Shown: positions 1 to 64,000 of the stretch, piece after piece
Numbering within the stretch: position 1 is the first letter of the stretch
Layout: the number at the start of each line of letters is the position of its first letter
Assembly (NCBI GenBank): GCA_947428835.1
Contig: CANENE010000002.1
Location: forward strand, 142,901-206,900
Source: an uncultured bacterium
Lineage (GTDB): Bacteria; Cyanobacteriota; Vampirovibrionia; Gastranaerophilales; Gastranaerophilaceae
Direction of reading: 5' to 3'
Length of the DNA stretch: 64,000 bases
Notes under the pieces: generated by a model
Seen by the model: only the letters and a program-made list of their open reading frames with translations
The model's database searches: none
What the model was told of the DNA's origin: nothing
Translations under genes and position numbers: made by a program

Positions 1-396
1 ATTATTGATAAGCGCAGAGACAAGCACAATAGCGCAATTGCCTGCAATATTATAGGTGATGTTAAAGATAAAGTCTGCGTTATGTTTGATGATATCATAG
101 ATACAGCAGGAACTATCTGCGAAGCGGCAAGGATTTTGAAAGAAACAGGAGCAAAAGATGTTTATGTTTGCGCGGTTCATCCGGTTTTTTCGGGTCCTGC
201 TCTTGAAAGACTCGAACAATCACCTATTAAAGAGGTTATTGTGACAAATACAATTCCACTTAAAGATACTGTTATCCCTGAAAAAATCAAGCAAGTAAGT
301 GTTGCACCTTTGTTGGGTGAAGCAATTTCAAGAATACACGATGATAAATCCGTTTCAAGCTTATTTGGATTTGAAGTGGAATATAAAGCAAATTAA
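1..396 (+). CDS. prs: Ribose-phosphate pyrophosphokinase, C-terminal part
   Basis: This is the 3' end of a gene that enters from the left, open in frame 1 from the first base (IIDKRRDKHNSA). The enzyme makes phosphoribosyl pyrophosphate from ribose 5-phosphate and ATP in the cytoplasm, feeding purine, pyrimidine, His and Trp synthesis. The family's PRPP-binding loop is visible as DDIIDTAGT (about residues 30-38 of the visible part), preceded by the usual NIIGDV strand. The C-terminal tail SSLFGFEVEYKAN is also family-like. About 60% of the protein lies outside the window. The internal ATG at 82 is not the start, because the conserved sequence continues upstream of it. Confidence 0.96.
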   Translation: MIDKRRDKHNSAIACNIIGDVKDKVCVMFDDIIDTAGTICEAARILKETGAKDVYVCAVHPVFSGPALERLEQSPIKEVIVTNTIPLKDTVIPEKIKQVSVAPLLGEAISRIHDDKSVSSLFGFEVEYKAN

Positions 397-429
397 GGCA
401 AAATTAAGGAAGATTAAGGATTTTTATAG

Positions 430-1005
430 ATGAGTCAAATTGAAAAACAATTAGAAGCCTTAAAACAAGAGGCGAATAATTGTAAAAATTGTGAACTTTG
501 TAAAACAAGGACCAATATAGTTTTTTCTGACGGATGCTCAAATGCGCCTGTTATTTTTATAGGAGAAGCCCCGGGACAAAATGAAGATGAAACAGGTATT
601 CCTTTTATAGGACGCGCAGGACAGTTGCTTAGAAAATTTATGTTTGAAACCAACTTCAAAGATGGCGATTTTTATATTGCAAATACTTTGAAATGCCGCC
701 CTCCAAAAAACAGAAAACCAACAAAGGAAGAAAAAGCAGCTTGTTGTAATTTTCTTGAAAAACAAATAGAACTTATTAATCCAAAACTTATCGTCTTGGT
801 CGGTTCAACTGCTCTTGAAAGCTTTATTGATGACAAAAAATTAACCATCACAAAAGCAAGAGGAAAAATTTTTGAAAAAGACGGCAGAAAGTTTTTTCCA
901 ATATTCCATCCTTCCTATCTTTTAAGATATCATTCCTTGGAAGAAAATTCTCCAAGATACTTATTTAAAAAGGATCTTGAGACAATCAGAGCCATCATTA
1001 ATTAA
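430..1005 (+). CDS. Uracil-DNA glycosylase, family 4 (Fe-S type)
   Basis: This enzyme removes uracil from DNA as the first step of base excision repair. The 191-aa length is usual for family 4. Visible motifs are GEAPG followed by ED (residues 45-53), the active-site HPS near residues 160-162 (FHPSYLLR), and four cysteines suited to a [4Fe-4S] cluster: C18 and C21 at the N-terminus plus C89 and C105 or C106. It lies 33 bp after prs on the same strand and could be co-transcribed with it. The family-4 assignment rests on the cysteine pattern together with the GEAPG motif; family 1 UDG lacks these cysteines. Confidence 0.93.
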   Translation: MSQIEKQLEALKQEANNCKNCELCKTRTNIVFSDGCSNAPVIFIGEAPGQNEDETGIPFIGRAGQLLRKFMFETNFKDGDFYIANTLKCRPPKNRKPTKEEKAACCNFLEKQIELINPKLIVLVGSTALESFIDDKKLTITKARGKIFEKDGRKFFPIFHPSYLLRYHSLEENSPRYLFKKDLETIRAIIN

Positions 1006-1140
1006 ATATTTGCAATAAAAAATTTTTTTTATATAATTCATGTTGGCTTATTGACAAAAATTGAATAAACCTTGGTTATATTCATATTTATGTTAATATT
1101 TTATTAAGTGAACGTAGTTAGTATTAAAAGGATTAAATTT

Positions 1141-2835
1141 ATGGCTTTACCAAACGTAGCATATTTTTCGATGGAGATTGCAATTGATCAATCTTTATCT
1201 ACGTATTCAGGCGGTCTTGGATTTTTAGCAGGATCACACATGCAATCAGCAGGATATCTTCAAATGCCAATGGTTGGTGTTACAATGCTTTGGTCTTTTG
1301 GTTATTATGATCAAAGAATTGATGAAAACGGTAATGTTGAAGTTGCATACATAAGAAAACACTATGACTTTTTAACAGATATTAATGTTTCAACCAAAGT
1401 TCAAGTTTTTGGTGAAGATGTTACTGTTAAAGCATATAGAGTAGAACCCGGCTTATTTGGCACATGTCCTATTTATCTTCTTACAACTGATATTGAAGAA
1501 AATTCCGAATGGGCAAGAAAAATTTCTCATAAGCTATATGACGGCGATGAAAAAATCAGAATTGCGCAAGAAACTGTTCTTGGTATAGGCGGTGTCAGAG
1601 TTCTTCAAGCTGCAGGATATAACTATGACACAATTCACTTAAATGAAGGTCATGCTCTTCCTGCTGCATTTGAATTATTAAGACAATACAATGGTGACCT
1701 TAAGGCTGTTAAGAAAAAGACAGTATTTACAACTCACACCCCTGTTGCTGCAGGTAACGAAGTACACTGGGTAGACACATTACTCGAAGGCGGCTTCTTT
1801 GCAGGAGCTTCAAGAGAAACAGCTGTTCAATTAGGTGGCGAAAACTTCTCTTTAACCGTTGCTGCACTTAGAATGTCAAGAGTTGCAAACGCAGTTTCCC
1901 AGCTTCACGGGCTTGTTGCTAACAAAATGTGGGAATGGGTTGATGGCAGATGCCCAATCAGAGCTATTACAAATGCCGTAAATATCCACTACTGGCAAGA
2001 TGAAAGAATTGCAAAAGCAAAAACCGATGAAGAATTGCTTGCTGCAAAATATGAAATGAAAAAAGATTTATTCCAATACATTTCAGATAATCACGGCAAA
2101 CGCTTTGATCCCAATGTTCTTACAATTACCTGGGCAAGAAGATTTGCTGATTACAAACGTGCTTGGCTTATCTTAATGGATAAAGAAAGAATTGAAAAAC
2201 TTTTAAATGAAAACAAAGTTCAAATTATATTCGCAGGTAAATTCCATCCTGATGATACTATGGGTAAAGAAATGTTCAACAAGATTTTAAAACAATCTTA
2301 TTCTATGAAAAATGTTGTTGTACTTCCCGGATACGAATTGGCGCTATCTGCTAAACTTAAAAAAGGTTCAGATGTTTGGTTAAATACACCTCTTCGTCCA
2401 TTAGAAGCATCAGGTACATCAGGAATGAGCGCTAATATGAATGGTGCAGTTCACTTCTCAACTTATGACGGTTGGACAGTTGAAGGAACATTCCCCGGAA
2501 TTAACGGTTATACAATTGAATATCCGGGCTTAGATGATGATATTCCTTGGGAAGAAAGACACTGGAAAGATCATAAATGTATGATGGATACTTTAGAAAA
2601 TCAAATTATTCCTACATACTATGAAAACAAAAAAGAATGGGCTCGCTTGATGAGACAAGCAATGAGAACATCTGAAGCATATTTTAATTCAGACAGAATG
2701 GTTATAGAATACTTTAACAGAGTCTATAAACCAATCGCTCATGGCGGCGCCCAAGCAGGAGAAGATGAAGAAACAACATCTAAAGCAATTGAAACTCCAA
2801 ACCAGGATGCTTGGACATATTCAAATATTAAGTAG
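1141..2835 (+). CDS. Alpha-glucan phosphorylase-like (GT35) protein lacking the PLP lysine
   Basis: It belongs to the short archaeal/bacterial alpha-glucan phosphorylase group (TIGR02094-like). These enzymes normally release glucose 1-phosphate from glycogen-type glucans using pyridoxal phosphate. Family sequence is clear: YFSMEIA near the N-terminus, YSGGLGFLAG, FTTHTPVAAGNE, KGSDVWLNTP and EASGTSGM. The residue after SGM, a lysine that binds PLP in true phosphorylases, is Ser430 here. The start at 1141 is chosen because AAAAGG lies 9 bases upstream; a GTG at 1108 would add 11 unrelated residues. At 564 aa it is shorter than the 800-850 aa of classic phosphorylases. It may be an altered glucosyltransferase rather than a phosphorylase. 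Confidence 0.85.
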   Translation: MALPNVAYFSMEIAIDQSLSTYSGGLGFLAGSHMQSAGYLQMPMVGVTMLWSFGYYDQRIDENGNVEVAYIRKHYDFLTDINVSTKVQVFGEDVTVKAYRVEPGLFGTCPIYLLTTDIEENSEWARKISHKLYDGDEKIRIAQETVLGIGGVRVLQAAGYNYDTIHLNEGHALPAAFELLRQYNGDLKAVKKKTVFTTHTPVAAGNEVHWVDTLLEGGFFAGASRETAVQLGGENFSLTVAALRMSRVANAVSQLHGLVANKMWEWVDGRCPIRAITNAVNIHYWQDERIAKAKTDEELLAAKYEMKKDLFQYISDNHGKRFDPNVLTITWARRFADYKRAWLILMDKERIEKLLNENKVQIIFAGKFHPDDTMGKEMFNKILKQSYSMKNVVVLPGYELALSAKLKKGSDVWLNTPLRPLEASGTSGMSANMNGAVHFSTYDGWTVEGTFPGINGYTIEYPGLDDDIPWEERHWKDHKCMMDTLENQIIPTYYENKKEWARLMRQAMRTSEAYFNSDRMVIEYFNRVYKPIAHGGAQAGEDEETTSKAIETPNQDAWTYSNIK

Positions 2836-2853
2836 AAATTAAATTCTATAATA

Positions 2854-2885
2854 ATAGAGGCTGAAGAATGAACTTCAGCCTCTAT
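2854..2885. terminator. Bidirectional terminator between convergent genes
   Basis: A perfect 13-bp stem (2854-2866 with 2873-2885) with a 6-nt loop, AATGAA. It sits between the + strand phosphorylase-like gene and the stop codon of the minus-strand gene at 2889. The short T-run (GTTTT) on + makes it a moderate intrinsic terminator. Confidence 0.75.
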
Positions 2886-2888
2886 GTT

Positions 2889-4880
2889 TTATCCAATAGT
2901 TTGGTTCATTCTGCCGTTTTCGTATGCAATAAATATTTCGTATTTATCATTTCTAAGGTCGTGTTTGGTTCCGATTATTTGACCATCTTCATTTACACTA
3001 TATGTTGTTTCGGTTAATAAATTTCCATCTTTATCTTTCATAGTCTCCGAAGTAGGTGTACCATGGCTGAACAAAGTAAGAATTTTATTTCCGTTTGGAT
3101 ATTCATAACTTATCGATCTTCTTTCAGTTTTGCTTGAATCTTTATATTTTTCGACAAGATGAGTAATGTCGCTTCCATAGCTATGTTCTGCATAACTTAT
3201 CGGATTTCCGGTTGATGCGCAAATGCTTGTTTCAGTGCGCACTCTTCCTGTTTGGTCAAATGTTTGATCTGTTTGCAAGTCTGCCTTTTTGTCATTTATA
3301 ACTTTTGATACTATGTTTCCATTTGTATCGAAATTTGTTGTTGTTTCGATTTTTACACTATCATTTGTTGCATAGTATTCATAGTCTATTATGGTTTTAC
3401 TGTTGTCGCTGTTTGTGATGGTTTTATTTGTCATATGATTTTTTAAATCATAATGTTCGTTTATCGTGCTTCCGTCATCTTGTGTATAGGTATTGTCGTA
3501 GCCTGTTACATTGCCTTTTTCATCGTATGTGGCTTTCATATTATCAGGCAATTCAGTTTCATTTGTATTTGATATTTCGTTTTCAGTTGTTTCGGCTTGT
3601 GTAGTTTCAGTTGCTTCGGCTTGTGCAGTTTCAGTTATATCAGTTTGTTGAGCTGCATTGGTGGTATCTGCTTCTTGATTAGAATCGACAGATTCTTGTG
3701 TTTCTTGTCCTGGGATAATGATTTTTTGCCCCGGATGTATTACTTGTTTATTATAATCGGCATCAAATCCGTTTGCTTGTGCAAGTTCATCATATAATTT
3801 TTGTCCTTCGTCTGTATACAAGCTTACTCCGTAGGTATTATAGATAATTCTTGACATGCAGTCCATATTATCATCTTTGCTTGCATCCCAAGCGTCAACT
3901 TCAATATAGCTGTTGCCTTCTTCATCTGTTTTCAATTTATCGCCAAGAGCTTGGGTTTGAATGGTTCCTTTTGGATTTATTCCTTGCAAGGCTTCCATAC
4001 CTACTGCAGTAGCTATTTGCGCGCCTTGTGCAATTGTGTCTGCAAGTGTTTTATTGTCAGTTTTATTTCGTGAGGATGATACAACGGTATTGTTTTCAAG
4101 CATATTGCCGTTGGGGCCAAGTGTGATATATGTTGTTGTTTTACCGTTATCATCCGTTATATATTGGCTTCCGTCGCTTCCGTATTCTATAGTGTTTTCA
4201 CTTTTAAATGAACCATTCGCATTATAGCGGGTGTTTGTTTCTTTTTTTGTACTTCCGTCTTCATAGTATTCATATTTTGATTGTTTAGTTTCTGTTATTT
4301 CGCCATCAGCTCCATAGCATACGTAATCAGATGAAATTTTGTCGTTTTCATCGTATTCTATTCCGTGACTTTCTACAATATTTCCTTCGGAATCATATTT
4401 TTCTATAACGTTTCCATTTTTATCTTTTACAATTTTAAATCCATCTTCTTCTTCAGCATCATCAGGTGCCGTTTTTTTGCTTGTAATGGCATCATAAGCA
4501 TCTTGTGGCGTTTGTATGGTGTCATCATTTTTATCAATTTCTGTATCTTCGAGATATTTATTAAAATCTTCTTCTGAAATTGCGGTAAGTAAATCATTTT
4601 GAGACAAACCTTCTTCATTGTCAATTTGGGCAATCGCCAAAAGATAGTTATTCAGTTCGTCCGCCTCTTCATCAGAAAGATCTACTCCATATTTTTCGGA
4701 TAATTTTTTCCCGAATTCTTCAAACTTATTTTGATTGAGTACTTCATTGTCACCTGCCGTTTCTTCAAAAACATTTACAGGAGTTTCAATGCCGGTATTT
4801 TGCTTGTTATCTTCAGTTTTTTTGGGCTGCAAGAGCTCGTCTATTTTTCCTGCGCCTGTTACGTTTGTTACATCTGCCAT
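2889..4880 (-). CDS. Large acidic repeat protein with a LysM-like segment
   Basis: A 663-aa acidic, Asp/Glu/Thr-rich protein of unknown function. Residues about 145-265 and again about 455-655 hold repeats of the YDENGNV/YDSEGNI type with Y-D-G-S/T strands, resembling the beta-strand repeats of YwqK/MORN/RHS-like proteins. Between them (about 330-400) is a LysM-like stretch ending GQKIIIPG, which suggests peptidoglycan or glycan binding. A Thr/Gln/Ala-rich linker follows. No signal peptide is visible, so the export route is unclear. The start at 4880 (MADVTNV) is chosen because AAAAGG lies about 8 bases upstream; a GTG at 4889 is also in frame. Divergent from the next gene pair and probably monocistronic. 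Confidence 0.7.
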   Translation of the reverse strand: MADVTNVTGAGKIDELLQPKKTEDNKQNTGIETPVNVFEETAGDNEVLNQNKFEEFGKKLSEKYGVDLSDEEADELNNYLLAIAQIDNEEGLSQNDLLTAISEEDFNKYLEDTEIDKNDDTIQTPQDAYDAITSKKTAPDDAEEEDGFKIVKDKNGNVIEKYDSEGNIVESHGIEYDENDKISSDYVCYGADGEITETKQSKYEYYEDGSTKKETNTRYNANGSFKSENTIEYGSDGSQYITDDNGKTTTYITLGPNGNMLENNTVVSSSRNKTDNKTLADTIAQGAQIATAVGMEALQGINPKGTIQTQALGDKLKTDEEGNSYIEVDAWDASKDDNMDCMSRIIYNTYGVSLYTDEGQKLYDELAQANGFDADYNKQVIHPGQKIIIPGQETQESVDSNQEADTTNAAQQTDITETAQAEATETTQAETTENEISNTNETELPDNMKATYDEKGNVTGYDNTYTQDDGSTINEHYDLKNHMTNKTITNSDNSKTIIDYEYYATNDSVKIETTTNFDTNGNIVSKVINDKKADLQTDQTFDQTGRVRTETSICASTGNPISYAEHSYGSDITHLVEKYKDSSKTERRSISYEYPNGNKILTLFSHGTPTSETMKDKDGNLLTETTYSVNEDGQIIGTKHDLRNDKYEIFIAYENGRMNQTIG

Positions 4881-4979
4881 AATACACACCTTTTCTTTAT
4901 AAATTTGTCACCTATTTATGTTTACGACACTTACCCCCCCCTCTTTAATGTTATTGGATAAAAATTTACAAAAGTTAAT

Positions 4980-5008
4980 AAAAAAAGCTCTTACAAAAGT
5001 AAGAGCTT
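4980..5008 (-). terminator. Terminator of the minus-strand membrane gene
   Basis: On the minus strand a 10-bp stem (4999-5008 with 4985-4994, loop TTTT) is followed by a T-run at 4984-4979. It lies downstream of the gene ending at 5081. A second inverted repeat (CAAATACGG/CCGTATTTG) lies between 5015 and 5062. Confidence 0.75.
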
Positions 5009-5080
5009 AGGTAGCAAATACGGCATTATACTACTATAGACGTAAGTAACCCCGTATTTGTTTCAATATTATTTAAAAAT

Positions 5081-5686
5081 CTAAAGATTTTTTTCAAGTT
5101 GTTTTCTATAGATTAAAACAAGAGCTAAAATCCCAAAATATAAACCAAATTCCGAAATTTCTTCTATGATTGTGCTATGAAGGGTTTTTTCAGAAATCAA
5201 TTGTATGGCAACCAGCCCAAATGATGCAAAAAATGTCCAAAAAGGCAGTATTGTCGTTTTTAGAATTTCAAAAGTTTCAAGATAGACTTTTTTAATAATA
5301 AACCATAAAGCACTTAGTCCCAATGCAGCACCTACTATATAATTTACCAAAAAACCGTATTTATAATGCGACCATGGGTATGTATTATAAGGGTCTCCGG
5401 GCATCAGGCAAAATATAGTTCTTCCATAGCTAAGTTCTCTTAAAAACATGAAAACCACAACAATTGCAATTGCTTTAAAGAAGTTTTTGTATTTCTTTGC
5501 TTTGGTACATAAAACAAAAGAAGCTATCAAAGGTATAAGCTGAAAATTTTCAAGCAGGGTATTTTCGTAGATTTCATTCAGGTTGAAAATTTTCACATAT
5601 GCAATTGATAAAACTATTGCTAAAACAATAAACCAGTTTTCTTTATCTAAAGAAAAACTTATATTTTTAAAATTAATTCCAGTCAT
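5081..5686 (-). CDS. Unknown multi-pass membrane protein
   Basis: A 201-aa protein with about six hydrophobic segments, around residues 17-34, 48-60, 70-82, 110-128, 143-162 and 178-192. It is therefore an inner-membrane protein. A conserved-looking soluble patch, FLRELSYGRTIF followed by MPGDPYNTYPW, lies between the third and fourth segments. I do not recognise the family. It is transcribed divergently from the FlhA-domain gene at 5745, with a 58-bp shared intergenic region, and is followed by its own terminator, so it is probably monocistronic. Confidence 0.6.
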   Translation of the reverse strand: MTGINFKNISFSLDKENWFIVLAIVLSIAYVKIFNLNEIYENTLLENFQLIPLIASFVLCTKAKKYKNFFKAIAIVVVFMFLRELSYGRTIFCLMPGDPYNTYPWSHYKYGFLVNYIVGAALGLSALWFIIKKVYLETFEILKTTILPFWTFFASFGLVAIQLISEKTLHSTIIEEISEFGLYFGILALVLIYRKQLEKNL

Positions 5687-5744
5687 GGCTTAATTTTACC
5701 ATAAAAAACATTTAAAATAAATTTGCTTGTGATAGAATTATTTT

Positions 5745-7196
5745 ATGAATAAACAATTTAGGCAAGAATTTTCGATAAAACAAATACCAACTGATGATGT
5801 GGTTTTGCTTCAAAATACTCTTAATGCTATGTCTCAGCAGGATTGGGACTTGTATTCAATTTATGAGGCGGAACAAAATTCAAAAATAGTATACAACTGC
5901 ATCTTTGTAAAAGAAGTTGAAAACCGGGAAGTTGAAGATGACTTAATTGGTTTTAGAAGTGCTGTTGAAAAAATGCTTTATACAAAAGAAGAGCCGTATG
6001 AACTATGTCTTAATCTTCAAAAGAAAATCAGAGACAAAAAAGAGAAAATCGAACGTGTCAAAAAATTCCTTGAAAGTTCTAAAGACGAAGAAAGAGAATT
6101 TTTAAATGATGAAGTCAAAAAAGAAATTGATGAGTTAAACGATTTAAAGCGTGATTTGAGAGAGATTTTGGCTCCATCCAAGATGTCTGAATTTTTAGGT
6201 GAAGATAAGCTTTCAATCAGTCTTTCAAAAGAAAACTATTGCCTGTGCGACCCCAAGGAAGTTAAAAATCTTTTATCACAGATAGTAAAAGTCAGACAAG
6301 AGCTTACAAACCAATTGGGCTATATTATTCCAAAAGTTCAATTTATTGAAAATACACAGCTCGAAGAATTTGATTTTTCAATAAATGTCCATGGCGTTTC
6401 TTTGGTTAATGCAAAAGCATATCCAAACCATCTTATGTTTTTTGAAGATGAATTGAATATGACTTCGTATCCTAAAAATTCCCATAGAGTGAAAGATGCG
6501 CTTACAAAAAGAAAAATAGTTTGGATTGAAAAAGCAAATTGTGAAAACTATTGGACGCAAGGAATTGAGCCAAGTGAATATATAGCAAATTATCTTAGCT
6601 ATTTTGCAATTAAGCATGTTGAAGAAATATTTGACTATAACGATTTAAACCGACTTGTAGAATTTGTTGCAAACGAAAATTCATACCTTACAGATAGCAT
6701 AGTTGGCGATTATATAAGTATTTCAGAGCTTAAATATCTTTTGACTCAATTAATCAGAGAAAGAGTGAGCATTAAAGATATTATCTATATATTTGAAAAA
6801 CTTAATGATTTTTCAGATGATCCAAACAAAGCAGATTTGCTTGAAAAAATCAGAATTTCGCTATCAAGGCAAATTTCTCAAAATGTCGCAAATGAAAATA
6901 AAGAAATATTTGCTTATGAAATAGATGCAGAAACTATTGAACTTTTGCAAAAACAGGCAAATAATGATGAAGACAGCCACAGTATTAAAATTGATATATC
7001 CAAGTTTTCAAAGTTCAAAAAAATATTAAAAGAAACTAAGCAAGATATTATTTCAAATAATGCAATTCTTGTGGTTCCATCTGAATTCAGACAGGTTATT
7101 TTTGTGCTTGTATCTCAAATGTTTATGGATGTTGCGGTACTAAGCTATGAAGAAATCGGACTTGACTATAAGTTGAAAATTTTAGGAAAAATTTAA
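5745..7196 (+). CDS. Soluble protein with a FlhA/SctV C-terminal (FHIPEP) domain
   Basis: A 483-aa protein with three parts. Residues 1-57 look like a DUF4177-type small domain (QQDWDLYSIYEAE). Residues about 85-145 are a charged coiled coil. Residues about 170-483 match the cytosolic domain of FlhA/SctV export-gate proteins: LGYIIPKVQF, VHGVSLVNAKAYPNHLMF, VWIEKANCENYW, ISELKYLLTQLIRERVSI, LLEKIRISLSRQI and the C-terminal VLSYEEIG. In flagellar and type III secretion systems this domain forms a nonameric ring that receives chaperone-substrate complexes. The eight-helix membrane half is absent and no other export gene is nearby. Its role here is unknown; a stand-alone ring or scaffold is an inference. 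Confidence 0.78.
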   Translation: MNKQFRQEFSIKQIPTDDVVLLQNTLNAMSQQDWDLYSIYEAEQNSKIVYNCIFVKEVENREVEDDLIGFRSAVEKMLYTKEEPYELCLNLQKKIRDKKEKIERVKKFLESSKDEEREFLNDEVKKEIDELNDLKRDLREILAPSKMSEFLGEDKLSISLSKENYCLCDPKEVKNLLSQIVKVRQELTNQLGYIIPKVQFIENTQLEEFDFSINVHGVSLVNAKAYPNHLMFFEDELNMTSYPKNSHRVKDALTKRKIVWIEKANCENYWTQGIEPSEYIANYLSYFAIKHVEEIFDYNDLNRLVEFVANENSYLTDSIVGDYISISELKYLLTQLIRERVSIKDIIYIFEKLNDFSDDPNKADLLEKIRISLSRQISQNVANENKEIFAYEIDAETIELLQKQANNDEDSHSIKIDISKFSKFKKILKETKQDIISNNAILVVPSEFRQVIFVLVSQMFMDVAVLSYEEIGLDYKLKILGKI

Positions 7197-7202
7197 GCAA
7201 TA

Positions 7203-7228
7203 AAAAAGAGGCTATATAACCTCTTTTT
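7203..7228. terminator. Bidirectional terminator
   Basis: Stem AAAAAGAGG (7203-7211) with CCTCTTTTT (7220-7228) and an 8-nt loop. It serves the + gene ending at 7196 and clpP on the minus strand, whose stop codon lies within the right arm. Confidence 0.8.
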
Positions 7229-7835
7229 AGTCTTTTGTAATTATTTTATCAATCAAACCATAATCAAGCGCTTGTTTTGCTGTCATAAAGTTGTCTCTTT
7301 CGGTGTCTTTTCTTATAGTTTCAATTTTTTGACCTGTGTGCTCGGATAGTAAACTATTTAACATTGTTTTCATTCTTAAAATTTCTTTTGCTTCAATTTC
7401 AATATCAGTTGCTTGTCCTTTTGCTCCGCCCAGGGGTTGGTGAATCATTATTCTTGAATTTGGAAGCGCAAGTCTTTTGCCTTTTGTACCGCCTGAAAGA
7501 AGAAAAGCACCCATTGAAGCGGCATCGCCCAAGCAAATTGTTGAAACATCCGCTTTTATAAGTTTCATTGTATCATAAATTGCCATTCCGGCAGTTATAA
7601 CACCACCGGGGGAATTTATATAGAGCATTATGTCTTTTTCCGGATTTTCGCTGTCCAAAAGTAAAAGCTGTGCTACAATTGAATTTGCAACATCATCATC
7701 AATTTCAGAGCCTAAAAAGATAATCCTTTCTCTTAAAAGCCTTGAAAAAATATCAAAAGATCTTTCGCCCCTGCTTGATGCTTCAATTACAGTCGGGACA
7801 TAACTTAGAATTTTATATTCGTTTATTCCGTTCAT
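7227..7835 (-). CDS. clpP: ATP-dependent Clp protease proteolytic subunit
   Basis: This is the serine protease core of ClpXP/ClpAP, which degrades unfolded and tagged proteins in the cytoplasm. The full catalytic triad is present: Ser107 in GDAASMGAF, His132 in MIHQPLGG and Asp181 in ERDNFM. The 202-aa length is normal. GDAAS replaces the more usual GQAAS. The ribosome-binding site is AAGGAG, about 7 bases before the ATG at 7835. No clpX or tig lies beside it, so it is a single-gene unit in this window. Confidence 0.96.
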
Positions 7836-7969
7836 TTTCTTCTCCTTAAGTTAATATTAATAAAGGTTTGTTAAAAATTCAAGAAAATTTTTTTCATTTA
7901 ATTTGTTTGTAGTAAAATAAGATAGGATGCTTTTCCCACTGGTTTATTAAGTTTTAAAGGATGAAACAG

Positions 7970-9343
7970 ATGTATAATGTTGCAATAGTTGGCGGAGGGC
8001 CGGCAGGGATTTTTACTGCTTTAGAAATCGTGAAATTAAAACCCGATTGGAAAGTGGTTTTAATTGAAAAAGGCAGCCGAATTGAAAAAAGAAAATGTTT
8101 AATAAGAGAAGGACTCAAACAATGTCCAAGTTGCAAAACATGCGGACTTCTTTGTGGATGGGGCGGCGCAGGTGCTTTCTCTGATGGTAAATTGACGCTT
8201 ACTCCTGAAGTTGGCGGTCACCTTGTAGATTATATGCCATATAGTGAAGTTGAAAATTTGATAGATTATTGCGATAATATTTATCTTGACCATGGTGCAA
8301 CCAAGACAGTATTTGGAACAAACAGAGAAGAATTTGCTGATATAGAACATGCTGCGACTTTGGCTGAACTTAAGCTTGTCCACTCTCCGGTTCGTCATCT
8401 TGGAACGGAAAAATCTCTTTCCGTATTGAAATCTATGCAGGACTATTTGTTTGATAAAATTGAAATTATAAATAATGAAAAAGTTGAAGAGCTGATAATA
8501 GAAAATAACACTATTAAAGGTTTTACGACAAATACCGGCAAAGAATATTTAGCAGATTATGTGGTAGTTGCTCCGGGGCGCGAAGGTGCTGATTGGCTAT
8601 CCCAACAGTTTTTGAAAAATAAAATTGAAATGGTAAATAATGCAGTAGATGTTGGTGTCAGAGTAGAACTTCCGGCACCTGTTATGGAACCTATAACATC
8701 TCGCCTTTATGAATCAAAATTAATCTATCATTCACCAACATTTGGCGATGAGGTTAGAACCTTCTGTATGAATCCAAACGGTGAAGTTGTAAATGAAAAT
8801 TATAATGGAATTTCAACTGTTAATGGTCATTCTTATGCTGACAAAAAGACCCCAAATACAAATTTTGCCCTTTTGGTGTCTAAAAAATTCACAGAACCGT
8901 TCCATGAACCGATTAAATATGGTCAGCATATAGCGTCTCTTGCAAATATGCTATCAGGTGGTATTTTAGTTCAAAGATTTGGCGATTTATTGGATGGCAG
9001 ACGTTCTACTCCGCAAAGAATTAAAGAATCAATCATCCAGCCGACACTTGAATGCGCAACACCAGGCGACTTAAGCCTTGTTCTTCCTTATAGACAGCTT
9101 CTAAGTATTATTGAAATGATTTATGCTCTTGATAAAATTGCCCCCGGTGTTGCTTCCAGATACACTCTTTTATACGGTATTGAAGTTAAATTCTATAGTG
9201 CAAGAGTGTTAATTTCGGATGAACTTGAAACATTAGGAGTAAAAAATCTATTTGCAATCGGAGATGGCGCAGGCGTAACCCGCGGCCTTATGCAGGCAAG
9301 TGCAAGTGGCGTCCATGCGGCAAGGGTTATTGCAAAAAGATAA
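7970..9343 (+). CDS. FAD-dependent oxidoreductase (COG2509-like)
   Basis: A 457-aa flavoprotein. The N-terminal Rossmann motif VGGGPAG lies at residues 7-13, and a C-terminal FAD-binding segment (FAIGDGAGVTRG) near residue 430. Between them is the family's Cys-rich patch (CPSCKTCGLLC) followed by GWGGAGAFSDGKLTL, as in COG2509 uncharacterised FAD-dependent dehydrogenases. The substrate is unknown. The start at 7970 is chosen because AAAGG (7956-7960) directly abuts an upstream ATG at 7961 and is correctly spaced (9 nt) from the ATG at 7970. It is followed by a strong terminator and stands alone. Confidence 0.85.
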   Translation: MYNVAIVGGGPAGIFTALEIVKLKPDWKVVLIEKGSRIEKRKCLIREGLKQCPSCKTCGLLCGWGGAGAFSDGKLTLTPEVGGHLVDYMPYSEVENLIDYCDNIYLDHGATKTVFGTNREEFADIEHAATLAELKLVHSPVRHLGTEKSLSVLKSMQDYLFDKIEIINNEKVEELIIENNTIKGFTTNTGKEYLADYVVVAPGREGADWLSQQFLKNKIEMVNNAVDVGVRVELPAPVMEPITSRLYESKLIYHSPTFGDEVRTFCMNPNGEVVNENYNGISTVNGHSYADKKTPNTNFALLVSKKFTEPFHEPIKYGQHIASLANMLSGGILVQRFGDLLDGRRSTPQRIKESIIQPTLECATPGDLSLVLPYRQLLSIIEMIYALDKIAPGVASRYTLLYGIEVKFYSARVLISDELETLGVKNLFAIGDGAGVTRGLMQASASGVHAARVIAKR

Positions 9344-9366
9344 AATAAACAGATAAATTAAAATTT

Positions 9367-9401
9367 AAAATGCCAAAATTATTTGATAATTTTGGCATTT
9401 T
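9367..9401. terminator. Strong bidirectional terminator
   Basis: A perfect 16-bp stem, AAAATGCCAAAATTAT (9367-9382) with its complement at 9386-9401, and a TTG loop. It lies between the FAD enzyme on + and the small gene ending at 9422 on minus. Confidence 0.85.
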
Positions 9402-9421
9402 AGTATTCTGTTTTATTATAT

Positions 9422-9763
9422 TTATATTATATAATCAATTTTCATTAATAAATTACTAAAACCTTTTGGATTATTACAGTTTATTGTAGTTATATAAAAA
9501 TCATTTGTCAGATTGCTGCTTGCCATTGCAGTTCTGTAGCTAACAGGTTCGCCATAAACATTATTACCTTGTTTGGCAGATGAAAGCTTGATTGTTCTAT
9601 ATTGGTTTTTGTTCTCTTTTTCAATCAGTTTTTCAATTGCTATTCTTGTTTTGACATCAAAATGCGAAATATCTTTGCGAATATTTTGTTCGGATTTGCT
9701 GTCAAGAGCTTTGAAATTTATATTATTTAGCTTATAGTTGGTCATTAAATTTGTGATTTGCAT
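9422..9763 (-). CDS. Small NFKA-tagged protein, paralogue of the next gene
   Basis: A 113-aa protein of unknown function. It is clearly paralogous to the gene at 9775-10110. Shared blocks in order are NINFKALDSKSEQ, a DI-F/Y segment, IEKLIEKEN, RTIKLSS, the PVSYR block, NLT and a TTI-C patch before a hydrophobic C-terminus. There is no signal peptide or membrane segment. The start is supported by AAGGA 6 bases upstream of the ATG at 9763. Only 11 bp separate it from its paralogue, which lies upstream, so they are probably one transcript. The short N-terminal NFKA tag recurs in proteins I associate with Gastranaerophilales; that link is from memory. Confidence 0.7.
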   Translation of the reverse strand: MQITNLMTNYKLNNINFKALDSKSEQNIRKDISHFDVKTRIAIEKLIEKENKNQYRTIKLSSAKQGNNVYGEPVSYRTAMASSNLTNDFYITTINCNNPKGFSNLLMKIDYII

Positions 9764-9774
9764 ATCATGTCCTT

Positions 9775-10110
9775 TTACATAATGCTATTGATTCTTGATA
9801 TAACTGCAGCAAAGCTTTCAGGTTCATCGCAGCATATCGTGGTTTTATAAGTTTCGCCTGTAAGATTATTTTTTACTTTTACATTTCTATAAGAAATTGG
9901 GAAATAATAGCGATTTTTATCAGTCTTTTTGAAAGACGAGATTTTGACAGTTCTATCAGTTTTCGTATTTTCTTTTTCAATTTGTTTTTCGATTAAATCT
10001 TTTGTAGAATCGTTATATTTTGCTATATCTGAGCGAAGCAGTCTTTCTGATTTTTTATCTAGAGCTTTAAAATTAACATTGTTTATAGCGGGATTAAAAT
10101 TTACTTTCAT
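9775..10110 (-). CDS. Small NFKA-tagged protein, first of a tandem pair
   Basis: A 111-aa protein, first gene of the tandem pair on the minus strand. It has the same block order as its neighbour: NNVNFKALDKKSER, IEKQIEKEN, RTVKISSFKK, PISYRNVKV, NNLTGETYKTTICC. I do not recognise a characterised family. The basic, soluble composition with an alternating charged helix in the middle suggests a small cytoplasmic or exported effector-like protein. The start codon is preceded by AGAGGA. The tandem copy shows a local gene duplication that has since diverged. Confidence 0.7.
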   Translation of the reverse strand: MKVNFNPAINNVNFKALDKKSERLLRSDIAKYNDSTKDLIEKQIEKENTKTDRTVKISSFKKTDKNRYYFPISYRNVKVKNNLTGETYKTTICCDEPESFAAVISRINSIM

Positions 10111-10194
10111 ATTGATTCCTCTTTTTATGTTTTATTTGTACATTTATATAAAACTCCTGAAAAAAATTTTTTCCCATGATAAAATTAGATTGCT

Positions 10195-10929
10195 ATGAAA
10201 AAAGATATAATTGCTTTTTGGGGCTATCCAAATATTGATATAATAAATAAAACTAAACTTGAATATCCTGATGCCATGTGGCTTGATTTGGATATTGATT
10301 ATGGTAGCCCAGACATTCAAATGACGCCTAATAATTATTGTGTCATTATCAAAAACATATATAATAACGCATATCATTTTAAAGACAGAACCATTAAAAT
10401 ACTGGCCCCTATTGGCAAGGATAAATGTGATAGCGCTTTTTTTGTAAGTGAGATTTTAAAGAAAGATGGCTTTGAAGTTGTTCAAACAGTGTTTGAAGAT
10501 AAGTGCCCTGATATAAATAACCTCTCTCTTCCGATTTCAAAAGCCGATATTCCTTTGAAACAAAAAATCAATTTAATTACAAAGAATATCTATGAAAGAA
10601 AAGATTATTCCCACCTAAAACAAACAGAAGCCAAATTTGGCTTTTGGGGAGTGCCCCCAAATGATCTTAATATATTGGATTTATTTCCCGTCGGAACTGA
10701 AGTTTTTGGTTGGACAAGAGCGGTTGAAGCAGGATACCCCGGAGACTTTGAAATAGAAACTTATGTAAAAGAAGGTATGCCAATCGTATTTTTTGCTCAA
10801 TCTTTTTGTGCTAAAAATCAACTTGCAAAATATCTTGCAAACAAACATCAAGGGCTTTATATAGATATTGATAATATTCCAACAAATAGTATAAAAGCCA
10901 AAATTGAAGCTTTCTTGACTTTGAGGTAG
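10195..10929 (+). CDS. Unknown protein paired with an HgdC-like ATPase
   Basis: A 244-aa soluble protein that I do not recognise. Two halves start in a similar way: FWGYPNIDIIN near residue 9 and FGFWGVPPNDLNILD near residue 148. Each is followed by a D/G-rich patch and later a cysteine-containing helix (GKDKCDSAFFVSEILKK; FAQSFCAKNQLAKYL), suggesting an old internal duplication. It sits 9 bp before the HgdC-like ATPase and is almost certainly co-transcribed with it, so it may be the ATPase's partner or substrate. Cysteines in the equivalent helices could be functional. No clear ribosome-binding site precedes the ATG. Confidence 0.6.
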   Translation: MKKDIIAFWGYPNIDIINKTKLEYPDAMWLDLDIDYGSPDIQMTPNNYCVIIKNIYNNAYHFKDRTIKILAPIGKDKCDSAFFVSEILKKDGFEVVQTVFEDKCPDINNLSLPISKADIPLKQKINLITKNIYERKDYSHLKQTEAKFGFWGVPPNDLNILDLFPVGTEVFGWTRAVEAGYPGDFEIETYVKEGMPIVFFAQSFCAKNQLAKYLANKHQGLYIDIDNIPTNSIKAKIEAFLTLR

Positions 10930-10938
10930 TATTTTCTT

Positions 10939-11601
10939 ATGAAAAAAGTATATGTGGATGCAGGAACTACCTGGACAAAAATTTTAACAGAAGATGGTGA
11001 AAAAAGGGACTATAGCGTTCTTTTGACTTCTAAATTTAGAAAAGAAAAAATTCAATACGATAAATGCACAGGTCACAGCCTTGTTAAGACCAAAGGAATT
11101 TATGAAAACGAAGTTGTAGCTTTGGCATACGGTGCCAAAAAATATTTGGAAGATGACTTTATAGTGCTTGATTTGGGTTCGCGCGATATTAAATATGTTC
11201 AATATAAGAATAAAAAATTTTCAGATATGGACTGGAATACATCCTGCGCAAGTGCTACGGGTGCTACTATTGAAATGCTTTTAAAGTTTTATAATTTAAA
11301 AGCAGATGATTTAAAATTTGAAAAAGATAAATATACCGTCACCTGCGGCATTTTTGGTCTGGAAAAAATTATGGATGATGTTGCTAAAGGTATGGAAGCA
11401 AGCGTTGCTATTTCAAAATTTGTCCATGGAATTGCATATAATGCGTTCAATTTTGCAAAAAATCCCGACAAGATTTGTATTTCAGGGGGATTTTGCGAAA
11501 ATAAATGTTTTATGGAAAGTATTAATCAATATTGCAAGGCTTTTCCAATAGGAAGATTTGTTCTTGTTGATGGTTTAAGTGAAATGTGCAAAATAGACTA
11601 G
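10939..11601 (+). CDS. HgdC/BadF-type ATPase (acyl-CoA dehydratase activase-like)
   Basis: A 220-aa member of the ASKHA fold, BadF/BadG/BcrA/BcrD/HgdC group. Such proteins use ATP to inject a low-potential electron into a partner enzyme through a [4Fe-4S] cluster shared by two subunits. Visible elements are the phosphate-1 loop VDAGTTWTK (residues 6-14), phosphate-2 loop DLGSRD (78-83), C103 in NTSCASATGA and C136 in TCGIFGLEKIM. These correspond to the cluster cysteines of HgdC. It is shorter than the usual 255-270 aa. No dehydratase subunits are adjacent; the only neighbour is the unknown 244-aa protein. Confidence 0.75.
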   Translation: MKKVYVDAGTTWTKILTEDGEKRDYSVLLTSKFRKEKIQYDKCTGHSLVKTKGIYENEVVALAYGAKKYLEDDFIVLDLGSRDIKYVQYKNKKFSDMDWNTSCASATGATIEMLLKFYNLKADDLKFEKDKYTVTCGIFGLEKIMDDVAKGMEASVAISKFVHGIAYNAFNFAKNPDKICISGGFCENKCFMESINQYCKAFPIGRFVLVDGLSEMCKID

Positions 11602-11607
11602 ATATAA

Positions 11608-11661
11608 TAACATCCTGCCCAAAGGATTTTGTTATAAAAATCCTTTGGGTGTCAGATGTTA
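11608..11661. terminator. Long bidirectional hairpin terminator
   Basis: Inner 13-bp perfect stem CCCAAAGGATTTT (11618-11630) with 11637-11649, extended by an outer TAACATC/GATGTTA stem (11608-11614 with 11655-11661) across small internal loops. It separates the convergent genes ending at 11601 (+) and 11686 (-). Confidence 0.8.
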
Positions 11662-11678
11662 TCTTTTGTGTTAGATTA
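11656..11678 (+). repeat. Copy A of a 23-nt dispersed repeat
   Basis: Same unit as 48748-48770 with one mismatch, overlapping the outer right arm of the hairpin at 11608-11661. Confidence 0.5.
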
Positions 11679-11685
11679 TATCTTT

Positions 11686-13425
11686 TTATATTTGCTCTTC
11701 AAATAATTTATCTGCAAGTTTTTGTTCGGTTTTGCCGTTTAATCTTTTGGAAATCTTTTTAAGTTTTCGACTCATAATTTCCATTTCATCCGTCCAAATG
11801 AAATTATCTTTTACGTATTTTTCGCCGCGTTCAATGTTATTTGACAATTGAACTTTGATGATTTCGGCAAGCATTTTTTGAGCTGTCGGAATCATTTTGT
11901 CTATATCTACAGATAAAATGCCTTCAGAATTTATGTTTATTGCCCCTTCTTTTATGAAATAATAATTTTGCATAACCGAGCGGACTCTATGAGCTTGTGA
12001 TAGTGTGGGTTTTGATTTGAGCATATTGTCTGCTGCGTATGTTACAATAATTTTGATTTTTTCTTCTTCGCTATAAAGCCCCGCGTCTTTTAAAATATCA
12101 AGCATAGAAAGAGAGACCATATCGGCTTTATTTTCTTCTATAATTGATTTATATTTGCCAAGACCTTCTGTGCCTTCGCTTGGCCCTAATGAGTGCCCGT
12201 TTTCATGGCCTATGGTAAAAGGATGGTCCATTTTATCATCATAATATTTATGGAGCGACTTATCTAAAATATTATCAAGTCTTTGCTGGATTTTCTTTTT
12301 AGCATCTTCGCTTGTCGCAAATCTTATTTGTCTATGATAAACATTTCTTCTTCCGCCTCCTATGGTTAAAGAGAGTTTGTCGTTATTTGGAAGGTTTTCA
12401 GCTAAAGTTATACCTGCGCGGAATGCCCCAACATCTCCTGCGACTTCCACTAAATCCACATCTACCATAGTTTGGCTTATTTTGCTGTCGCTTGAAATTA
12501 CTTGTTTATATTCATCTTTATAAGGCATATTTTGTGCCATTAGAGGAAGGAAGTCTTTGACTTTTAAGATATAGTCAGTGCCTTCTTTGTTTACAATTCC
12601 GACTCTTGCGCCTAAATAATCTTTTGAAACAGCTTCAATTTTATTTTCATCCAAAAGTGCTTTAAGTTCAGGGTTTTCCATAACAGTTTCTGTCATTTCG
12701 TCAGTATAATTTTCTCTTGTTATGGTAAATTCAAGTGGTGTATCTTGTAATAGTGCCCATTTTTTATCAGCATAAGCATCAAGCATAGGGTCTGCCACCA
12801 AAAATGCCTGTGATTGAAGGCGGAGATATTCGTTGAAATTATTGTTAGTTGATAAGCAGCTTGCTCTCAATAAAAGCTCTGCTATTTTTTTAAAATCCTC
12901 GTGAAATTCATCAACATAATCAACTGCGATAAGTTCATCATTTTTTCTTTTAATAACACTTCTTTGATTTAGAATTTTTCTTACATCTTCAATTTTGTTT
13001 TCTTTTAGCATTTTAATTAGAATTTTGTGAAATTCTTCTATACTAAGGTCATCAGGATAAAATCCTCTTCCTTTTTTTAATTCAAGGTCTTTTGCTAAAA
13101 TCACAAGATTAGATTCACAATCAAGAGCGAAAATGCCTTTTTGAGCATCAAACAGGATTTTTGTAAGTTCAGCTTCCTTTTTGCCTTTTTTAATTTCTTC
13201 TTCTAAGAATTTTTTAAAAGCAAGATTATGAGAACTATCCAGTTGCATATTAATTTTTTCGATAATCCTTGCAGCTTTTACAAGGTATGACAATGCTTTT
13301 TTGTCACCGTCTATTAGTGAAGCAAATTCAGGTGCATCAACATCAAGCATTTTTTTTGTTAAAAGGCAATCAGTTGAAGTCCTTCTTTCAAGCTCTTCTA
13401 TAGTTAACCCATAATTATATGACAT
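11686..13425 (-). CDS. Peptidase M49-like zinc metallopeptidase
   Basis: A 579-aa protein related to dipeptidyl-peptidase III and the peptidase half of plant Nudix-3-type proteins. Zinc ligands are visible as HENGH (His407, Glu408, His411) and EENKAD (Glu430/431 to Asp435), matching the family's second motif EEAKAD. Upstream, VAGDVGAFRAGITLAENLPN resembles the conserved substrate-site region. Classic M49 enzymes have a six-residue HEXXXH-type motif, whereas here it is a plain HEXXH. It lacks a signal peptide, so the enzyme should act on peptides in the cytoplasm. Monocistronic, flanked by terminators and a divergent gene. Confidence 0.75.
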   Translation of the reverse strand: MSYNYGLTIEELERRTSTDCLLTKKMLDVDAPEFASLIDGDKKALSYLVKAARIIEKINMQLDSSHNLAFKKFLEEEIKKGKKEAELTKILFDAQKGIFALDCESNLVILAKDLELKKGRGFYPDDLSIEEFHKILIKMLKENKIEDVRKILNQRSVIKRKNDELIAVDYVDEFHEDFKKIAELLLRASCLSTNNNFNEYLRLQSQAFLVADPMLDAYADKKWALLQDTPLEFTITRENYTDEMTETVMENPELKALLDENKIEAVSKDYLGARVGIVNKEGTDYILKVKDFLPLMAQNMPYKDEYKQVISSDSKISQTMVDVDLVEVAGDVGAFRAGITLAENLPNNDKLSLTIGGGRRNVYHRQIRFATSEDAKKKIQQRLDNILDKSLHKYYDDKMDHPFTIGHENGHSLGPSEGTEGLGKYKSIIEENKADMVSLSMLDILKDAGLYSEEEKIKIIVTYAADNMLKSKPTLSQAHRVRSVMQNYYFIKEGAININSEGILSVDIDKMIPTAQKMLAEIIKVQLSNNIERGEKYVKDNFIWTDEMEIMSRKLKKISKRLNGKTEQKLADKLFEEQI

Positions 13426-13519
13426 ATATTTTTCTACCCTTATAAAAATTATTTTTGATAAAATTATAACATAACTTAAATAGTTTGGTTATTTTTTGAT
13501 AAAAAAGTATAAAAAATTT

Positions 13520-14425
13520 ATGGAAAAAAGATATTACCCTTTTAGCAGCTACTTAAAAGAAACATTTGGTAAAAAAGTCTATAAAATCACACTTGATGGG
13601 GGCTTTTATTGTCCAAACAGAGATGGGACAATTTCAAGGGGCGGCTGTATATTTTGTGATGCTGTCGGAAGTTATTCAAGATGTATTGATAAAGCTCTTT
13701 CAATTGAAAATCAGATAAAAGCTGGAATTGAAAAATTATCCGCTCAATTTAAGGCGCAAGCATATATGGCATATTTTCAATCTTTTACAAATACATACGC
13801 AGATATTGCTACTTTAAAAAAAGTTTACGATGCAGCAACATCTGATGATAGAGTTGTAAGTCTATCTATCGGAACAAGGCCTGATTGTGTAGATAATGAT
13901 AAGCTTGATTTAATAAGCAGCTACCCTCATCCTTGGATAGAATACGGGCTTCAAAGCGCACATGATGAAACATTAAAATTAATAAACAGGGGTCATGACT
14001 ATAAATGCTTTGAAAAAGCGGTTATTGAAACGAAAAAAAGAGGAATAAAGGTTTGCGCGCATATAATTCTTGGTTTTCCAAATGAAAATAAATCTATGAT
14101 GATGGAAACTGCAAAGAAGCTTGCAGACCTTAATATTGATAGCATTAAAGTCCATATGCTTACAATATTAAATGATTCGCCTTTGATGAAGCTATATCAA
14201 GAAAAACCTTTTTATTTGCTTACTGTGGAACAATATTGCGAAATTGTCTGTGACATATTGGAGATTTTACCTAAAAATTGCATAATTCAAAGAATAGCAG
14301 GAACAGGCTACAGCGAAACTACACTTGAACCTAAATGGGTTAATCGCAGGTTTGAAATTTTAAACAATATAGATAAAATTCTGCTTCAAAGAAACAGCTT
14401 TCAGGGAAAAAATTTTAAATTTTAA
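13520..14425 (+). CDS. Radical SAM protein, TIGR01212/YhcC family
   Basis: A 301-aa radical SAM protein. The cluster-binding cysteines are seen in FYCPNRDG (first Cys) and GGCIFC (second and third), the spaced pattern of TIGR01212 rather than the standard CX3CX2C. Further family features are IEYGLQSAHDETLKLINRGH and VCAHIILGFPNE. E. coli YhcC is the best-known relative; its substrate is not established. The ATG at 13520 is preferred because the family usually begins just before KRYYP; a TTG at 13496 would add eight residues. Neither start has a clear ribosome-binding site. The 3' end overlaps ybaB (convergent) by 4 bp. Confidence 0.85.
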   Translation: MEKRYYPFSSYLKETFGKKVYKITLDGGFYCPNRDGTISRGGCIFCDAVGSYSRCIDKALSIENQIKAGIEKLSAQFKAQAYMAYFQSFTNTYADIATLKKVYDAATSDDRVVSLSIGTRPDCVDNDKLDLISSYPHPWIEYGLQSAHDETLKLINRGHDYKCFEKAVIETKKRGIKVCAHIILGFPNENKSMMMETAKKLADLNIDSIKVHMLTILNDSPLMKLYQEKPFYLLTVEQYCEIVCDILEILPKNCIIQRIAGTGYSETTLEPKWVNRRFEILNNIDKILLQRNSFQGKNFKF

Positions 14426-14757
14426 AATAGTCCCGGAATTGAAAGACCGCCTGTAACAGATTTCATCTTAGCTTCCATCTGATTTGTTGCTTTATCTGTA
14501 GCATCTTTTAGAGCTTGGGTAATTAAATCTTCAAGCATTTCAATTGTTTCAGAGTCAACACTTTCAGGGTTTTCAGGATTAATTGCTTCAGGTTTAATCT
14601 TGATTGAAAGAAATTTAGCTTGTCCGTTTAATGTTGCAGTAACTGCTCCATTGCCGCTATCTGCTGAAATTTCTGTTTTTTCAAGTTCTGCTTGCGCTTC
14701 TTTAAATTTCTTTTGCATTTTTTGAGCCTGCTGCATAACCTGCATCATATTCATCAT
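14422..14757 (-). CDS. ybaB: YbaB/EbfC nucleoid-associated protein
   Basis: A 111-aa protein of the YbaB/EbfC family, which forms dimers that bind and condense DNA. The N-terminal helix is Met/Gln-rich (MQVMQQAQKMQKKFKEAQ), followed by the beta-sheet core with GNGAVTATLNGQ and LSIKIKPEAINP, then LEDLITQALKDATDKA. It usually lies next to recR or dnaX; neither is here. Two adjacent ATG codons could start it; AGGAA lies about 9 bases upstream of the first. Confidence 0.92.
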   Translation of the reverse strand: MMNMMQVMQQAQKMQKKFKEAQAELEKTEISADSGNGAVTATLNGQAKFLSIKIKPEAINPENPESVDSETIEMLEDLITQALKDATDKATNQMEAKMKSVTGGLSIPGLF

Positions 14758-14821
14758 AATTATATTTTCCTTTATTAAAATTCTTCTTTTCTAAAAATAT
14801 TATATGTTATTATATATTTAT

Positions 14822-15589
14822 ATGCAAACATACGTAGAAAGCTCGTTTAACAAAGGCAGGCTGTCAAGATGGCCTGATAATGTCATGCCTTTAAAAGTAT
14901 ATATAGGAAAATTCTCCTGGTATAAATCAAAAGGCAATGCTAATGATGAATACAAATATACTTCTATGATAATAGAGGGTTTTAATACCTGGGAAAAATT
15001 AACCGGGGGGCTTGTTTCCTTTGAAAGAACAATGAATCTTTACGACTCTCAAGTTAATATTGACTGGAAAAGAGTGGATAGAAAATCTCTTGGTTCTTGT
15101 ACTTTTAATTTTGATAAAACAGGAAGATACTATTCGGCAGAACTTTCAATCGGTTTATCAGATGGCATATTGCACAGGCAATATATGGATGAAAATGAGG
15201 TTTTTCATACAATCCTTCATGAAATAGGGCATTGTGTGGGCTTGGGGCATTCTTCAACAAAAGGTGATATTATGTATGTGCCCCATGAATATGGAGTTGT
15301 TAATATTTCAAATAATGATATTGAAACTTTGAAGTGGCTTTATAAATTGCCTGTGGGAAAAACAAAAGAAGAAATTTTATCAAGCTATGCAACATCAGGT
15401 GCAAGAAGTATAGATGAGCTTGTTTTAAAGTTGTCAGGTGAAAAAAGTAACTTTGAAAAAACGAAAGATGAAATTTTAAAAAATATTGAAAGCAAAGATT
15501 TGTTTGAAGAAAATGTTAATATTGGAGAACTTAAAAAATACCTTCTTGATATTAATAAAATAAATGTTAATTATAAGCCCAAAACCTAA
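14822..15589 (+). CDS. Matrixin-like zinc metalloprotease without signal peptide
   Basis: A 255-aa protein with the metzincin signature. The zinc site is HEIGHCVGLGH (His133, Glu134, His137, His143), followed by the Met-turn in GDIMYVP (Met151), as in matrixins. Residues 21-30 (VMPLKVYIGK) resemble the first strand of the catalytic domain. There is no propeptide or signal peptide, unusual for this class, so it is either cytoplasmic or exported by another route. A C-terminal 70-residue charged tail follows the catalytic domain. The start could be 14804, adding MLLYIY. No ribosome-binding site is seen, and the AT-rich upstream DNA allows a nearly leaderless transcript. Confidence 0.8.
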   Translation: MQTYVESSFNKGRLSRWPDNVMPLKVYIGKFSWYKSKGNANDEYKYTSMIIEGFNTWEKLTGGLVSFERTMNLYDSQVNIDWKRVDRKSLGSCTFNFDKTGRYYSAELSIGLSDGILHRQYMDENEVFHTILHEIGHCVGLGHSSTKGDIMYVPHEYGVVNISNNDIETLKWLYKLPVGKTKEEILSSYATSGARSIDELVLKLSGEKSNFEKTKDEILKNIESKDLFEENVNIGELKKYLLDINKINVNYKPKT

Positions 15590-15636
15590 AATTATAATAT
15601 TTATTTTTTATATTTACGTGCTACTATAAAGCTATT

Positions 15637-18297
15637 ATGATGAAAACAACTGATGAAATAAGAGAAGGATTTTTATCCTTTTTTGAAAAAAAACACAATT
15701 CGACAAGAGTAAAAAGCGCAAGCTTGGTTCCGGATAATCCGACTTTGCTTTTAACCAGTGCCGGTATGGTTCAATTTGTTCCATATTATTTAGGAATTGA
15801 ACAGCCGCCTTATAACCCGCCTAGAGCTACAACATGCCAAAAATGCGCACGCGCGGGCGGAAAAGATTCTGATATAGAAAACGTTGGAAGGACTCCAAGG
15901 CATCATACATTTTTTGAGATGCTTGGTAATTTCGCTTGGGGTGATTATTATAAAAAAGAAGTTATACCTTGGGCTTGGGAATTTGTAACAAGCAAAGATT
16001 ATCTTGGCTTAGATAAAAAAAGACTTTGGGTAACCGTATTTGAAACAGATGATGAAGCATTTGAAATTTGGAAAAATACGACAGATATTGATTCAACCCA
16101 TATTTTAAGAAAAGGTAAAAAAGATAATTTTTGGGGTCCTCCGGGACCAACAGGAAGCTGCGGGCCATGCAGTGAAATCCACTATGACCTTGGCGAAGAA
16201 TTAAAATGCTCGGATGATTGTTCTATTGCAACTTGTGAATGTGATAGATGGGTTGAAATTTGGAATATGGTATTTACTGAATTATTCCAAGATGAGCAAG
16301 GTAATCAATCGCCATTAGATAAGAAAAATGTTGATACCGGCATGGGCTTAGAGCGTATTGCAATGGTATGCCAAGGTGTTACAAGCACTTTTGAAACTGA
16401 TGTTTTAAAACATATATTAAATAAAGTCTGTGAAATTTCAAATAAAAAATATAAACAAGATGAAAAAACAGATATTTCCTTAAGAATAGTCACAGACCAT
16501 GCAAGATGCGTTTCATTTATGATAGCTGATGGCATTATTCCAAGTAACGAAGGAAGAGGCTATGTCTTAAGAATGATACTAAGGCGTGCATTGCGCCATG
16601 GGTATTTATTGGGGCTAGAACTTCCATTTTTAGAACCTGTCATAGATGCGGTTATCGATAGATATTCTAATCAATACCCTGAATTAAAAGAAAACGAACA
16701 AAAAATTAAAAGCATAATTTTAAAAGAAGAAGAACGCTTCAAATTGACTCTTGATAAGGGATATCAGCTTATTGAATCAACAATTAAAGAAGCAAAAGAA
16801 AATAACGTAAAAGAAATTTCGGGCGAAGTTGCTTTCAAATTGCACGATACTTATGGTTTTCCTTATGAACTTACTGTCGAAATCGCATCTGAAAATGGCC
16901 TAACAGTCGACCTTGATGGTTTTAAGGCTGCTATGCAAAACCAAAAAGAGATGGCTCGTGCGGCTATGCAAAAAGTTGTTATAACAGATGATCTTAATTA
17001 TATAAATAATCCAAATACTGTTTTTGTGGGCTACGATGAAAATGAGGCAGATGCTGTGGTTTTATCAATTGTTGATGAAAAAGGTAATAACTTAAATGAT
17101 GCCAAAGATGGCGTATATGATATTATCTTGGATAAAACTCCGTTTTATGCTGAATGTGGCGGACAGGCAGGAGATAGCGGTACGATTATAATTGGAAATG
17201 AGAGTTTAGAAGTTATTAAAACTTTCAAAGTTCAGGATATTTTTGTCCATAGAACAATTGTTAAAGAAAACCCAATGAAAAAAGGCGATAGCGTTAAAGC
17301 AAAAATTGATACTTCAAGAAGAAGTGAAATTACAAAACACCATAGCCTTGCTCACCTGTTGCAATCCGCTTTAAGAAAAGTATTGGGTGAAGATGTTCAT
17401 CAGGCAGGAAGCTGGGTTGATGAAAATAAAACAAGATACGATTTTACATTTAACCGTGCCATGTCTAAAGATGAAATTACAAAAGTTCAAAATATAATTA
17501 ATAACTGGATTAAGCAAGGTTTAAAAAGAACAACACAAGTTATGTCCTTAGATGAAGCTAATCAAACAGGAGCAATGGCGCTGTTTGGTGAAAAATACGG
17601 CGACACTGTTAGAGTTGTAAGCTTCAATGATGATAACGATACATGCCATTCCAAAGAGCTTTGTGCAGGATGTCACGTAGACAACTCTAAAGATTTAAGG
17701 CTTGTAAAGATTGTATCTGAAGCTGCAAGTTCATCAGGTGTTCGAAGAATAGAGGCAGTTTGTTCTGATGCTGCTTTTGAACTTTTAAGCCACAAAGCAG
17801 ACGAGCTTGATAAATTATCAGCTCAAAATAAAGTCCCTGCCGAAGAAATTCAAGATAAAATTGATAAATTAACAAAAGAAAATAGAGAGCTTCTATCTAA
17901 AATAGGCGATATGGAAGCGCAAAGAGCAAAAGACAGTTTTGCTACATTTATTTCAAAAGCAAAAGAAATCAACGGTAAGAAACTTTTAATAACTAAAATT
18001 GACGATTTTGCTCCGGGTGCAACTAAGCTTGCAATAGAGATGCTGTCTAAAAAGCTTGGCGAAAGCGTTGTGGTATTTTGTTCAATGAAAAATGATGGTA
18101 CAACATTCATTATTGCAAAAGTTTCAGATGGCTTAACTAAAACTATTCAAGCAGGTGCAATTGTTTCAAAAATTGCAAAAGCACTGGGAGGAAACGGCGG
18201 TGGTCGTCCTCAACTTGCACAAGGCATGGGAAAAACACAAGAAGGTATTGATGATATTTTGCTTGAAATAGATTCTATATTGTCTTCGTCGCTATAA
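15637..18297 (+). CDS. alaS: Alanyl-tRNA synthetase
   Basis: The enzyme charges tRNA-Ala and also edits misacylated Ser/Gly-tRNA. Full length at 886 aa. The catalytic core begins EIREGFLSFFEKK and includes RTPRHHTFFEMLGNFAWGDYY and GPTGSCGPCSEIHYD. The editing domain carries HHSLAHLLQSAL and the zinc cysteines in ELCAGCHVDNS. The C-Ala domain ends with GGGRPQLAQGMG. Two ATG codons are adjacent (15637 and 15640). No strong ribosome-binding site precedes them. It is followed by a strong terminator, so it forms a single-gene unit. Confidence 0.97.
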   Translation: MMKTTDEIREGFLSFFEKKHNSTRVKSASLVPDNPTLLLTSAGMVQFVPYYLGIEQPPYNPPRATTCQKCARAGGKDSDIENVGRTPRHHTFFEMLGNFAWGDYYKKEVIPWAWEFVTSKDYLGLDKKRLWVTVFETDDEAFEIWKNTTDIDSTHILRKGKKDNFWGPPGPTGSCGPCSEIHYDLGEELKCSDDCSIATCECDRWVEIWNMVFTELFQDEQGNQSPLDKKNVDTGMGLERIAMVCQGVTSTFETDVLKHILNKVCEISNKKYKQDEKTDISLRIVTDHARCVSFMIADGIIPSNEGRGYVLRMILRRALRHGYLLGLELPFLEPVIDAVIDRYSNQYPELKENEQKIKSIILKEEERFKLTLDKGYQLIESTIKEAKENNVKEISGEVAFKLHDTYGFPYELTVEIASENGLTVDLDGFKAAMQNQKEMARAAMQKVVITDDLNYINNPNTVFVGYDENEADAVVLSIVDEKGNNLNDAKDGVYDIILDKTPFYAECGGQAGDSGTIIIGNESLEVIKTFKVQDIFVHRTIVKENPMKKGDSVKAKIDTSRRSEITKHHSLAHLLQSALRKVLGEDVHQAGSWVDENKTRYDFTFNRAMSKDEITKVQNIINNWIKQGLKRTTQVMSLDEANQTGAMALFGEKYGDTVRVVSFNDDNDTCHSKELCAGCHVDNSKDLRLVKIVSEAASSSGVRRIEAVCSDAAFELLSHKADELDKLSAQNKVPAEEIQDKIDKLTKENRELLSKIGDMEAQRAKDSFATFISKAKEINGKKLLITKIDDFAPGATKLAIEMLSKKLGESVVVFCSMKNDGTTFIIAKVSDGLTKTIQAGAIVSKIAKALGGNGGGRPQLAQGMGKTQEGIDDILLEIDSILSSSL

Positions 18298-18330
18298 TTA
18301 ATAATATAAAAAGATGGATGATTTTATATA

Positions 18331-18365
18331 AAAAAGACTGTAAGAAAATTTCTTACAGTCTTTTT
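18331..18365. terminator. Strong bidirectional terminator alaS/gap
   Basis: A perfect 15-bp stem, AAAAAGACTGTAAGA (18331-18345) with 18351-18365, and a 5-nt loop. A/T tracts on both sides let it work for alaS on + and gap on minus. Confidence 0.88.
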
Positions 18366-18384
18366 GTTTAATTTCTTTTTGAAA

Positions 18385-19407
<1,023 letters not shown>

Positions 19408-19452
19408 CTACCTAATTACTATACATTTCTATTAAACTACAAAAAAATATTG

Positions 19453-19480
19453 TTGCAAGCAAAAGCGCTTTATGTATAAT
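19453..19480 (+). promoter_or_regulatory. Probable sigma-70 promoter
   Basis: TTGCAA (19453-19458), 16-nt spacer, TATAAT (19475-19480), firing rightward. The first ATG downstream is 19521, which opens only a short broken frame. This suggests that the intact ancestor of the following gene began there. Confidence 0.6.
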
Positions 19481-19520
19481 CAGGCAATAAATTTTCTTTT
19501 CATGTTTTAATTGAACTATC

Positions 19521-19641
19521 ATGTCTATGGATGTTAGTGGTGTTAATGTTAAAAACACTTCTTTAATTACAAAAAAGAAAAAGAAATAGAAAAGCTTGGT
19601 ATTGTTGAATCATATCTTGAGGGAACAAAACTATATGATGA
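19521..19641 (+). pseudogene. Frame-broken 5' remnant of the next gene
   Basis: From the ATG at 19521 one frame reads MSMDVSGVNVKNTS and stops at 19587 inside an A/AG run. A second frame continues as KLGIVESYLEGTKLYDE and stops near 19640. The third frame then opens at 19642 and continues for 266 codons. Two successive -1 shifts would join all three. This fits either decay of the 5' end or assembly/read errors in the A-rich run. It is an inference from reading frames only. Confidence 0.4.
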
Positions 19642-20442
19642 GTGACAAGACCCCTTAATCTGCCGTCTAAAAAGCTTTTTGTACGTCCGACATTGCTTTT
19701 TGGGACTTTAGCTTTAGCAAGCGGAATTTTAAAAAATATCAAAAAAGAAGCTTGCATAACAAATATTCAAAAAACCATAGATAAATTTAACAGTGAAAAT
19801 AATACTGATTTATCTTTTGAAATAAAAAGAGAAACATCCAATAGTGACGTAGTTTTTGTCCCAAATTCTTCAAAGTTATATATTAATCCTGATTATGCTT
19901 ATGATCCTTTGTATTCAAAAACTCACCTTAATTATTTAATTGAACATGAACTCACTCATACAAAACAATTTGTTTTAATGTCCCGCTTGGACAATGGAAT
20001 TGAAAATTTGAACTATTGTATCTTGCAAAAAGAAGCGGCTAATATTGGTAAAGATGCAAAAGTAAAAAAAGATTTTGAAAAACTTCTGGAAGAAATTAAT
20101 AAAAATCCCAAAAAATATGAAAATGAAACATTTAATATGATGGGTATTAAATATAATCTTGTTGACCATGTTTCAATAATTAATAGGCTTTTAAAGAACC
20201 CTGATTTAAGTGAAAACGATTTGCCGATTTTTATTAATAAACAATATTATGATGATATCAGAAACAAACATTCTAAATTAACGCCGGAAGAAGAAAAACA
20301 CGCGCAAGAATACCTGAAAGCCGCCGAAAATTATCCCGAAGTTACAAAGCATAAAATATTAAATACGTTTTCCGATTACAATCAAAATTTTCTTGAAAAA
20401 GAAGCAAATAAGAACCGTCCCTGGTATACATATATATTTTAA
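19642..20442 (+). CDS. Putative HEXXH metalloprotease-like protein, 5' end uncertain
   Basis: A 266-aa open frame. A hydrophobic stretch (residues about 17-30, PTLLFGTLALASGIL) is followed by a soluble domain with the zinc-protease-like motif EHELTHTKQF (His-Glu-x-x-His) near residue 105. The rest is Lys/Glu/Asn-rich and I do not recognise it. The start given (GTG 19642) is the first in frame. A GAGGGA site at 19619-19624 suits the out-of-frame ATG at 19635 better, and a good promoter lies before 19521. The N-terminus is therefore probably frameshifted, as noted for the preceding segment. Confidence 0.55.
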   Translation: MTRPLNLPSKKLFVRPTLLFGTLALASGILKNIKKEACITNIQKTIDKFNSENNTDLSFEIKRETSNSDVVFVPNSSKLYINPDYAYDPLYSKTHLNYLIEHELTHTKQFVLMSRLDNGIENLNYCILQKEAANIGKDAKVKKDFEKLLEEINKNPKKYENETFNMMGIKYNLVDHVSIINRLLKNPDLSENDLPIFINKQYYDDIRNKHSKLTPEEEKHAQEYLKAAENYPEVTKHKILNTFSDYNQNFLEKEANKNRPWYTYIF

Positions 20443-20487
20443 TCTTCAAAATTAACCAAATATTTTTTTATATGCTAATATTTAATT

Positions 20488-21396
20488 ATGTGGAAAAGAT
20501 TTTTTTCAATAGCTTTGATTTTGAATCTGTTTTTACCCCTGCAAGCGCTTGAAGTTGTTGAGCTTGACAAGGTTCAAAGTTTTGATATTAAATATAAAGA
20601 CCAGGTTGAAACCCTTAAGGGGTCTTTGTTTGTAAACGATACAATGGAAGCACAGCACAATATTAATGAACAGCAAAGAGCTGATATGGAAGATATTGAA
20701 AACCTTTGGAATGCAACAGTGAGTAACAATCCCATGATTGCTTTTTGTTTGAAAAAGCTTGCAATTCCGGCCGAACAAAGAAGAGTGCATTCATCTTTAT
20801 TTGCAAAATCAATGAGCGCAATTGTATCAGGTGCCGCCTTGCTTCCTTCTTTTTTGGGGATGAACTATGGAATTCAATCGGGAAGCTATGCTGCAGGAAA
20901 ACTTGCTAATAATTTGATAAATAAAAAAAATAACGAAAAGCTCCAAAATCCATCTATAACAGATACAGAAGCAATAGAACTTGCAAGTTTGGTAGAAGAT
21001 TTACAAGACGAAATCATTGTTGATTATTATAAATATAAAGGTGCTCTAACTAAGCTTAAAAAATGTAGAGAGCAATTATTGCTTCATAATAAAAATTATG
21101 CAAAAGCCCTTGAAAGTGATGATTCGCTTGATATAACAATAACTTCCAACCAATGGGAAGAAGAATTAATTGAAGAATACCGCTTGAAGCAGGAAGTTAA
21201 AAAGTATCAGCTTGCCCTCATGCGCCTTGCAGGAAAGAAAACAGTTGATAGTTTAAATGTTGCTCAATTTGATTTAACTGTTCAAAACATAGATAAAAAA
21301 GATTTAAACTATGAAAAGAAAGTAATCAATCTTTCAAATGAAGCACCTAAAAAGGACAAGAAAGAAGTGAAAGCGGAGGAAAAAAATGAAGAATAA
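20488..21396 (+). CDS. Secreted helical protein, first of a paralogous pair
   Basis: A 302-aa protein with a signal peptide (MWKRFFSIALILNLFLPLQA). The mature part is mostly helical, with a glycine/alanine-rich hydrophobic patch around residues 108-135 (SAIVSGAALLPSFLG...) and a charged Lys/Glu C-terminal tail. It is paralogous to the next gene: DIENLWNATVSNNP matches DLNVLWSAATQRSE, and the coiled-coil ends match around RLAGKKTVDSL / NLVGRDALSKI. It overlaps the next gene by 11 bp, so the two are translationally coupled. It is probably periplasmic; the long helices recall TolC- or adaptor-like proteins, but no family can be named. Confidence 0.65.
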   Translation: MWKRFFSIALILNLFLPLQALEVVELDKVQSFDIKYKDQVETLKGSLFVNDTMEAQHNINEQQRADMEDIENLWNATVSNNPMIAFCLKKLAIPAEQRRVHSSLFAKSMSAIVSGAALLPSFLGMNYGIQSGSYAAGKLANNLINKKNNEKLQNPSITDTEAIELASLVEDLQDEIIVDYYKYKGALTKLKKCREQLLLHNKNYAKALESDDSLDITITSNQWEEELIEEYRLKQEVKKYQLALMRLAGKKTVDSLNVAQFDLTVQNIDKKDLNYEKKVINLSNEAPKKDKKEVKAEEKNEE

Positions 21397-22282
21397 ATCT
21401 TTAATAATACTCACCTTTCTTTGTCTGATAAAAGCTCATGCGATACCATTGGATAGTATCACAGAACCAAGACCGATGCTGGGTAGGATTTCAAACAGCG
21501 AAAAAGTTGAAAGAAAAACGATAGAAACCAAAACAGATATTTATCAAAAAGCAAAAAATGTAGCAAATAATGGGGAAAAAACAGGACTTAAAGCTTTTGA
21601 AGAAGGTGAAAGCCAAAATACAGCAAGCTCTAATTATGCAGAACTTTCCTTAAGAAATCTTGCTGATGATATAAGCTATGAACTTGAACTTGATAGTGCC
21701 AAAACCAATGCTGATTTAAATGTTCTTTGGTCTGCTGCAACACAGCGCTCTGAAACCATGAAGTATACAATATATAAGCTTTCAAACCCTGATGAAGATA
21801 AACCCAACGAATCGACGCTAAAGAAAATTTTAAAACCTATTGCAAGTTTTTCTTCTGTCGCTGGAGCTTCTATGGCGGCAGACCCCTTTATGGCAACAGG
21901 AGCCTTAATTGGAGGTGGGCTTGTTAATGCCGTTATGAAAGACGATAAGGAAGTTAACTATAAATTTTCAAAAGTCTCTGACACAGATATGGTGTTATTA
22001 GTTAGGAAAATTGATGATCTTCAAAAGAAGCTTGTTGACCTTTATGCAGATTATAAAACTAAAGAACAGCTTGCTAAAATGACAAAAGAGAACTTCAAAA
22101 AAAGAGAAGAAATCTTTAAAGCCTGCCAAAACAAAAGCAAAGAAGAAATGGTTATAGCAGATGTTTACTATAGAAATTCAAAAATAAGCGCACAAAGAGC
22201 GCAAGATGAATATTTAACATCGCGTGCCATATTAGAAAACCTTGTTGGCCGTGACGCTTTATCTAAAATCGAAGAGGAGTAA
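21386..22282 (+). CDS. Secreted helical protein, second of a paralogous pair
   Basis: A 298-aa protein with a signal peptide (MKNKSLIILTFLCLIKAHA). As in its upstream paralogue, there is an N-terminal disordered region, a helix with the LW-A pattern, a central Gly/Ala/Met-rich hydrophobic patch (FSSVAGASMAADPFMATG, about residues 152-170), then a long C-terminal coiled coil (about 195-298). The gene overlaps its upstream neighbour by 11 bp and ends just before an SDR gene. The pair probably forms a complex in the periplasm; this is inferred from coupling and shared layout. Confidence 0.65.
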   Translation: MKNKSLIILTFLCLIKAHAIPLDSITEPRPMLGRISNSEKVERKTIETKTDIYQKAKNVANNGEKTGLKAFEEGESQNTASSNYAELSLRNLADDISYELELDSAKTNADLNVLWSAATQRSETMKYTIYKLSNPDEDKPNESTLKKILKPIASFSSVAGASMAADPFMATGALIGGGLVNAVMKDDKEVNYKFSKVSDTDMVLLVRKIDDLQKKLVDLYADYKTKEQLAKMTKENFKKREEIFKACQNKSKEEMVIADVYYRNSKISAQRAQDEYLTSRAILENLVGRDALSKIEEE

Positions 22283-22292
22283 AACAAATACG

Positions 22293-23108
22293 GTGAAAAA
22301 TATATTGATAATAGGGGCATCTTCCGAGCTTGCCCAAAGAACTATTGATGAATTGAAAAATGTTGAAGATATAAATATATATACTACAAGCAGACAAACG
22401 AATATAATAGATGAGCGCGTAAAAGAATTTCATTTAGATGTGACAAATGTTGAAGAATTTCTTTTGCTTAAAGACAGGTTTAAAAATATAGAATTTGAAA
22501 CCATCATTAATTTTGCAGGAATTGCAATAGCAGGTGCTATTGAAGAGCTAAATGAGACTGAATTAAAGAAACAATTGGAAGTTAATCTTTTTGGATTTTT
22601 AAGAATTATAAAGTACTTGTCGCCTTTAATTCAGAAAAAAGGAAAGCTTATAAATGTAAGCTCTATGGCATCATACGGGGTTTTTCCTTTTATTGCGCCA
22701 TATTGTATTTCAAAAGCAGCAGCAGATATTTTGTTGAATTTATTTTCTGTTGAAAGTAATATAGAAAAGGGTATTAAGATAGTTTCTATCAGACCCGGGG
22801 CAATTGCAACAAAATTTTGGGAAAGCTCTTTAGTTCTTAATGAGCAAACTTTAAAAGAGTCCAAAAAATTTCAAAATGAAATGTTATTTTTGAAAAAAAA
22901 TGTGCAAAAAAATAGTCTCAAGGCTAAAAATCCGATTAATACCGCGCAAAAAATTGCCTCTATAGTGCAATTGAAAAATCCAAAGACTGTTTATAACATA
23001 GGAATGGATGCTAAAATTGCTTCATTAACAAGGTTTTTACCGAATTGCGTAACAAATAATTTGATTAGATGCATCTTGAAAAGTCGATTAAAAAAAGAAA
23101 ATAAATAA
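22293..23108 (+). CDS. Short-chain dehydrogenase/reductase
   Basis: A 271-aa NAD(P)-binding oxidoreductase of the SDR family. The cofactor motif is IIGASSELA near residue 6. Further motifs are NFAGIA, the catalytic Ser in INVSSMAS and Tyr-x-x-x-Lys in YCISKAAAD. The substrate is unknown. The GTG at 22293 is chosen because it opens directly onto the Rossmann strand and has GAGGAG about 13 bases upstream; a longer frame from 22242 overlaps the preceding gene. The next gene starts 1 bp after its stop, so the two are co-expressed. Confidence 0.85.
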   Translation: MKNILIIGASSELAQRTIDELKNVEDINIYTTSRQTNIIDERVKEFHLDVTNVEEFLLLKDRFKNIEFETIINFAGIAIAGAIEELNETELKKQLEVNLFGFLRIIKYLSPLIQKKGKLINVSSMASYGVFPFIAPYCISKAAADILLNLFSVESNIEKGIKIVSIRPGAIATKFWESSLVLNEQTLKESKKFQNEMLFLKKNVQKNSLKAKNPINTAQKIASIVQLKNPKTVYNIGMDAKIASLTRFLPNCVTNNLIRCILKSRLKKENK

Positions 23109-23109
23109 A

Positions 23110-24099
23110 ATGAACAGCAAAGAAAAAATATTTTTTACATATCCTAAATTTAGCAAGGATGATAACTATGCCCCTTATTATGACATTATGTTGATGTCTT
23201 CTATAGCTAAAAAAAGAGGATTTGATACAAAATTTAGAAACTATGATTTTAAAGTTTCAAGTGTGTATGATTTTTTGAGAGATTTGCGTGTATTTAAGCC
23301 TGATTTTCTTGTGATTAATACTACAGAAAATAATCTTGAAAAAGAATTATCAATTCTTACCCAAGCAGGTGACTTGCTTGATGATATTGTGGTGGTTGTT
23401 AAAGGTAATGTATTTAACAATAACGCATGTTCAATTATGCAAAAGTACCCTGAAATTGATATCGCTCTTAAAGAAAATTTTGAAAATAGCTTTGATGAAA
23501 TTATAAGATATAAAAACTTGAAGGATATTAAAAATATTGCATATCAAATCAAAAACAAAATTGTCTACACTCATAAAGAAAAAGAAATACTGACATTTCC
23601 CTGTTATTTTGATAGCAAACTGGAAGAAGTTCCCTCTTTTGTAACAGAAAATACCAAAAAAGAATTTTTGCCCGTTAATTTTTCAAATATGGCATTTGAT
23701 ACAAGCTTTGTTATAGATGAAATTGTAAAAGGTGTTACAAATAAAAAAATAAAGAATTTTTATATATATTGTGACAATTTCTTAAAAGACATAAGTGTTG
23801 CTTGTAAGTTTTTAAATGCGTTAAGGAAAGAGCGTTTAAGAATCAAGTTTATGGTTGATATAAATCTATCTTCTGTTGATGCAAATTCAAAACAAGTATT
23901 ATCTCTTGCAAAAAAATCCGGCTGTGAACTTGTTAATTTGTATGTTGATTATGTTATGGAACTTGATGATGTAAAAAAAGTTCAAAAAATCTTCAAACAA
24001 GCGGGTTTAAAAGTGAATTTGAAGCATAATAGAATTTATAAAAACAACCTAACGGACAGGCTCGCTTTTAATACTAATTTTAATTCAATTCTAAAATAA
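23110..24099 (+). CDS. B12-binding/radical SAM-like protein that has lost its cluster cysteines
   Basis: A 329-aa protein. Residues about 6-140 resemble the cobalamin-binding-like N-terminal domain of BchE/HpnP-type radical SAM proteins (YDIMLMSSIAKKRGFDTKF; FKPDFLVINTT). From about 190 the layout of a radical SAM barrel follows: VIDEIVKGV, IKNFYIYCDNFLKD and SLAKKSGCELVNLYVD, which match the helix and strands after the cluster site. The site itself, where a CX3CX2C loop is expected (between FLPVNFSNMAF and VIDEI), has no cysteine. It should not bind the usual cluster and is a probable pseudoenzyme. It overlaps the convergent ZIP gene by 20 bp. Confidence 0.65.
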   Translation: MNSKEKIFFTYPKFSKDDNYAPYYDIMLMSSIAKKRGFDTKFRNYDFKVSSVYDFLRDLRVFKPDFLVINTTENNLEKELSILTQAGDLLDDIVVVVKGNVFNNNACSIMQKYPEIDIALKENFENSFDEIIRYKNLKDIKNIAYQIKNKIVYTHKEKEILTFPCYFDSKLEEVPSFVTENTKKEFLPVNFSNMAFDTSFVIDEIVKGVTNKKIKNFYIYCDNFLKDISVACKFLNALRKERLRIKFMVDINLSSVDANSKQVLSLAKKSGCELVNLYVDYVMELDDVKKVQKIFKQAGLKVNLKHNRIYKNNLTDRLAFNTNFNSILK

Positions 24100-24925
24100 C
24101 AAGTGTTGCTGCCATTAAAATTAAACCTAAAACTATTCCGCTGATAGAATAGTGACCTGTATCATAGTCTTTTGAAAGCGGAATTAAAGTGTCTAAGGAA
24201 ATATATGTCATAATTCCCGATACAAAGGCAAAAAGCACCCCAAGGCAAAGGGTTGGAAAGAATGTTTTTATGATTAAAAAACCGATAATGCCTCCTATGG
24301 GCTCTGCTATTCCCGATAAAAACGAATACAAGAAAGCTTTTCTTTTAGAATGAGTTGCTTGATAAACCGGAATTGAAATTGCCATTCCTTCCGGGATATT
24401 ATGGATTGCAATTGCAAAAACAATACCAAGCCCGATCATGGTGTTTTGTGTTGTGATAAAAAATGTTGCAAGTCCTTCGGGGAAATTATGTACTGCAACA
24501 ACAATAGCTGTTAGGATTCCTGCTCTTTTAATTTTGCCTATTGAAATAACTGCGTTTTCATCTTCTTTGATGTCTGTACTGTCTTCATTTTTTTCATTTG
24601 CTCCAAGCTGCTTTGTAAACATTTGCGATTGAAGATGATCGGGAATAAAATAGTCAATTGCGACAGCGCATAATATGCCAAGTGCAAAAAATAATATTGC
24701 AAGCCAAAGAAATTTGTTCCCCATTTGGGTTTTAATCAGTTCAGAAGCTTGCGGGTACAAATCTACAAGGGAAATAAAAAGCATAACTCCTGCAGATAAA
24801 CCAAGACCAAAGGATAATATTTTAAGAGAATTTTTCTTGATAAAAAATGTGACAAATCCTCCGATAACGGTTGAAAGCCCTGCCAGTGTTGATAAAACAA
24901 GCGCTATTAAATAGTTTTTTTCCAT
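24080..24925 (-). CDS. ZIP-family divalent metal transporter (ZupT-like)
   Basis: A 281-aa inner-membrane protein with about eight hydrophobic helices. Metal-site motifs of the ZIP family are seen in helices 4 and 5: VAVHNFPEGLA and IAIHNIPEGMA. The variable loop between helices 3 and 4 is acidic (NEKNEDSTDIKEDEN) and not His-rich. ZupT-type members import zinc and iron. It is convergent with the preceding gene and has no clear partner genes. Confidence 0.92.
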   Translation of the reverse strand: MEKNYLIALVLSTLAGLSTVIGGFVTFFIKKNSLKILSFGLGLSAGVMLFISLVDLYPQASELIKTQMGNKFLWLAILFFALGILCAVAIDYFIPDHLQSQMFTKQLGANEKNEDSTDIKEDENAVISIGKIKRAGILTAIVVAVHNFPEGLATFFITTQNTMIGLGIVFAIAIHNIPEGMAISIPVYQATHSKRKAFLYSFLSGIAEPIGGIIGFLIIKTFFPTLCLGVLFAFVSGIMTYISLDTLIPLSKDYDTGHYSISGIVLGLILMAATLVILELN

Positions 24926-24986
24926 ATGCTTAATTATATCATCAAAAAATTAAATCAAATAAAAAGAGTAATTATTAAATTATCGT

Positions 24987-25015
24987 TTGACCGAATAAAA
25001 TATATTAAGTTAAAA
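24987..25015 (+). promoter_or_regulatory. Probable sigma-70 promoter
   Basis: TTGACC (24987-24992), 17-nt spacer, TTAAAA (25010-25015), 34 bp before the start codon of the small secreted protein at 25050. Confidence 0.5.
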
Positions 25016-25049
25016 TGAATATTAAGAAATGTAAACTTGAGGGAAAACG

Positions 25050-25448
25050 ATGAAAAAACTGTTATATGTATTTGCTTTCGTGTTTATTGTACAAAATGCA
25101 TTTGCTCAAACACCATTTGATTCAAAGCAAAATGCAACAGAAGTTAAATTGACTCCTGCTGTAAATACTGTTACAAAAACAACAAATACAAATGCAAACT
25201 CTATATATAAAAGCTCAATTAAAGAGCAAAAATTCAACAGTGCTCTTGTAAATCTTGATGATGCACAGGTGGAATTGAGAGAAGAGCTTGCCGCCGTGAC
25301 TGCAAAATATAACGAAGCATTGGTTGTTAAAGAAAATGCTATTCAAAATTGCAAGCATTTAAAAAGCGAAATAAATGCGATAAATAAAAAAATGAAAAAT
25401 GTTGAAAAATCTAAACAAATGATAAATAAAAATCTGGAAGTAAAGTAA
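25050..25448 (+). CDS. Small secreted coiled-coil protein
   Basis: A 132-aa protein with a clear signal peptide (MKKLLYVFAFVFIVQNAFA, cleavage before QTPFD). The mature part begins with a Thr/Asn-rich linker and continues as a coiled coil from about residue 58 to the end (LVNLDDAQVELREELAAV...). No family recognised. A GAGGGA ribosome-binding site precedes the ATG. The sigma-factor gene follows 45 bp later on the same strand. Confidence 0.7.
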   Translation: MKKLLYVFAFVFIVQNAFAQTPFDSKQNATEVKLTPAVNTVTKTTNTNANSIYKSSIKEQKFNSALVNLDDAQVELREELAAVTAKYNEALVVKENAIQNCKHLKSEINAINKKMKNVEKSKQMINKNLEVK

Positions 25449-25493
25449 CCGGATTATTGCAAACACACAGGATATTGGGGAACGTAAGTTAAA

Positions 25494-26318
25494 ATGAGTC
25501 AGATTATAGATATTGATTCGTATGGAAAAATAGCAAGATTATCAGATGAAGAGCTCACTGCTCTATGGGAAGAGTATTTCTCACACAGGGAAAATAAGGT
25601 AGTTCGTGATAAAATAATTGTTCAATATATTTATCTTGCAAAATATGTTGTAGGAAGAATTAAGATGACCCTGCCCCCTGCTTTTTCTTTTGAAGATATT
25701 GTAGCTTTTGGGCTTGAAGGTTTGATAGATGCAGTTGAGAAATATTACCCAAATAAAGGCGCAAAATTTGAATCTTATGCCTTGATGAGAATAAGAGGTG
25801 CAATTATAGATAAAATCCGCCTTTCAGATTGGCTTCCAAGAACATTGAGAAAAAAAGTCAAACAAGTTAAAGCTGCAAGTGAAAAATTAAAACAAGAAAC
25901 AGGAAAAACCCCGACTGCAAAAGAGCTTTCAAAAGTTCTAGGAATGAGTGAAGAAAAAGTTAATGAAATTTTAACGTCTGATATGACCTTTAATTCTATC
26001 TATGAAAAAAAAGGTGTTGGAGATGATACTGTAGAAATAATTGATACACTTGAAGATGAAAGTTCTCATCGTCCTGATGAAGAAGCCGAAAGAAAAGACG
26101 TTAAACACGAGCTTCAAACCGCACTTAAAAAACTTCCTGATAGAGAAAGAGTGCTTTTAGTTCTTTATTATCATAAAAATATGACACTAAAAGAAATCGG
26201 CGATGCTATAAATATCTCTGAATCTCGTGTTTGTCAGCTTCATGCACAGGCAATTATGAAATTAAGAAACATATTGTCTTCTAAAAGAAGCGAAAGATTA
26301 ACTAAGGCGATTATTTAA
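25494..26318 (+). CDS. RNA polymerase sigma factor, FliA/WhiG family
   Basis: A 274-aa sigma-70 family factor. Region 2 is seen as FSFEDIVAFGLEGLIDAVEKYYPNKG and the RIRGAIIDKIR segment, region 3 as GKTPTAKELSKVLGMSEEKV, and region 4 as KLPDRERVLLVLYYHKNMTLKEIGDAINISESRV (quoted in pieces: LKEIGDAINISESRVCQLHA). FliA/WhiG factors direct motility or developmental genes. There are no flagellar genes here except the FlhA-domain protein at 5745, and no anti-sigma factor (FlgM) beside it, so its regulon cannot be told from the window. Confidence 0.88.
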   Translation: MSQIIDIDSYGKIARLSDEELTALWEEYFSHRENKVVRDKIIVQYIYLAKYVVGRIKMTLPPAFSFEDIVAFGLEGLIDAVEKYYPNKGAKFESYALMRIRGAIIDKIRLSDWLPRTLRKKVKQVKAASEKLKQETGKTPTAKELSKVLGMSEEKVNEILTSDMTFNSIYEKKGVGDDTVEIIDTLEDESSHRPDEEAERKDVKHELQTALKKLPDRERVLLVLYYHKNMTLKEIGDAINISESRVCQLHAQAIMKLRNILSSKRSERLTKAII

Positions 26319-26387
26319 AAATAAGTTTTATTATTTGTTTGTGTTAAAATAATTCCTGTAAGTAATATTTATTTAAGGAGTTATATT

Positions 26388-27158
26388 ATGGCAAGAAGAC
26401 CTATTATTGCAGGGAACTGGAAGATGAATAACAACAAGGCTGAAGCAAAAGAACTTGTTGATGGAATTGTATATGGAATAAGCTCGCTTGATGCTTCAAA
26501 AATGCCGGAAGTTGTTATTGCACCTACTTATACAGCACTTTGGCAGGCATATGATTTAATTAAAAATGAACCAAAAATCGCGCTTGCTGCTCAAAATGTT
26601 AACCCAAACCCATCAGGTGCTTATACAGGAGAAATTTCTCTTGATATGTTGGCTGATTTTAGAGTTCAATTTGTAATCATAGGTCACTCTGAACGTCGTC
26701 AAATGTTTGGTGAAACTGATGAATTTATTAACCAAAAAGCAAAAGCAATATTAGCTAAAGGTTTAATTCCAATTATTTGCTGCGGCGAAACATTGGAACA
26801 AAGAGAACAAGGTGTGACAGATTCTCATCTTGAAAACCAAATTACAAAAGCATTAGATGGAATTTCAGCAAGTGATGTTGAAAAATCCGTCATAGCATAT
26901 GAACCTATTTGGGCAATCGGAACTGGAAAGTCTTGTGATGCAGTAGAAGCAAATAGAACAATCGGTCAAATCAGAAAAGTTGTTGCAAAATTGTACTCTC
27001 AAGATGTTGCAGATAAAATCAGAATTTTATATGGTGGCTCTGTTAAGCCATCTACAATTGTTGAACAAATGGCACAGCCTGAAATCGATGGAGGCTTAAT
27101 CGGCGGGGCTGCACTAAAAGCTGATAGCTTTATCGATTTAATCAAGGGTGCTATGTAG
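26388..27158 (+). CDS. tpiA: Triosephosphate isomerase
   Basis: A glycolytic enzyme interconverting dihydroxyacetone phosphate and glyceraldehyde 3-phosphate. 256 aa, full length. Motifs are GNWKMNN at residues 7-13 (with the substrate-binding Asn and Lys), the catalytic His in IIGHSERR, the catalytic Glu in AYEPIWAIGTGK (loop 6) and YGGSVKP. AAGGAG lies a few bases before the ATG. Followed by an intrinsic terminator. Confidence 0.97.
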   Translation: MARRPIIAGNWKMNNNKAEAKELVDGIVYGISSLDASKMPEVVIAPTYTALWQAYDLIKNEPKIALAAQNVNPNPSGAYTGEISLDMLADFRVQFVIIGHSERRQMFGETDEFINQKAKAILAKGLIPIICCGETLEQREQGVTDSHLENQITKALDGISASDVEKSVIAYEPIWAIGTGKSCDAVEANRTIGQIRKVVAKLYSQDVADKIRILYGGSVKPSTIVEQMAQPEIDGGLIGGAALKADSFIDLIKGAM

Positions 27159-27180
27159 TTTAGAGATTAATTTCTTTTTA

Positions 27181-27208
27181 AAAAGGGCTCACTTTTGAGC
27201 TCTTTTTT
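27181..27208 (+). terminator. Intrinsic terminator after tpiA
   Basis: An 11-bp stem with one G-T wobble, AAAAGGGCTCA (27181-27191) with TGAGCTCTTTT (27196-27206), followed by more T. Confidence 0.82.
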
Positions 27209-27343
27209 ATTGCTTAAAAATTTAAAGATGACGTACCTTGAATGAATTATATTAATTGGTATAAGAATATTTTTAGTTAAAGTATAAATATGATTTTAAA
27301 ATAAAAACTTGCAATTTAGCTATATTACTGCTATTGTTGTTTT

Positions 27344-27964
27344 GTGAAAAAAATATCTGAAAATATATACACACTAACAAGACCGTTGATGAATTTAGAT
27401 TTATTCATCGGAATCGTTGCTGCAGCCTGGCTTTTAATAATAGGTAGTTGGAAAATAGTCTTGCTTTCATTTATTGCAGTAGTTATTTCTCCGAAACTTT
27501 TAGAAGCATTGCAATTTATCTTTGCTTTGTTGCCTGCCTTTATTGCGCTAAAAGTTCGAAACAACAGGTCTTTTAATTGGCTTTCGTATTTATGCTCCTT
27601 TATTTCAACATCTATCGGTGCCTTAATTATGAGTGTTTGGGGAATATTAATTTATGCTTCTTTTATTAAACAAGCAAGCACACAAACTATTTTGCCTCTT
27701 TATATATTATCTTATTTTATGGCGACAATTCCATTTGCCCGGATTGCATCAAAACAAGCACCTCCTTGTTTTTGTTTAATATTAAATCTTTGGTTTCAAA
27801 TAGCATACTTGTTGTTATTGGTTATTTTATCATTTATTGTAATGTCATCTTTAAAAGCTACGGTAATTTTGTTTTTAATTATGCAGATTCCTGTGCTTAT
27901 TAATCTTTGCAGTTATATTATTGAAAATGAGTCTGAAAGCAAATATTTAAGACTTGTGAAATAA
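27344..27964 (+). CDS. Unknown multi-pass membrane protein
   Basis: A 206-aa hydrophobic protein with about five or six predicted membrane helices (around residues 18-50, 55-68, 78-105, 115-128, 145-168 and 170-190). The N-terminal YTLTRPLMNLDLFIGIVAA vaguely resembles the start of UbiA-type prenyltransferases (RP-N motif), but the Asp-rich NDxxD site is missing. The gene uses a GTG start at 27344. It lies just upstream of cas9 on the same strand, with 90 bp between, but a cas9 promoter in that gap makes a functional link doubtful. Confidence 0.55.
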   Translation: MKKISENIYTLTRPLMNLDLFIGIVAAAWLLIIGSWKIVLLSFIAVVISPKLLEALQFIFALLPAFIALKVRNNRSFNWLSYLCSFISTSIGALIMSVWGILIYASFIKQASTQTILPLYILSYFMATIPFARIASKQAPPCFCLILNLWFQIAYLLLLVILSFIVMSSLKATVILFLIMQIPVLINLCSYIIENESESKYLRLVK

Positions 27965-28054
27965 TTTTGAGTTTTTTGCGATTGTATGTTGAGTGGTATT
28001 TGCTTCATTGCAAGCTCTTTTTGGTATAATTGTACCAAAGGAGCTGTATAAGTT

Positions 28055-31000
28055 ATGAAAAAAGTTATTGCGTTTGACTTGGGTAAGGCAAGTATCGGTT
28101 ATTGCATAAGAGAAGGTCTTGATATAAAAGAAGCAGGTTCAATTATTATTGATAAAGACCATGGCGAAATTACAAGTAACAGAACAAGAAGGTGTGCTAA
28201 AAAAGTACTAAATGCCCACAAAGAGCGCGAAAATTTTTTTAATAAAATTTGGGAAGAGTGTGGTTTGCCGGTATTAAGTAAAGAAGATTTGTTATTTACT
28301 AAAGAGTTTGCAAATAAGAATGATAACACTATATATAATTCATGTTTATTAAGAATTGCCCTGCTGCAAAATGTACAGTTGGAAACCTGGCAAATTTATA
28401 AAGCTTTACATTCTGCTATTCAAAGAAGGGGATATGATGCAAATCTTCCTTGGGCAAATGCTAATTCTAAAAATTCTGATGATGAAGAAAATGAAAAACT
28501 AACTTTAAAATATACGCAAGAAAATGATAAAGAACTTATAATATCTGATGAATATAAATATCCTTGTTATTACGACGCAACAAGGCTTGGTTTATGGAAT
28601 GAAAATTTACCAAATACTTTTTCAAAAAACATATCTGTAAAAAATTCAAACAAAGTAAGGACAAGCGGCTTGGTTGCTCCAAGAAATCTTGCTGAAAAAG
28701 AATTAAGAAAATTGTGGGAAAATGCGCAAAAACAGCTGTCGAGGCTTAATAAAATTCCGGCAGAATATTTTTTATATGGTGAATATTGCATGGCTTATGG
28801 ATCTTACCTAAAGCCGGAATTTAAAAAATATCGCGGGACATCTTATGATTGGCAAGGGGTTTTGTGCCAAAAAATACCAAGATTTGATAACAGGGCAAAT
28901 TCAAAATGCAAACTGCTTCCTAAACGTAACGTATCTAAAGCGGCAACTATAGAAAATATTACTTTTACTTTGTTGATGAAATTAAAAAACTTAAGATTCA
29001 ATACAGTGGACACTCTGTTTGATGGAGTTGCAAGAAGGCTAAGCCCTCAAGAAATTAAAGAGATTATTGAAACAAAAAAGACAAAAGATAGTTGGGAAGA
29101 AAAACTCTTATCGGTTAAAAGTGGCAAGAATCCGACTTTTACTATAACAAAAGGTGATATAGAAGCTGTTATCGGCAAGAAAACTATATTAGATAAATTA
29201 GAGCCATTGAAAGCAAATATTTCCGGTCGTTCAAGTTTTTGCAGACGTGCTTGTTCAATTATGAATAAAATTATTCTTGAAGGAGAATTGTATCCATCTG
29301 ATATGGATGTGTCGGAATTTGTTGATAAGCCTAATGTCCCAAACGGTATTACGGAAGAAGAAATCAGGCAAATGCTATCTAAGATTGGCGATTGGAATAA
29401 TTTATTTATTCCTGATAACAGAAATGAATTAAAACAAACAGATTCTGATATTAGGGAACAAACGGATATTTTAATTGCAAATATAACTAATCCCATAGTA
29501 AGAAACAGATTGCAAATACTTAGAGATTTATTGCTTGATATTAAACAAAAAGAGGGGTTTAACAATCCTGATGAAGTAGTATTTGAATTTGTGCGCGATG
29601 GGGCAGACAGCTCATTATTACCCGGCAAAAAAGCATCAGACTATGAAAAGTATATCAAAGCACAAGAAAAATATAATGAACAATTGGTCAAAGAATTAAA
29701 AGATGTTGATGCTTATTCTTCTATTAATTTCGAAAAATTTAAATTACTAAAATCTCAGGATATGAAATGTATTTATTCGGGAAAACCTATAGGAATAAGC
29801 GATTTAACGCAATGCGAAATTGATCATATATATCCTCGCGCAAAAGGAGGCAATGATGCTCTTTACAATAAAGTATTGTGTTATGCGATTGAAAATCAAA
29901 ATAAAGCCGGCCGCACTCCCTATGAATGGATGCAAAGTGACAAAGATAGATGGCAGGAGTATTTTCAACGAATGTCTAATATAAAAACAAAATTAGGCAA
30001 AAAGAAATTTGAACTTTTGACAAAAAAACCAAAAGATTGCGAAGAACTAATTGAAAGTTATAACGGTCTTGCAGAGACTGCGCAAATTGCAAAAGTTGCA
30101 CAAGAATTGACCGTGATAATATTCGGATGGGGCCTGCAAACAAAAGGCGATAAGCGTCACATTTTTGTAAATAATGGAAGCTCTACTGCTGCAATAAGGC
30201 GCAGATATGGCCTCAATAAAATTCTTGGTGATGACGTAAAAAAGAATAGAAGCAATGATAAGCATCATGCCTTGGATGCTATTTGTGTAAGTTTTTCAAG
30301 AGATTTTAAATATAATAAAGAGATGAATGCTGATGTCATTGAAGGCTTTACATACGATATAGTTAAAAAAGCAATTGATGCAATAATTCCATATCCTTAT
30401 GCAAATAAAAAACCGTTTAAAGGTAACATTAGACCCCTTGAGACAATATACGGATATAGAAAGGTTGATGATAAAGACTGTATTACATCAAAAGTTCCAA
30501 TTACTTTAATAAAACAAAAAGAAACCAATATAAAAAATATTATTGATGAAGTGATTAAAAATGATTTGTTAGATAAATTAGAACTCAATCTTTCAGCAAA
30601 AGAATGGGAAGAAATGCTAAAAAATTATGTTCATCCCAAAAAACAAACTAAAGTCAAAAGAGTTTTAACAATTGTTTCTTGCGGCGCTTTGGAAAAAGAT
30701 ACCAACGGACGAGCTCGTATAGGAGAGTTTGCCGATTTTGGTACAAAAGGTGTTAAAAATCAATTCAAACATTCAAAAGGGCATAAGGGTCAAATTCTTT
30801 ATTACAATGAAAAAGGCGCAATTAAGGTTATGCCTGTTTATGCAAATATCAAAACGCAAGATGTTAAAAACAAGCTGCTTGAAATGAATTGCAAGCTTTA
30901 TAATAAAGGTCAAATGTTTTATTCGGGCTGCTTGGTTGAAGTACCTGTGGAATTTAAAGCAGGCGCTAATACTTATCCTGCAGGAATATATAAACTAAGA

Positions 31001-31108
31001 ACTATAATGTTTAATGGCGCAATTAAGCTTGAAAACAATAGCGGTATAGAAATAGTAACAAGTGCCGTTAATCTCGCTAACGCTAATTTTAAGAAATTTT
31101 CAAATTAA
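28055..31108 (+). CDS. cas9: Cas9 endonuclease, type II-C
   Basis: An RNA-guided DNA endonuclease of 1017 aa, the compact II-C size. All nuclease residues are visible: RuvC-I Asp8 in IAFDLGKASIGY, RuvC-II Glu511 in VVFEFVR, HNH Asp590-His591 in EIDHIYPRAKGG with Asn in ENQNKAG, and RuvC-III His738/Asp741 in HHALDA. The arginine-rich bridge helix (RTRRCAKKVLNAHKER) begins near residue 49. HNH numbering is close to Neisseria Cas9 (His588). AAAGGAG lies before the ATG, and a TATAAT box at 28025. It leads a cas9-cas1-cas2 operon; no csn2 or cas4 is present. The gene appears intact. Confidence 0.96.
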   Translation: MKKVIAFDLGKASIGYCIREGLDIKEAGSIIIDKDHGEITSNRTRRCAKKVLNAHKERENFFNKIWEECGLPVLSKEDLLFTKEFANKNDNTIYNSCLLRIALLQNVQLETWQIYKALHSAIQRRGYDANLPWANANSKNSDDEENEKLTLKYTQENDKELIISDEYKYPCYYDATRLGLWNENLPNTFSKNISVKNSNKVRTSGLVAPRNLAEKELRKLWENAQKQLSRLNKIPAEYFLYGEYCMAYGSYLKPEFKKYRGTSYDWQGVLCQKIPRFDNRANSKCKLLPKRNVSKAATIENITFTLLMKLKNLRFNTVDTLFDGVARRLSPQEIKEIIETKKTKDSWEEKLLSVKSGKNPTFTITKGDIEAVIGKKTILDKLEPLKANISGRSSFCRRACSIMNKIILEGELYPSDMDVSEFVDKPNVPNGITEEEIRQMLSKIGDWNNLFIPDNRNELKQTDSDIREQTDILIANITNPIVRNRLQILRDLLLDIKQKEGFNNPDEVVFEFVRDGADSSLLPGKKASDYEKYIKAQEKYNEQLVKELKDVDAYSSINFEKFKLLKSQDMKCIYSGKPIGISDLTQCEIDHIYPRAKGGNDALYNKVLCYAIENQNKAGRTPYEWMQSDKDRWQEYFQRMSNIKTKLGKKKFELLTKKPKDCEELIESYNGLAETAQIAKVAQELTVIIFGWGLQTKGDKRHIFVNNGSSTAAIRRRYGLNKILGDDVKKNRSNDKHHALDAICVSFSRDFKYNKEMNADVIEGFTYDIVKKAIDAIIPYPYANKKPFKGNIRPLETIYGYRKVDDKDCITSKVPITLIKQKETNIKNIIDEVIKNDLLDKLELNLSAKEWEEMLKNYVHPKKQTKVKRVLTIVSCGALEKDTNGRARIGEFADFGTKGVKNQFKHSKGHKGQILYYNEKGAIKVMPVYANIKTQDVKNKLLEMNCKLYNKGQMFYSGCLVEVPVEFKAGANTYPAGIYKLRTIMFNGAIKLENNSGIEIVTSAVNLANANFKKFSN

Positions 31109-31118
31109 CTTGAAAATT
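31095..31118. promoter_or_regulatory. Inverted repeat across the cas9 stop codon
   Basis: A perfect 9-bp inverted repeat, AATTTTCAA (31095-31103) and TTGAAAATT (31110-31118), with a 6-nt loop containing the cas9 stop TAA. It has no T-tract on + and so is not a convincing terminator. It may moderate read-through from cas9 into cas1. Confidence 0.4.
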
Positions 31119-31130
31119 AGAAAAAAATCA

Positions 31131-31168
31131 TTAAATGTAATATATGAGCTATCATATATTACATTTAA
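31131..31168. promoter_or_regulatory. Perfect 17-bp inverted repeat covering the cas1 start
   Basis: Left arm 31131-31147 and right arm 31152-31168 are perfect complements with a 4-nt loop (GCTA). The cas1 ATG (31144-31146) lies inside the left arm. In mRNA it would form a stable hairpin hiding the start codon; in DNA it would make a 38-bp dyad. No Shine-Dalgarno sequence precedes cas1, so translation may depend on ribosomes or proteins opening this structure. Confidence 0.7.
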
Positions 31169-32067
31169 CTATTCCAAATATTTCATTGTATACCGATAAA
31201 GGTTTTTTATTTTGCAAATATGATGATGAAAGCGCAAATAAAATACCTTTAGATGATTTAAGAGCGGTTATAGTTGCAACACATCAAGTTTCTTTTACAA
31301 ATACCTGTCTTGCAAAATTATTGGAAAATGATGTTATAGTTTTGCACTGTGATAATCATTATAAGCCTGTTGGTTGGTCTGCGGCTTTAGATAGGGTAGT
31401 TAGAGTGAAGGCATTTTTAAATCAAATATGCCAAGATAAAAAATTTGAAAATGAGCTGTGGAAAATAATTTTGAAGGCAAAAGTAAATAACCAATCACAA
31501 AATTTGAAGTTGCTTGGCTGTGATAATGCCAATATAGAAAGACTCATAAATAAACCCCTGCTAAGCGAAGCAAATATTGCAAAACAATATTGGAAACTAT
31601 ATTTTGAAGCACTTGGTGTTAAAACAAAAAGAGAACATAAAGATGCTAAAAACTTTGAAAACGCCTGTTTAAATTACGGCTATGCTGTAATAGCAGCTTT
31701 AATTTATCGCTCATCTTTGGTACATGGGCTTTGTCCGAATCTTGGAATTCATCATAAACAAAATTATAGGAGTATTCCTCTTATTTATGATTTGATGGAG
31801 CCATTTAGGCCATTTATAGATTATTATTTATACAAATTTAAAATGGAAGATGGTGAAAAAAATCACAAGAATTGGTGCAAATATTTATCTTGCTGTTTGC
31901 AAAATTGCAGATTAAAATACAAGGATTTTAATTATAAATTGATTGATTATATCGATTATTATATTGAGGCAATAACAAGAGCTTATATAGATTTTGATGT
32001 TAAGGAGATAGTTGTTCCTGATTTGAATGAGATGATTTTATTGATGCAAAAGAAAGATAATTTATGA
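31144..32067 (+). CDS. cas1: Cas1 integrase, type II
   Basis: The catalytic subunit of the Cas1-Cas2 spacer integrase, 307 aa. The type II subgroup pattern is clear: an N-terminal beta domain (LRAVIVATHQVSFTN, LLENDVIVLHCD), and catalytic helices with Glu in NFENACLNYGYAV, His in PNLGIHHK and the acidic DLMEPFRP segment. It starts inside a 17-bp inverted repeat and has no ribosome-binding site. It overlaps cas2 by 4 bp (ATGA), so cas2 is translationally coupled to it. Confidence 0.95.
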   Translation: MSYHILHLTIPNISLYTDKGFLFCKYDDESANKIPLDDLRAVIVATHQVSFTNTCLAKLLENDVIVLHCDNHYKPVGWSAALDRVVRVKAFLNQICQDKKFENELWKIILKAKVNNQSQNLKLLGCDNANIERLINKPLLSEANIAKQYWKLYFEALGVKTKREHKDAKNFENACLNYGYAVIAALIYRSSLVHGLCPNLGIHHKQNYRSIPLIYDLMEPFRPFIDYYLYKFKMEDGEKNHKNWCKYLSCCLQNCRLKYKDFNYKLIDYIDYYIEAITRAYIDFDVKEIVVPDLNEMILLMQKKDNL

Positions 32068-32411
32068 GGAGCAAATATCGAATGGGATGGTTGTTTGTAT
32101 GTTTTGATTTGCCTGTTGTAGAAAAAGAAGATTTAAGACAGGCAAATGCATTTAGAAAAGACTTGCTTAAACTTGGTTATTATATGCTTCAGAATTCAAT
32201 GTATGTGAAAGCATGCGTAACATATGAAAAAACCGAGAAGCATATCAAACGGATAAAAACCATAGCTCCAACAAGCGGCAGCATACAGATATTTTTTATT
32301 ACAGATATACAATGGAGCAAATCTGTCTGTATACAAAAAACTGATTATAAAAAATCAAAATACCTTAAAGATATAGGTGAAAATATCCCCGAACAAATGA
32401 CTTTTTGGTAG
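32064..32411 (+). CDS. cas2: Cas2, type II
   Basis: The structural subunit of the spacer integrase, 115 aa. The ferredoxin-like start is seen as MGWLFVCFDLPVVEKED, with the conserved Asp after the first strand, followed by FRKDLLKLGYYMLQNSMYVK. The start overlaps the end of cas1 by 4 bp. A second ATG at 32082, with AGGAG 11 bases upstream, would give a protein starting at MGWLF and is a credible alternative. Last gene of the cas operon. Confidence 0.93.
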   Translation: MRSKYRMGWLFVCFDLPVVEKEDLRQANAFRKDLLKLGYYMLQNSMYVKACVTYEKTEKHIKRIKTIAPTSGSIQIFFITDIQWSKSVCIQKTDYKKSKYLKDIGENIPEQMTFW

Positions 32412-32454
32412 TTTTGTTTTATAATAACTGTTGTAAGTTTAGATTTTTAAAGGT

Positions 32455-32543
32455 TTTAGAGAATGAGATTATTCGTACAATGTAGAGGAATTAACTATTC
32501 TCTGTTCAATTCTGATTGGACTAATAATTTAAAATATCTTATG
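32455..32543 (-). ncRNA. Probable tracrRNA
   Basis: Read on the minus strand, this segment has an anti-repeat for the CRISPR repeat. Its upper stem (32521-32537) pairs 17 of 17 bases with repeat positions 12-28. Its lower stem (32509-32517) pairs the first 9 repeat bases GTTTTGATT with two G-U wobbles, and a small bulge separates the stems as in Cas9 guide duplexes. Downstream follow a hairpin (AGAGAAT/ATTCcTCT, 32497-32503 with 32484-32491) and an alternative partner at 32458-32464. A TATAAT box lies at 32549-32554. The 3' end is not marked by a clear terminator, so the left border is approximate. Confidence 0.8.
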
Positions 32544-32581
32544 CATTTATTATATAATATTTATTCAGATTTGTATATCCT

Positions 32582-33073
32582 ATTATAATATATTTTAAAT
32601 TATTAGTAAATCAAAACGAGGAGAACCTCCAGTACCTTGAGTTGTTATTATAATATATTTTAAATTATTAGTAAATCAAAACGCACTCCAGTCTGTTGCA
32701 AGCCCTATTCCATTATAATATATTTTAAATTATTAGTAAATCAAAACCACGGTACTTTATACTCCTCCCCGTCTATATTATAATATATTTTAAATTATTA
32801 GTAAATCAAAACATTATCACTATACATAATGTTTCCAGTCTTATTATAATATATTTTAAATTATTAGTAAATCAAAACATTGGCGCGCTTTTTGCTTATT
32901 TATTCATATTATAATATATTTTAAATTATTAGTAAATCAAAACATACAGTATCTTTGTAATTGCGTAAAACTATTATAATATATTTTAAATTATTAGTAA
33001 ATCAAAACATTGGGCTTGATTGAATGTTATCCATTATATTATAATATATTTTAAATTATTAGTAAATCAAATC
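32582..33073 (-). CRISPR. Type II-C CRISPR array, 8 repeats and 7 spacers
   Basis: Eight 36-bp repeats start at 32582, 32647, 32712, 32777, 32843, 32908, 32973 and 33038. Spacers are 29 nt, except the fourth, 30 nt. The first seven repeats are identical; the last differs at position 35 (T for A on +). In crRNA sense (minus strand) the repeat begins GTTTTGATTTACT and ends TATATTATAAT. The minus strand is chosen because the tracrRNA anti-repeat fits that orientation and GTTTT is the usual type II start. Repeats contain a promoter (TTTACT-N17-TATAAT), so each spacer may be transcribed separately. Confidence 0.97.
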
Positions 33074-33101
33074 CACCGACATTAATCACTCTGATTTATT
33101 T

Positions 33102-33135
33102 ATTAATATATTTAAAGTATTAGTTTTAGTGTGAT
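33102..33135 (-). repeat. Eroded ninth CRISPR repeat
   Basis: Starts 64 bp after the last clear repeat, the spacing of the array. It reads ATTAATATATTTAAAGTATT then AGTTTTAGTG, matching most of the repeat with two single-base gaps and several changes. The 28 nt between (33074-33101) would be a relic spacer. It marks the old end of the array. Confidence 0.65.
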
Positions 33136-33176
33136 TTAACTTTTTTATTTTGAGGGGTTATCATCTTAAAACAGAA

Positions 33177-33196
33177 AAAATGCCAAAAGGCATTTT
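33177..33196 (-). terminator. Terminator of tRNA-Gly
   Basis: Stem AAAATGCC/GGCATTTT with loop AAAA on +. On the minus strand it is followed by a T-run, 11 bp downstream of the tRNA. Confidence 0.75.
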
Positions 33197-33207
33197 ACTC
33201 TTTATAA

Positions 33208-33282
33208 TGGAGCGGGAGACGAGGCTCGAACTCGCGACATCTTCCTTGGCAAGGAAGCATTCTACCACTGAATTACTCCCGC
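33208..33282 (-). tRNA. tRNA-Gly (anticodon GCC)
   Basis: On the minus strand the acceptor GCGGGAG pairs with CTCCCGC, the anticodon arm is TTCC-TTGCCAA-GGAA giving anticodon GCC, and the T-arm has GTTCGAGCC. Discriminator T is followed by an encoded CCA (33208-33210). Confidence 0.95.
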
Positions 33283-33427
33283 AAATATTTTGCTTCTTTA
33301 TAATACAATATCAAAAAAAATAATCAAGCTAAAAATCCAAAAAAGTGTAAAAAATTATTAAATTTCTTTAAAAAAGCGCAAAAAACTTCTAAAAAATGTT
33401 TTAATACAATATCGGGAGGTGTGCCTT

Positions 33428-33700
33428 ATGTTTAAACGTGCTTTATTTATTATTGTATTAATGCTTTTTTCAAGTGTATTTGCGCAAAATATACAAGTAA
33501 ACTTCTATTCAAATGGAAACAACAACAATTATTCAACACCTGATAACTATTATTATCAAAATCCTCCAAGGCAGTCGCTTATGACAAACGGACACTTTGT
33601 GATTTTATCATCAGGTGTACGATATGTTCACTCTCCATCCAAGTCTAAGCGCCAATCGCACGCTGCAAGGATAAATGAATACAATAGTATGTACTATTAA
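33428..33700 (+). CDS. Small secreted protein of unknown function
   Basis: A 90-aa protein with a signal peptide (MFKRALFIIVLMLFSSVFA, cleaved before QNIQV). The mature part is Asn/Tyr/Ser-rich (FYSNGNNNNYSTPDNYYYQN), then a basic tail. The ATG at 33428 is chosen over a GTG at 33419 because GGGAGG lies 8 bases upstream and the signal peptide then begins MFKR. The gene stands alone between tRNA-Gly and a terminator. No family recognised. Confidence 0.7.
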   Translation: MFKRALFIIVLMLFSSVFAQNIQVNFYSNGNNNNYSTPDNYYYQNPPRQSLMTNGHFVILSSGVRYVHSPSKSKRQSHAARINEYNSMYY

Positions 33701-33705
33701 AATTT

Positions 33706-33744
33706 AAAAGATGGCTTATAAATTAATAAATTAGGCCATCTTTT
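33706..33744 (+). terminator. Intrinsic terminator
   Basis: Stem AAAAGATGGC (33706-33715) with GCCATCTTTT (33735-33744) and a 19-nt loop, just after the small secreted protein. Confidence 0.7.
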
Positions 33745-33841
33745 AGTTTGTAATTAATAAATTTTAATATTTGTAATAAAGGTGGCAATTTTTTAGATTT
33801 TAGATTTTTATACTTATAGCTATAGCATACAAGGGAAATCT

Positions 33842-36800
33842 ATGAATAATTTTGCCGATTTAAATGTATTTAAAGTTAACAACTCACAAGTTCAAGCAAA
33901 TAACACTGCACCTGTCGTTATGAGCCCTTTGCTGCAGAATAAATTGCTTGCTGATTCTTTAAAGCAAAAAGATACAGTTGAGCTTCAAGAAACAAAAGCA
34001 AATGATGTAGCAGTGCAACAAAGCGAGCCTGAAACAGTACAGACGGCAATTGAAGAAAATAAAGAAGAAACTCTGGAAGCTAAAGAAATAATCACCCCCC
34101 CCTTCTTGTTAAAAGAAGAAACAACAACTAGTCAACAAGATAATACTTTGCAAGTTGCAGAACTACAGGTGCAAAATCCTGCCTTATCTATTGATGATAT
34201 TCAAAAACTTGATGATGCTTTAATTGAAGCAAAAATGCAAAACGGGCTTATCGAAAAATTTGCAAACTTTTTGAAAAACAAAACAAAGATAGGGTTGGGT
34301 TCAAATAAGCTTGATGAAATAATTGAAAGCACAAAACAAGGCAAGAGTTCGCTTGAAGAAGCTAATGAAAAAATAAAAGAATACAGAAGCAAACAAGAAA
34401 ATACAAGACAGGTATTCGGTGATATTTTATCAATTACTGCAAGTGCTGCAGCATTTTTTGCATTTAAAAATACATGTTCCAAATATATAAACGGTATTGT
34501 AAATATTAACAAAGATATGGTGGTAAATAAGTTATCCGAATGCGTAACGCCTGAAAAATTGAAAGAAAATTTTAGCCCAAATTCAAAAATGGGTAAAAAA
34601 ATCATAGATAAAATAATAGATAAGTTTGGTACAAGTGAGAAAATTCTAAAAGCAATTGATAAATTCACATCTAAAAAGTTCATATCTACTATTGCAATTA
34701 TACCAACTATGTTTATTGGAAGCTTTGTTAAAAAGAATGTATTAAAACTCAATAGAATAGGCACAAAACAATATAGTGCAAATACAACTGATGATATGAC
34801 ACCTGCCGAAAAGAAAGTTACAAAGAGAATTGCAAAGAAAGACAAGAAAAATGCAAACTTCAGAAATAGTATTTCAGGTGCAATAAATGGTTTAATGATG
34901 CCGATTGTGGGCTTGCTTGGCCCGTTAGGTGCTCCAATTTACCTTGCAGGAAATATATTGAACAGATATTTTATTGCAAATAAAGAAGACGCGGGAAATA
35001 AAAATCCAGCTAACTTTATTAAAAATTTAAAAGATTCTAAAGAAATAAATATAGGAGCTGCCTTAATTTCTGCAATTCCGCTGGTCAAAAAAGGCGCATA
35101 TAGCGCAAAGCTTGATAAGAGCATAAATTCAGCAATTGAAAAACTAAAAAATGTGCAGCTTCAGGATATTGGCGGCGGCAAAACAACATATGCATTATTG
35201 GAAGAAACCGTGCTTGCTAATGACGCTATCGCAAGTGTTTTAAATGGAGCACAAAAAACCGAAGATAAAATTGCACAACTAAGAGATACTAATATAATTG
35301 CATTAAAATTTAAACAAATTCAACAACAGAGCCTTAATGCAGGATTTATTAAGATAGACACAACAGATGATATTGTAAAAGCTCTAAAAGAAAACTGTCC
35401 TGATACTTGGACTATTGAACAGGCAAGTGAAAAATTAAGACAAGTATTTGGAGATAAATATCAGATTAATCATATAATCGGATCAGGTACAGTTGCGCAA
35501 ACATTTATCGCAACCGAAAAATCAAGCGGAAAACAAGTATGTCTTAAGATGATTCACCAAGGCCTTGATAAAAACGTAATTGAAAAACATTATCAGGCAT
35601 GTTTGGAGATGATTAATGATACTTGCAGTAAAAATAATATTTCCGATAAAGAAAAAGAAAATCTTGTAAATACTTTGAAAAGTATCGCAGATGGAATTAA
35701 AAAAGAAGTTGACTTAAATAATGAAATGGAGGCAGCTTCATCTCTTGCTAAAGTTACCAAACAGGCAAAAGTTGTAAGACCGATTGAAGTAAAAGACGGT
35801 GTTTATATAATGGAAAAAGCAGATGGAGTTTCTCTGAAAAGCTTAAATGACTATCTTAATCTTTCAAGATTTAATTCTGTCGATAATGCTAAAGAAAAAG
35901 TAGCAGAATATGAAGGCAGGCTTGCACAGGCAAAAGAAGAATATACAAAAACAAAAGATGAATTTGAGCAATATATGAATGATGGTGATGGCGTTATATT
36001 TAAAGATTTTTCTTTAGATGAGTTATTTAGACAAACTGATGCCAATGGAAATTATATGTATCGTAAGGACAGACAATTGTATATTAAAGCACAAGAGGAA
36101 TATGTTAAAGCGCAAGTTAAAAATGGTGTTAGGGGTTATAATGCCGAGCATGATTTTAGTAAAATTTATTATAAGGCAGAAGATTTATATGATAAGTGCA
36201 CAAGATTGCCTGAAAATATTAATAATATAATCAATGATTCATATTATGCAGATTGCAAAAAAATGATTAAATTGGTTGAACAAAATCCTGGATTAGAAAA
36301 CCTGTCTACAAAAGAAGCTCAAAGAATGATTGACCAATATAAAAATGTGATTAGAGAGCAATTTAGTAAAATAGGCAAAGACGGAAAAATCATCCATGGA
36401 GATATCCACGCCGGAAATATCTTTGTTGATATCGCGCAATTAAAAAGCGGCAAAGAGCCAAATAAAATATTTACCTTGATTGATACAGGTAATGTACTGC
36501 AACAGTCATCCGAACAGGCATTAAGATTTTTAAATTTAACAAAATATATAGAAAATGCCGATTATGACAATATTGCAAAATTTGCACTTGAAGGTGCTGC
36601 TCTTCCAAGTGGAATGAAATACGAAGATGCTTATAAATATGTAAGTGAAAGACTTAAACAAATATTCTTTGAAGTCAAAGACGGAAAAGCGTATAAAACA
36701 AACATAATAAAAAATGATACGATGATTGGAATAACAGATACAATAATGAGGGAAAAAGGCATTATCCCTGCTGCCACTCAAGGAGATCTTGTTAAGGCAA

Positions 36801-37177
36801 AACAATCTGCCAATAATTCTGCAATGGAAACAGAAAAATTTTATAATAGTTTATTCGCGGGCAAGCTAGATAAAGATTTAGAAAAACTTGATAGAGACGA
36901 CATAGGCGGGGCAATAGGCGTAATGCTTGGCAACTCGGCTGCTATGGGCAAAGATAAAGCAATAAGTAAGGCTAAAAACAGCTTTTTGGATAAATTACAG
37001 GAAAGGGCTAATTTGAGACACCTTTCTTTGAAAGACAGGTTAAAACTTAAAAAAGGCAAAGGTACTCCAAAATCAAATAGTGAAGAAAAAATGATATATC
37101 ACTTAAAACAGTTCAAATTAAAACAAGCAGATAAAGCAGAAAATATTCTTGAAGATATGCTTGTTGAAATATTTTAA
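33842..37177 (+). CDS. Giant ABC1/AarF-like protein kinase-fold protein
   Basis: An 1111-aa protein. Residues about 1-120 are low-complexity (Gln/Glu/Thr-rich). Hydrophobic stretches near 197-212, 280-298 and 350-375 suggest membrane association. From about residue 525 there is an atypical kinase fold: IIGSGTVAQTFIA (glycine loop), CLKMIHQGL (Lys), a KKEVDLNNEMEAA helix, VYIMEKADGVSL, then the catalytic HGDIHAGNIFV and LIDTG in place of DFG. ABC1/UbiB-type kinases have GDPHPGN and IDFG. It has 200 or more extra residues inserted between the lobes (coiled-coil). Function unknown; no ubiquinone genes are nearby. Confidence 0.72.
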   Translation: MNNFADLNVFKVNNSQVQANNTAPVVMSPLLQNKLLADSLKQKDTVELQETKANDVAVQQSEPETVQTAIEENKEETLEAKEIITPPFLLKEETTTSQQDNTLQVAELQVQNPALSIDDIQKLDDALIEAKMQNGLIEKFANFLKNKTKIGLGSNKLDEIIESTKQGKSSLEEANEKIKEYRSKQENTRQVFGDILSITASAAAFFAFKNTCSKYINGIVNINKDMVVNKLSECVTPEKLKENFSPNSKMGKKIIDKIIDKFGTSEKILKAIDKFTSKKFISTIAIIPTMFIGSFVKKNVLKLNRIGTKQYSANTTDDMTPAEKKVTKRIAKKDKKNANFRNSISGAINGLMMPIVGLLGPLGAPIYLAGNILNRYFIANKEDAGNKNPANFIKNLKDSKEINIGAALISAIPLVKKGAYSAKLDKSINSAIEKLKNVQLQDIGGGKTTYALLEETVLANDAIASVLNGAQKTEDKIAQLRDTNIIALKFKQIQQQSLNAGFIKIDTTDDIVKALKENCPDTWTIEQASEKLRQVFGDKYQINHIIGSGTVAQTFIATEKSSGKQVCLKMIHQGLDKNVIEKHYQACLEMINDTCSKNNISDKEKENLVNTLKSIADGIKKEVDLNNEMEAASSLAKVTKQAKVVRPIEVKDGVYIMEKADGVSLKSLNDYLNLSRFNSVDNAKEKVAEYEGRLAQAKEEYTKTKDEFEQYMNDGDGVIFKDFSLDELFRQTDANGNYMYRKDRQLYIKAQEEYVKAQVKNGVRGYNAEHDFSKIYYKAEDLYDKCTRLPENINNIINDSYYADCKKMIKLVEQNPGLENLSTKEAQRMIDQYKNVIREQFSKIGKDGKIIHGDIHAGNIFVDIAQLKSGKEPNKIFTLIDTGNVLQQSSEQALRFLNLTKYIENADYDNIAKFALEGAALPSGMKYEDAYKYVSERLKQIFFEVKDGKAYKTNIIKNDTMIGITDTIMREKGIIPAATQGDLVKAKQSANNSAMETEKFYNSLFAGKLDKDLEKLDRDDIGGAIGVMLGNSAAMGKDKAISKAKNSFLDKLQERANLRHLSLKDRLKLKKGKGTPKSNSEEKMIYHLKQFKLKQADKAENILEDMLVEIF

Positions 37178-37182
37178 ACCTA

Positions 37183-38076
37183 TTAATTAACCGCTCTTTC
37201 TTTTTGTTTATCTAAAATAATAAATCTTCTAAGGGTTTGGTTATTCACTTGTGCGCCGATTAGAAGAATAATGGAAGAATAATAGAGCCATACCATTAAA
37301 ATTGCAAAAGTTCCGATGGTTCCATACACTCTATTGTATGTACCAAGAGCATTAACATACAAAGAAAAAGCAAATGAACCGATTAACCAAAATACGCAGA
37401 AAAACAAAGCTCCTGGGATGACACTTTTTCTTTTAACGCTGAAATCTTTGGCAGGAAGTACATAATAATTTATTGTTGCAAGTAAAAATAACGTTATAAA
37501 AGCAATCGGCCATCTTATAAAAAGAATGGTTTCAATTATTTCATAAGGAATTGAAAGGTAAAAACCTATAAAATTTAAAATAACTTTGCCAAGTACAATA
37601 AGATTAATGCTGATAAACAAGAAAAAAGTGTTTACAAACACCATCAAAACAGATAAAAACCTTACTTTTAAAAAACTCCTGTTTTCTTGGATGTCATTTG
37701 CTCTGTTCATTCCTTTGATAATGACAGCCATAGCATTTGAAGTTAAAAATAATGTTACAAAAACCCCAACTATTGCCATCAATTCGCCGCTTTTAAAAAT
37801 AACAACTTCATTTAAAACATCATTTATAAGTTCAATTACGCCGCTTGGTGCTACTGTTGAAAGCCCGAATAGGATTTTATTTATAAATGTTTTTTTGCCA
37901 AGCCAGCCAAACACCGCCATAATAAACAGCATAAAAGGAAAAATTCCAAGCGCCATCATATATGCCATTTCGCCGGCTGCGTTTGCAAAATCGTTTTTAA
38001 CAATGCATTTTACGAGGTTTTTTATATATTCTTTTAAGATTTGATATGTTTTTTTTATAAAATTTGCAATTCTCAT
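37183..38076 (-). CDS. YihY/BrkB family membrane protein
   Basis: A 297-aa inner-membrane protein of the YihY (formerly RNase BN-like) family. It has six hydrophobic helices, with family features ANAAGEMAYMMALGIFPFMLFIM near the N-terminus and YGTIGTFAILMVWLYYSSIILLIGAQVN near the C-terminus (quoted in part). The molecular role of the family is not settled. It lies 7 bp after nrnA and follows dnaB on the same strand, so probably a dnaB-nrnA-yihY operon. Confidence 0.88.
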   Translation of the reverse strand: MRIANFIKKTYQILKEYIKNLVKCIVKNDFANAAGEMAYMMALGIFPFMLFIMAVFGWLGKKTFINKILFGLSTVAPSGVIELINDVLNEVVIFKSGELMAIVGVFVTLFLTSNAMAVIIKGMNRANDIQENRSFLKVRFLSVLMVFVNTFFLFISINLIVLGKVILNFIGFYLSIPYEIIETILFIRWPIAFITLFLLATINYYVLPAKDFSVKRKSVIPGALFFCVFWLIGSFAFSLYVNALGTYNRVYGTIGTFAILMVWLYYSSIILLIGAQVNNQTLRRFIILDKQKERAVN

Positions 38077-38083
38077 AGAAATC

Positions 38084-39055
38084 CTATTTAAGTATTTTTT
38101 TTGTTTCTTCTATCAGTTTTTCTGCTGCCTGATTAATATTTGCTTTGATTGTGCATCCTGCAGCTCTTTTGTGGCCGCCTCCGTTGAATTTTTGGGCAAT
38201 TTCAATAGCATTTACTTCTTTTGTTCTGATAGAAATTTTTGTGCCATAATCACTTTCTTTTAAAACAAAAGCAGCTTCTACTGCTGAAATTGAGCGCAAA
38301 GTCTCACAGATGCCTTCTGTATATTCATCTTTTGCTTTAAATTTTTCAATGATATCTTTTGTAATTAAAGTATAAGCTATCTTATCATTTAAAATAAACT
38401 TAGCACTGCTTACAAGATAATTTTGAAAAAGTATCATATTTTTGGGTTTATTTGTGTAGCATTTGTCTGCAATGTCTGAAATATTTATGCCGGTTTTAAT
38501 AAGATTTGATGCCATTTGAAAAGAATCAGTAGTTGTGCTTTCATATTTAAAGCAGCCTGTATCTGTCAAAAGCCCTGCGTACAAACCAAGTGCCATATCA
38601 GATGTTATTTTAATATCAAGTTTTTTAAATAAATTAAACATAACTTCTGCAGTTGATGATATGCCGCCTTCGATATAATTGATTTTCCCAAAACCGGGGT
38701 TTGTTTTGTGATGATCTATAACAATTGTATTTGTGCATTTTTCAAATAAAGTGTGTGCTTTATCTATGATTCTGTCTATCGAAGCTGTATCAAGTGTTAT
38801 AATTAAATCATAGCCGTCTTTTAATTGGCTGAGATTAATTGCATCTTTTATATGCGGTAGAAAATTATAGGTTGTTGGGAAATTGAAATTATCTTTGATT
38901 TGAACCAAGATATCGCAATTTATATTTAAATTGTCTTTGATAACACACTTTAAAGCGCTTGCGCATCCTAATGTGTCGCCATCGGGGTTCACATGTGTTA
39001 TTAAAAGAATATTTTTAGAATTTTTTATTAAATTTAATATTTCTTTTTCTGTCAT
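38084..39055 (-). CDS. nrnA: DHH-family phosphoesterase, NrnA-like
   Basis: A 323-aa DHH/DHHA1 phosphoesterase. NrnA enzymes degrade short oligoribonucleotides and dephosphorylate 3'-phosphoadenosine phosphate. Motifs are THVNPDGDTLG (motif I), LDTAS (II), VIDHHKTN (III, DHH) and, in the DHHA1 domain, GGGHKRAAG. Domain order and length fit NrnA rather than RecJ or the cyclic-di-AMP phosphodiesterase GdpP, as there are no membrane or PAS segments. It lies between dnaB and yihY. Confidence 0.9.
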   Translation of the reverse strand: MTEKEILNLIKNSKNILLITHVNPDGDTLGCASALKCVIKDNLNINCDILVQIKDNFNFPTTYNFLPHIKDAINLSQLKDGYDLIITLDTASIDRIIDKAHTLFEKCTNTIVIDHHKTNPGFGKINYIEGGISSTAEVMFNLFKKLDIKITSDMALGLYAGLLTDTGCFKYESTTTDSFQMASNLIKTGINISDIADKCYTNKPKNMILFQNYLVSSAKFILNDKIAYTLITKDIIEKFKAKDEYTEGICETLRSISAVEAAFVLKESDYGTKISIRTKEVNAIEIAQKFNGGGHKRAAGCTIKANINQAAEKLIEETKKILK

Positions 39056-39081
39056 ATTTTTTGATTTTAACCTAAACAGAC

Positions 39082-40443
39082 CTATAATTCTACCATAGGC
39101 TTGGTTTTGTTTTTGAACTTTGTAGTTGAGCCGAAGAACAATAAATCGGCGTCTCCTGTCGGGCCGTTACGTTGTTTTGCAACGATAATTTTTGCTTTGT
39201 TTTTTAATTCGGGGTTTTCTTTGTCATAGTATTCTTCCCTATGAACAAACATAACAACATCAGCATCTTGTTCGATTGCTCCTGATTCTCTTAGGTCTGA
39301 AAGCATAGGAGTTTTAACCGTTCTTTCTTCGACTTTACGTGAAAGCTGCGATAGTGCAATAACGGGAACATTTAATTCTCTTGCTAAAGATTTTAAGCCC
39401 CTTGATATGCTTGAAATTGCCTGAAATCTGTCTGAAGTTGATTTATCTTCAATAAGCTGCAGGTAATCTATAATAATAAGCCCTAAATCGGGGTATTTTG
39501 TTTTTATTCTTCTTGCTTTTGCCCTGATATCAGATAATGTAACGCCTGATGAATCATCAATTAAGATAGGCGCTTCGTGGATTGTATTCATGCAATTTGC
39601 GATTTTTTCCCATTCAGAAGCATTTAATTCGCCTGTTCTTGCTTTTTGGGCATCAATTTCTGCTTCTGAACATAAAATACGTTGTGTTAATTGCACAGAA
39701 GACATTTCAAGAGAAAATATCATAACGGGGATCTTATTTTGAATTCCTATGTTTTGTGCAATATTTAGGGCAAATGCCGTTTTTCCCATAGAAGGACGAG
39801 CTGCAAGGATAATCAAATCCGACTTTTGAAAACCTGCAAGAAGGGTATCAAGGTCATAGTATCCGCTTGGGACTCCTGTATAGGAACCTTTGTTATTATA
39901 TCTGAATTCAAGCTGTTCTACCGTTTGCATCAAAAGATTTGTTATAGGCTGCACTTCTTGCGAACTTTTTTGCTGTGCGATTTCAAAGATTGTTTTTTCT
40001 GCAACTTCAAGAGAGGTTTGTGCTTCCGGGTTTTTGAATACTTCTTCTATGATAATTGTTCCGGCATTTACCAGTTTTCTTTTAAGCGCGTTTTCTTTAA
40101 TAATTTGACTATAATATTCTATATTTGAGCTTAAAACCGTATCAAGTCCGAGGTTTGCAAGGTATTCAACTCCCCCGATTTCATCCAGTTTGTTTCTTTG
40201 CTTGAAATATTCTGTAACAGAAAGCCCGTCTATGGGTTTATTTTGGTTATACAGGTTAAATGCCGCTTCGAATATAAGTTTATTTTGAGGGGAATAAAAA
40301 TGATCAGCTTCTAAAATTTCGACAACTTTATTCATGCTTTCGGGATTCATTAAGATGGAGCCTAAAACTGCTTCTTCTGCTTCAAGATTATGGGGTGGAA
40401 CATGCTTAATATTGCTTGTTGTTTTTGGTAATTTAGCCGCCAT
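39082..40443 (-). CDS. dnaB: Replicative DNA helicase DnaB
   Basis: A hexameric replication-fork helicase, 453 aa. The N-terminal helical domain begins PPHNLEAEEAVLGSILMNPE. The RecA-like motor has Walker A in AARPSMGKTAFALN, Walker B in LIIIDYLQLI and the motif LRESGAIEQDADVVMFVHREEYY (in part). No intein is present. First gene of a probable operon with nrnA and yihY. An AGGAAGA site lies just before the ATG. Confidence 0.97.
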   Translation of the reverse strand: MAAKLPKTTSNIKHVPPHNLEAEEAVLGSILMNPESMNKVVEILEADHFYSPQNKLIFEAAFNLYNQNKPIDGLSVTEYFKQRNKLDEIGGVEYLANLGLDTVLSSNIEYYSQIIKENALKRKLVNAGTIIIEEVFKNPEAQTSLEVAEKTIFEIAQQKSSQEVQPITNLLMQTVEQLEFRYNNKGSYTGVPSGYYDLDTLLAGFQKSDLIILAARPSMGKTAFALNIAQNIGIQNKIPVMIFSLEMSSVQLTQRILCSEAEIDAQKARTGELNASEWEKIANCMNTIHEAPILIDDSSGVTLSDIRAKARRIKTKYPDLGLIIIDYLQLIEDKSTSDRFQAISSISRGLKSLARELNVPVIALSQLSRKVEERTVKTPMLSDLRESGAIEQDADVVMFVHREEYYDKENPELKNKAKIIVAKQRNGPTGDADLLFFGSTTKFKNKTKPMVEL

Positions 40444-40569
40444 TTCTTCCTCTTTTTTATCTTTGATATTTATTTTATCAAAAAAATTATACTTTGGTAT
40501 AGTAAACTTCTAACTTCTTTATAATTCTAAACTTATATTAAAAAAGCTACCATTTTAGTATAAAAAAGA

Positions 40570-40640
40570 ATTAAAATATCTAACTGGTGATGGCAATACA
40601 TTAGGGTTGATTATTCAATATTCAACCCCTTTTTTTATTT
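40570..40640 (+). ncRNA. Possible small RNA or leader ending in a terminator
   Basis: Between the divergent dnaB and ROK kinase genes lies a + strand terminator: GGGTTGA (40604-40610) with TCAACCC (40622-40628), then CTTTTTTTATTTTT. Possible -10 boxes are TATAAT at 40520 and TATAAA at 40559. A terminator between divergent genes needs a transcript, so either a small RNA or an attenuated leader of the ROK gene is implied. Borders are approximate. Confidence 0.35.
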
Positions 40641-40683
40641 TTGTGCTAAAATTTTTTTAAATAATATTGTCAAAGGAGTATAT

Positions 40684-41637
40684 ATGAAAAAGTATAGAAT
40701 AGGTGTTGATGTCGGAGGAACCAATGTAAAAATCGCTCTTGTGGATTTTGAAGGTAAAATTGTTTATTCAAATACAATTCCAACCAGAGCTGAAATGGGC
40801 TATGAAGCGGGGGTTACTAATATTAAACAGGCAATTAAAGATTTAATAAATGAAACTAAAGAAAATAAAAATACAATTGAAGCAATAGGATTTGGTTTGC
40901 CTGGGCAAATAGATTATAAAAACGGTATTGTAAAAAATCTTCCAAATATTCCCGGATGGGTTGATATTCCTCTTGCAAAAATAATTGAAGACGAATTTTC
41001 AATTCCGACAAAATTAGATAATGACGTTAGATGTGCTGCTCTTGGTGAGCTTAATTTTGGCGCAGGTGTCGGAAGCCAAAATCTAATCTGTATAACAGTA
41101 GGTACAGGAATAGGTTCGGGAATTGTCTTAAACGGTAAGCTTGTTCGAGGTTGTGCTAATGCTGCAGGTGAAATCGGACATATCAAAATGGAAATGAACG
41201 GTGGCCCCTTATGCGGCTGCGGCGACTACGGGTGTTTTGAAGCATTTGCTTCGGGTCCTGCTATAGTAAGTCTTGCAAAAGAATTTATATCAGGCGGAAA
41301 ATCCGCTAAATATAAAGAAATGGCAGCAGATGGCATAATCACTCCTTATATTGTGGCGCAAGCTGCTCTTCAAGGTGATGCTGTTTCAATTCAAATATTC
41401 AAACAAATCGGGAAAATTATAGGCATAGGTTTAACTTCTGTTATCAATCTTTTAAACCCTGAAAAAATCATCATAGGCGGTGGTGTCGCCGATGCCGGTG
41501 ATATTCTTCTTGAACCAATCAGAAATGTAATCAATGACAGGGCTATGCCAATTCAAAGGGATTCTGTTTCGATAGTTCCAGCCAAACTTGCTAATACTGC
41601 AGGGGTAATCGGAGCAAGCTTACTTATAAATAGCTAA
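40684..41637 (+). CDS. ROK-family sugar kinase, glucokinase-like
   Basis: A 317-aa ROK kinase, probably phosphorylating glucose or a related sugar with ATP. The phosphate loop is GVDVGGTNVK at residues 7-16. The catalytic Asp is in LDNDVRCAALGE. The zinc-binding cysteines that define ROK proteins are in GGPLCGCGDYGCFEAFASG, preceded by GEIGH. The start has AAAGGAG 7 bases upstream. It starts a run of closely spaced genes (ROK-holA-holB-DUF3326), with 12 bp to the next. Confidence 0.9.
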   Translation: MKKYRIGVDVGGTNVKIALVDFEGKIVYSNTIPTRAEMGYEAGVTNIKQAIKDLINETKENKNTIEAIGFGLPGQIDYKNGIVKNLPNIPGWVDIPLAKIIEDEFSIPTKLDNDVRCAALGELNFGAGVGSQNLICITVGTGIGSGIVLNGKLVRGCANAAGEIGHIKMEMNGGPLCGCGDYGCFEAFASGPAIVSLAKEFISGGKSAKYKEMAADGIITPYIVAQAALQGDAVSIQIFKQIGKIIGIGLTSVINLLNPEKIIIGGGVADAGDILLEPIRNVINDRAMPIQRDSVSIVPAKLANTAGVIGASLLINS

Positions 41638-41649
41638 GAAAAGGAAGAC

Positions 41650-42636
41650 ATGCCGATACATTTTTTGTGGGGCGATGAAGATTATTTAATTGAAAAAGCC
41701 TTTTTAAAAATCAGAAAAGACGCAATAGGGGATGATATCAATGAACTCAATTACAGATACATTGATAATCCTTCTTTTGCGGTTTTTTCAGAGGTCTTAA
41801 GGACTCCACCTATGATGTTTGGTGCAAGCGTTGTTAAGCTTAAAGTTTCTAATTATTTTCTTGAGACAAAAGGGAAACAAAAACTTGACGATAAGCAAAC
41901 CCAAGAACTTACAGAAGGCTTTAAAAACGTTTGTGATAATGTGCATATAGTTATGATATGTCAAACTCCGCAAGGAGCCAAAAAGAAGCCTGATTCAAGA
42001 AAAAAAATCTACAAAGAACTTGTTAAAGTAACAAAACCTGTTGAATTTCAATCTTATAAAACTTATGAAGAATATAAGTTAATTCCGATTATTAAAAAAA
42101 TGGCCGCTGAATCAGGCTTAAAAATTGCAGATAAAGAAGCTTCTTTAATTATTCAAACAACAGGCGCTTATTTAAGAGACATTTCAAATGTTTTAGAAAA
42201 AATAAAACTTACAATTTACCCAAACGATATCGTAACATCAGAAAGTATCGAACAAGCCGCCTCAAATAACGCGGATATTTTCGCCCTTGTAGATTTGGTT
42301 TTAAAAAAAGACTGGGCATCTTCCCTTTCTTTGATTTCAAATATTCTTTCAAAGGAACACTATCTTCCTTCTTTGGCTTTTATTCAAACAACTTTTACAA
42401 ATCTTTTGAAATTAAAAATATATTCAAAGAAATTTTCAAGTTATGATTTGGCGGTTCAATTAAATCAAAATGAATTTGTAGTTAAGAAAAATCTTGAAAA
42501 AATCAGAAATGTGCAATTAGAAGAACTTGTAAGATTAAAATTAAACCTTACTGAAATTGAATTTCTTCTTAAAACAGGTGTACTTACTGACGCCTTGGGT
42601 GCTTATGAAATAGCTTTTTTAAAGGGGGCGAAGTAA
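41650..42636 (+). CDS. holA: DNA polymerase III subunit delta
   Basis: The clamp-loader delta subunit, which opens the beta clamp. 328 aa. Family features are FLWGDEDYLIEKAF at the N-terminus, the TGAYLRDISNVLEKIKL helix in the lid domain and the C-terminal helical collar (LVRLKLNLTEIEFLLKTG). Sequence conservation in HolA is generally weak, but the next gene is a delta-prime-like protein, which supports the call. GGAAG precedes the ATG. Confidence 0.88.
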   Translation: MPIHFLWGDEDYLIEKAFLKIRKDAIGDDINELNYRYIDNPSFAVFSEVLRTPPMMFGASVVKLKVSNYFLETKGKQKLDDKQTQELTEGFKNVCDNVHIVMICQTPQGAKKKPDSRKKIYKELVKVTKPVEFQSYKTYEEYKLIPIIKKMAAESGLKIADKEASLIIQTTGAYLRDISNVLEKIKLTIYPNDIVTSESIEQAASNNADIFALVDLVLKKDWASSLSLISNILSKEHYLPSLAFIQTTFTNLLKLKIYSKKFSSYDLAVQLNQNEFVVKKNLEKIRNVQLEELVRLKLNLTEIEFLLKTGVLTDALGAYEIAFLKGAK

Positions 42637-42639
42637 TCT

Positions 42640-43599
42640 ATGATTAATGAAATTTTTCAAAAAAAGAGTCCTTTTGTTTATAATTATTTTTCAAATTTAT
42701 TTGAATTGGTTAAGAAAGGCGAAAGAAAATTCCCACAGGCAATTATTTTAGAAGGTGCAGATACTTGTCTTCAATATACATTTGCGCTTGAACTTGCAAG
42801 AATTTCAAATTGCAAAGAACAAGCGAAGTTTGATTGCAATTGTACTAATTGCAGATGGATAAAAAACTTTGAGCATCCTTGTGTAAATAATGTTTCCCAA
42901 ATACATTTTAAACCTGATGATGACGAATCAAAAACGGTGATTTCTGTTAAACAAGCAGCATATATTGAAAAGACATTGTCTTTTTCAAGCGACTATCACA
43001 GGTTTTTTATTTTCTTTTCTTCAAATGAAGTTGATGAAGCTGATATTCAAACTATGCAGGAACTTAAAGAATATGGTATAGACAAAGAAATTAATTTTAC
43101 TATTAAACCGCTTGAATATAAGACATTTAATATAGCAGCTCTTAACGCTCTTTTGAAATCAGTTGAAGAGCCGCCCGATGATACAACATTCGTGTTTTTA
43201 ACAAAATCAAAAGAAGATATACTTCCAACTATCGTTTCAAGATGTTTAGTGTTTAAAATTTCAGGCGATATTGGCAGGATTAGTCCAAACAATATTTCAA
43301 GTATTATTGGAAACTATTTTGATATAAATTATGAAAATGCTTTTGATATTTCAAATAAAATTGCAAATTTAATCAAAGAAGATGACATTTTACTTGAAAG
43401 TGTCTTAAATATGATTTTAGCTCATGTTAAGGATTTAATTAAAGCAAATATCAACAATAACCAAATATATTTAAAGTTGAATTGCGATGTAAAGTATATA
43501 AATGAAGCCCTTAAACAATCAAAAGCTTCAATGTCCGAAAAAATTATTCTAGATACTTTGTTTTTAAAAATTGCAAGAGGTGCAAATTGCCAAATTTAG
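42640..43599 (+). CDS. holB: DNA polymerase III delta-prime-like subunit
   Basis: A 319-aa clamp-loader AAA+ protein. Four zinc-type cysteines lie near residues 58-70 (DCNCTNC plus an upstream Cys). The Walker A site is degenerate (ILEGADTCLQY), as is normal for delta prime. LNALLKSVEEPPDDTTFVFL and the SRC motif (IVSRC) are present. The insert between the zinc site and the sensor region is longer than usual. It is coupled to holA (3 bp apart) and overlaps the next gene by 13 bp. Confidence 0.88.
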   Translation: MINEIFQKKSPFVYNYFSNLFELVKKGERKFPQAIILEGADTCLQYTFALELARISNCKEQAKFDCNCTNCRWIKNFEHPCVNNVSQIHFKPDDDESKTVISVKQAAYIEKTLSFSSDYHRFFIFFSSNEVDEADIQTMQELKEYGIDKEINFTIKPLEYKTFNIAALNALLKSVEEPPDDTTFVFLTKSKEDILPTIVSRCLVFKISGDIGRISPNNISSIIGNYFDINYENAFDISNKIANLIKEDDILLESVLNMILAHVKDLIKANINNNQIYLKLNCDVKYINEALKQSKASMSEKIILDTLFLKIARGANCQI

Positions 43600-44564
43600 C
43601 TAAAAAAAATATAGCTATTTCAATCCCAACAGGAATTGGAGCTGATATTGGAGGATATGCCGGTGACTTTGGCTATATTGCAAGAAAATTCAGCAGGTAT
43701 TTTCATACAGTCATTAATCCAAATGCCGTTAATGGTGGTATTTTTAGTGCGATTAATAATGATATGAGCTATCTTGAAGGCTATTTATTTGATGAATTTT
43801 TTGAAGGAAAAATTTCAATTACGCCCAAAAAACCTTATGAACAAAATAAAATAGGCATTATTTTTGAGAGCGTTATTCCAAAAAATGTCTTAAATATTCA
43901 CCTAAACACTCTAAGTGCTCTTGAGATGGTTAAAGGCATTAAGACACAAGAAATTATATATACAAAAAAAGAGGTTGGAGTTGAAATAAAAATTGAAAAC
44001 GGGATTTCCTATGGAAATTTAAAAAATCCCAAAACTCTTTTAGATGCTGCAGATAATCTTGTTAAAAAAGGGATTGAGGCAATTGCTGTTGTTTGTTATT
44101 TTGATGAAGATACAGAAGATGAAGATTATTCAAACGGCATAGGGATTGATCCTATAGGCGGAGTTGAAGCTATTATTTCTCATCTTATAACCAAAAATTT
44201 TAAAATACCCTGTGCGCATAGTCCGGCGTTTTTAAATTATGATATATCAGAACATGTTGAAAATAAAAAAGTTTCATCCGAGATGATAAGTTCTACTTAT
44301 CTTCCCTGTATTATGGAGGCTCTTTCAATCGCGCCAAAAATCAATGATTATAAAAACGGCTTAATTAAAAACAAAGATATAGAATATCTGATAGTTCCGA
44401 CAACTGCTATGGGTTCAAAAAGTGTCTTGGCGGCAGATAAAAACAATATAAAAATTATTGCTGTTGATAATAATACAGTTTGCGATGCTGATTATAAAAA
44501 GCTTAATATTGAACCATTTGCTCATTTTAAGACTTATGAAGAATGTTTGGAAAATATAATCTAA
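43587..44564 (+). CDS. DUF3326 family protein
   Basis: A 325-aa protein of the DUF3326 family, best known from cyanobacteria and plants; its function is unknown. Typical blocks are ISIPTGIGADIGGYAGDFG at the N-terminus, INPNAVNGG, YLEGYLFDEF, GIGIDPIGGVEAIISHL, PCAHSPAFLN and STYLPCIMEALSIAP. Its coupling to the clamp-loader genes (13-bp overlap) may be only positional. Its presence supports a cyanobacterial-lineage origin for the window. Confidence 0.85.
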   Translation: MPNLAKKNIAISIPTGIGADIGGYAGDFGYIARKFSRYFHTVINPNAVNGGIFSAINNDMSYLEGYLFDEFFEGKISITPKKPYEQNKIGIIFESVIPKNVLNIHLNTLSALEMVKGIKTQEIIYTKKEVGVEIKIENGISYGNLKNPKTLLDAADNLVKKGIEAIAVVCYFDEDTEDEDYSNGIGIDPIGGVEAIISHLITKNFKIPCAHSPAFLNYDISEHVENKKVSSEMISSTYLPCIMEALSIAPKINDYKNGLIKNKDIEYLIVPTTAMGSKSVLAADKNNIKIIAVDNNTVCDADYKKLNIEPFAHFKTYEECLENII

Positions 44565-44613
44565 TTTGATATAATATAATAAAATTTAGATTTTATAGAG
44601 GATTAAAAACAAA

Positions 44614-45636
44614 ATGAAAAAAGCTTGGACGCTTGCGGAGTTGACCGTTGCAATAATATTAGTGGTACTTATTTCAGCATTTGCTGTACATATATTCAAG
44701 CCAAACACCCAAAAATCAAGAATATTTGCTTATGCCATGCTAAAAAATATGAACAAGGGTAATTCTGCCGTTATGGAAAAATATGGCGATGTTGCACTTG
44801 AAGAGGAAGAAGGAGCCACAGAAGACTGGTATTGCACGCATTTTTCAGATATGGTTGCAGTTGATGGCAGGGTTGAATGTGATAAAAAATCAAATAAAGA
44901 TGTTGTTAATATGAAATTTTCAAACGGCATCACTCTTCAAGGTATGGCAAATGAGTGGAAAACACCATATGAAGGCGCTGAATATTCTATGAAAAATGTA
45001 GTAATAGATATTAATGGTGAAAGCGGTCCTAATAAAGTTTGGATAGACAGATTTCCAATAAGAGTTTTAAAAGGTAAAAAATATACAGGCTTAGTTAGAA
45101 TTGTCGACTGTTCAGACGATATGGTTTATAATACATCAGATGAGAAATTGACCTTGACTGATGAAACAGGAAAAAGCCCTTACTGCAGACAAGGTTTTAA
45201 AGCGGATGGTGCAAATGTTACAGCGGGAATCAGCAAAAAAAGCAATGTTGTGACATATGATGTATATAGAGCGGTTTCATCAGAAGCAGGTTCAAAAGCA
45301 ATTTTGGTTGCTTCAAATATTCCTGCCATGGAAGCAGATTGTCAGGCATATGGCGGAGATGGTGAGTATAATGCAAAGGTGTGCGCATTAAATAACTATA
45401 AAATAGCATACAGGTGTGCAACATCTAAATTTTGTGACACATGCCAGGATGTTGATCCTAAATCTATTTGTCCCGTTGACCCCGATAATAATGATGTTCA
45501 AACAACAGGGGAAAAATGTAAAGATGTTGCGGCATTGTATAACAACAGTGACTGTCAGTGCTTTACTCTTCTTCATAAACCAAGCACTGCGATGACAATA
45601 TTGCTTGATCATATAATTGGCGAAATAAGCATGTAG
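44614..45636 (+). CDS. Type IV prepilin-like surface protein, Cys-rich
   Basis: A 340-aa protein with a class III (prepilin) signal: MKKAWTLAELTVAIILVVLI. The expected Glu at +5 is present, but the residue before the cleavage site is Ala instead of Gly. After the hydrophobic helix (to about residue 26) come a globular domain with paired cysteines (WYCTHF, VDCSDDM, PYCRQGF) and a C-terminal Cys-rich part (CATSKFCDTCQD, CPVDPDN, DCQCF). It is much longer than a major pilin (about 150 aa), so it is a minor pilin or pseudopilin-type adhesin. No assembly genes are nearby. Confidence 0.75.
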   Translation: MKKAWTLAELTVAIILVVLISAFAVHIFKPNTQKSRIFAYAMLKNMNKGNSAVMEKYGDVALEEEEGATEDWYCTHFSDMVAVDGRVECDKKSNKDVVNMKFSNGITLQGMANEWKTPYEGAEYSMKNVVIDINGESGPNKVWIDRFPIRVLKGKKYTGLVRIVDCSDDMVYNTSDEKLTLTDETGKSPYCRQGFKADGANVTAGISKKSNVVTYDVYRAVSSEAGSKAILVASNIPAMEADCQAYGGDGEYNAKVCALNNYKIAYRCATSKFCDTCQDVDPKSICPVDPDNNDVQTTGEKCKDVAALYNNSDCQCFTLLHKPSTAMTILLDHIIGEISM

Positions 45637-45701
45637 GCTAGTATAAATAATTTTTTAAATTATTTATAATGGTGTAACAGAAGAAAAAAGGAAAATTATA
45701 A

Positions 45702-45947
45702 ATGGAGCTTTTTACATTACTTTTTACAAGTTTGGTGTGCATTTTGCTTATAAGTTGGTCCTTTATAGCGCTTTTAATATATTTTATACCGCTTTTGGTT
45801 GCACTTTTAAGAAAACACAATAATCCTTTTGCAATCGGAATACTTAATCTTGCTTTAGGATGGACATTTTTTGGCTGGCTTGCTGCATTATTGTGGTCGT
45901 TAAATGGTGATGTATGCAGAAATAAATATGTAAGTAAATGTGACTAA
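45702..45947 (+). CDS. Small membrane protein, superinfection-immunity-like
   Basis: An 81-aa protein with two hydrophobic helices (about 8-36 and 46-68). The second half, NPFAIGILNLALGWTFFGWL, matches the pattern of the superinfection immunity protein family (pfam14373 style: LNLLLGWT-IGW). Phage T4 Imm-type members block DNA entry of a second phage, but most chromosomal members are uncharacterised. It overlaps tsaB, which is convergent, by 4 bp. Confidence 0.75.
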   Translation: MELFTLLFTSLVCILLISWSFIALLIYFIPLLVALLRKHNNPFAIGILNLALGWTFFGWLAALLWSLNGDVCRNKYVSKCD

Positions 45948-46549
45948 AATACAGGCGGTGTTTGAATATAGTTTGCTCTAACGTTCAGGTAATTAAAGTC
46001 TTGCTGTGTATTTAATTTTTCTTGTGCGATTTTGAGCATAGTTTTTGCAATATCTTTATTTTCTTCTTCAAAGCAAATAAGATTTTTATTTTCACAAATA
46101 TCTTTTAGTCTCTTATCTGTAACTATTTTGCCATTTAAATCGGAAATTTTAAAATCATTTTTTAAAATAAGCTTAGTTTCTTTTTTATCACCTATATAAT
46201 ACATATCGCGTCTTGCATCCATCACAAGATAATCTGCTTCGTAGGCATCTAGCAAAATTTCTGTAGTATTAAGCGGGATAAGGGGAAGATTAAGCTCCTG
46301 CGCCATTATTTTTGCAACAGTGAGCGCAACTCTGATACCTGTAAAACTTCCATGGCCTGTATTTACTGCAATGGCATCAAAATTATCAAAAAGCATATTT
46401 TCTTTTTGCATAGTTTCTTTTATTTTTGAAATTAAATATAAGCTATGATAATTTTCATCGCTTTCAATAGTTTGGGTTATGGTCTTTCCATTATGCAAAA
46501 AGGCGATATAAGAATTATTTAATGCTGAATCTATTGCAAGTATATTCAT
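45944..46549 (-). CDS. tsaB: tRNA threonylcarbamoyladenosine biosynthesis protein TsaB
   Basis: TsaB is the non-catalytic partner of TsaD in making the t6A37 modification of ANN-decoding tRNAs. 201 aa. Family motifs are NILAIDSALNNSYIA, IAVNTGHGSFTGIRV and VMDARRDMYY. The last is typical of TsaB (DARR) and separates it from TsaD. It directly follows tsaE (1 bp apart), a common pair. tsaD and tsaC are not in the window. Confidence 0.92.
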   Translation of the reverse strand: MNILAIDSALNNSYIAFLHNGKTITQTIESDENYHSLYLISKIKETMQKENMLFDNFDAIAVNTGHGSFTGIRVALTVAKIMAQELNLPLIPLNTTEILLDAYEADYLVMDARRDMYYIGDKKETKLILKNDFKISDLNGKIVTDKRLKDICENKNLICFEEENKDIAKTMLKIAQEKLNTQQDFNYLNVRANYIQTPPVF

Positions 46550-46550
46550 T

Positions 46551-47036
46551 TTATCTTTCTAAAAGTTTCTGTTCCAGTTTTTTGATAAAAGTTTGATTTT
46601 CTTCATTGTTGTTATCTTCAAAATCAAACCATCTTATATTGATATCTTCATTATCGTAGCTGACATCAATTTTTAAGGCGTTAGCAGGGATTTCATCGTG
46701 TGCAAATTCTGCCCATTCAATAAAAGTTAAAACATTTTGTTTTGAATACTGTCTTAATTCTTCTACTATAGATTTAAGTCCTTTGTGTTCAAGTCTGTAT
46801 AAATCAAAATGATATATTGGACATATTGAAGATTTGTATTCATTTAAAATAACAAAACTTGGGCTTGTAATTTTTTCTTTAATATCAAGAAAGTTTAAAA
46901 CATAGCGGATAAATTGGGTTTTGCCTGCTCCGATATCTCCTGTTAAAGTTACAAAAAGACCATTTTCATCAATTAAAGATGCAAATGCTTTTGCTAAAAA
47001 TTCAGTATCTTCGAGATTTGTTGTTTTGAATTTCAT
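46551..47036 (-). CDS. tsaE: tRNA threonylcarbamoyladenosine biosynthesis ATPase TsaE
   Basis: The P-loop ATPase that drives the TsaBD complex in t6A synthesis. 161 aa. Walker A is TGDIGAGKTQF, followed by the family's SPSFVILNEY and HFDLYRL and by FIEWAE. The start at 47036 (MKFKTTNLEDTEF) is an ATG. A TTG at 47054 would add six residues and looks less likely. It forms an operon with tsaB. The XRE gene lies 41 bp upstream on the same strand. Confidence 0.93.
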   Translation of the reverse strand: MKFKTTNLEDTEFLAKAFASLIDENGLFVTLTGDIGAGKTQFIRYVLNFLDIKEKITSPSFVILNEYKSSICPIYHFDLYRLEHKGLKSIVEELRQYSKQNVLTFIEWAEFAHDEIPANALKIDVSYDNEDINIRWFDFEDNNNEENQTFIKKLEQKLLER

Positions 47037-47076
47037 AAGTAAATTGTATTTCAAAAATTTATAGTTGCAATTTTTA

Positions 47077-47391
47077 TCAATATTTAACTGCCATATAAAA
47101 TTTATACATTATTTTAGTCAGATTCTCATCTTGCTGCATTGATGTCAGCATCTCTTTAATTAATTCATCTTTGTCTGATAAACTTTCAAAAGTAAAAATA
47201 TCGTTTGGTTTGACATCAAGGATTTTTAAAATCTTATCTAAATTTTCGGCAGTTGGGAAATATTTTCCATTTTCAATATTGCTTATGCTTGGAGTTTCAA
47301 TTCCTACAAACTCGGCAACTTGTTCTTGGGTTATTTTTCTATATTTTCTGATTTCTTTAAGCCTTTTGCCTAAAAGTTTTTTAATATCCAT
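47077..47391 (-). CDS. XRE-family transcriptional regulator
   Basis: A 104-aa DNA-binding protein. The N-terminal helix-turn-helix of the Cro/CI type spans about residues 9-63: LKEIRKYRKITQEQVAEFVG, then IETPSISNIENGKYFP and LDKILKILDVKP. The C-terminal 40 residues are charged and may be for dimerisation. It is transcribed divergently from the large prepilin-like gene at 47554. The shared region holds four TTATG(C/T)A boxes, so it may control itself and that gene. Confidence 0.88.
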   Translation of the reverse strand: MDIKKLLGKRLKEIRKYRKITQEQVAEFVGIETPSISNIENGKYFPTAENLDKILKILDVKPNDIFTFESLSDKDELIKEMLTSMQQDENLTKIMYKFYMAVKY

Positions 47392-47429
47392 AAAAGATTT
47401 TCTTTCTACATTTTAATTATCGGTTAAAT

Positions 47430-47506
47430 TTATGCATAAGAACATTATGCAAAACTATAATATTTTCTTGATTTATTATGTATTGCTCGTATAATATTAT
47501 GTATAA
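47430..47506. promoter_or_regulatory. Cluster of TTATG(C/T)A boxes, possible XRE operators
   Basis: Four similar boxes in the divergent region: TTATGCATAA (47430-47439), TTATGCAA (47445-47452), TTATGTAT (47476-47483) and TTATGTATAA (47497-47506). The first is a perfect palindrome. Spacings are 15, 31 and 21 bp start to start. Assignment to the neighbouring XRE protein is an inference. Confidence 0.4.
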
Positions 47507-47553
47507 CTTTATAATTTTTAAATTTTTACATGTAATACTAATAGGAGTCTTGA

Positions 47554-48738
47554 ATGAAAAAATCCTTCAGCTTGATAGAAATTTTGGTGAGTTTAATTAT
47601 TATCTCTCTTTTGTTGAGTGCATTTGCACCAATTATCACAAAGAAACTTAAGGCTAGAGAAATAACGGTTGGCAGTTTTTCAAATACGGAAGGGCAATAT
47701 ATAACCTGTAAGGAGGGGTATCATCTTGAAGATGATAAATGCTATCTTGATATTGAAAATTGCAAAAGCTATTCAAGCGGGACCTGCATACAATGCAAGA
47801 ACGGATATAATTTGTTGAATAATACTTGCAGTGCTTTTATAGAAAATTGTAAAACTTATGATGATGTCAATTGTGCCGAATGTAAAGAAGGCTATAGCCT
47901 TTATGACAACAAATGTTCACTGGGAGGTACAAGCAGCTGCTATGAAGCATTTTGTGCGGTTTGTTCAAATACTTCAAACGGAAATTGTACATATTGCAAA
48001 AAAGGTTACAGTCTTTATAACGGAAAATGTTATTTTGGAGATTCAAAAGGCTGTACTTCTTTTAAATATGATGATACCAAAAAGACCGTTATTTGCGATT
48101 CTTGTAAGGAAGGGTATACACAATGCATAAATGGTACCTGTAAATTAACAACAGAGCTTGATAAACCATGCCCAAAGTATTCGATTAAAATCGGGTGTTT
48201 GTGTGTTATGCAATATAATGTAGGTGATGGTTATTATTTGGAAAATTTTTCTTCCGTAAAAAGATGCATTACAACTTCTGCATGTTTGGTGACAAATGGC
48301 AATAATACTTCTTCTGTGCATTATAATTTAGAACCGGCTTGTTGGACTGGTAAAACATCATCATCTTGTAATGCAAATTACGGAGGCTACAGTGGCTGTA
48401 ACAGAACCCAGTGTAATTGGACAGGAGCAAGGGTAATGTGTGAAAATATAGGCTGGAGATTGCCTTTATCAAGTGAAGTTTCAGCAATTATAAATACTAA
48501 CCCTTTGGCTGAACTGAATTTATGTAACCAAGATGGCAGGAACGGTCTTTCAAAATGTGCATATGGGAATTGTCCCGGCGCCTATAGAAGTATTTGCTGG
48601 CCCGGAAATTTTTGGGCTTCTAATTTTACACAGCCTAACCAGCCTGTTATGAGTACTAATGAACATGCGCAGTGGGGTGTTGGTGTTTTGCCTTATATAA
48701 ATAATGTAGCTTCTGTAAGATGCGTAAAAGATTTGTAG
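47554..48738 (+). CDS. Prepilin-like protein with EGF/VSP-type Cys-rich repeats
   Basis: A 394-aa protein in three parts. The N-terminus is a prepilin signal and helix (MKKSFSLIEILVSLIIISLL, Glu at +5, Ser instead of Gly before the cleavage site). Residues about 50-200 hold at least four Cys-rich repeats of the form C-x2-C-K-x-GY-x-L/C-x5-C (CKEGYHLEDDKC, CIQCKNGYNLLNNTC, CAECKEGYSLYDNKC, CTYCKKGYSLYNGKC), like EGF/furin-type repeats of eukaryotic surface proteins. The C-terminus (about 285-394, CENIGWRLPLSSEV to VASVRCVKDL) resembles FISUMP/DUF1566 domains. It is probably an exposed pilus-tip or surface adhesin. Confidence 0.75.
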   Translation: MKKSFSLIEILVSLIIISLLLSAFAPIITKKLKAREITVGSFSNTEGQYITCKEGYHLEDDKCYLDIENCKSYSSGTCIQCKNGYNLLNNTCSAFIENCKTYDDVNCAECKEGYSLYDNKCSLGGTSSCYEAFCAVCSNTSNGNCTYCKKGYSLYNGKCYFGDSKGCTSFKYDDTKKTVICDSCKEGYTQCINGTCKLTTELDKPCPKYSIKIGCLCVMQYNVGDGYYLENFSSVKRCITTSACLVTNGNNTSSVHYNLEPACWTGKTSSSCNANYGGYSGCNRTQCNWTGARVMCENIGWRLPLSSEVSAIINTNPLAELNLCNQDGRNGLSKCAYGNCPGAYRSICWPGNFWASNFTQPNQPVMSTNEHAQWGVGVLPYINNVASVRCVKDL

Positions 48739-48747
48739 CAATTTTTC

Positions 48748-48770
48748 ATGTTATTTTTTGTGTTAGATTA
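48748..48770 (+). repeat. Copy B of a 23-nt dispersed repeat
   Basis: Matches 11656-11678 at 22 of 23 bases (ATGTTAT, C or T, then TTTTGTGTTAGATTA). Both copies sit next to terminator hairpins between genes. Confidence 0.5.
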
Positions 48771-48771
48771 C

Positions 48772-48800
48772 GCACCTTTGGATTTTCAAGGGTGCTTTTT
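48772..48800 (+). terminator. Intrinsic terminator
   Basis: A 9-bp stem with one wobble, GCACCTTTG (48772-48780) with CAAGGGTGC (48787-48795), then TTTTTT, downstream of the prepilin-like gene. Confidence 0.8.
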
Positions 48801-48806
48801 TTGAAT

Positions 48807-48845
48807 GGATTGCCGCGTCCTCACGCTGTTCGTCTTTGCAATGAC
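48807..48845. repeat. Fragment of a widespread intergenic element
   Basis: GGATTGCCGCG ... TTTGCAATGAC has the look of the common dispersed intergenic element (GATTGC...GCAATGAC ends) seen in many bacterial genomes. The ends are imperfect inverted repeats. GC is higher than in the flanks. Confidence 0.45.
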
Positions 48846-48944
48846 TTATATTAACAAATGTAACGAATTATTTTTATTCTTAAAGTTTAAATACTTATGT
48901 GCCGATATATATAATATAAGGTTAGAATAATAAGGATGAAGTTA

Positions 48945-49106
48945 ATGGATTATCAAAATGAACTGGATTTTTGCGAATACAACCCGATAAGTGTTCAGTA
49001 TGAAAATGAATTGAGAGAGCTCGCGCGTGTAGTGGAAGAACCCGCCAAAAACTTATTTGAAAAAATGCTAGAGAAAATAACGCTTGTAAGACCATTAAAA
49101 GCCTAA
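48945..49106 (+). CDS. Small hypothetical protein (53 aa)
   Basis: An acidic 53-aa protein: MDYQNELDFCEYNPISVQ..., then a helix (ENELRELARVVEEPAKNLF) and a basic end (LVRPLKA). The ATG at 48945 has AAGGA 8 bases upstream; the ATG at 48936 overlaps that site and is unlikely. A strong hairpin follows, so this looks like a complete small transcription unit. No family recognised. Confidence 0.6.
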   Translation: MDYQNELDFCEYNPISVQYENELRELARVVEEPAKNLFEKMLEKITLVRPLKA

Positions 49107-49143
49107 ATACAAGCACCTGTAGGAAAAAGAACAAACTAAATTT

Positions 49144-49167
49144 GAGCCGGAAAATATTTTCCGGCTC
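49144..49167. terminator. Hairpin between convergent genes
   Basis: A perfect 11-bp stem, GAGCCGGAAAA (49144-49154) with 49157-49167 and a 2-nt gap; no long T-run on +. It lies between the 53-aa gene and the minus-strand gene ending at 49186. Confidence 0.65.
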
Positions 49168-49185
49168 TGCTGTATCAAAAAGTTT

Positions 49186-49836
49186 TTAAAAAATAAAACC
49201 TGTTTTTTTAGAATTCTGTTTATGAAATTCGCCCCCTGCGCAGACAACTTCAACAACTTTTAAAAGAAATTCTCTTGGCGCATCTAAGGGGCTTATATAG
49301 ATTTCCTGATTGTCTTTATGTCTTATTGTCATAATTGAAGATTGATTTTTTTCCGCAGGAACATATAATGATGCTATTTCGTTATTTAGCATAATTTCCA
49401 TTTGCTTATCATAATCATCTGTATCGTTTATTAATTTTTGATAGTCACCGTTTATTGCAAAAATTCTTCCGCAAAACATCGGACTGCTGCCATCTTTTCT
49501 TGGAAGTGCCTTGGGAGATATATTAAATCTTGAAGTAAAGCTGATTTTGTGCCAAAGAATATTAACAACAGCAAGGGTTTTATTTGAATCAACCGAACAA
49601 GTTATATTTTGAGAAGGAACATTTCTTGAATTTAAAGATTGCTGCAGATACTCTAATACAGCAGCCAGGTTTTCAAGGATTTTTGTAAACATATCGTTAG
49701 TGTTCATTGTGGATTGATGAAATTCAATGAACTGCTTATACATATATGCTGCAACAAGTCCTGCCCTTTGTTGAACTACAGAAGATTTCTGCATTCTCAC
49801 TTCAAGATTATCAAGACTATCAAAATTGTTTTGCAA
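49186..49836 (-). CDS. Hypothetical soluble protein
   Basis: A 216-aa protein without signal peptide or membrane segments. The N-terminal part is helical (residues about 10-70, VVQQRAGLVAAYMYKQFIEFH), followed by a mixed domain with FNISPKALPRKDGSSPMFCG and a C-terminal DAPREFLLKVVEVVCAGGEF. I do not recognise the family. AAGGAC lies upstream of the ATG. Monocistronic. Confidence 0.55.
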   Translation of the reverse strand: MQNNFDSLDNLEVRMQKSSVVQQRAGLVAAYMYKQFIEFHQSTMNTNDMFTKILENLAAVLEYLQQSLNSRNVPSQNITCSVDSNKTLAVVNILWHKISFTSRFNISPKALPRKDGSSPMFCGRIFAINGDYQKLINDTDDYDKQMEIMLNNEIASLYVPAEKNQSSIMTIRHKDNQEIYISPLDAPREFLLKVVEVVCAGGEFHKQNSKKTGFIF

Positions 49837-49990
49837 TTTAATGTCCTTCTAGTATAAATTTTTACATTTATCCATCAAAATAATACAATAAAAGGGGACC
49901 TAATGATATAATAATAAAATTTTTCTTTACATTTTTAAATACGAAGAAATACTTATTTTTTTTGCCTAAAATGTGTATAATGATTTTAAT

Positions 49991-50890
49991 ATGAGTGAAA
50001 ATAAAGAATATCTTGAAGATTTTAAAATTTACCTGAAAAGCGAAAGAAATTTTTCTAATCACACAATAAGGGCTTATGTTGCAGACTGCTATACATTTTT
50101 GTTGTGGATTAGACAGGATGATTTAACAAAAGTAGATAGTCAAAAATTCAGCGAGTATCTTTATTTTATTAAGCAAATCAATTACACAAAAACAACAATA
50201 GCAAGAAAAATAGCCTCCATTCGTGCGTTTTATAAATTTTTATATAGAGAAGAGTTAATTGAATATAACCCTGTCGATTTAATTCCAATTCCAAAGCAGG
50301 ATAAGAATTTGCCTGATTTTTTATATGAAGATGAAGTTGAAACAATATTAAGGGCAATAAAAATAGAGACTCCCGCCGGATATAGAAATAGAGTAATATT
50401 AGAGCTTCTTTGGGCAACCGGCATGAGAATTTCAGAATTATCGGGTTTGAATTATGAAAACCTTAATTTGGAACAAAATGAAATAAGAGTATTTGGAAAA
50501 GGCGCAAAGGAAAGAATAGTTTTAATTTCAGATAAAACTAAAGATAATCTTATAAATTATATTGAAAATGTTTCTGCTTTAATTTACAAAAAAGAAATTA
50601 CACCGTCTTCACCTTTATTTATAAACTATAATGGCTACAGACTTCAAAACCAATCAATAAGAAAAGCTCTTAAAAACTGCATAGATTCAATTAATTTTAC
50701 AAAAAAAGTGACTCCTCACGTGTTTAGGCACAGTTTTGCAACAAGGCTACTTGAACACGGTGCGCCATTAAGAGTAGTTCAGGAGTTATTAGGTCATAGC
50801 AGCATTAAAAATACCCAAATATACACTCACGTTTCAATTCAAAGATTGCAGGAAGTCTATGACGAGACTCATCCGCGCGCAAAAGCTTAG
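49991..50890 (+). CDS. xerC: Tyrosine recombinase XerC-like
   Basis: A site-specific tyrosine recombinase that resolves chromosome dimers, 299 aa. The N-terminal SAM-like core-binding domain (YLKSERNFSNHTIRAYVADC) is followed by the catalytic domain: Arg in ATGMRISELSGL, Lys in FGKGAKERIV, HVFRHSFATRLLEHG (His-x-x-Arg), LGHSSIKNTQIYTHV (His and the nucleophile Tyr), ending in HPRAKA as chromosomal XerC proteins do. The ATG at 49991 is preferred over a GTG at 49973. A single housekeeping-type recombinase, not linked to any mobile element here. It overlaps thiH, convergent, by 4 bp. Confidence 0.9.
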   Translation: MSENKEYLEDFKIYLKSERNFSNHTIRAYVADCYTFLLWIRQDDLTKVDSQKFSEYLYFIKQINYTKTTIARKIASIRAFYKFLYREELIEYNPVDLIPIPKQDKNLPDFLYEDEVETILRAIKIETPAGYRNRVILELLWATGMRISELSGLNYENLNLEQNEIRVFGKGAKERIVLISDKTKDNLINYIENVSALIYKKEITPSSPLFINYNGYRLQNQSIRKALKNCIDSINFTKKVTPHVFRHSFATRLLEHGAPLRVVQELLGHSSIKNTQIYTHVSIQRLQEVYDETHPRAKA

Positions 50891-52035
50891 ACATAGATAT
50901 AATCATTCATAACAGGCTGCATATTGAGTTCTTTTAGAGTTTTATATATTTCATCAGTTGTGCGGTTATCTGCAATTTCAAACTGCTCATCGCCTTTATG
51001 GGTATTTGTTTCGTCGTGTTTGCCTATTCCTGTTGAAACCCCTGATGAAATTTTTGTTGCTGCAATTTGTACGGCATTATTTCTAAAAACAGCGCTTTCC
51101 CTTGTTGAAATGGTCATGTTTATGTATGGAAGAAAAATCCTATAAGCACACATTATCTGGAGCAATTTTTTTTCATCAATGTCGTTGGGGTTGATTGTTT
51201 TATCCGCAACGGTCGGTCGAAGGCGCGGAATTGAAACAGAATATTCTATCTGGGGATATTTTTTTTGAAGATAATAAATGTGGCTTGCCGTAGCAAGAGT
51301 ATCTTTTCTGTAGTCGCAAAGACCCAATAATGCCCCGAATGCCACACCTCGAAGCCCTCCTAAAATTGCTCTTTCCTGACTGTTCAGGCGATACGGATAA
51401 ATCCTTTTTCTTCCTCCTTGATGTTTTTTTTCATAAACATCTTTATCGTATGTTTCTTGAAAAACTGTCACATAATCGGCCCCTGCCTGATGCAGAAGCT
51501 TATATTCATCTGTATTTAAAGGATATATTTCAACTCCTATATTTTTAAAATATTTTTTTGCAATTCTTATAGAATTGCAAATATATTCAACGTCGCTCAT
51601 CTTTTTGGATTCGCCTGTTAAGATAAGGATTTCTTCAAGGCCGGATTTTTGAATTTCAATAAGTTCTTTTTCAATTTCTTCAAAATCAAGCTTCATTCTA
51701 TTTATATTATTTTTGCAATTAAAGCCGCAATAGATACAATTGTTTTCGCAGTAATTTGAGATATATAGCGGCGTGAAAAAATAGACATTTTTTCCAAAAT
51801 ACCTTTCTCTTTTTTCTTTTGCGCATTTTGCAAGATCTTCAAGTCTCATTAGCCCCATTGGTGAAATTAAGGCTTTAAAATCTTCTATATCGAGATATTC
51901 TTTTTTTAAAGCTGTATCTATATCTTCATTTGTGTATTTATCAAAATCACAGTCTTTTATTGTATTTAAAATCAAATTTTCGATATCGGAATCTATAATT
52001 TCCATATCGGGGTAATATTTATCAATTTCTATCAT
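50887..52035 (-). CDS. thiH: 2-iminoacetate synthase ThiH
   Basis: A radical SAM enzyme that cleaves tyrosine to give dehydroglycine for the thiamine thiazole ring. 382 aa. The cluster motif is CENNCIYCGF (CX3CX2C). Family blocks are ILILTGESKK, VEIYPLNTDEYKLLHQAGAD, VTVFQETYD and SIPRLRP, and the C-terminal GVSTGIGKHDE lies near the end. It follows thiG with 10 bp between, forming a thiGH operon. The use of ThiH instead of a glycine oxidase (ThiO) suits an anaerobe. Confidence 0.94.
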   Translation of the reverse strand: MIEIDKYYPDMEIIDSDIENLILNTIKDCDFDKYTNEDIDTALKKEYLDIEDFKALISPMGLMRLEDLAKCAKEKRERYFGKNVYFFTPLYISNYCENNCIYCGFNCKNNINRMKLDFEEIEKELIEIQKSGLEEILILTGESKKMSDVEYICNSIRIAKKYFKNIGVEIYPLNTDEYKLLHQAGADYVTVFQETYDKDVYEKKHQGGRKRIYPYRLNSQERAILGGLRGVAFGALLGLCDYRKDTLATASHIYYLQKKYPQIEYSVSIPRLRPTVADKTINPNDIDEKKLLQIMCAYRIFLPYINMTISTRESAVFRNNAVQIAATKISSGVSTGIGKHDETNTHKGDEQFEIADNRTTDEIYKTLKELNMQPVMNDYIYV

Positions 52036-52045
52036 TTCTTTGCCT

Positions 52046-52804
52046 TTAATCTAAAAATCCCGTAAGAGGGCTTGAAGCTACTGCATATTCGCTTATTTTA
52101 CCGAGTTTTGAAATATATGCCATACGCCCTGCTTCTATTGCAAGCTTAAATGCTTTTGCCATAAGTTTAATATCTGATGCTGTAGCGATTGCCGTATTTG
52201 CCATAACGGCATCCGCTCCCATTTCCATTACATAGGCTGCTTCAGATGGTCTTCCAAGTCCTGCATCAACTATAATCGGTACATCAATTTCATCTATTAA
52301 AATTTTAATAAAATCTTTAGTAAGCAAACCCTTGTTTGTGCCAATCGGAGCAGCTAGTGGCATAATAGCGTCAGCTCCTGCCGAAACCATATCTCTTGCA
52401 GCTGATAAATCAGGGTACATATATGCCATCGGGATAAAACCATCCTGTTTTAATAATTCTACTGCTTTTATTGTTTCATGGTTATCGGGAAAAAGATATT
52501 TGCTATCTTTTATTACTTCAATTTTAATCATATCAGCACCTGAAAGCTCTCTTGCAAGGCGGGCAATTCTAAGGGCTTCTTGTGCGTTTCTGGCACCTGA
52601 TGTATTAGGCAGAATTTTAATATTATCGGGTACAAAATCTAAAATATTGTCTTTTGAAGTGTTTGCTCTTCTTATTGCCATTGTTATAATTTCAGCTTCT
52701 GCTTCAAATATTGCGGATTTAATTAATTCTATATTAAATTTGCCTGAACCCAGTATAAATCTTGAATTAAATTCATATTTTCCGATTTTTAATTTTGTAT
52801 CCAT
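52046..52804 (-). CDS. thiG: Thiazole synthase ThiG
   Basis: Builds the thiazole phosphate of thiamine from deoxyxylulose 5-phosphate, ThiS thiocarboxylate and dehydroglycine. 252 aa. Motifs are SRFILGSGKF, the active-site Lys in MIKIEVI, MPLAAPIGTNKGL and VDAGLGRPSEAAYVMEMGADAV (in part). The upstream 78 bp hold no TPP riboswitch. The partners thiS and thiF are not adjacent. A plausible promoter (TTGACA, 17 nt, CAAAAT) lies on minus between thiG and the tRNA. Confidence 0.95.
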   Translation of the reverse strand: MDTKLKIGKYEFNSRFILGSGKFNIELIKSAIFEAEAEIITMAIRRANTSKDNILDFVPDNIKILPNTSGARNAQEALRIARLARELSGADMIKIEVIKDSKYLFPDNHETIKAVELLKQDGFIPMAYMYPDLSAARDMVSAGADAIMPLAAPIGTNKGLLTKDFIKILIDEIDVPIIVDAGLGRPSEAAYVMEMGADAVMANTAIATASDIKLMAKAFKLAIEAGRMAYISKLGKISEYAVASSPLTGFLD

Positions 52805-52882
52805 TATTATTTCCTTTTAACAATTAGATTTTGTTTTAAATATTTTAATTTGTCAATTTTTTTATGCTATATTATATGTGGT

Positions 52883-52955
52883 GCCGACATAGCTCAGTTG
52901 GTAGAGCAGCGCATTCGTAATGCGAAGATCGTGGGTTCGAGTCCCACTGTCGGCT
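52883..52955 (+). tRNA. tRNA-Thr (anticodon CGT)
   Basis: Acceptor GCCGACA pairs with TGTCGGC. The D-arm has AGCTCAGTTGGTAGAGC, the anticodon loop TTCGTAA gives CGT, and the T-arm has GGTTCGAGTCC. The discriminator T55 is followed by AAA, so CCA is not encoded. Confidence 0.95.
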
Positions 52956-52981
52956 AAATTTAATTTGTTTTGGAGGATATT

Positions 52982-53599
52982 ATGGGTTGTTTAAAAAGTT
53001 TAATTAAAAAAATTATATTTTTGGCACTTTTAATTGCATTTTTTGCCTTTGGCGGGTACACTTTTGTAAAAGGTAAAATAAATGACTATCAGTATCCTTC
53101 GCGTGCTGATTTTATAAAAACAGAAACAAATTATGCAGATTTTTCAAATGTCCCGTCTGACTATCAGCTTTATAGAAGCTTTAATTTCTTTGGATATAAG
53201 AAAGTAAATGCCAAATATCTTCCGACAAATCAGAAAATTACGGTTTTTGATTTAAAAAATGAAGAAAAAATTTCAGTTGATGATTTTCAAACAAGAGAAA
53301 TTGATAAAAAAATTGATGAACTTTTAAATAATTTTAAAGATTCAATAATAACTCTTGAAGATTTTAAAATTATTCAAAGAGGAAATTATATAACTAAAAA
53401 TAAGACAATTCCATATATAAGATTTCAGGCAAAAGTTAAAAATGTGCCATTTAAAAATGTGGTTGGTACAGTTGCTGCTTATTCAAAAGTAAATGAAAAA
53501 ACAAAAAAAGCGGCAACAAAATTAATCATCACAATTGTTGATGCCAAAGCATTTAATCCGACAATTCCCGCCGGATTTATAAATGGTTTAAGGATATAA
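52982..53599 (+). CDS. Membrane-anchored protein of unknown function
   Basis: A 205-aa protein with one N-terminal membrane helix (residues about 10-30, IIFLALLIAFFAFGGYTF), then an extracytoplasmic Lys/Asp/Phe-rich domain. No family recognised. GGAGG lies 5 bases before the ATG at 52982. It starts 3 bp before two chromate-transporter genes, in what looks like one operon with them. A link with ion transport is therefore possible, but unproven. Confidence 0.6.
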   Translation: MGCLKSLIKKIIFLALLIAFFAFGGYTFVKGKINDYQYPSRADFIKTETNYADFSNVPSDYQLYRSFNFFGYKKVNAKYLPTNQKITVFDLKNEEKISVDDFQTREIDKKIDELLNNFKDSIITLEDFKIIQRGNYITKNKTIPYIRFQAKVKNVPFKNVVGTVAAYSKVNEKTKKAATKLIITIVDAKAFNPTIPAGFINGLRI

Positions 53600-53602
53600 T
53601 AA

Positions 53603-54157
53603 ATGTCTTGTGCAAAAGCCAACCTTTTAAATATATTTAAAGTATTTGTCAAAATCGGTCTCGTCCTTTTAGGAGGGGGCTATGTAATAATTCCTATTAT
53701 GCAAAGCGAAATTGTTGAAAAAAGAGGCTGGATAGATAAAGACGAGCTTCTTGATTATTATTGCGTCAGCCAGTGTCTGCCCGGAATTATTGCAATAAAT
53801 ATGGCGATTTTAGTCGGCTATAAGCTTGCAAAAATGAAAGGTGCAATTGTTTCAACTTTTGCTATGAGTCTGACTCCTTTTATTTCGATTGTATTAATTG
53901 CAAGTTTTATGCAGAAAATTATGCATCTTCAATATATAGAAGGGCTTTTTTGGGGAGTAAATTTGTCTGTTATTGTTTTAATCTATCTGACTTTAAAAGA
54001 AATGTGGAAAAAGAGCATAACTGATTTTTTTACAATTTTTTGGTTTGTATTAATATTTTTACTTTCTGCTTTCAAAATAAGCCCTGCAATATTGATTATA
54101 GTTTCAATTTTGCTTGGTGCTTTAATGGGGGCAATTAAAAGGAGAAAAAATGTTTAA
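53603..54157 (+). CDS. Chromate transporter family, half-size subunit 1
   Basis: A 184-aa inner-membrane protein with about five or six helices, of the short-chain CHR family (one CHR domain). Features are FVKIGLVLLGGGYVIIPIMQ, then WIDKDELLDYYCVSQCLPGIIAIN. In two-gene systems both halves are needed for chromate efflux or, in many species, an unknown anion activity. It overlaps the second half-gene by 8 bp. Confidence 0.88.
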   Translation: MSCAKANLLNIFKVFVKIGLVLLGGGYVIIPIMQSEIVEKRGWIDKDELLDYYCVSQCLPGIIAINMAILVGYKLAKMKGAIVSTFAMSLTPFISIVLIASFMQKIMHLQYIEGLFWGVNLSVIVLIYLTLKEMWKKSITDFFTIFWFVLIFLLSAFKISPAILIIVSILLGALMGAIKRRKNV

Positions 54158-54710
54158 TACTTTTGTCCTTTTATTTATAGAATTTTTTAAAACAGGCCTG
54201 TTTACGTTTGGCGGAGGTTTCGGTTCTCTTCCTTTTTTGTATAGAATGGCAGAAATTTATCCTTGGTTTTCTTATCATGATTTGACCCAGCTGATAGCAA
54301 TTTCAGGAATTACCCCCGGGCCTATCGGGCTTAATATGGCAACTTTTGCGGGATTTAAAACGCTTGGATTCTTTGGAAGCATCATATCGAGTTTTGCGCT
54401 TATTTTGCCTATGCTCATTATAACTTCAAGAATATTTAAGCTTTATGACAAATTTGAAAAAAATACTTATGTTAAATCCGTTCTTTATGTTTTAAGACCG
54501 ACATCATGTGCTCTTATTGCATCAGTTGGGGCAAAATTGTTTTATAATCTTGTATTAAAAAATGATTTAACTTTGGCAAATGTTGATAAAAGTGCGTTTT
54601 TGCTTGTTTTATTTTTGTTTGTTTTGACTTTCAGGTTAAAAAGAGACCCTATAATATATATGTCAATTGCAGCAATAATAGGTATTATTTATTTTATTAC
54701 TACAACTTAG
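54150..54710 (+). CDS. Chromate transporter family, half-size subunit 2
   Basis: A 186-aa second CHR half-protein. The N-terminal TGLFTFGGGFGSLPFLYRM and the ISGITPGPIGLNMATFAG motif are typical (PGP in place of the LPG of the partner). It overlaps the first half-gene by 8 bp, so the two are translated together. Chromate resistance itself is not shown by sequence, as most gut homologues have no tested substrate. Confidence 0.88.
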   Translation: MFNTFVLLFIEFFKTGLFTFGGGFGSLPFLYRMAEIYPWFSYHDLTQLIAISGITPGPIGLNMATFAGFKTLGFFGSIISSFALILPMLIITSRIFKLYDKFEKNTYVKSVLYVLRPTSCALIASVGAKLFYNLVLKNDLTLANVDKSAFLLVLFLFVLTFRLKRDPIIYMSIAAIIGIIYFITTT

Positions 54711-54985
54711 CCATGCTTTAAGTTTTAATTTTTGTACTTAATTTTGTTTGTCAACTATTTAATATAATGTTAAGAATGTAAATTTGAATTTGGTTAGTGC
54801 CATTATGCAATTATCCTATTGTAAAACTTTTTTAACATTGAAAAGCCTTGCGCATGACCTTTTAAGCCATAGAATTAAAAATGTGGAAATTGAGAAAGAA
54901 AACGAGTTTGAAAGGAGTGATGGTCAAGAATCTTAAAGGAATGGTACGAAAAAGATTTACTATAAGGTAGCTATTAGACTTAAAT
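54711..54985 (+). other. Gene-poor stretch before a terminator
   Basis: No convincing gene between 54711 and 55073. A 43-codon open frame at 54805-54936 has no ribosome-binding site and no recognisable product, so it is not called as a gene. The region ends in the terminator at 54986-55017. Confidence 0.4.
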
Positions 54986-55017
54986 AAAAAAACCACTTAT
55001 ATTAAAGGTGGTTTTTT
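54986..55017 (+). terminator. Intrinsic terminator
   Basis: Stem of at least 10 bp, AAAAAACCAC (ending 54996) with GTGGTTTTTT (55008-55017), which ends in a T-run. It probably ends the operon containing the chromate transporters. Confidence 0.8.
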
Positions 55018-55073
55018 CTTTTTAAAAAACAAAATTGAATATTGATTTTTGTTGAAGTATAATATTATAGCTT

Positions 55074-56111
55074 ATGCGTAGAGTCGATGAATTAATACTT
55101 GTAAAAAAATATGGAATTAACCCTGAAAAGATAAGATTTCTTCTTTCGGGCGATGTTTTTTTGGATGTAAATCAAAAAGCTGTTATTATCGAAAAGCTTC
55201 TTGAAGCCAAAGAACTTGCTTTTTTAAATCTAAAAAAAGGAAACATTACGCGCCGCGCATTTGGGGCGAATATTTATTGTGTTTCCGACAGTTCTTCTTT
55301 TTGGTCAATTGGAACTAATTTTAATAACACAAGAAATGATATATCTTCAATTTGTGCCGAAAGAAGCGCTATAGTAAATGCTTATAATAATTTTTTGAAG
55401 CAAAACATTAAAGAATTCAAAATAAAATATATTGCAATGGCGCAAGCTGTTGAATTGTCTGAAATAAAAGATAGTATAATTCCTTGTGAAGATTGTTTGA
55501 GCTGGTTCAATACAGAGCGTTTTCTTGATGATAATACTGTCGTTTTTACTTTTGAAAGGCAGGAAGAAGAGCTTATTGTCAAAAGTATTAAATTAAAAGA
55601 ACTCCTGCCATTTAAAGGAGTGCTTACAAGTAATATTTTGGCAAAAGATGTTATCTATAGCAAGAAAGCTGATGAACTGAAAAACAAAATCGATGCTTTT
55701 AAGTTAATTAAAAAAGCTCAAATTGCATATGAAAAAAATAAACTTGCAAATATTTCAAACCAAAACATAACATGTACGATTTTGACAAATAAAAAAATAT
55801 ATACAGCTTCTAAAATCGATTGGACAAGAAGGTGGTTTGTAGAACCATTGGAGCTTGCTGCTTCAAAAGCACTTGAAAATGAAAAAAAACTTAAAATTAG
55901 AGCTATTGCCTATTTCGGAGATGAAATTGCCAAAACCGATCAAGGTGAATTTGCAGATAATGTTGTCTCTATAAAATCTCTTGGAAGAATAAGACAAAAA
56001 TGGGCAGATAACGATACTTTATTAATTCTAAATTTTGAAGGGTGTATTCAGGTAATCACACTTTCAGAATATTTACCCAAAAAATTTATACAAGGGTATA
56101 AGATAGTTTAA
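55074..56111 (+). CDS. Cytidine deaminase-like protein with two CDA domains
   Basis: A 345-aa protein. In the first half, the zinc and catalytic motifs of cytidine deaminases are intact: CAE in ICAERSAIVNAYN and PCxxC in IPCEDCLSW. In the second half, from about residue 230, a degenerate copy is visible (TCTILTNKKIYTAS, then VEPLELAASKALEN) without the zinc ligands. This layout, one catalytic and one dead CDA domain, is as in E. coli Cdd and plant CDAs, but the spacing differs and the N-terminal 70 residues are unlike Cdd. The substrate is therefore uncertain. Confidence 0.75.
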   Translation: MRRVDELILVKKYGINPEKIRFLLSGDVFLDVNQKAVIIEKLLEAKELAFLNLKKGNITRRAFGANIYCVSDSSSFWSIGTNFNNTRNDISSICAERSAIVNAYNNFLKQNIKEFKIKYIAMAQAVELSEIKDSIIPCEDCLSWFNTERFLDDNTVVFTFERQEEELIVKSIKLKELLPFKGVLTSNILAKDVIYSKKADELKNKIDAFKLIKKAQIAYEKNKLANISNQNITCTILTNKKIYTASKIDWTRRWFVEPLELAASKALENEKKLKIRAIAYFGDEIAKTDQGEFADNVVSIKSLGRIRQKWADNDTLLILNFEGCIQVITLSEYLPKKFIQGYKIV

Positions 56112-56266
56112 GTTTTTGTTTTTTGTAAATTTTATAGTTTTGTAAACATATTATAAACTTTTGTTAAAAAACTTGTTGACGACTAATTTTGTTTATTATA
56201 CGCTTATATTTGCTGATTTTTTGTTAATCAGCGAAAAGACTGTTAGTAAAAGGTAAATAAAGAAAA

Positions 56267-56584
56267 ATGAGCACAGCAAAAAGACAAAGAATTAGAGTAT
56301 GCCTTAAAGCATATGATCATCAATTAATTGATAGTTCTGCTCAAAAAATTGTAGACACTGCAAAAAGAACTGATGCTACTGTATCAGGTCCTATCCCAAT
56401 GCCTACAAAAAGAAGAGTGTATTGCGTTCTTCGTTCACCTCACGTTGATAAAAAATCTCGTGAACACTTTGAAATGAGAACTCATAAGAGAATTATTGAC
56501 ATTTATGATCCAACTCAACAAACGACAGAAGAACTATCCAGAATGGATCTTCCATCAGGCGTTGATATTGAAGTAAAACTATAA
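56267..56584 (+). CDS. rpsJ: 30S ribosomal protein S10
   Basis: 105-aa ribosomal protein S10 ([41 protein letters not shown]). It also acts as NusE in transcription antitermination. It is separated from rplC by 161 bp with its own possible promoter, as in cyanobacteria, where rpsJ belongs to the str operon. tuf and fusA are not upstream here. Confidence 0.98.
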
Positions 56585-56600
56585 TTACTTCAAAACACAT

Positions 56601-56628
56601 TTGACACACATTTACAATTTAATATTAA
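56601..56628 (+). promoter_or_regulatory. Possible promoter for the rplC operon
   Basis: TTGACA (56601-56606), 16-nt spacer, TATTAA (56623-56628), inside the 161-bp gap between rpsJ and rplC. It suggests that rplC onward is a separate transcript. Confidence 0.45.
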
Positions 56629-56745
56629 TGTGATCTATGTAAAAGCAGAGTTTCGCTTTAAAACTAGAGGGAAACAAAGCAAAAAGTTAGTACACCAAGA
56701 GAAAAACTTTAAAAAGTAGCTCTCACAACAGAAAGGTTTAACACA

Positions 56746-57381
56746 ATGACATTAGGTGTTATCGCTGAAAAACTTGGAATGACACATATTTATGACGAAG
56801 CAGGATTATCTATTCCTGTTACCGTTGTTGCCGTCAAAGAAGCTATTGTTACGCAAATTAAAACAGTTGAAAACGATGGTTACAGCGCAATTCAAGTTGG
56901 TGTTGTTCCTGCTAAGGAAAAACATTTGACTAAAGCACAAATCGGTCATTTCAAAAAGAATAATCTTGAAAACTTCAGACACTTACAAGAATTTAGAGTT
57001 GATGATGTTTCAAATTTCACCATTGGTCAAAAAATTTCTTTAGAAGTTTTAGACAATGTAGAAAAAGTTGACGTTACAGGCCGTTCAATCGGTAAAGGAT
57101 TTCAAGGTACTGTTAAAAGACACAACTTTTCAAGAGGACCTATGGGTCATGGTTCAAAAAACCATAGAGCTCCCGGTTCAATCGGTGCAGGTACTACTCC
57201 AAGCCGTGTTGTTAAAGGGAAAAGAATGGCAGGCAATATGGGTAATGAAAGAGTTACAGTTACAAAATTAACTGTTGCGAAAATTATCTCTGACAAAAAC
57301 TTATTACTCATCAAAGGTGCAATTCCCGGACCTGAAGGTAAGCTTGTTACAATTAAACCTACCAGAACAAAATGGAATTAG
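56746..57381 (+). CDS. rplC: 50S ribosomal protein L3
   Basis: 211-aa L3. Typical N-terminus GVIAEKLGMTHIYDEAG, and SRGPMGHGSKNHRAPGSIGAG with GKRMAGNMG near the peptidyl-transferase-side loop. First gene of the L3-led cluster; GAAAGG precedes the ATG. It ends 9 bp before rplD. Confidence 0.98.
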   Translation: MTLGVIAEKLGMTHIYDEAGLSIPVTVVAVKEAIVTQIKTVENDGYSAIQVGVVPAKEKHLTKAQIGHFKKNNLENFRHLQEFRVDDVSNFTIGQKISLEVLDNVEKVDVTGRSIGKGFQGTVKRHNFSRGPMGHGSKNHRAPGSIGAGTTPSRVVKGKRMAGNMGNERVTVTKLTVAKIISDKNLLLIKGAIPGPEGKLVTIKPTRTKWN

Positions 57382-57390
57382 AGGTAAACA

Positions 57391-58044
57391 ATGACTAAAA
57401 ATACTACAGAAAACAAAACAGTTAAAATATTATCAACTCAAGGTTCCGAACTTGGTCAAATGAACCTCGAAGGTTCCGTTTTCGGAGTTGAGCCAAACGT
57501 ACATGTTATGTACCTTGCTCTAAAAAGACAATTAAACAATGCAAGAGCTGGTCTTGCTTGTGCAAAAACAAGAGCTGAAGTATCTGGCGGCGGCAAAAAA
57601 CCTTGGAAACAAAAAGGTACAGGTAGAGCTCGTGCCGGTTCACTTAGAAGCCCGTTATTCAGAGGTGGTGGCGTTATTTTTGGACCAAAACCAAGAAGCT
57701 ATGAAACTGCACTTCCTCAAAAGGCTAGAAAATTAGCATTAAAATCTGCATTAAGTGCAAAACTTGAAAACATTATTGTTGTTAAAGATTTCTCTGAAAT
57801 CAAAGAAGCTAAAACAAAAGTAATGGTAAAAGTTTTAAAAGATTTAAATGCAAACGGTAAAACATTAATCATTGCAGATTTAAGCGCAGATGAAAACAAA
57901 AACCTTGTATTATCTGCAAGAAATATTCCAAGCGTTAGATTATTGTTACCATCTAATTTGAACGTTAAAGATTTAGTTGAAGCTGATGCAATTATTGCAA
58001 CAGAAGCAGCAATTAATTCTATCACTGAAAGGTTGGCAAAATAA
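57391..58044 (+). CDS. rplD: 50S ribosomal protein L4
   Basis: 217-aa L4, which lines the exit tunnel and in many bacteria autoregulates the S10 operon. Family blocks are KTRAEVSGGGKKPWKQKGTG and RAGSLRSPLFRGGGVIFGPK. The stop overlaps the start of rplW by 1 bp. Confidence 0.97.
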   Translation: MTKNTTENKTVKILSTQGSELGQMNLEGSVFGVEPNVHVMYLALKRQLNNARAGLACAKTRAEVSGGGKKPWKQKGTGRARAGSLRSPLFRGGGVIFGPKPRSYETALPQKARKLALKSALSAKLENIIVVKDFSEIKEAKTKVMVKVLKDLNANGKTLIIADLSADENKNLVLSARNIPSVRLLLPSNLNVKDLVEADAIIATEAAINSITERLAK

Positions 58045-58352
58045 TGGCAAATGTAAATACCAACAAAGAAAGATTATACGATGTAATTAAAAAGCCTCTT
58101 ATCACAGAAAAATCTATGATGGCGACGGCTAATAATACATATACTTTTGAAGTTAAAAGTGATGCAACAAAAGTTGAAATAGCTCAAGCTGTTGAACTTT
58201 GTTATCCAAATCGCAAAGTTAAGAAAGTAAGAACGGTTTATATGCCCTCTCACCAAAAGAGAATGGGTATGAAATTTGGTAGAACTCAATCAGGTAAAAA
58301 AGCTATTGTTACAATAGTTGGCGATCCTATTGAAGAATTGACAGGAGTATAA
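58044..58352 (+). CDS. rplW: 50S ribosomal protein L23
   Basis: 102-aa L23 at the tunnel exit, which docks trigger factor and SRP. Seen as [20 protein letters not shown] and [20 protein letters not shown]. Coupled to rplD by 1-bp overlap. Confidence 0.96.
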
Positions 58353-58356
58353 GATT

Positions 58357-59184
58357 ATGGCAACTAGAAAAATTAATCCCACATCTCCCGGACAAAGAGG
58401 TATGACAAGAGCAGATTATTCTGAAATTACTACTTCTACTCCTGAAAAATCCTTAGTTAAATCTTTAACTAAAACAGGCGGAAGAAACAACACAGGAAGA
58501 ATTACTACCCGTCATATCGGTGGTGGACACAAAAGAGCTTATCGTGTAATTGATTTCAAAAGAGACAAAGTAGGCATTGTTGGAACAGTAATGACAATCG
58601 AATATGATCCAAACAGAAATGTTAGAATTTGTCTTGTTAATTATATCGATGGCGAAAAAAGATACATCCTATGTCCGGAAGGTCTGCAAGTAGGTTCTAA
58701 AATTATTTCAGGACCTGATGCTGACATCGTTACCGGAAACGCGCTTCCATTAGATTCAATCCCTCTTGGTGCTTTGGTTCATAACATTGAATTAAGACCG
58801 GGATGTGGTGGTAAAATGGCAAGAAGTGCCGGTAATTCCGCTCAAGTAATGGCAAAAGAAGGAAACTATGTTACATTGAAACTTCCATCTTCAGAAATGA
58901 GAATGGTTAGAAAAGATTGTTATGCAACAATCGGTGTACTTGGTAATTCCGAATATAAAAACTTATCAACCGGAAAAGCAGGCCGCACACGCTATCTTGG
59001 TATTAAACCAACAGTTCGTGGTGTTACTATGAACCCTGTTGATCACCCGCACGGTGGTGGTGAAGGTAAAACAGGTCCCGGTGGAAATCCAAAAACTCCA
59101 TGGGGCAAACCTGCATTGGGTTACAAAACTCGTAATCCTAAAAAAGCTTCAAGTAAGTTGATAGTAAGAAGAAGAAAAAAATAA
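58357..59184 (+). CDS. rplB: 50S ribosomal protein L2
   Basis: 275-aa L2, needed for peptidyl-transferase activity and subunit joining. Clear [18 protein letters not shown] and C-terminal [16 protein letters not shown], which holds the functionally important His. Confidence 0.98.
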
Positions 59185-59202
59185 AAAGGAGAACATAAAT
59201 AG

Positions 59203-59481
59203 ATGGCTCGTTCATTAAAAAAAGGTCCATACATTCATCCTTCTTTACAAAAAAAGATTGATGCTATGAATGAAAAAAACGAAAAGAAAGTTATCAAAAC
59301 TTGGTCAAGAGCTTCTATGATTGTGCCTGACATGCTTGGTCACACAATTGCTGTACATAATGGAAGAACTCACGTTCCTGTTTATGTTACAGAACAAATG
59401 GTAGGTCACAAGTTAGGTGAGTTTGTACTCACAAGAACATACAGAGGTCACGCCGCTGATAAGACAGCCAAGAAGAAGTAA
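59203..59481 (+). CDS. rpsS: 30S ribosomal protein S19
   Basis: 92-aa S19 in the head of the small subunit. Features are [19 protein letters not shown] and [27 protein letters not shown] precedes the start. Confidence 0.98.
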
Positions 59482-59512
59482 ATATTAGAAATAACTTTAA
59501 GGAAATAATAAA

Positions 59513-59848
59513 ATGCAAGAAGCAATATCAAAACAAACAGATATCAAAATGACGCCTAGAAAGATTAGACGTGTTATTAATCTAATCCGCGGTAAAAAGG
59601 TGGCAGATGCTCTAAGAGCATTAAAATATATGCCTTACTTTGCAGCTCGCATAGTTGAAAAGAATCTAAATGCTGCTATTGCCAATGCTTCAGAAAAATT
59701 TGGAGCAACACCTGACGTTCTTAAGATTTCTGAAATTTTTGCCGATGAATCTTCTACATACAGAAGAGTCAGAGCTCGTGCTCAAGGTAGAATGTACAAG
59801 AGATTAAAAAGAACATCTCATTTGACAGTGAAAGTAGCAAAGGACTAG
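59513..59848 (+). CDS. rplV: 50S ribosomal protein L22
   Basis: 111-aa L22; its beta-hairpin lines the exit tunnel. Seen as KMTPRKIRRVINLIRGKKV and the hairpin RVRARAQGRMYKRLKRTSHL. Confidence 0.97.
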   Translation: MQEAISKQTDIKMTPRKIRRVINLIRGKKVADALRALKYMPYFAARIVEKNLNAAIANASEKFGATPDVLKISEIFADESSTYRRVRARAQGRMYKRLKRTSHLTVKVAKD

Positions 59849-59857
59849 GAGAAAACT

Positions 59858-60607
59858 ATGGGACAAAAGACACATCCAACCGGATTTAGAGTAGGTATTA
59901 TTGAACCATGGGTTTCAACATGGTTTGCTAAAAAAGGACAATATGCCCTTAATATCGCACAAGATGCTGTGATTAGAAAATTTATCAAGAAAAAACTATA
60001 CACTGCAGGTGTTTCAAGAATTAACATCGCAAGAAAAGCAAACAATGTTAATATCACTGTTGTAACTGCAAAACCCGGTATAGTAGTTGGCCGTGGCGGT
60101 CAGGGAATTGATGAATTAAGAACTGCCGTTCAAAAATTAATCAAAACCCATACCGTTACAATAGACGTTGTAGAAGTTGCAAGAATTGATGTTGATGCTC
60201 AATTGGTTGCTGAAAATATCGCTTTGCAGCTTGAAAAACGTATAGCATTCAGACGTGCAATGAAACAAGCTATGCAAAGAACAATGCGCGCAGGTGTTCA
60301 AGGAATCAAAGTTATGGTTTCAGGAAGACTTGGCGGGGCTGAAATTGCAAGAAGCGAATGGGCAAAAGAAGGAAGAATTCCTCTTCAAACTCTTAGAGCT
60401 GATGTACAATACGGCTTTGCAGAAGCTGATACCATTATGGGTAAGATTGGTGTAAAAGTTTGGGTTTTCAAAGGTGACTTAATGCCTGGTGAAAAAGCAG
60501 ACCAAAACATCAAAGCTAAAAAAGCACAAGGAAAAGAAAACACACGTTTTCAAAGACGTCCAAAAAGAGGTGAAGCTGTCGAAGCTCCCGCTGAAGGACA
60601 AGCATAG
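59858..60607 (+). CDS. rpsC: 30S ribosomal protein S3
   Basis: 249-aa S3 with the KH domain at the mRNA entry channel (VVGRGGQGIDELRTAVQKL) and MVSGRLGGAEIARSEWAKEG. It has a short Glu/Ala-rich C-terminal tail beyond the common core. Confidence 0.98.
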   Translation: MGQKTHPTGFRVGIIEPWVSTWFAKKGQYALNIAQDAVIRKFIKKKLYTAGVSRINIARKANNVNITVVTAKPGIVVGRGGQGIDELRTAVQKLIKTHTVTIDVVEVARIDVDAQLVAENIALQLEKRIAFRRAMKQAMQRTMRAGVQGIKVMVSGRLGGAEIARSEWAKEGRIPLQTLRADVQYGFAEADTIMGKIGVKVWVFKGDLMPGEKADQNIKAKKAQGKENTRFQRRPKRGEAVEAPAEGQA

Positions 60608-60631
60608 GAACAAATTAGGAGAAATATAAAA

Positions 60632-61036
60632 ATGTTAATGCCTAAAAAGACAAAGTTTCGTAAAAAAATGAAAGGCAATATGAAAGGAACTGAAACAAGA
60701 GGATGTACTCTTGAGTTTGGTGATTTCGGTCTTCAAGCGCTTGAACCTGCTTGGATTACTTCAAGACAAATCGAAGCTGCACGTCGTGTTATAACAAGAA
60801 AAATCAAACGTGGTGGTAATGTTTGGATTAAGATTTTTCCGGATAAACCAATTACTGCAAAACCTGCCGAAACTCGTATGGGTAAAGGTAAAGGTAACCC
60901 TGAATATTGGGTAGCGGTTGTTAAACCCGGCAGAATTTTATTTGAAGTAAAATTTGAAGTTAAATCAGAAGCAATTGAAGCTTTAAATTTAGCTGCTCAA
61001 AAATTGCCTATCAAATTAAGAGTAGTAGAAAAGTAA
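60632..61036 (+). CDS. rplP: 50S ribosomal protein L16
   Basis: 134-aa L16, near the A-site tRNA. Seen as [39 protein letters not shown] and [25 protein letters not shown] lies 10 bases before the first ATG, supporting that start over the third-codon ATG. Confidence 0.97.
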
Positions 61037-61053
61037 TTAAAGGCAGGTAAGAA

Positions 61054-61251
61054 ATGAAACTTCAAGAAATAAAAGAAAAAACAATCGATGAACTTAATGA
61101 GTTGATTCTTGAATCTAAAAAAGAATTATTTACATTAAGAATGGGTCACAATAAATTAAAACAGTTAGAAGATACTGCTTCAATCAAAAATAAAAAGAAA
61201 GAAATCGCACGTATGAAGACTGTTTTAAGACAAAAAGAACTAAACAAGTAA
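61054..61251 (+). CDS. rpmC: 50S ribosomal protein L29
   Basis: 65-aa helical L29 near the tunnel exit (KEKTIDELNELILESKKELF, LRMGHNKLKQLEDTASIKNK). Usual place between rplP and rpsQ. Confidence 0.95.
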   Translation: MKLQEIKEKTIDELNELILESKKELFTLRMGHNKLKQLEDTASIKNKKKEIARMKTVLRQKELNK

Positions 61252-61261
61252 GGATAATAAT

Positions 61262-61507
61262 ATGCCTAAGAAAGTAAAACAAGGAACAGTAGTGAGCGAT
61301 AAAATGGAAAAAGCAATTGTTGTTGAAGTTGCTGAACACAAAGCTCATAAAAAATATAAAAAAACAATGACTTTCACAAAGAACTTCAAAGTTCGCGACG
61401 TTGAAAACCAATGTCACATTGGGGATGTTGTAACAATCGTCGAATCAAGACCGCTATCCGGTTCTATCAGATGGACTCTTGATAAAGTTGTAAGCGTTGC
61501 TAAGTAG
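61262..61507 (+). CDS. rpsQ: 30S ribosomal protein S17
   Basis: 81-aa S17, an early assembly protein: KQGTVVSDKMEKAIVVEVAE, then HIGDVVTIVESRPLSGSIRW. It lies 10 bp after rpmC. Confidence 0.96.
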   Translation: MPKKVKQGTVVSDKMEKAIVVEVAEHKAHKKYKKTMTFTKNFKVRDVENQCHIGDVVTIVESRPLSGSIRWTLDKVVSVAK

Positions 61508-61536
61508 TCTCGAAGAAATTAAAAAGGTAACAAATC

Positions 61537-61905
61537 ATGATACAACAAGAAACCAGATTACAAGTTGCTGATAACACAGGTGCAAAAGAACTTTTATGTA
61601 TTTGTGTTATGGGCTCAAGTAATAAAAAATATGCAAGCGTCGGTGACGTTATTATTGCAACTGTTAAAGATGCAAACCCAAATATGCCTGTTAAAAAATC
61701 TGATGTTGTGACAGCAGTTGTTGTTAGAACTGTAGCACCTATCAGACGTAATGACGGTTCTGTTATTCGTTTTGATGAAAATGCTGCCGTTATCATCTCA
61801 AAAGATGGCGCTCCAAGAGGAACTCGTGTATTTGGACCTGTTGCAAGAGAACTTCGTGAAAAGAATTTCATGAAAATTATTTCACTTGCTCCGGAAGTAA
61901 TTTAA
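61537..61905 (+). CDS. rplN: 50S ribosomal protein L14
   Basis: 122-aa L14 at the subunit interface: [40 protein letters not shown] and [20 protein letters not shown]. Full length. Confidence 0.98.
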
Positions 61906-61923
61906 TCAAAAGGAAGAAGGAAA

Positions 61924-62274
61924 ATGGCTAAAAATAATAAAGCTTTGGCAAATAAAAAACTTCATACAAAAGTAGGCGACCGTGTTATTGTAGTTTCGGG
62001 CAAAGACAAAGGTAAACAGGGAAACGTCAAAGAAGTTGATTTAAAAGAAGGAAAAGTTTTAGTTGATGGCGTAAATGTTGTGACTAAAGCTCAGAAAGCT
62101 AATCCAATGGCAGGTGTACAAGGCGGCTTGAATAAAATTGCAAGACCTGTTGATGCATCTAAAGTTATGATTTGCTGTCCATCTTGCGAAAAAGCTACAA
62201 GAGTTAAAAAAGTAGTTAAAGATGGTAAAAAAGTTCGCGTTTGTGTTAAATGCGGCGAAACAATCGATGTATAG
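61924..62274 (+). CDS. rplX: 50S ribosomal protein L24
   Basis: 116-aa L24, an assembly initiator. The KOW motif is in VGDRVIVVSGKDKGKQGNVK. The C-terminal part has two CxxC-type pairs (CCPSCEKATR and CVKCGE), a zinc-ribbon-like feature found in many L24 proteins. Confidence 0.96.
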   Translation: MAKNNKALANKKLHTKVGDRVIVVSGKDKGKQGNVKEVDLKEGKVLVDGVNVVTKAQKANPMAGVQGGLNKIARPVDASKVMICCPSCEKATRVKKVVKDGKKVRVCVKCGETIDV

Positions 62275-62294
62275 ACTGCATATGAAGCAGGGCA

Positions 62295-62342
62295 TTGAAA
62301 TTCGACAGGCTGTAGTATAATATTTATAGTATTAGCAGAATT
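62295..62342 (+). promoter_or_regulatory. Possible internal promoter in a 9-bp inverted repeat
   Basis: In the 96-bp gap between rplX and rplE, TTGAAA (62295-62300), 15-nt spacer, TATAAT (62316-62321). TTGAAATTC at 62295 is repeated inverted as GAATTTCAA near 62338-62346, bracketing the box. Confidence 0.4.
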
Positions 62343-62370
62343 TCAAAGGCTAAACAAAAGGATAAAGAAA

Positions 62371-62925
62371 ATGTCAAAGACGACAGGAAATTTAAAAGAA
62401 CGCTACAATAAGGAAGTAAGAGCAAAATTAAAAGAAGAATTTGCATACAAAAATGACATGCAAATTCCTAAAATGTGCAAAATTGTTCTTAATATGGGTG
62501 TGGGAGAAGCTTCTCACAATTCAAAATTAGCTGAAAATATTGTTAACCAGTTAACAAAAATTGCAGGCCAAAAAGCTTTAGCTACAAAAGCTAAAAAATC
62601 AATCGCTTCTTATAAATTAAGAGAAGGGATGCCGGTTGGCGCTATGGTTACACTTAGAGGTGATAGAATGTATGACTTCTTCCAAAAATTAGTCTGCGTT
62701 GTTCTTCCTCGTATTCGTGACTTTAGAGGTGTTAGTCCAAAGAGTTTTGACGGTCGCGGTAACTACACATTTGGTCTAAAAGAACAGTCATTGTTCCCTG
62801 AAATTCATTATGAAGAAGTTGATATCGTAAAAGGTATGAATGTTTCAATAATTACAACAGCAACGACAGACGACGAAGCTAGAAGCTTACTTAAGAATTT
62901 AGGTATGCCTTTTAAAAATAAATAA
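62371..62925 (+). CDS. rplE: 50S ribosomal protein L5
   Basis: 184-aa L5, which binds 5S rRNA and contacts P-site tRNA. Features are [55 protein letters not shown] and [24 protein letters not shown] precedes the ATG. Confidence 0.98.
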
Positions 62926-62942
62926 TAGGAGAAAGTTTCAAA

Positions 62943-63149
62943 ATGGCTAAGAAAGCAATGATAAATAAAGAAAGAACAAGAGAAGCTCTTGCTGCAAAGG
63001 GAAAATATCCTAAAGTAAGACTTCACAACCGTTGTTCTATCTGTGGACGTCCTCACGGTTTTCATCGTGATTTCGGTATCTGCAGAATTTGCCTAAGAAA
63101 AATGGCACATCAAGGTTTATTACCTGGTGTAACTAAATCATCTTGGTAA
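62943..63149 (+). CDS. rpsN: 30S ribosomal protein S14, zinc type
   Basis: 68-aa S14 with the zinc ribbon [20 protein letters not shown] (C-x2-C-x12-C-x2-C). The C-terminus is [11 protein letters not shown]. Slightly longer than the usual 61 aa through its N-terminal extension. A strong terminator follows 15 bp later, so this is the last gene of the cluster, where rpsH would normally come next. Confidence 0.97.
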
Positions 63150-63164
63150 GTTAGAAAAATGATG

Positions 63165-63196
63165 AAAAGAACACCTTCAATGGAAGGTGTTCTTTT
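63165..63196 (+). terminator. Strong terminator ending the ribosomal cluster
   Basis: A perfect 14-bp stem, AAAAGAACACCTTC (63165-63178) with 63183-63196, loop AATG, ending in TTTT. Confidence 0.9.
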
Positions 63197-63655
63197 GCTG
63201 TTTAATTATATGTGTCTTACAGTAATGAATTAAAGGTATTAATGTATATAATCGTCATGCTGAACTTGTTTCAGGGTCTAAGGTGTATTTGCTGTAGCAA
63301 TAGTTTTTATATCTTCAATTCTTTATTGTTTTATGTTCGTTTTTCTTTCTTGGGCTCTCATACGCCGAAATGCCAAGAAGCGCCCCGCAGCTGAGGGCTG
63401 GAAGTCAAAGCGTTTAGCTTTGACTGAAGACCCGTTAAACGCGAGGAGTAAGAAAGAAAAACGAACCAAAAAGAAAGAAGCTTCGGCTTGGTTATTTCGT
63501 GAGTTACTAGAGGCACACTAAATTCGCTTACTCACTTCGCTCACCTCGGCTAAAGCCTCAAACAATCACTACGTGAGATAAGCTCATTAAGTGTGCGTGA
63601 AAAAGTATGTATACGTTATTGCGGGGGCTTTAGCCCGTGGCAATCCAGTAGAATT
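63197..63655. other. Non-coding patch with dispersed-element features
   Basis: About 460 bp without a convincing gene. GC is clearly higher at 63361-63560 than in the flanking genes. It contains CGTCATGCTGAACTTGTTTC (63253-63272), resembling a dispersed intergenic element common in bacteria, a perfect 9-bp hairpin (AGTCAAAGC/GCTTTGACT, 63403-63411 with 63417-63425), and a GGGGGCTTTAGCCC hairpin near 63623. Open frames here are basic and low-complexity and are treated as chance. Confidence 0.5.
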
Positions 63656-63802
63656 TTATTTTGCCTTTTTAATTATAATCTCATCACCAACAACACGAAA
63701 TTCTACTTTGTGAAGCATAGGATTGATTTTCAACAATTCAAGAGTTTCTTTTGGAATTATTATTCCCCAACTTGTGCCTATCTGTACAAGCTTTTTTAGC
63801 AT
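63656..63802 (-). CDS. MazE/AbrB-like DNA-binding protein
   Basis: A 48-aa protein: MLKKLVQIGTSWGIIIPKET then LELLKINP and VVGDEIIIKK. This is the swapped-hairpin AbrB/MazE/SpoVT fold used by antitoxins and transition-state regulators. GAGG lies about 8 bases upstream of the ATG. No toxin gene lies downstream on minus. The divergent gene starting at 63920 could be a partner, but only 27 codons are visible. The intergenic region contains palindromes suited to this kind of protein. Confidence 0.75.
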   Translation of the reverse strand: MLKKLVQIGTSWGIIIPKETLELLKINPMLHKVEFRVVGDEIIIKKAK

Positions 63803-63852
63803 GATTAATACCTCGTTATAATTTTGTTATAATATAATTATAATCAGTTTGC

Positions 63853-63881
63853 TTGACAAATTATCATAATTTAACTATACT
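63853..63881 (+). promoter_or_regulatory. Near-consensus sigma-70 promoter
   Basis: TTGACA (63853-63858), 17-nt spacer, TATACT (63876-63881), firing into the gene at 63920. The best promoter match in the window. Confidence 0.8.
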
Positions 63882-63906
63882 CAGATTATAATATTATTAT
63901 AATCTG
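63882..63906. promoter_or_regulatory. Palindromic operator at the transcription start
   Basis: A perfect 12-bp inverted repeat, CAGATTATAATA and TATTATAATCTG, around a single central T. It directly follows the -10 box, so a bound protein would block the promoter. A related AATATAATTATAAT stretch lies on the other side near 63829-63844. The MazE/AbrB-like protein is the obvious candidate. Confidence 0.65.
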
Positions 63907-63919
63907 AGGAGAATATAAA

Positions 63920-64000
63920 ATGCGGCAGGATTTTGAAACATTCCTTACATATTTGCAAAAACCAACGGATGCAATACTTTATTTTACAAATTTAATTTCC
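63920..64000 (+). CDS. Start of an unknown gene, truncated by the window
   Basis: Twenty-seven codons are visible: MRQDFETFLTYLQKPTDAIL..., open to the window end. GAGGAG lies 8 bases before the ATG, and a near-consensus promoter with operator precedes it. Too short to assign. Its divergence from a MazE/AbrB-like gene suggests a toxin or a regulated accessory gene, as an inference only. Confidence 0.6.
   Translation, partial: MRQDFETFLTYLQKPTDAILYFTNLIS

Follow-up and report, generated by a model that had tools for sequence, protein, structure and literature searches.

The gene at positions 5745 to 7196 of the window (the whole stretch of 64,000 nucleotides analyzed here, from a gut bacterium of the order Gastranaerophilales, related to cyanobacteria) encodes, as sequence matches and the predicted fold confirm, an FlhA/SctV ring domain without a membrane channel. 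Nearly all relatives in the order have this ring protein along with a complete second type III secretion system (T3SS), and it is therefore probably a new soluble component of the T3SS. The parts of the gene, with the basis for each, are the following.

5745..7196, plus strand: whole gene of the soluble FlhA-C ring-domain protein ("class 3"), 483 aa (Pfam, NCBIfam, PDB, family alignment, distribution)
5757..5918, plus strand: N-terminal DUF4177-like domain, beta-alpha-beta-beta, aa 5-58 (model; DUF4177 in 16/26 members; conservation)
5919..5993, plus strand: linker, aa 59-83, modelled as largely disordered (pLDDT<50 at 60-82)
5994..6167, plus strand: helical hairpin, aa 84-141 (84-111/114-141), in place of the membrane half and the first part of the FlhA linker (model)
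6168..6203, plus strand: FlhA-linker-like anchor, aa 142-153 (P144, M147), common with second-system FlhA (alignment)
6204..6416, plus strand: first part of FlhA-C D1, aa 154-224, boundaries approximate (structure match, alignment, conservation)
6417..6560, plus strand: FlhA-C D2, aa 225-272, with T254 at the F459 position, boundaries approximate (alignment)
6561..6893, plus strand: second part of FlhA-C D1 and D3, aa 273-383, with N282 at the T490 position, boundaries approximate (structure match, alignment, conservation)
6894..7193, plus strand: FlhA-C D4, aa 384-483, the least conserved part of the family, boundaries approximate (structure match, conservation)

The gene is an intact open reading frame with an ATG start. 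Pfam FHIPEP matched its product with an E value of 9.8e-51, residues 127-472 being aligned to positions 321-653 of the 657 in the profile, and since the match begins at position 321, only the cytosolic half is present. NCBIfam FlhA also matched (E 1.6e-48, 165.6 bits; the equivalog cut-off is 772), and a PDB sequence search gave FlhA/SctV cytosolic domains as the best solved relatives (B. subtilis FlhA-C, 8e-25). In an AlphaFold2 single-chain model based on an alignment of 26 family members (pLDDT 80.4, pTM 0.64), residues 150-483 form a complete FlhA-C, of which 330 residues aligned with a chain of the V. parahaemolyticus FlhA-C nonamer (7amy_A; Z 29.5, rmsd 3.7). All four cytosolic subdomains of FHIPEP, D1-D4, were recognized by Pfam, PDB sequence matches and the model, and the multi-helix N-terminal membrane domain is absent from both the profile match and the model; a hydropathy window of at least 1.6 occurs in 6/26 members. 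The first-pass annotation had proposed a ring domain whose membrane half was missing and is borne out on both points, its figure of 310 residues being slightly short of the ~330-357 found here. The N-terminus was modelled as strand-helix-strand-strand (aa 6-58), and Pfam DUF4177 (PF13783) matched 16 of the 26 members at E<=0.1, weakly (best 3.2e-4) and with the window protein not among the 16. In the model, this DUF4177-like domain, a disordered linker and a helical hairpin take the place of the membrane half. Conservation within the family is highest in the DUF4177-like domain, with a mean top-residue frequency of 0.63, compared with 0.60 for D1b/D3 and 0.42 for D4.

The only other FHIPEP match in this genome (G000) is a complete FlhA, in an open frame of 695 aa on contig C8, so the window gene is not one half of a split gene. 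Contig C8 also carries SLT, FliF, a 317-aa protein and FliH; C5 carries a protein with two FliMN_C (SpoA) matches, FliO, FliP, FliQ and FliR; FlhB lies on C7 and FliI on C15. Rod genes were located at ~210.2-212.5 kb of C2, in an operon that starts ~3.3 kb past the right end of the window: two short FlgG/FlgF-like and two FlgB/FlgC-like genes, two of the four being matched by profile and the others named by us. Homologues of SctV, SctU, SctR, SctS, SctT, SctN, SctJ, SctL and SctQ were all found, a search for flagellin gave none in this genome, and one secretin was seen, on C10 at a distance from the T3SS genes, which may be a component of type IV pili. By gene content, G000 encodes a complete second T3SS with FlhA2, FlhB, FliPQR, FliF, FliI, FliH, a C-ring protein with two SpoA domains and a proximal rod. 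Detachment from export, at which the first-pass annotation had hinted, is not supported in view of these genes, which make up a complete T3SS with no flagellin.

Two components of the second T3SS have features of their own. Its FliQ (L079:9542-10036) is 164 aa long and extends ~90 residues past the FliQ domain. An all-helical protein of 317-319 aa is encoded between FliF and FliH (C8 of G000, L033:13378-14331 and relatives); it matched no Pfam family and had no convincing PDB match, the best Foldseek hit (E 0.11) being a designed repeat protein. A first reading of this protein as FliG-like was dropped because it is all helical and has no convincing PDB match.

The second T3SS was surveyed in 58 genomes, 57 of the order (that of the window included) and one from another order of the taxonomic class, where FHIPEP and FliP each fell into two score classes. 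The higher class (FlhA ~860-890 bits, FliP 261-277) is missing from G000 and the other flagellin-less genomes of the order; the lower class (full-length FlhA ~668-731 bits, FliP 219-244) occurs in nearly all 58. Flagellin matches were found in 50 of the 58 genomes and in none of G000, G028, G029, G030, G033, G034, G047 and G057. Compared with the lower-class FlhA of G045, other lower-class copies show 70-81% identity within the order (not counting G040, which is near-identical) and 64-68% elsewhere in the class, in its other orders, as against 35-39% for higher-class FlhA. Judged by these identities, the second system dates far back and is strongly conserved, not in decay. In Di Rienzi et al. 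2013 (PMC3787301), the lack of filament and L/P rings in MEL.A1 is presented as ongoing reduction, and Soo et al. 2014 (PMC4040986) state that such gene sets cannot encode a functional flagellum. The 2013 paper (PMC3787301) also lists 13 flagellum-related clusters, with one gene from each of four genomes including MEL.A1, and two of these clusters are flhA; we infer that one of the two is the ring protein described here. Our data suggest that the "incomplete flagella" of these gut bacteria (PMC3787301, PMC4040986) represent a conserved second T3SS and not decay. If so, one has to ask which substrates the bacteria, all uncultured, send out through it.

A profile of the 26 members gave matches in 328 of 382 genomes of the taxonomic class, 286 of them being genomes of the order (a number counted by eye as the 328 less 42 marked "same class"). 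The listing behind these counts omitted 34 genomes without a match. With class 3 and full-length FlhA told apart by eye (E<1e-130 vs >1e-87) and frame lengths taken from part of the matches, 283 of the 286 order genomes with any match scored like the true channel-less ring protein. Outside the order but within the class, no match was better than 1e-81; in twelve such genomes that were inspected, the strong matches were full-length FlhA of 702-758 aa, and the rest were fragments, mostly near contig ends, or a 289-aa protein. Nothing further was found in 386 genomes of the phylum, and no relative among 33 pattern matches in viral contigs. Near relatives in named records were mostly from Candidatus Gastranaerophilales (80 loci kept of 375 confirmed). 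The ring protein is also present in genomes of the order that have no flagellin, and by these sequence counts it follows the second T3SS, itself nearly universal in the order. FlhA2 was present without the ring protein in three genomes (G029, G030, G334), and the ring protein without any full-length FHIPEP in three others (G242, G346, G329); by a rough estimate, these mismatches are no more than assembly gaps would give at 90-98% completeness, and real independence of the two is possible. That the gene is a functionless degenerating duplicate or a split flhA would account for the presence of the C-terminal half only, yet it is very improbable: the frame is intact, the 26 aligned members share one novel N-terminus and 42 invariant columns, the same fusion recurs in the 283 genomes, as the first-pass annotation proposed to look for in relatives, and a complete FlhA is encoded elsewhere in the genome. 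We consider a split or decaying flhA refuted by this conservation and by the complete second FlhA.

In a tree of FlhA-C sequences, the ring protein and second-system FlhA were separated from flagellar FlhA and the E. coli protein with support of 92.7/99, and the ring clade received 100/100; the tree held 38 class 3 sequences, some of them probably one gene represented twice with different ends. In an AU test with 16 of the 38, from which the long branches g31, L114, L120 and L123 were omitted, placement of the ring protein with flagellar FlhA gave p-AU values of 0.001 and 0.005. An origin from flagellar FlhA was discarded on the basis of this test (p<=0.005). A sister position to all second-system FlhA and one to those of the order only were not distinguished (p-AU 0.49 and 0.54). 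Phylogenetic placement thus assigns the ring protein to the FlhA2 lineage by descent.

Residues were compared, in E. coli numbering, among flagellar FlhA (class 1, n=12), second-system FlhA (class 2, n=21) and the ring protein (class 3, n=38). In Salmonella FlhA, according to PMC8166844, the chaperone dimple is made up of D456, F459 and T490, and residues 351, 354 and 356 of the linker bind the adjacent subunit at its D1 and D3. At position 459, all 12/12 class 1 sequences have F and all 21/21 class 2 sequences Y or F; in class 3 the residue is T (23), S (8), N (4) or L (2), with no aromatic among the 37 of 38 listed. Position 490 is T in 12/12 class 1 and T15/A4/S2 in class 2, and among the residues listed for class 3 it is R12/N8/S5/K5 (30/38). 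D456 is kept in 37/38 class 3 sequences, and the window protein aligns with E. coli FlhA free of gaps around 459 and 490. P351 is found in 21/21 class 2 and 38/38 class 3 sequences and M354 in 21/21 and 35/38, where class 1 has R/K and V. The equivalents of R391, I545 and E676 are conserved in the ring protein, and Ser occupies the G368 position in 36/38 of its sequences. This comparison indicates that the fold and the subunit-contact motif were retained and the chaperone docking site was lost; most likely, then, the ring protein no longer docks chaperones. The earlier suggestion of a repurposed ring agrees with the lost docking residues, but a cut-off from export finds no support, given the complete T3SS elsewhere in the genome and its order-wide co-distribution.

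In FlhA/SctV, it is D1 and D3 that build the ring (in part from PMC8166844). A survey of 24 genomes, with the partial contig-edge matches of G060 and G089 set aside, revealed further detached forms. Four genera (g34, g38, g39, g48) carry 211-249-aa proteins with the D1 and D3 parts only, without D2 and D4, and two of these proteins have one N-terminal membrane segment:

L112:5037-5684, L112:6804-7520, L113:3001-3750, L115:5482-6120: small D1+D3-only FlhA-C proteins
L116:5709-6344, L117:5407-6069, L118:848-1489, L119:4851-5501: small D1+D3-only FlhA-C proteins

Proteins of 592-593 aa in genus g31 combine three elements: the N-terminal part of the 317-319-aa T3SS protein described above (E 1e-22, 4e-18), membrane segments at ~203-263 and an FlhA-C that lacks D2. 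G086, which belongs to another order of the class, encodes a 289-aa FlhA-C fragment (L123:6998-7867) directly downstream of the second flhA. The small forms bear on a regulatory instead of a structural role, in which the linker anchor or the D1/D3 surface, inserted in the FlhA2 ring, would compete with FlhA2 or FliJ and stop or switch export. Such D1+D3-only relatives in other genera are in its favour, as are the kept linker anchor of FlhA2 and the lost chaperone dimple, which are expected for a decoy, and, according to PMC8166844, ring stability and export switching in Salmonella are under linker control. However, absence from 3 of 286 genomes is rarer than one would expect for a regulator that can be switched, and a simple decoy does not explain an N-terminal domain and hairpin about as conserved as the ring part. 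We regard a regulator as fairly unlikely.

The absence of other export genes nearby, remarked on in the first-pass annotation, holds for the window: among 335 stop-to-stop segments searched with 14 custom T3SS profiles (those of FliJ and FliK built from two near-identical sequences and insensitive), the ring gene was the sole match, and Pfam scans of 39 window proteins revealed no further export family. When T3SS profiles were applied to 30 ring loci (10 including the window, and 20 more), T3SS genes adjoined only in the closely related G040 and G045, where the ring gene heads a run followed by FliJ, FliK and FlgE. A larger locus set comprised 114 ORFs, one of which (L004) is a cut-off second-system FlhA, so that the true number is at most 113. 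A conserved operon partner was rejected, no neighbour being common to most loci and no further T3SS gene recurring beside these ORFs. Genes were called by a longest-ORF script, which may miss small ones, and neighbours were compared by clustering, so the numbers that follow are cluster sizes and not strict locus counts: 22 for a 178-180-aa protein of no known family encoded directly upstream on the same strand (L199:2399-2941 and similar), 11 for a PSP1 protein, and those given below for the two genes that flank the ring gene in the window.

5081..5686, minus strand: 201-aa hydrophobic protein without Pfam match, divergent, cluster of 22 members, probably only a neighbour (ORF list, Pfam, clustering)
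7227..7835, minus strand: ClpP protease, convergent neighbour, cluster of 18, not considered a component of the T3SS (Clp protease, 6.2e-88)

Elsewhere in the window we noted a CRISPR locus with a 1017-aa HNH/RuvC_III (Cas9-like) protein, Cas1 and an AT-rich repeat array of 8 copies at 65-66-nt spacing (28055-31108, 31144-32067 and 32560-33071, respectively), a Sigma-70-family factor with regions 2, 3 and 4 (25494-26318) in this genome without flagellin, and a 575-aa protein that in part matched carbohydrate phosphorylase (1108-2835).

Mostly unrelated and changing neighbours, the lost dimple and the three genomes that have the ring protein with no detected full-length FHIPEP would suit a ring scaffold that has abandoned export and now does unrelated work in the cytosol, with the DUF4177-like domain as its readout. 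We consider this unlikely, as the protein is confined to an order where the second T3SS is nearly universal and stands beside FliJ, FliK and FlgE in G040/G045, and as g31 has FlhA-C joined in one protein to a further component of this T3SS.

The reading of the ring protein as a cytosolic accessory ring, or a mixed-ring subunit, of the second T3SS, serving as a gate cap, spacer or selector without chaperone docking, has in our opinion about an even chance of being correct. It draws on the fold, the FlhA2 descent, the distribution, the complete second T3SS, the G040/G045 run, the kept linker anchor, the lost dimple and the g31 fusion, and is weakened by the changing neighbours, the six mismatched genomes and the poorly conserved D4. 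Ring formation and function are what we infer from these data. The protein would assemble through D1/D3 into a soluble ring, or would mix into or stack beneath the FlhA2 ring, with the DUF4177-like domain and the hairpin as a tether. At the export gate it would cap, space or select, chaperone-substrate complexes not being docked by the ring protein itself, and it might hold FliJ/FliI or limit the substrates that enter. If a ring does form, it would offer a natural way to uncouple the assembly of the type III export ring from chaperone docking and from the channel. More broadly, and as a tentative and somewhat doubtful proposal, the Gastranaerophilales export-gate ring may be a detachable module, the order-wide soluble ring, the D1+D3 mini forms and the T3SS fusions building a second sorting ring in the cytosol, in the service of a rod-only T3SS formerly taken as a decaying flagellum.

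Among open PMC papers, we found neither a channel-less FlhA/SctV relative nor, in those on DUF4177, a fusion of this domain with FlhA-C. The domain itself is known; we found no description in the same sources of an order-wide form that lacks the channel and is fused to DUF4177, or of its link to a T3SS without a filament. The likeness to DUF4177 (PF13783) lies in the strand-helix-strand-strand order and in the weak matches. With the FlhA/SctV cytosolic domain, the ring protein shares D1-D4 in order, with Z values of 22-29.5 against FlhA, SctV, CdsV, MxiA, InvA, EscV and SsaV; it differs in having the DUF4177-like domain and hairpin instead of the membrane domain and in the replacement of F459 and T490. 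Its closest relative, by tree and AU test, is the second-system FlhA (C8 of G000, L001), with which it has the P351/M354 anchor in common; that FlhA differs by its membrane channel, by having an aromatic residue at position 459 and by much stronger conservation.

Follow-up and report, generated by a model that had tools for sequence, protein, structure and literature searches.

A predicted tracrRNA between cas2 and the CRISPR array of a type II CRISPR-Cas9 locus in a Gastranaerophilales bacterium

The 64-kb stretch of DNA analysed here (the window) comes from a 1.8 Mb draft genome and contains a CRISPR-Cas locus with the organization cas9-cas1-cas2, lacking csn2 and cas4 as in II-C systems, followed after a gap of 170 nt by a CRISPR array (Table 1). 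The Cas9 residues D8, D590-H591, H737-H738, and D741 are invariant among ten homologues, and by sequence the expected catalytic residues are intact. An RNase III gene (rnc) is found in the genome. The nearest named relative is a Candidatus Gastranaerophilales MAG (locus L032), whose Cas9 shares 74% identity with that of the window; no Cas9 relatives were found in viral_contigs. AlphaFold modelling of the Cas9 without an alignment gave an unusable model (pLDDT 34).

Table 1. Features of the CRISPR-Cas9 locus, in window coordinates.
Feature	Coordinates	Strand	Details or basis
cas9	28055..31108	+	1017 aa; NCBIfam NF049971 Cas9d 977 bits, TIGR01865 255 bits
cas1 (type II)	31144..32067	+	TIGR03639 155 bits
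cas2	32064..32411	+	TIGR01573 55 bits
Predicted primary tracrRNA, about 87 nt	32456..32542	-	promoter spacing, conserved tail, covariance model
Predicted tracrRNA tail hairpin, AGAGAAUAG...CUCAUUCUCU	32458..32503	-	conserved CCUCU and small hairpin UACAUUGUA lie inside it
Anti-repeat	32509..32537	-	two helices flanking a bulge: 32520-32537 with repeat 11-28, 32509-32517 with repeat 1-9
tracrRNA -10 box, TATAAT	32549..32554	-	sequence
Invariant 11-nt motif AGGATATACAA adjoining the terminal repeat	32571..32581	-	contains the -35 box; identical in 12/12 loci
tracrRNA -35-like box, TATACA	32572..32577	-	17 bp from the -10 box
CRISPR array	32582..33073	-	eight 36-nt repeats separated by seven spacers (29-30 nt)
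Terminator-like hairpin following tRNA-Gly, ahead of the array	33177..33196	-	sequence

A sequence-only reading of this region had placed a tracrRNA in the gap that separates cas2 from the array, encoded in the opposite direction to the cas operon. Both the position and the strand hold, with the segment between the cas2 end (32411) and the terminal repeat (32582-32617) free of genes and the candidate RNA encoded on the minus strand, opposite to the plus-strand cas genes. The proposed pairing is likewise exact, in that minus 32521-32537 (ATATTTTAAATTATTAG) is the perfect reverse complement (17/17) of positions 12-28 of the minus-sense repeat (GTTTTGATTTACTAATAATTTAAAATATATTATAAT), and minus 32509-32517 (AATCAGAAT) pairs at 9/9 positions with repeat positions 1-9, including two G-U pairs. 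The bulge reported between the two helices is present, with tracrRNA UCC facing repeat U10-A11. Co-folding of the crRNA repeat with the tracrRNA, a check suggested at the outset, returns the same architecture (helices with repeat 1-9 and 11-28, an intervening bulge, and an independent tail hairpin; total energy -32.7 kcal/mol), with repeat A11 pairing with the first U of the bulge UCC and extending the inner helix to 18 bp.

This pairing is far beyond chance. The duplex energy is -24.4 compared with -11.3 +/- 2.1 for 2000 dinucleotide shuffles of the gap, only one of which reaches -24.4, and the duplex ranks first among 12,670 stretches from both strands of the window (z = -9.2). At -24 kcal/mol it is nonetheless weak for its length, because the anti-repeat is very A-T rich. 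A better anti-repeat elsewhere in the genome had been named as the observation that would count against the assignment; a search with the 17-mer core and BLAST found none. Elsewhere the core occurs only in the array repeats and as a single one-mismatch chance copy in an A-T-rich stretch, and BLAST of the whole 121-nt region against its own genome gave no comparable match. Other tracrRNA-like matches in the genome look like short A-T-rich or coding chance matches and were set aside. An Rfam search of the tracrRNA region gave no match other than a chance snoRNA (E 4.4).

The TATAAT box noted near the anti-repeat lies on the minus strand at 32549-32554, and its separation from the upstream TATACA is exactly 17 bp in 11 of the 12 close loci, so that the tracrRNA has what reads as a conserved promoter of its own. 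Transcription is expected to start near 32542, the 5′ end being placed from the -10 box; the 3′ end is uncertain. The motif that contains the -35-like box, AGGATATACAA, is probably also the leader anchor for spacer integration. Downstream of the anti-repeat, the predicted hairpin is present at minus 32458-32503. No T-run (U-tract) follows it in the window or in other Gastranaerophilales members, and as judged from these sequences it is not a recognisable intrinsic terminator. The close loci retain an outer stem, the CCUCU, and an ACG in the tail, and in the four distant loci the stem sequence differs although each tail is still predicted to form a hairpin.

Among 193 relatives searched with the Cas9d model, 18 genomes scored above the cut-off, and 16 loci, including that of the window, have a usable array and constitute the anti-repeat test set. 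In all 16 the strongest anti-repeat outside the array lies just inside the cas-proximal array end and on the opposite strand to cas9, a placement and strand kept down to 30% Cas9 identity. The covariance across homologous loci that had been proposed as a check is evident in an alignment of the 12 closest loci (A1), in which repeat and anti-repeat change together and the named structure is 95% paired. Eleven pairs are changed on both sides where 4.6 are expected (27 cells), none of 500 shuffles matches any of the measures, and sliding the partners by 1-3 columns reduces the pairing from 95% to 35-43%. Five pair types are seen across the loci at repeat position 14. An RNA covariance model (R1) matches in 14 of the 193 genomes, once in each and always beside cas9 in a Cas9d carrier; the window's tracrRNA is recovered at E 9e-16 (G000:C2:175353-175448, minus), and three distant matches are weak (E 0.001-0.005). 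One genome of the same class (G144) has two separate Cas9d loci (L045 and L046); their repeats differ, and in each locus the anti-repeat matches the local repeat.

The array is also read on the minus strand, such that tracrRNA and crRNA are co-directional, and every repeat ends, in the minus sense, in a -10-like TATAAT. Repeats of II-C systems that carry their own promoters in such -10-like ends have been described (PMC12080349, PMC4607530, PMC7038990). In the direction in which it is read, the array is closely preceded by a tRNA-Gly gene (gcc; 33208-33282, minus) and then the terminator-like hairpin, which resembles the insulating terminators reported ahead of II-C arrays (PMC12080349). Mutated or degenerate end repeats are confined to the cas-distal end, and G251, a genome from the same genus as that of L032, has only the cas-distal spacer in common with the L032 array. 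These observations point to the cas-proximal end as the acquisition end, and spacers are most likely acquired there, beside the tracrRNA and at the end of the array that is transcribed last, as reported for other II-C systems (PMC12080349). The near relatives L035 and L039 share no spacers. The match to G251 in the protospacer search is to an array sharing the old spacer and not to a target; the matching segment (L101:14283-14848) is an apparent decayed array remnant with repeat mismatches of 7, 4, and 0 that holds the oldest spacer of the L032 array. In another relative, a transposase-like ORF of 321 aa (L045:3352-4317) lies within the CRISPR array, in a 1194-nt interruption.

Six protospacers, each with 26-31 matching bases, were identified for L032 array spacers in other genomes of the family. 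Their 3′ flanks in the minus-strand crRNA sense are taaac, taacc, caacc, aaaac, cagaa, and taaac, with NAA(A/C)C in common (information p = 5e-5 by simulation), and there is no signal on their 5′ side (p = 0.45 by simulation). Cas9 PAMs are located 3′ of the protospacer, and the side on which this PAM-like signal falls thus indicates that the crRNA is the minus strand. Matches of spacers from two other arrays have the A-rich 3′ flanks taag, cgag, and gaag, together with ggcc at a doubtful 27/30 match, and are too few to define a PAM for the Cas9s of those arrays. By extrapolation from L032, the PAM of the window's own Cas9 may be A-rich and NAA(A/C)C-like.

The tracrRNA assignment made earlier is supported by position and strand, by co-variation, by the promoter and the tail hairpin, and by strict co-occurrence with a single Cas9 family. 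We conclude that the RNA encoded by minus 32456-32542 almost certainly acts as tracrRNA for a chromosomal type II CRISPR-Cas9 system in a Gastranaerophilales bacterium. The region does resemble an inverted repeat unit, and in an A-T-rich genome such a copy could represent a dead, degenerate CRISPR repeat left behind by a rearrangement rather than a functional RNA gene; this is highly improbable, being contradicted by the compensatory changes shared with the repeats across species, the invariance of the promoter, the strict co-occurrence with Cas9, and the presence of a conserved tail that has no homology to the repeat. Watson-Crick complementarity is also symmetric, and there are promoter-like sites on the plus strand too, such that the array and anti-repeat could both be transcribed along with the cas genes. 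We give this arrangement very little credence, as the wobble positions of the duplexes include 31 G-U and only 2 A-C pairs, and the 31 would become mismatches if the plus strand were the one transcribed; the PAM-like signal is on the 3′ side of protospacers in the minus sense, and it is the minus-sense repeats that end in the -10-like TATAAT, as do II-C repeats (PMC4607530, PMC7038990).

With the minus-strand tracrRNA as the preferred reading, the RNA would be transcribed opposite to the cas genes, and its 5′ anti-repeat would pair with positions 1-9 and 11-28 of the repeat in each minus-strand crRNA. RNase III would presumably trim the resulting duplex, and Cas9 may hold the tail hairpin with its conserved CCUCU; loaded with crRNA and tracrRNA, Cas9 would then cleave DNA in which the spacer sequence is followed by an A-rich 3′ PAM. 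RNase III processing and cleavage are standard steps in type II systems. We infer that the RNA is transcribed, processed, and bound by Cas9, and we likewise infer its 3′ end.

The arrangement also allows, in addition to a separate tracrRNA and not in place of it, for read-through from the newest spacer to generate a natural single-guide RNA, in the order spacer, terminal repeat, 44-nt loop, anti-repeat, and tail. The terminal repeat and the anti-repeat core are co-directional and 44 nt apart, a distance that is fixed because the newest repeat always adjoins the leader, and a sequence scan found no terminator between terminal repeat and anti-repeat. Given these features and probable acquisition beside the tracrRNA gene, the most recent spacer could be expressed as a built-in single guide, and RNA running from the terminal repeat to the tail is predicted to fold into the same duplex in cis in 12/12 loci. 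We nevertheless regard this as speculative and rather unlikely, as the tracrRNA's own conserved promoter makes read-through unneeded, and adding the window's newest spacer leaves the duplex in place in the predicted fold while perturbing the tail hairpin. If true, it would favour the most recent spacer without requiring pairing in trans or RNase III, and it is testable because the newest spacer lies at a constant distance from the tracrRNA. It is not specific to the Gastranaerophilales and could be general, as Campylobacter jejuni also has its tracrRNA downstream of the array.

The closest known layout is the II-C system of C. jejuni, in which a 73-nt tracrRNA is encoded downstream of an array of promoter-bearing repeats, has 24 nt of complementarity to the 5′ part of the repeat, and matches repeat changes between species (PMC4607530). 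The window's locus shares with it the location of the tracrRNA downstream of the array and behind a -10 box (PMC4607530), repeats that each finish in a -10, complementarity of the tracrRNA to the 5′ portion of the repeat, a tracrRNA that follows changes in the repeat, and a cas gene complement of only cas9-cas1-cas2. It differs in that there is no detectable Rfam-level sequence relation, the repeats are almost pure A-T, the -35-like box is within the 11-nt invariant leader motif, and the host is a non-photosynthetic cyanobacterial relative. The predicted tracrRNA is of a known kind with a C. jejuni-like layout, in an unrelated lineage. The II-C systems of Clostridium cellulolyticum (PMC7038990), Pasteurella pneumotropica, and Defluviimonas (PMC7708072) have Cas9s of a similar size class (1021-1079 aa), and their arrays are read against the cas genes where tested; C. 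cellulolyticum also has promoter-like repeat ends (PMC7038990). All three have the tracrRNA upstream of the cas genes, whereas in the window it lies between cas2 and the array.

Assignment to a subtype is ambiguous, the sequence evidence indicating a type II system with II-C-like anatomy whose Cas9 is classed as Cas9d by one model (NCBIfam). NF049971 matches the whole of the window's Cas9, as for II-D/Cas9d, with 977 bits against a cut-off of 375, and the NAR or NRC PAMs of some Cas9d members are compatible with an A-rich PAM here (PMC9755519, PMC11706934, PMC12669027). Unlike the II-D system MG34-1, the window's Cas9 has 1017 aa rather than 747, and the predicted tracrRNA is about 87 nt compared with a 158-nt sgRNA. 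The II-C side of the ambiguity derives from the absence of cas4 from the locus, where Makarova et al. note that II-D loci share cas1, cas2, and cas4 (PMC12669027); from the nearest solved structures by profile, which are Cas9s of 1055-1154 aa (110-128 bits); and from the solved 747-aa Cas9d (8zq9/9auf), which matches the window's Cas9 with only 39 bits and in the HNH region only. The sole Cas4-like match in the genome is inside a 1004-aa frame on another contig. By sequence, three features of II-C systems (PMC12080349), promoter-bearing repeats, an array opposite to cas, and acquisition at the downstream end, all appear to be present. A Campylobacter-like II-C layout far outside that phylum, combined with a Cas9 that NCBIfam assigns to Cas9d, bears on the division between II-C and II-D.

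We found no publication pairing a tracrRNA with Gastranaerophilales among open-access PMC papers, in agreement with the sequence-only reading, which knew of no published description of this guide RNA. Together with the crRNA and a PAM hypothesis derived from a close relative, the predicted tracrRNA completes the guide set of a compact, ~1000-aa Cas9 from an uncultured gut Gastranaerophilales bacterium, such that the system can be tested in vitro.

No protospacers were found for the window's spacers, either by exact matching of three spacers to IMG/VR or in a search of all seven against 383 genomes, and one relative's spacer has no exact matches in IMG/VR. A phage collection contained nothing for the relative's array, and its sole match to the window's array, in a Bacillus phage, was judged to be chance. 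One L032 spacer, GGACTGGGGTTCGATTCCCCACACCTCCAG (L032:12336-12365), resembles the 3′-terminal part of a tRNA or tmRNA gene, where prophages commonly attach; integrated elements or the host's own DNA may be its targets. Ten genomes of the family (L107 and L109-L117, at ~position 1501) contain a match of 27-29 out of 30 bases to one L040 array spacer, suggesting that the target of this spacer is a widespread conserved mobile element.
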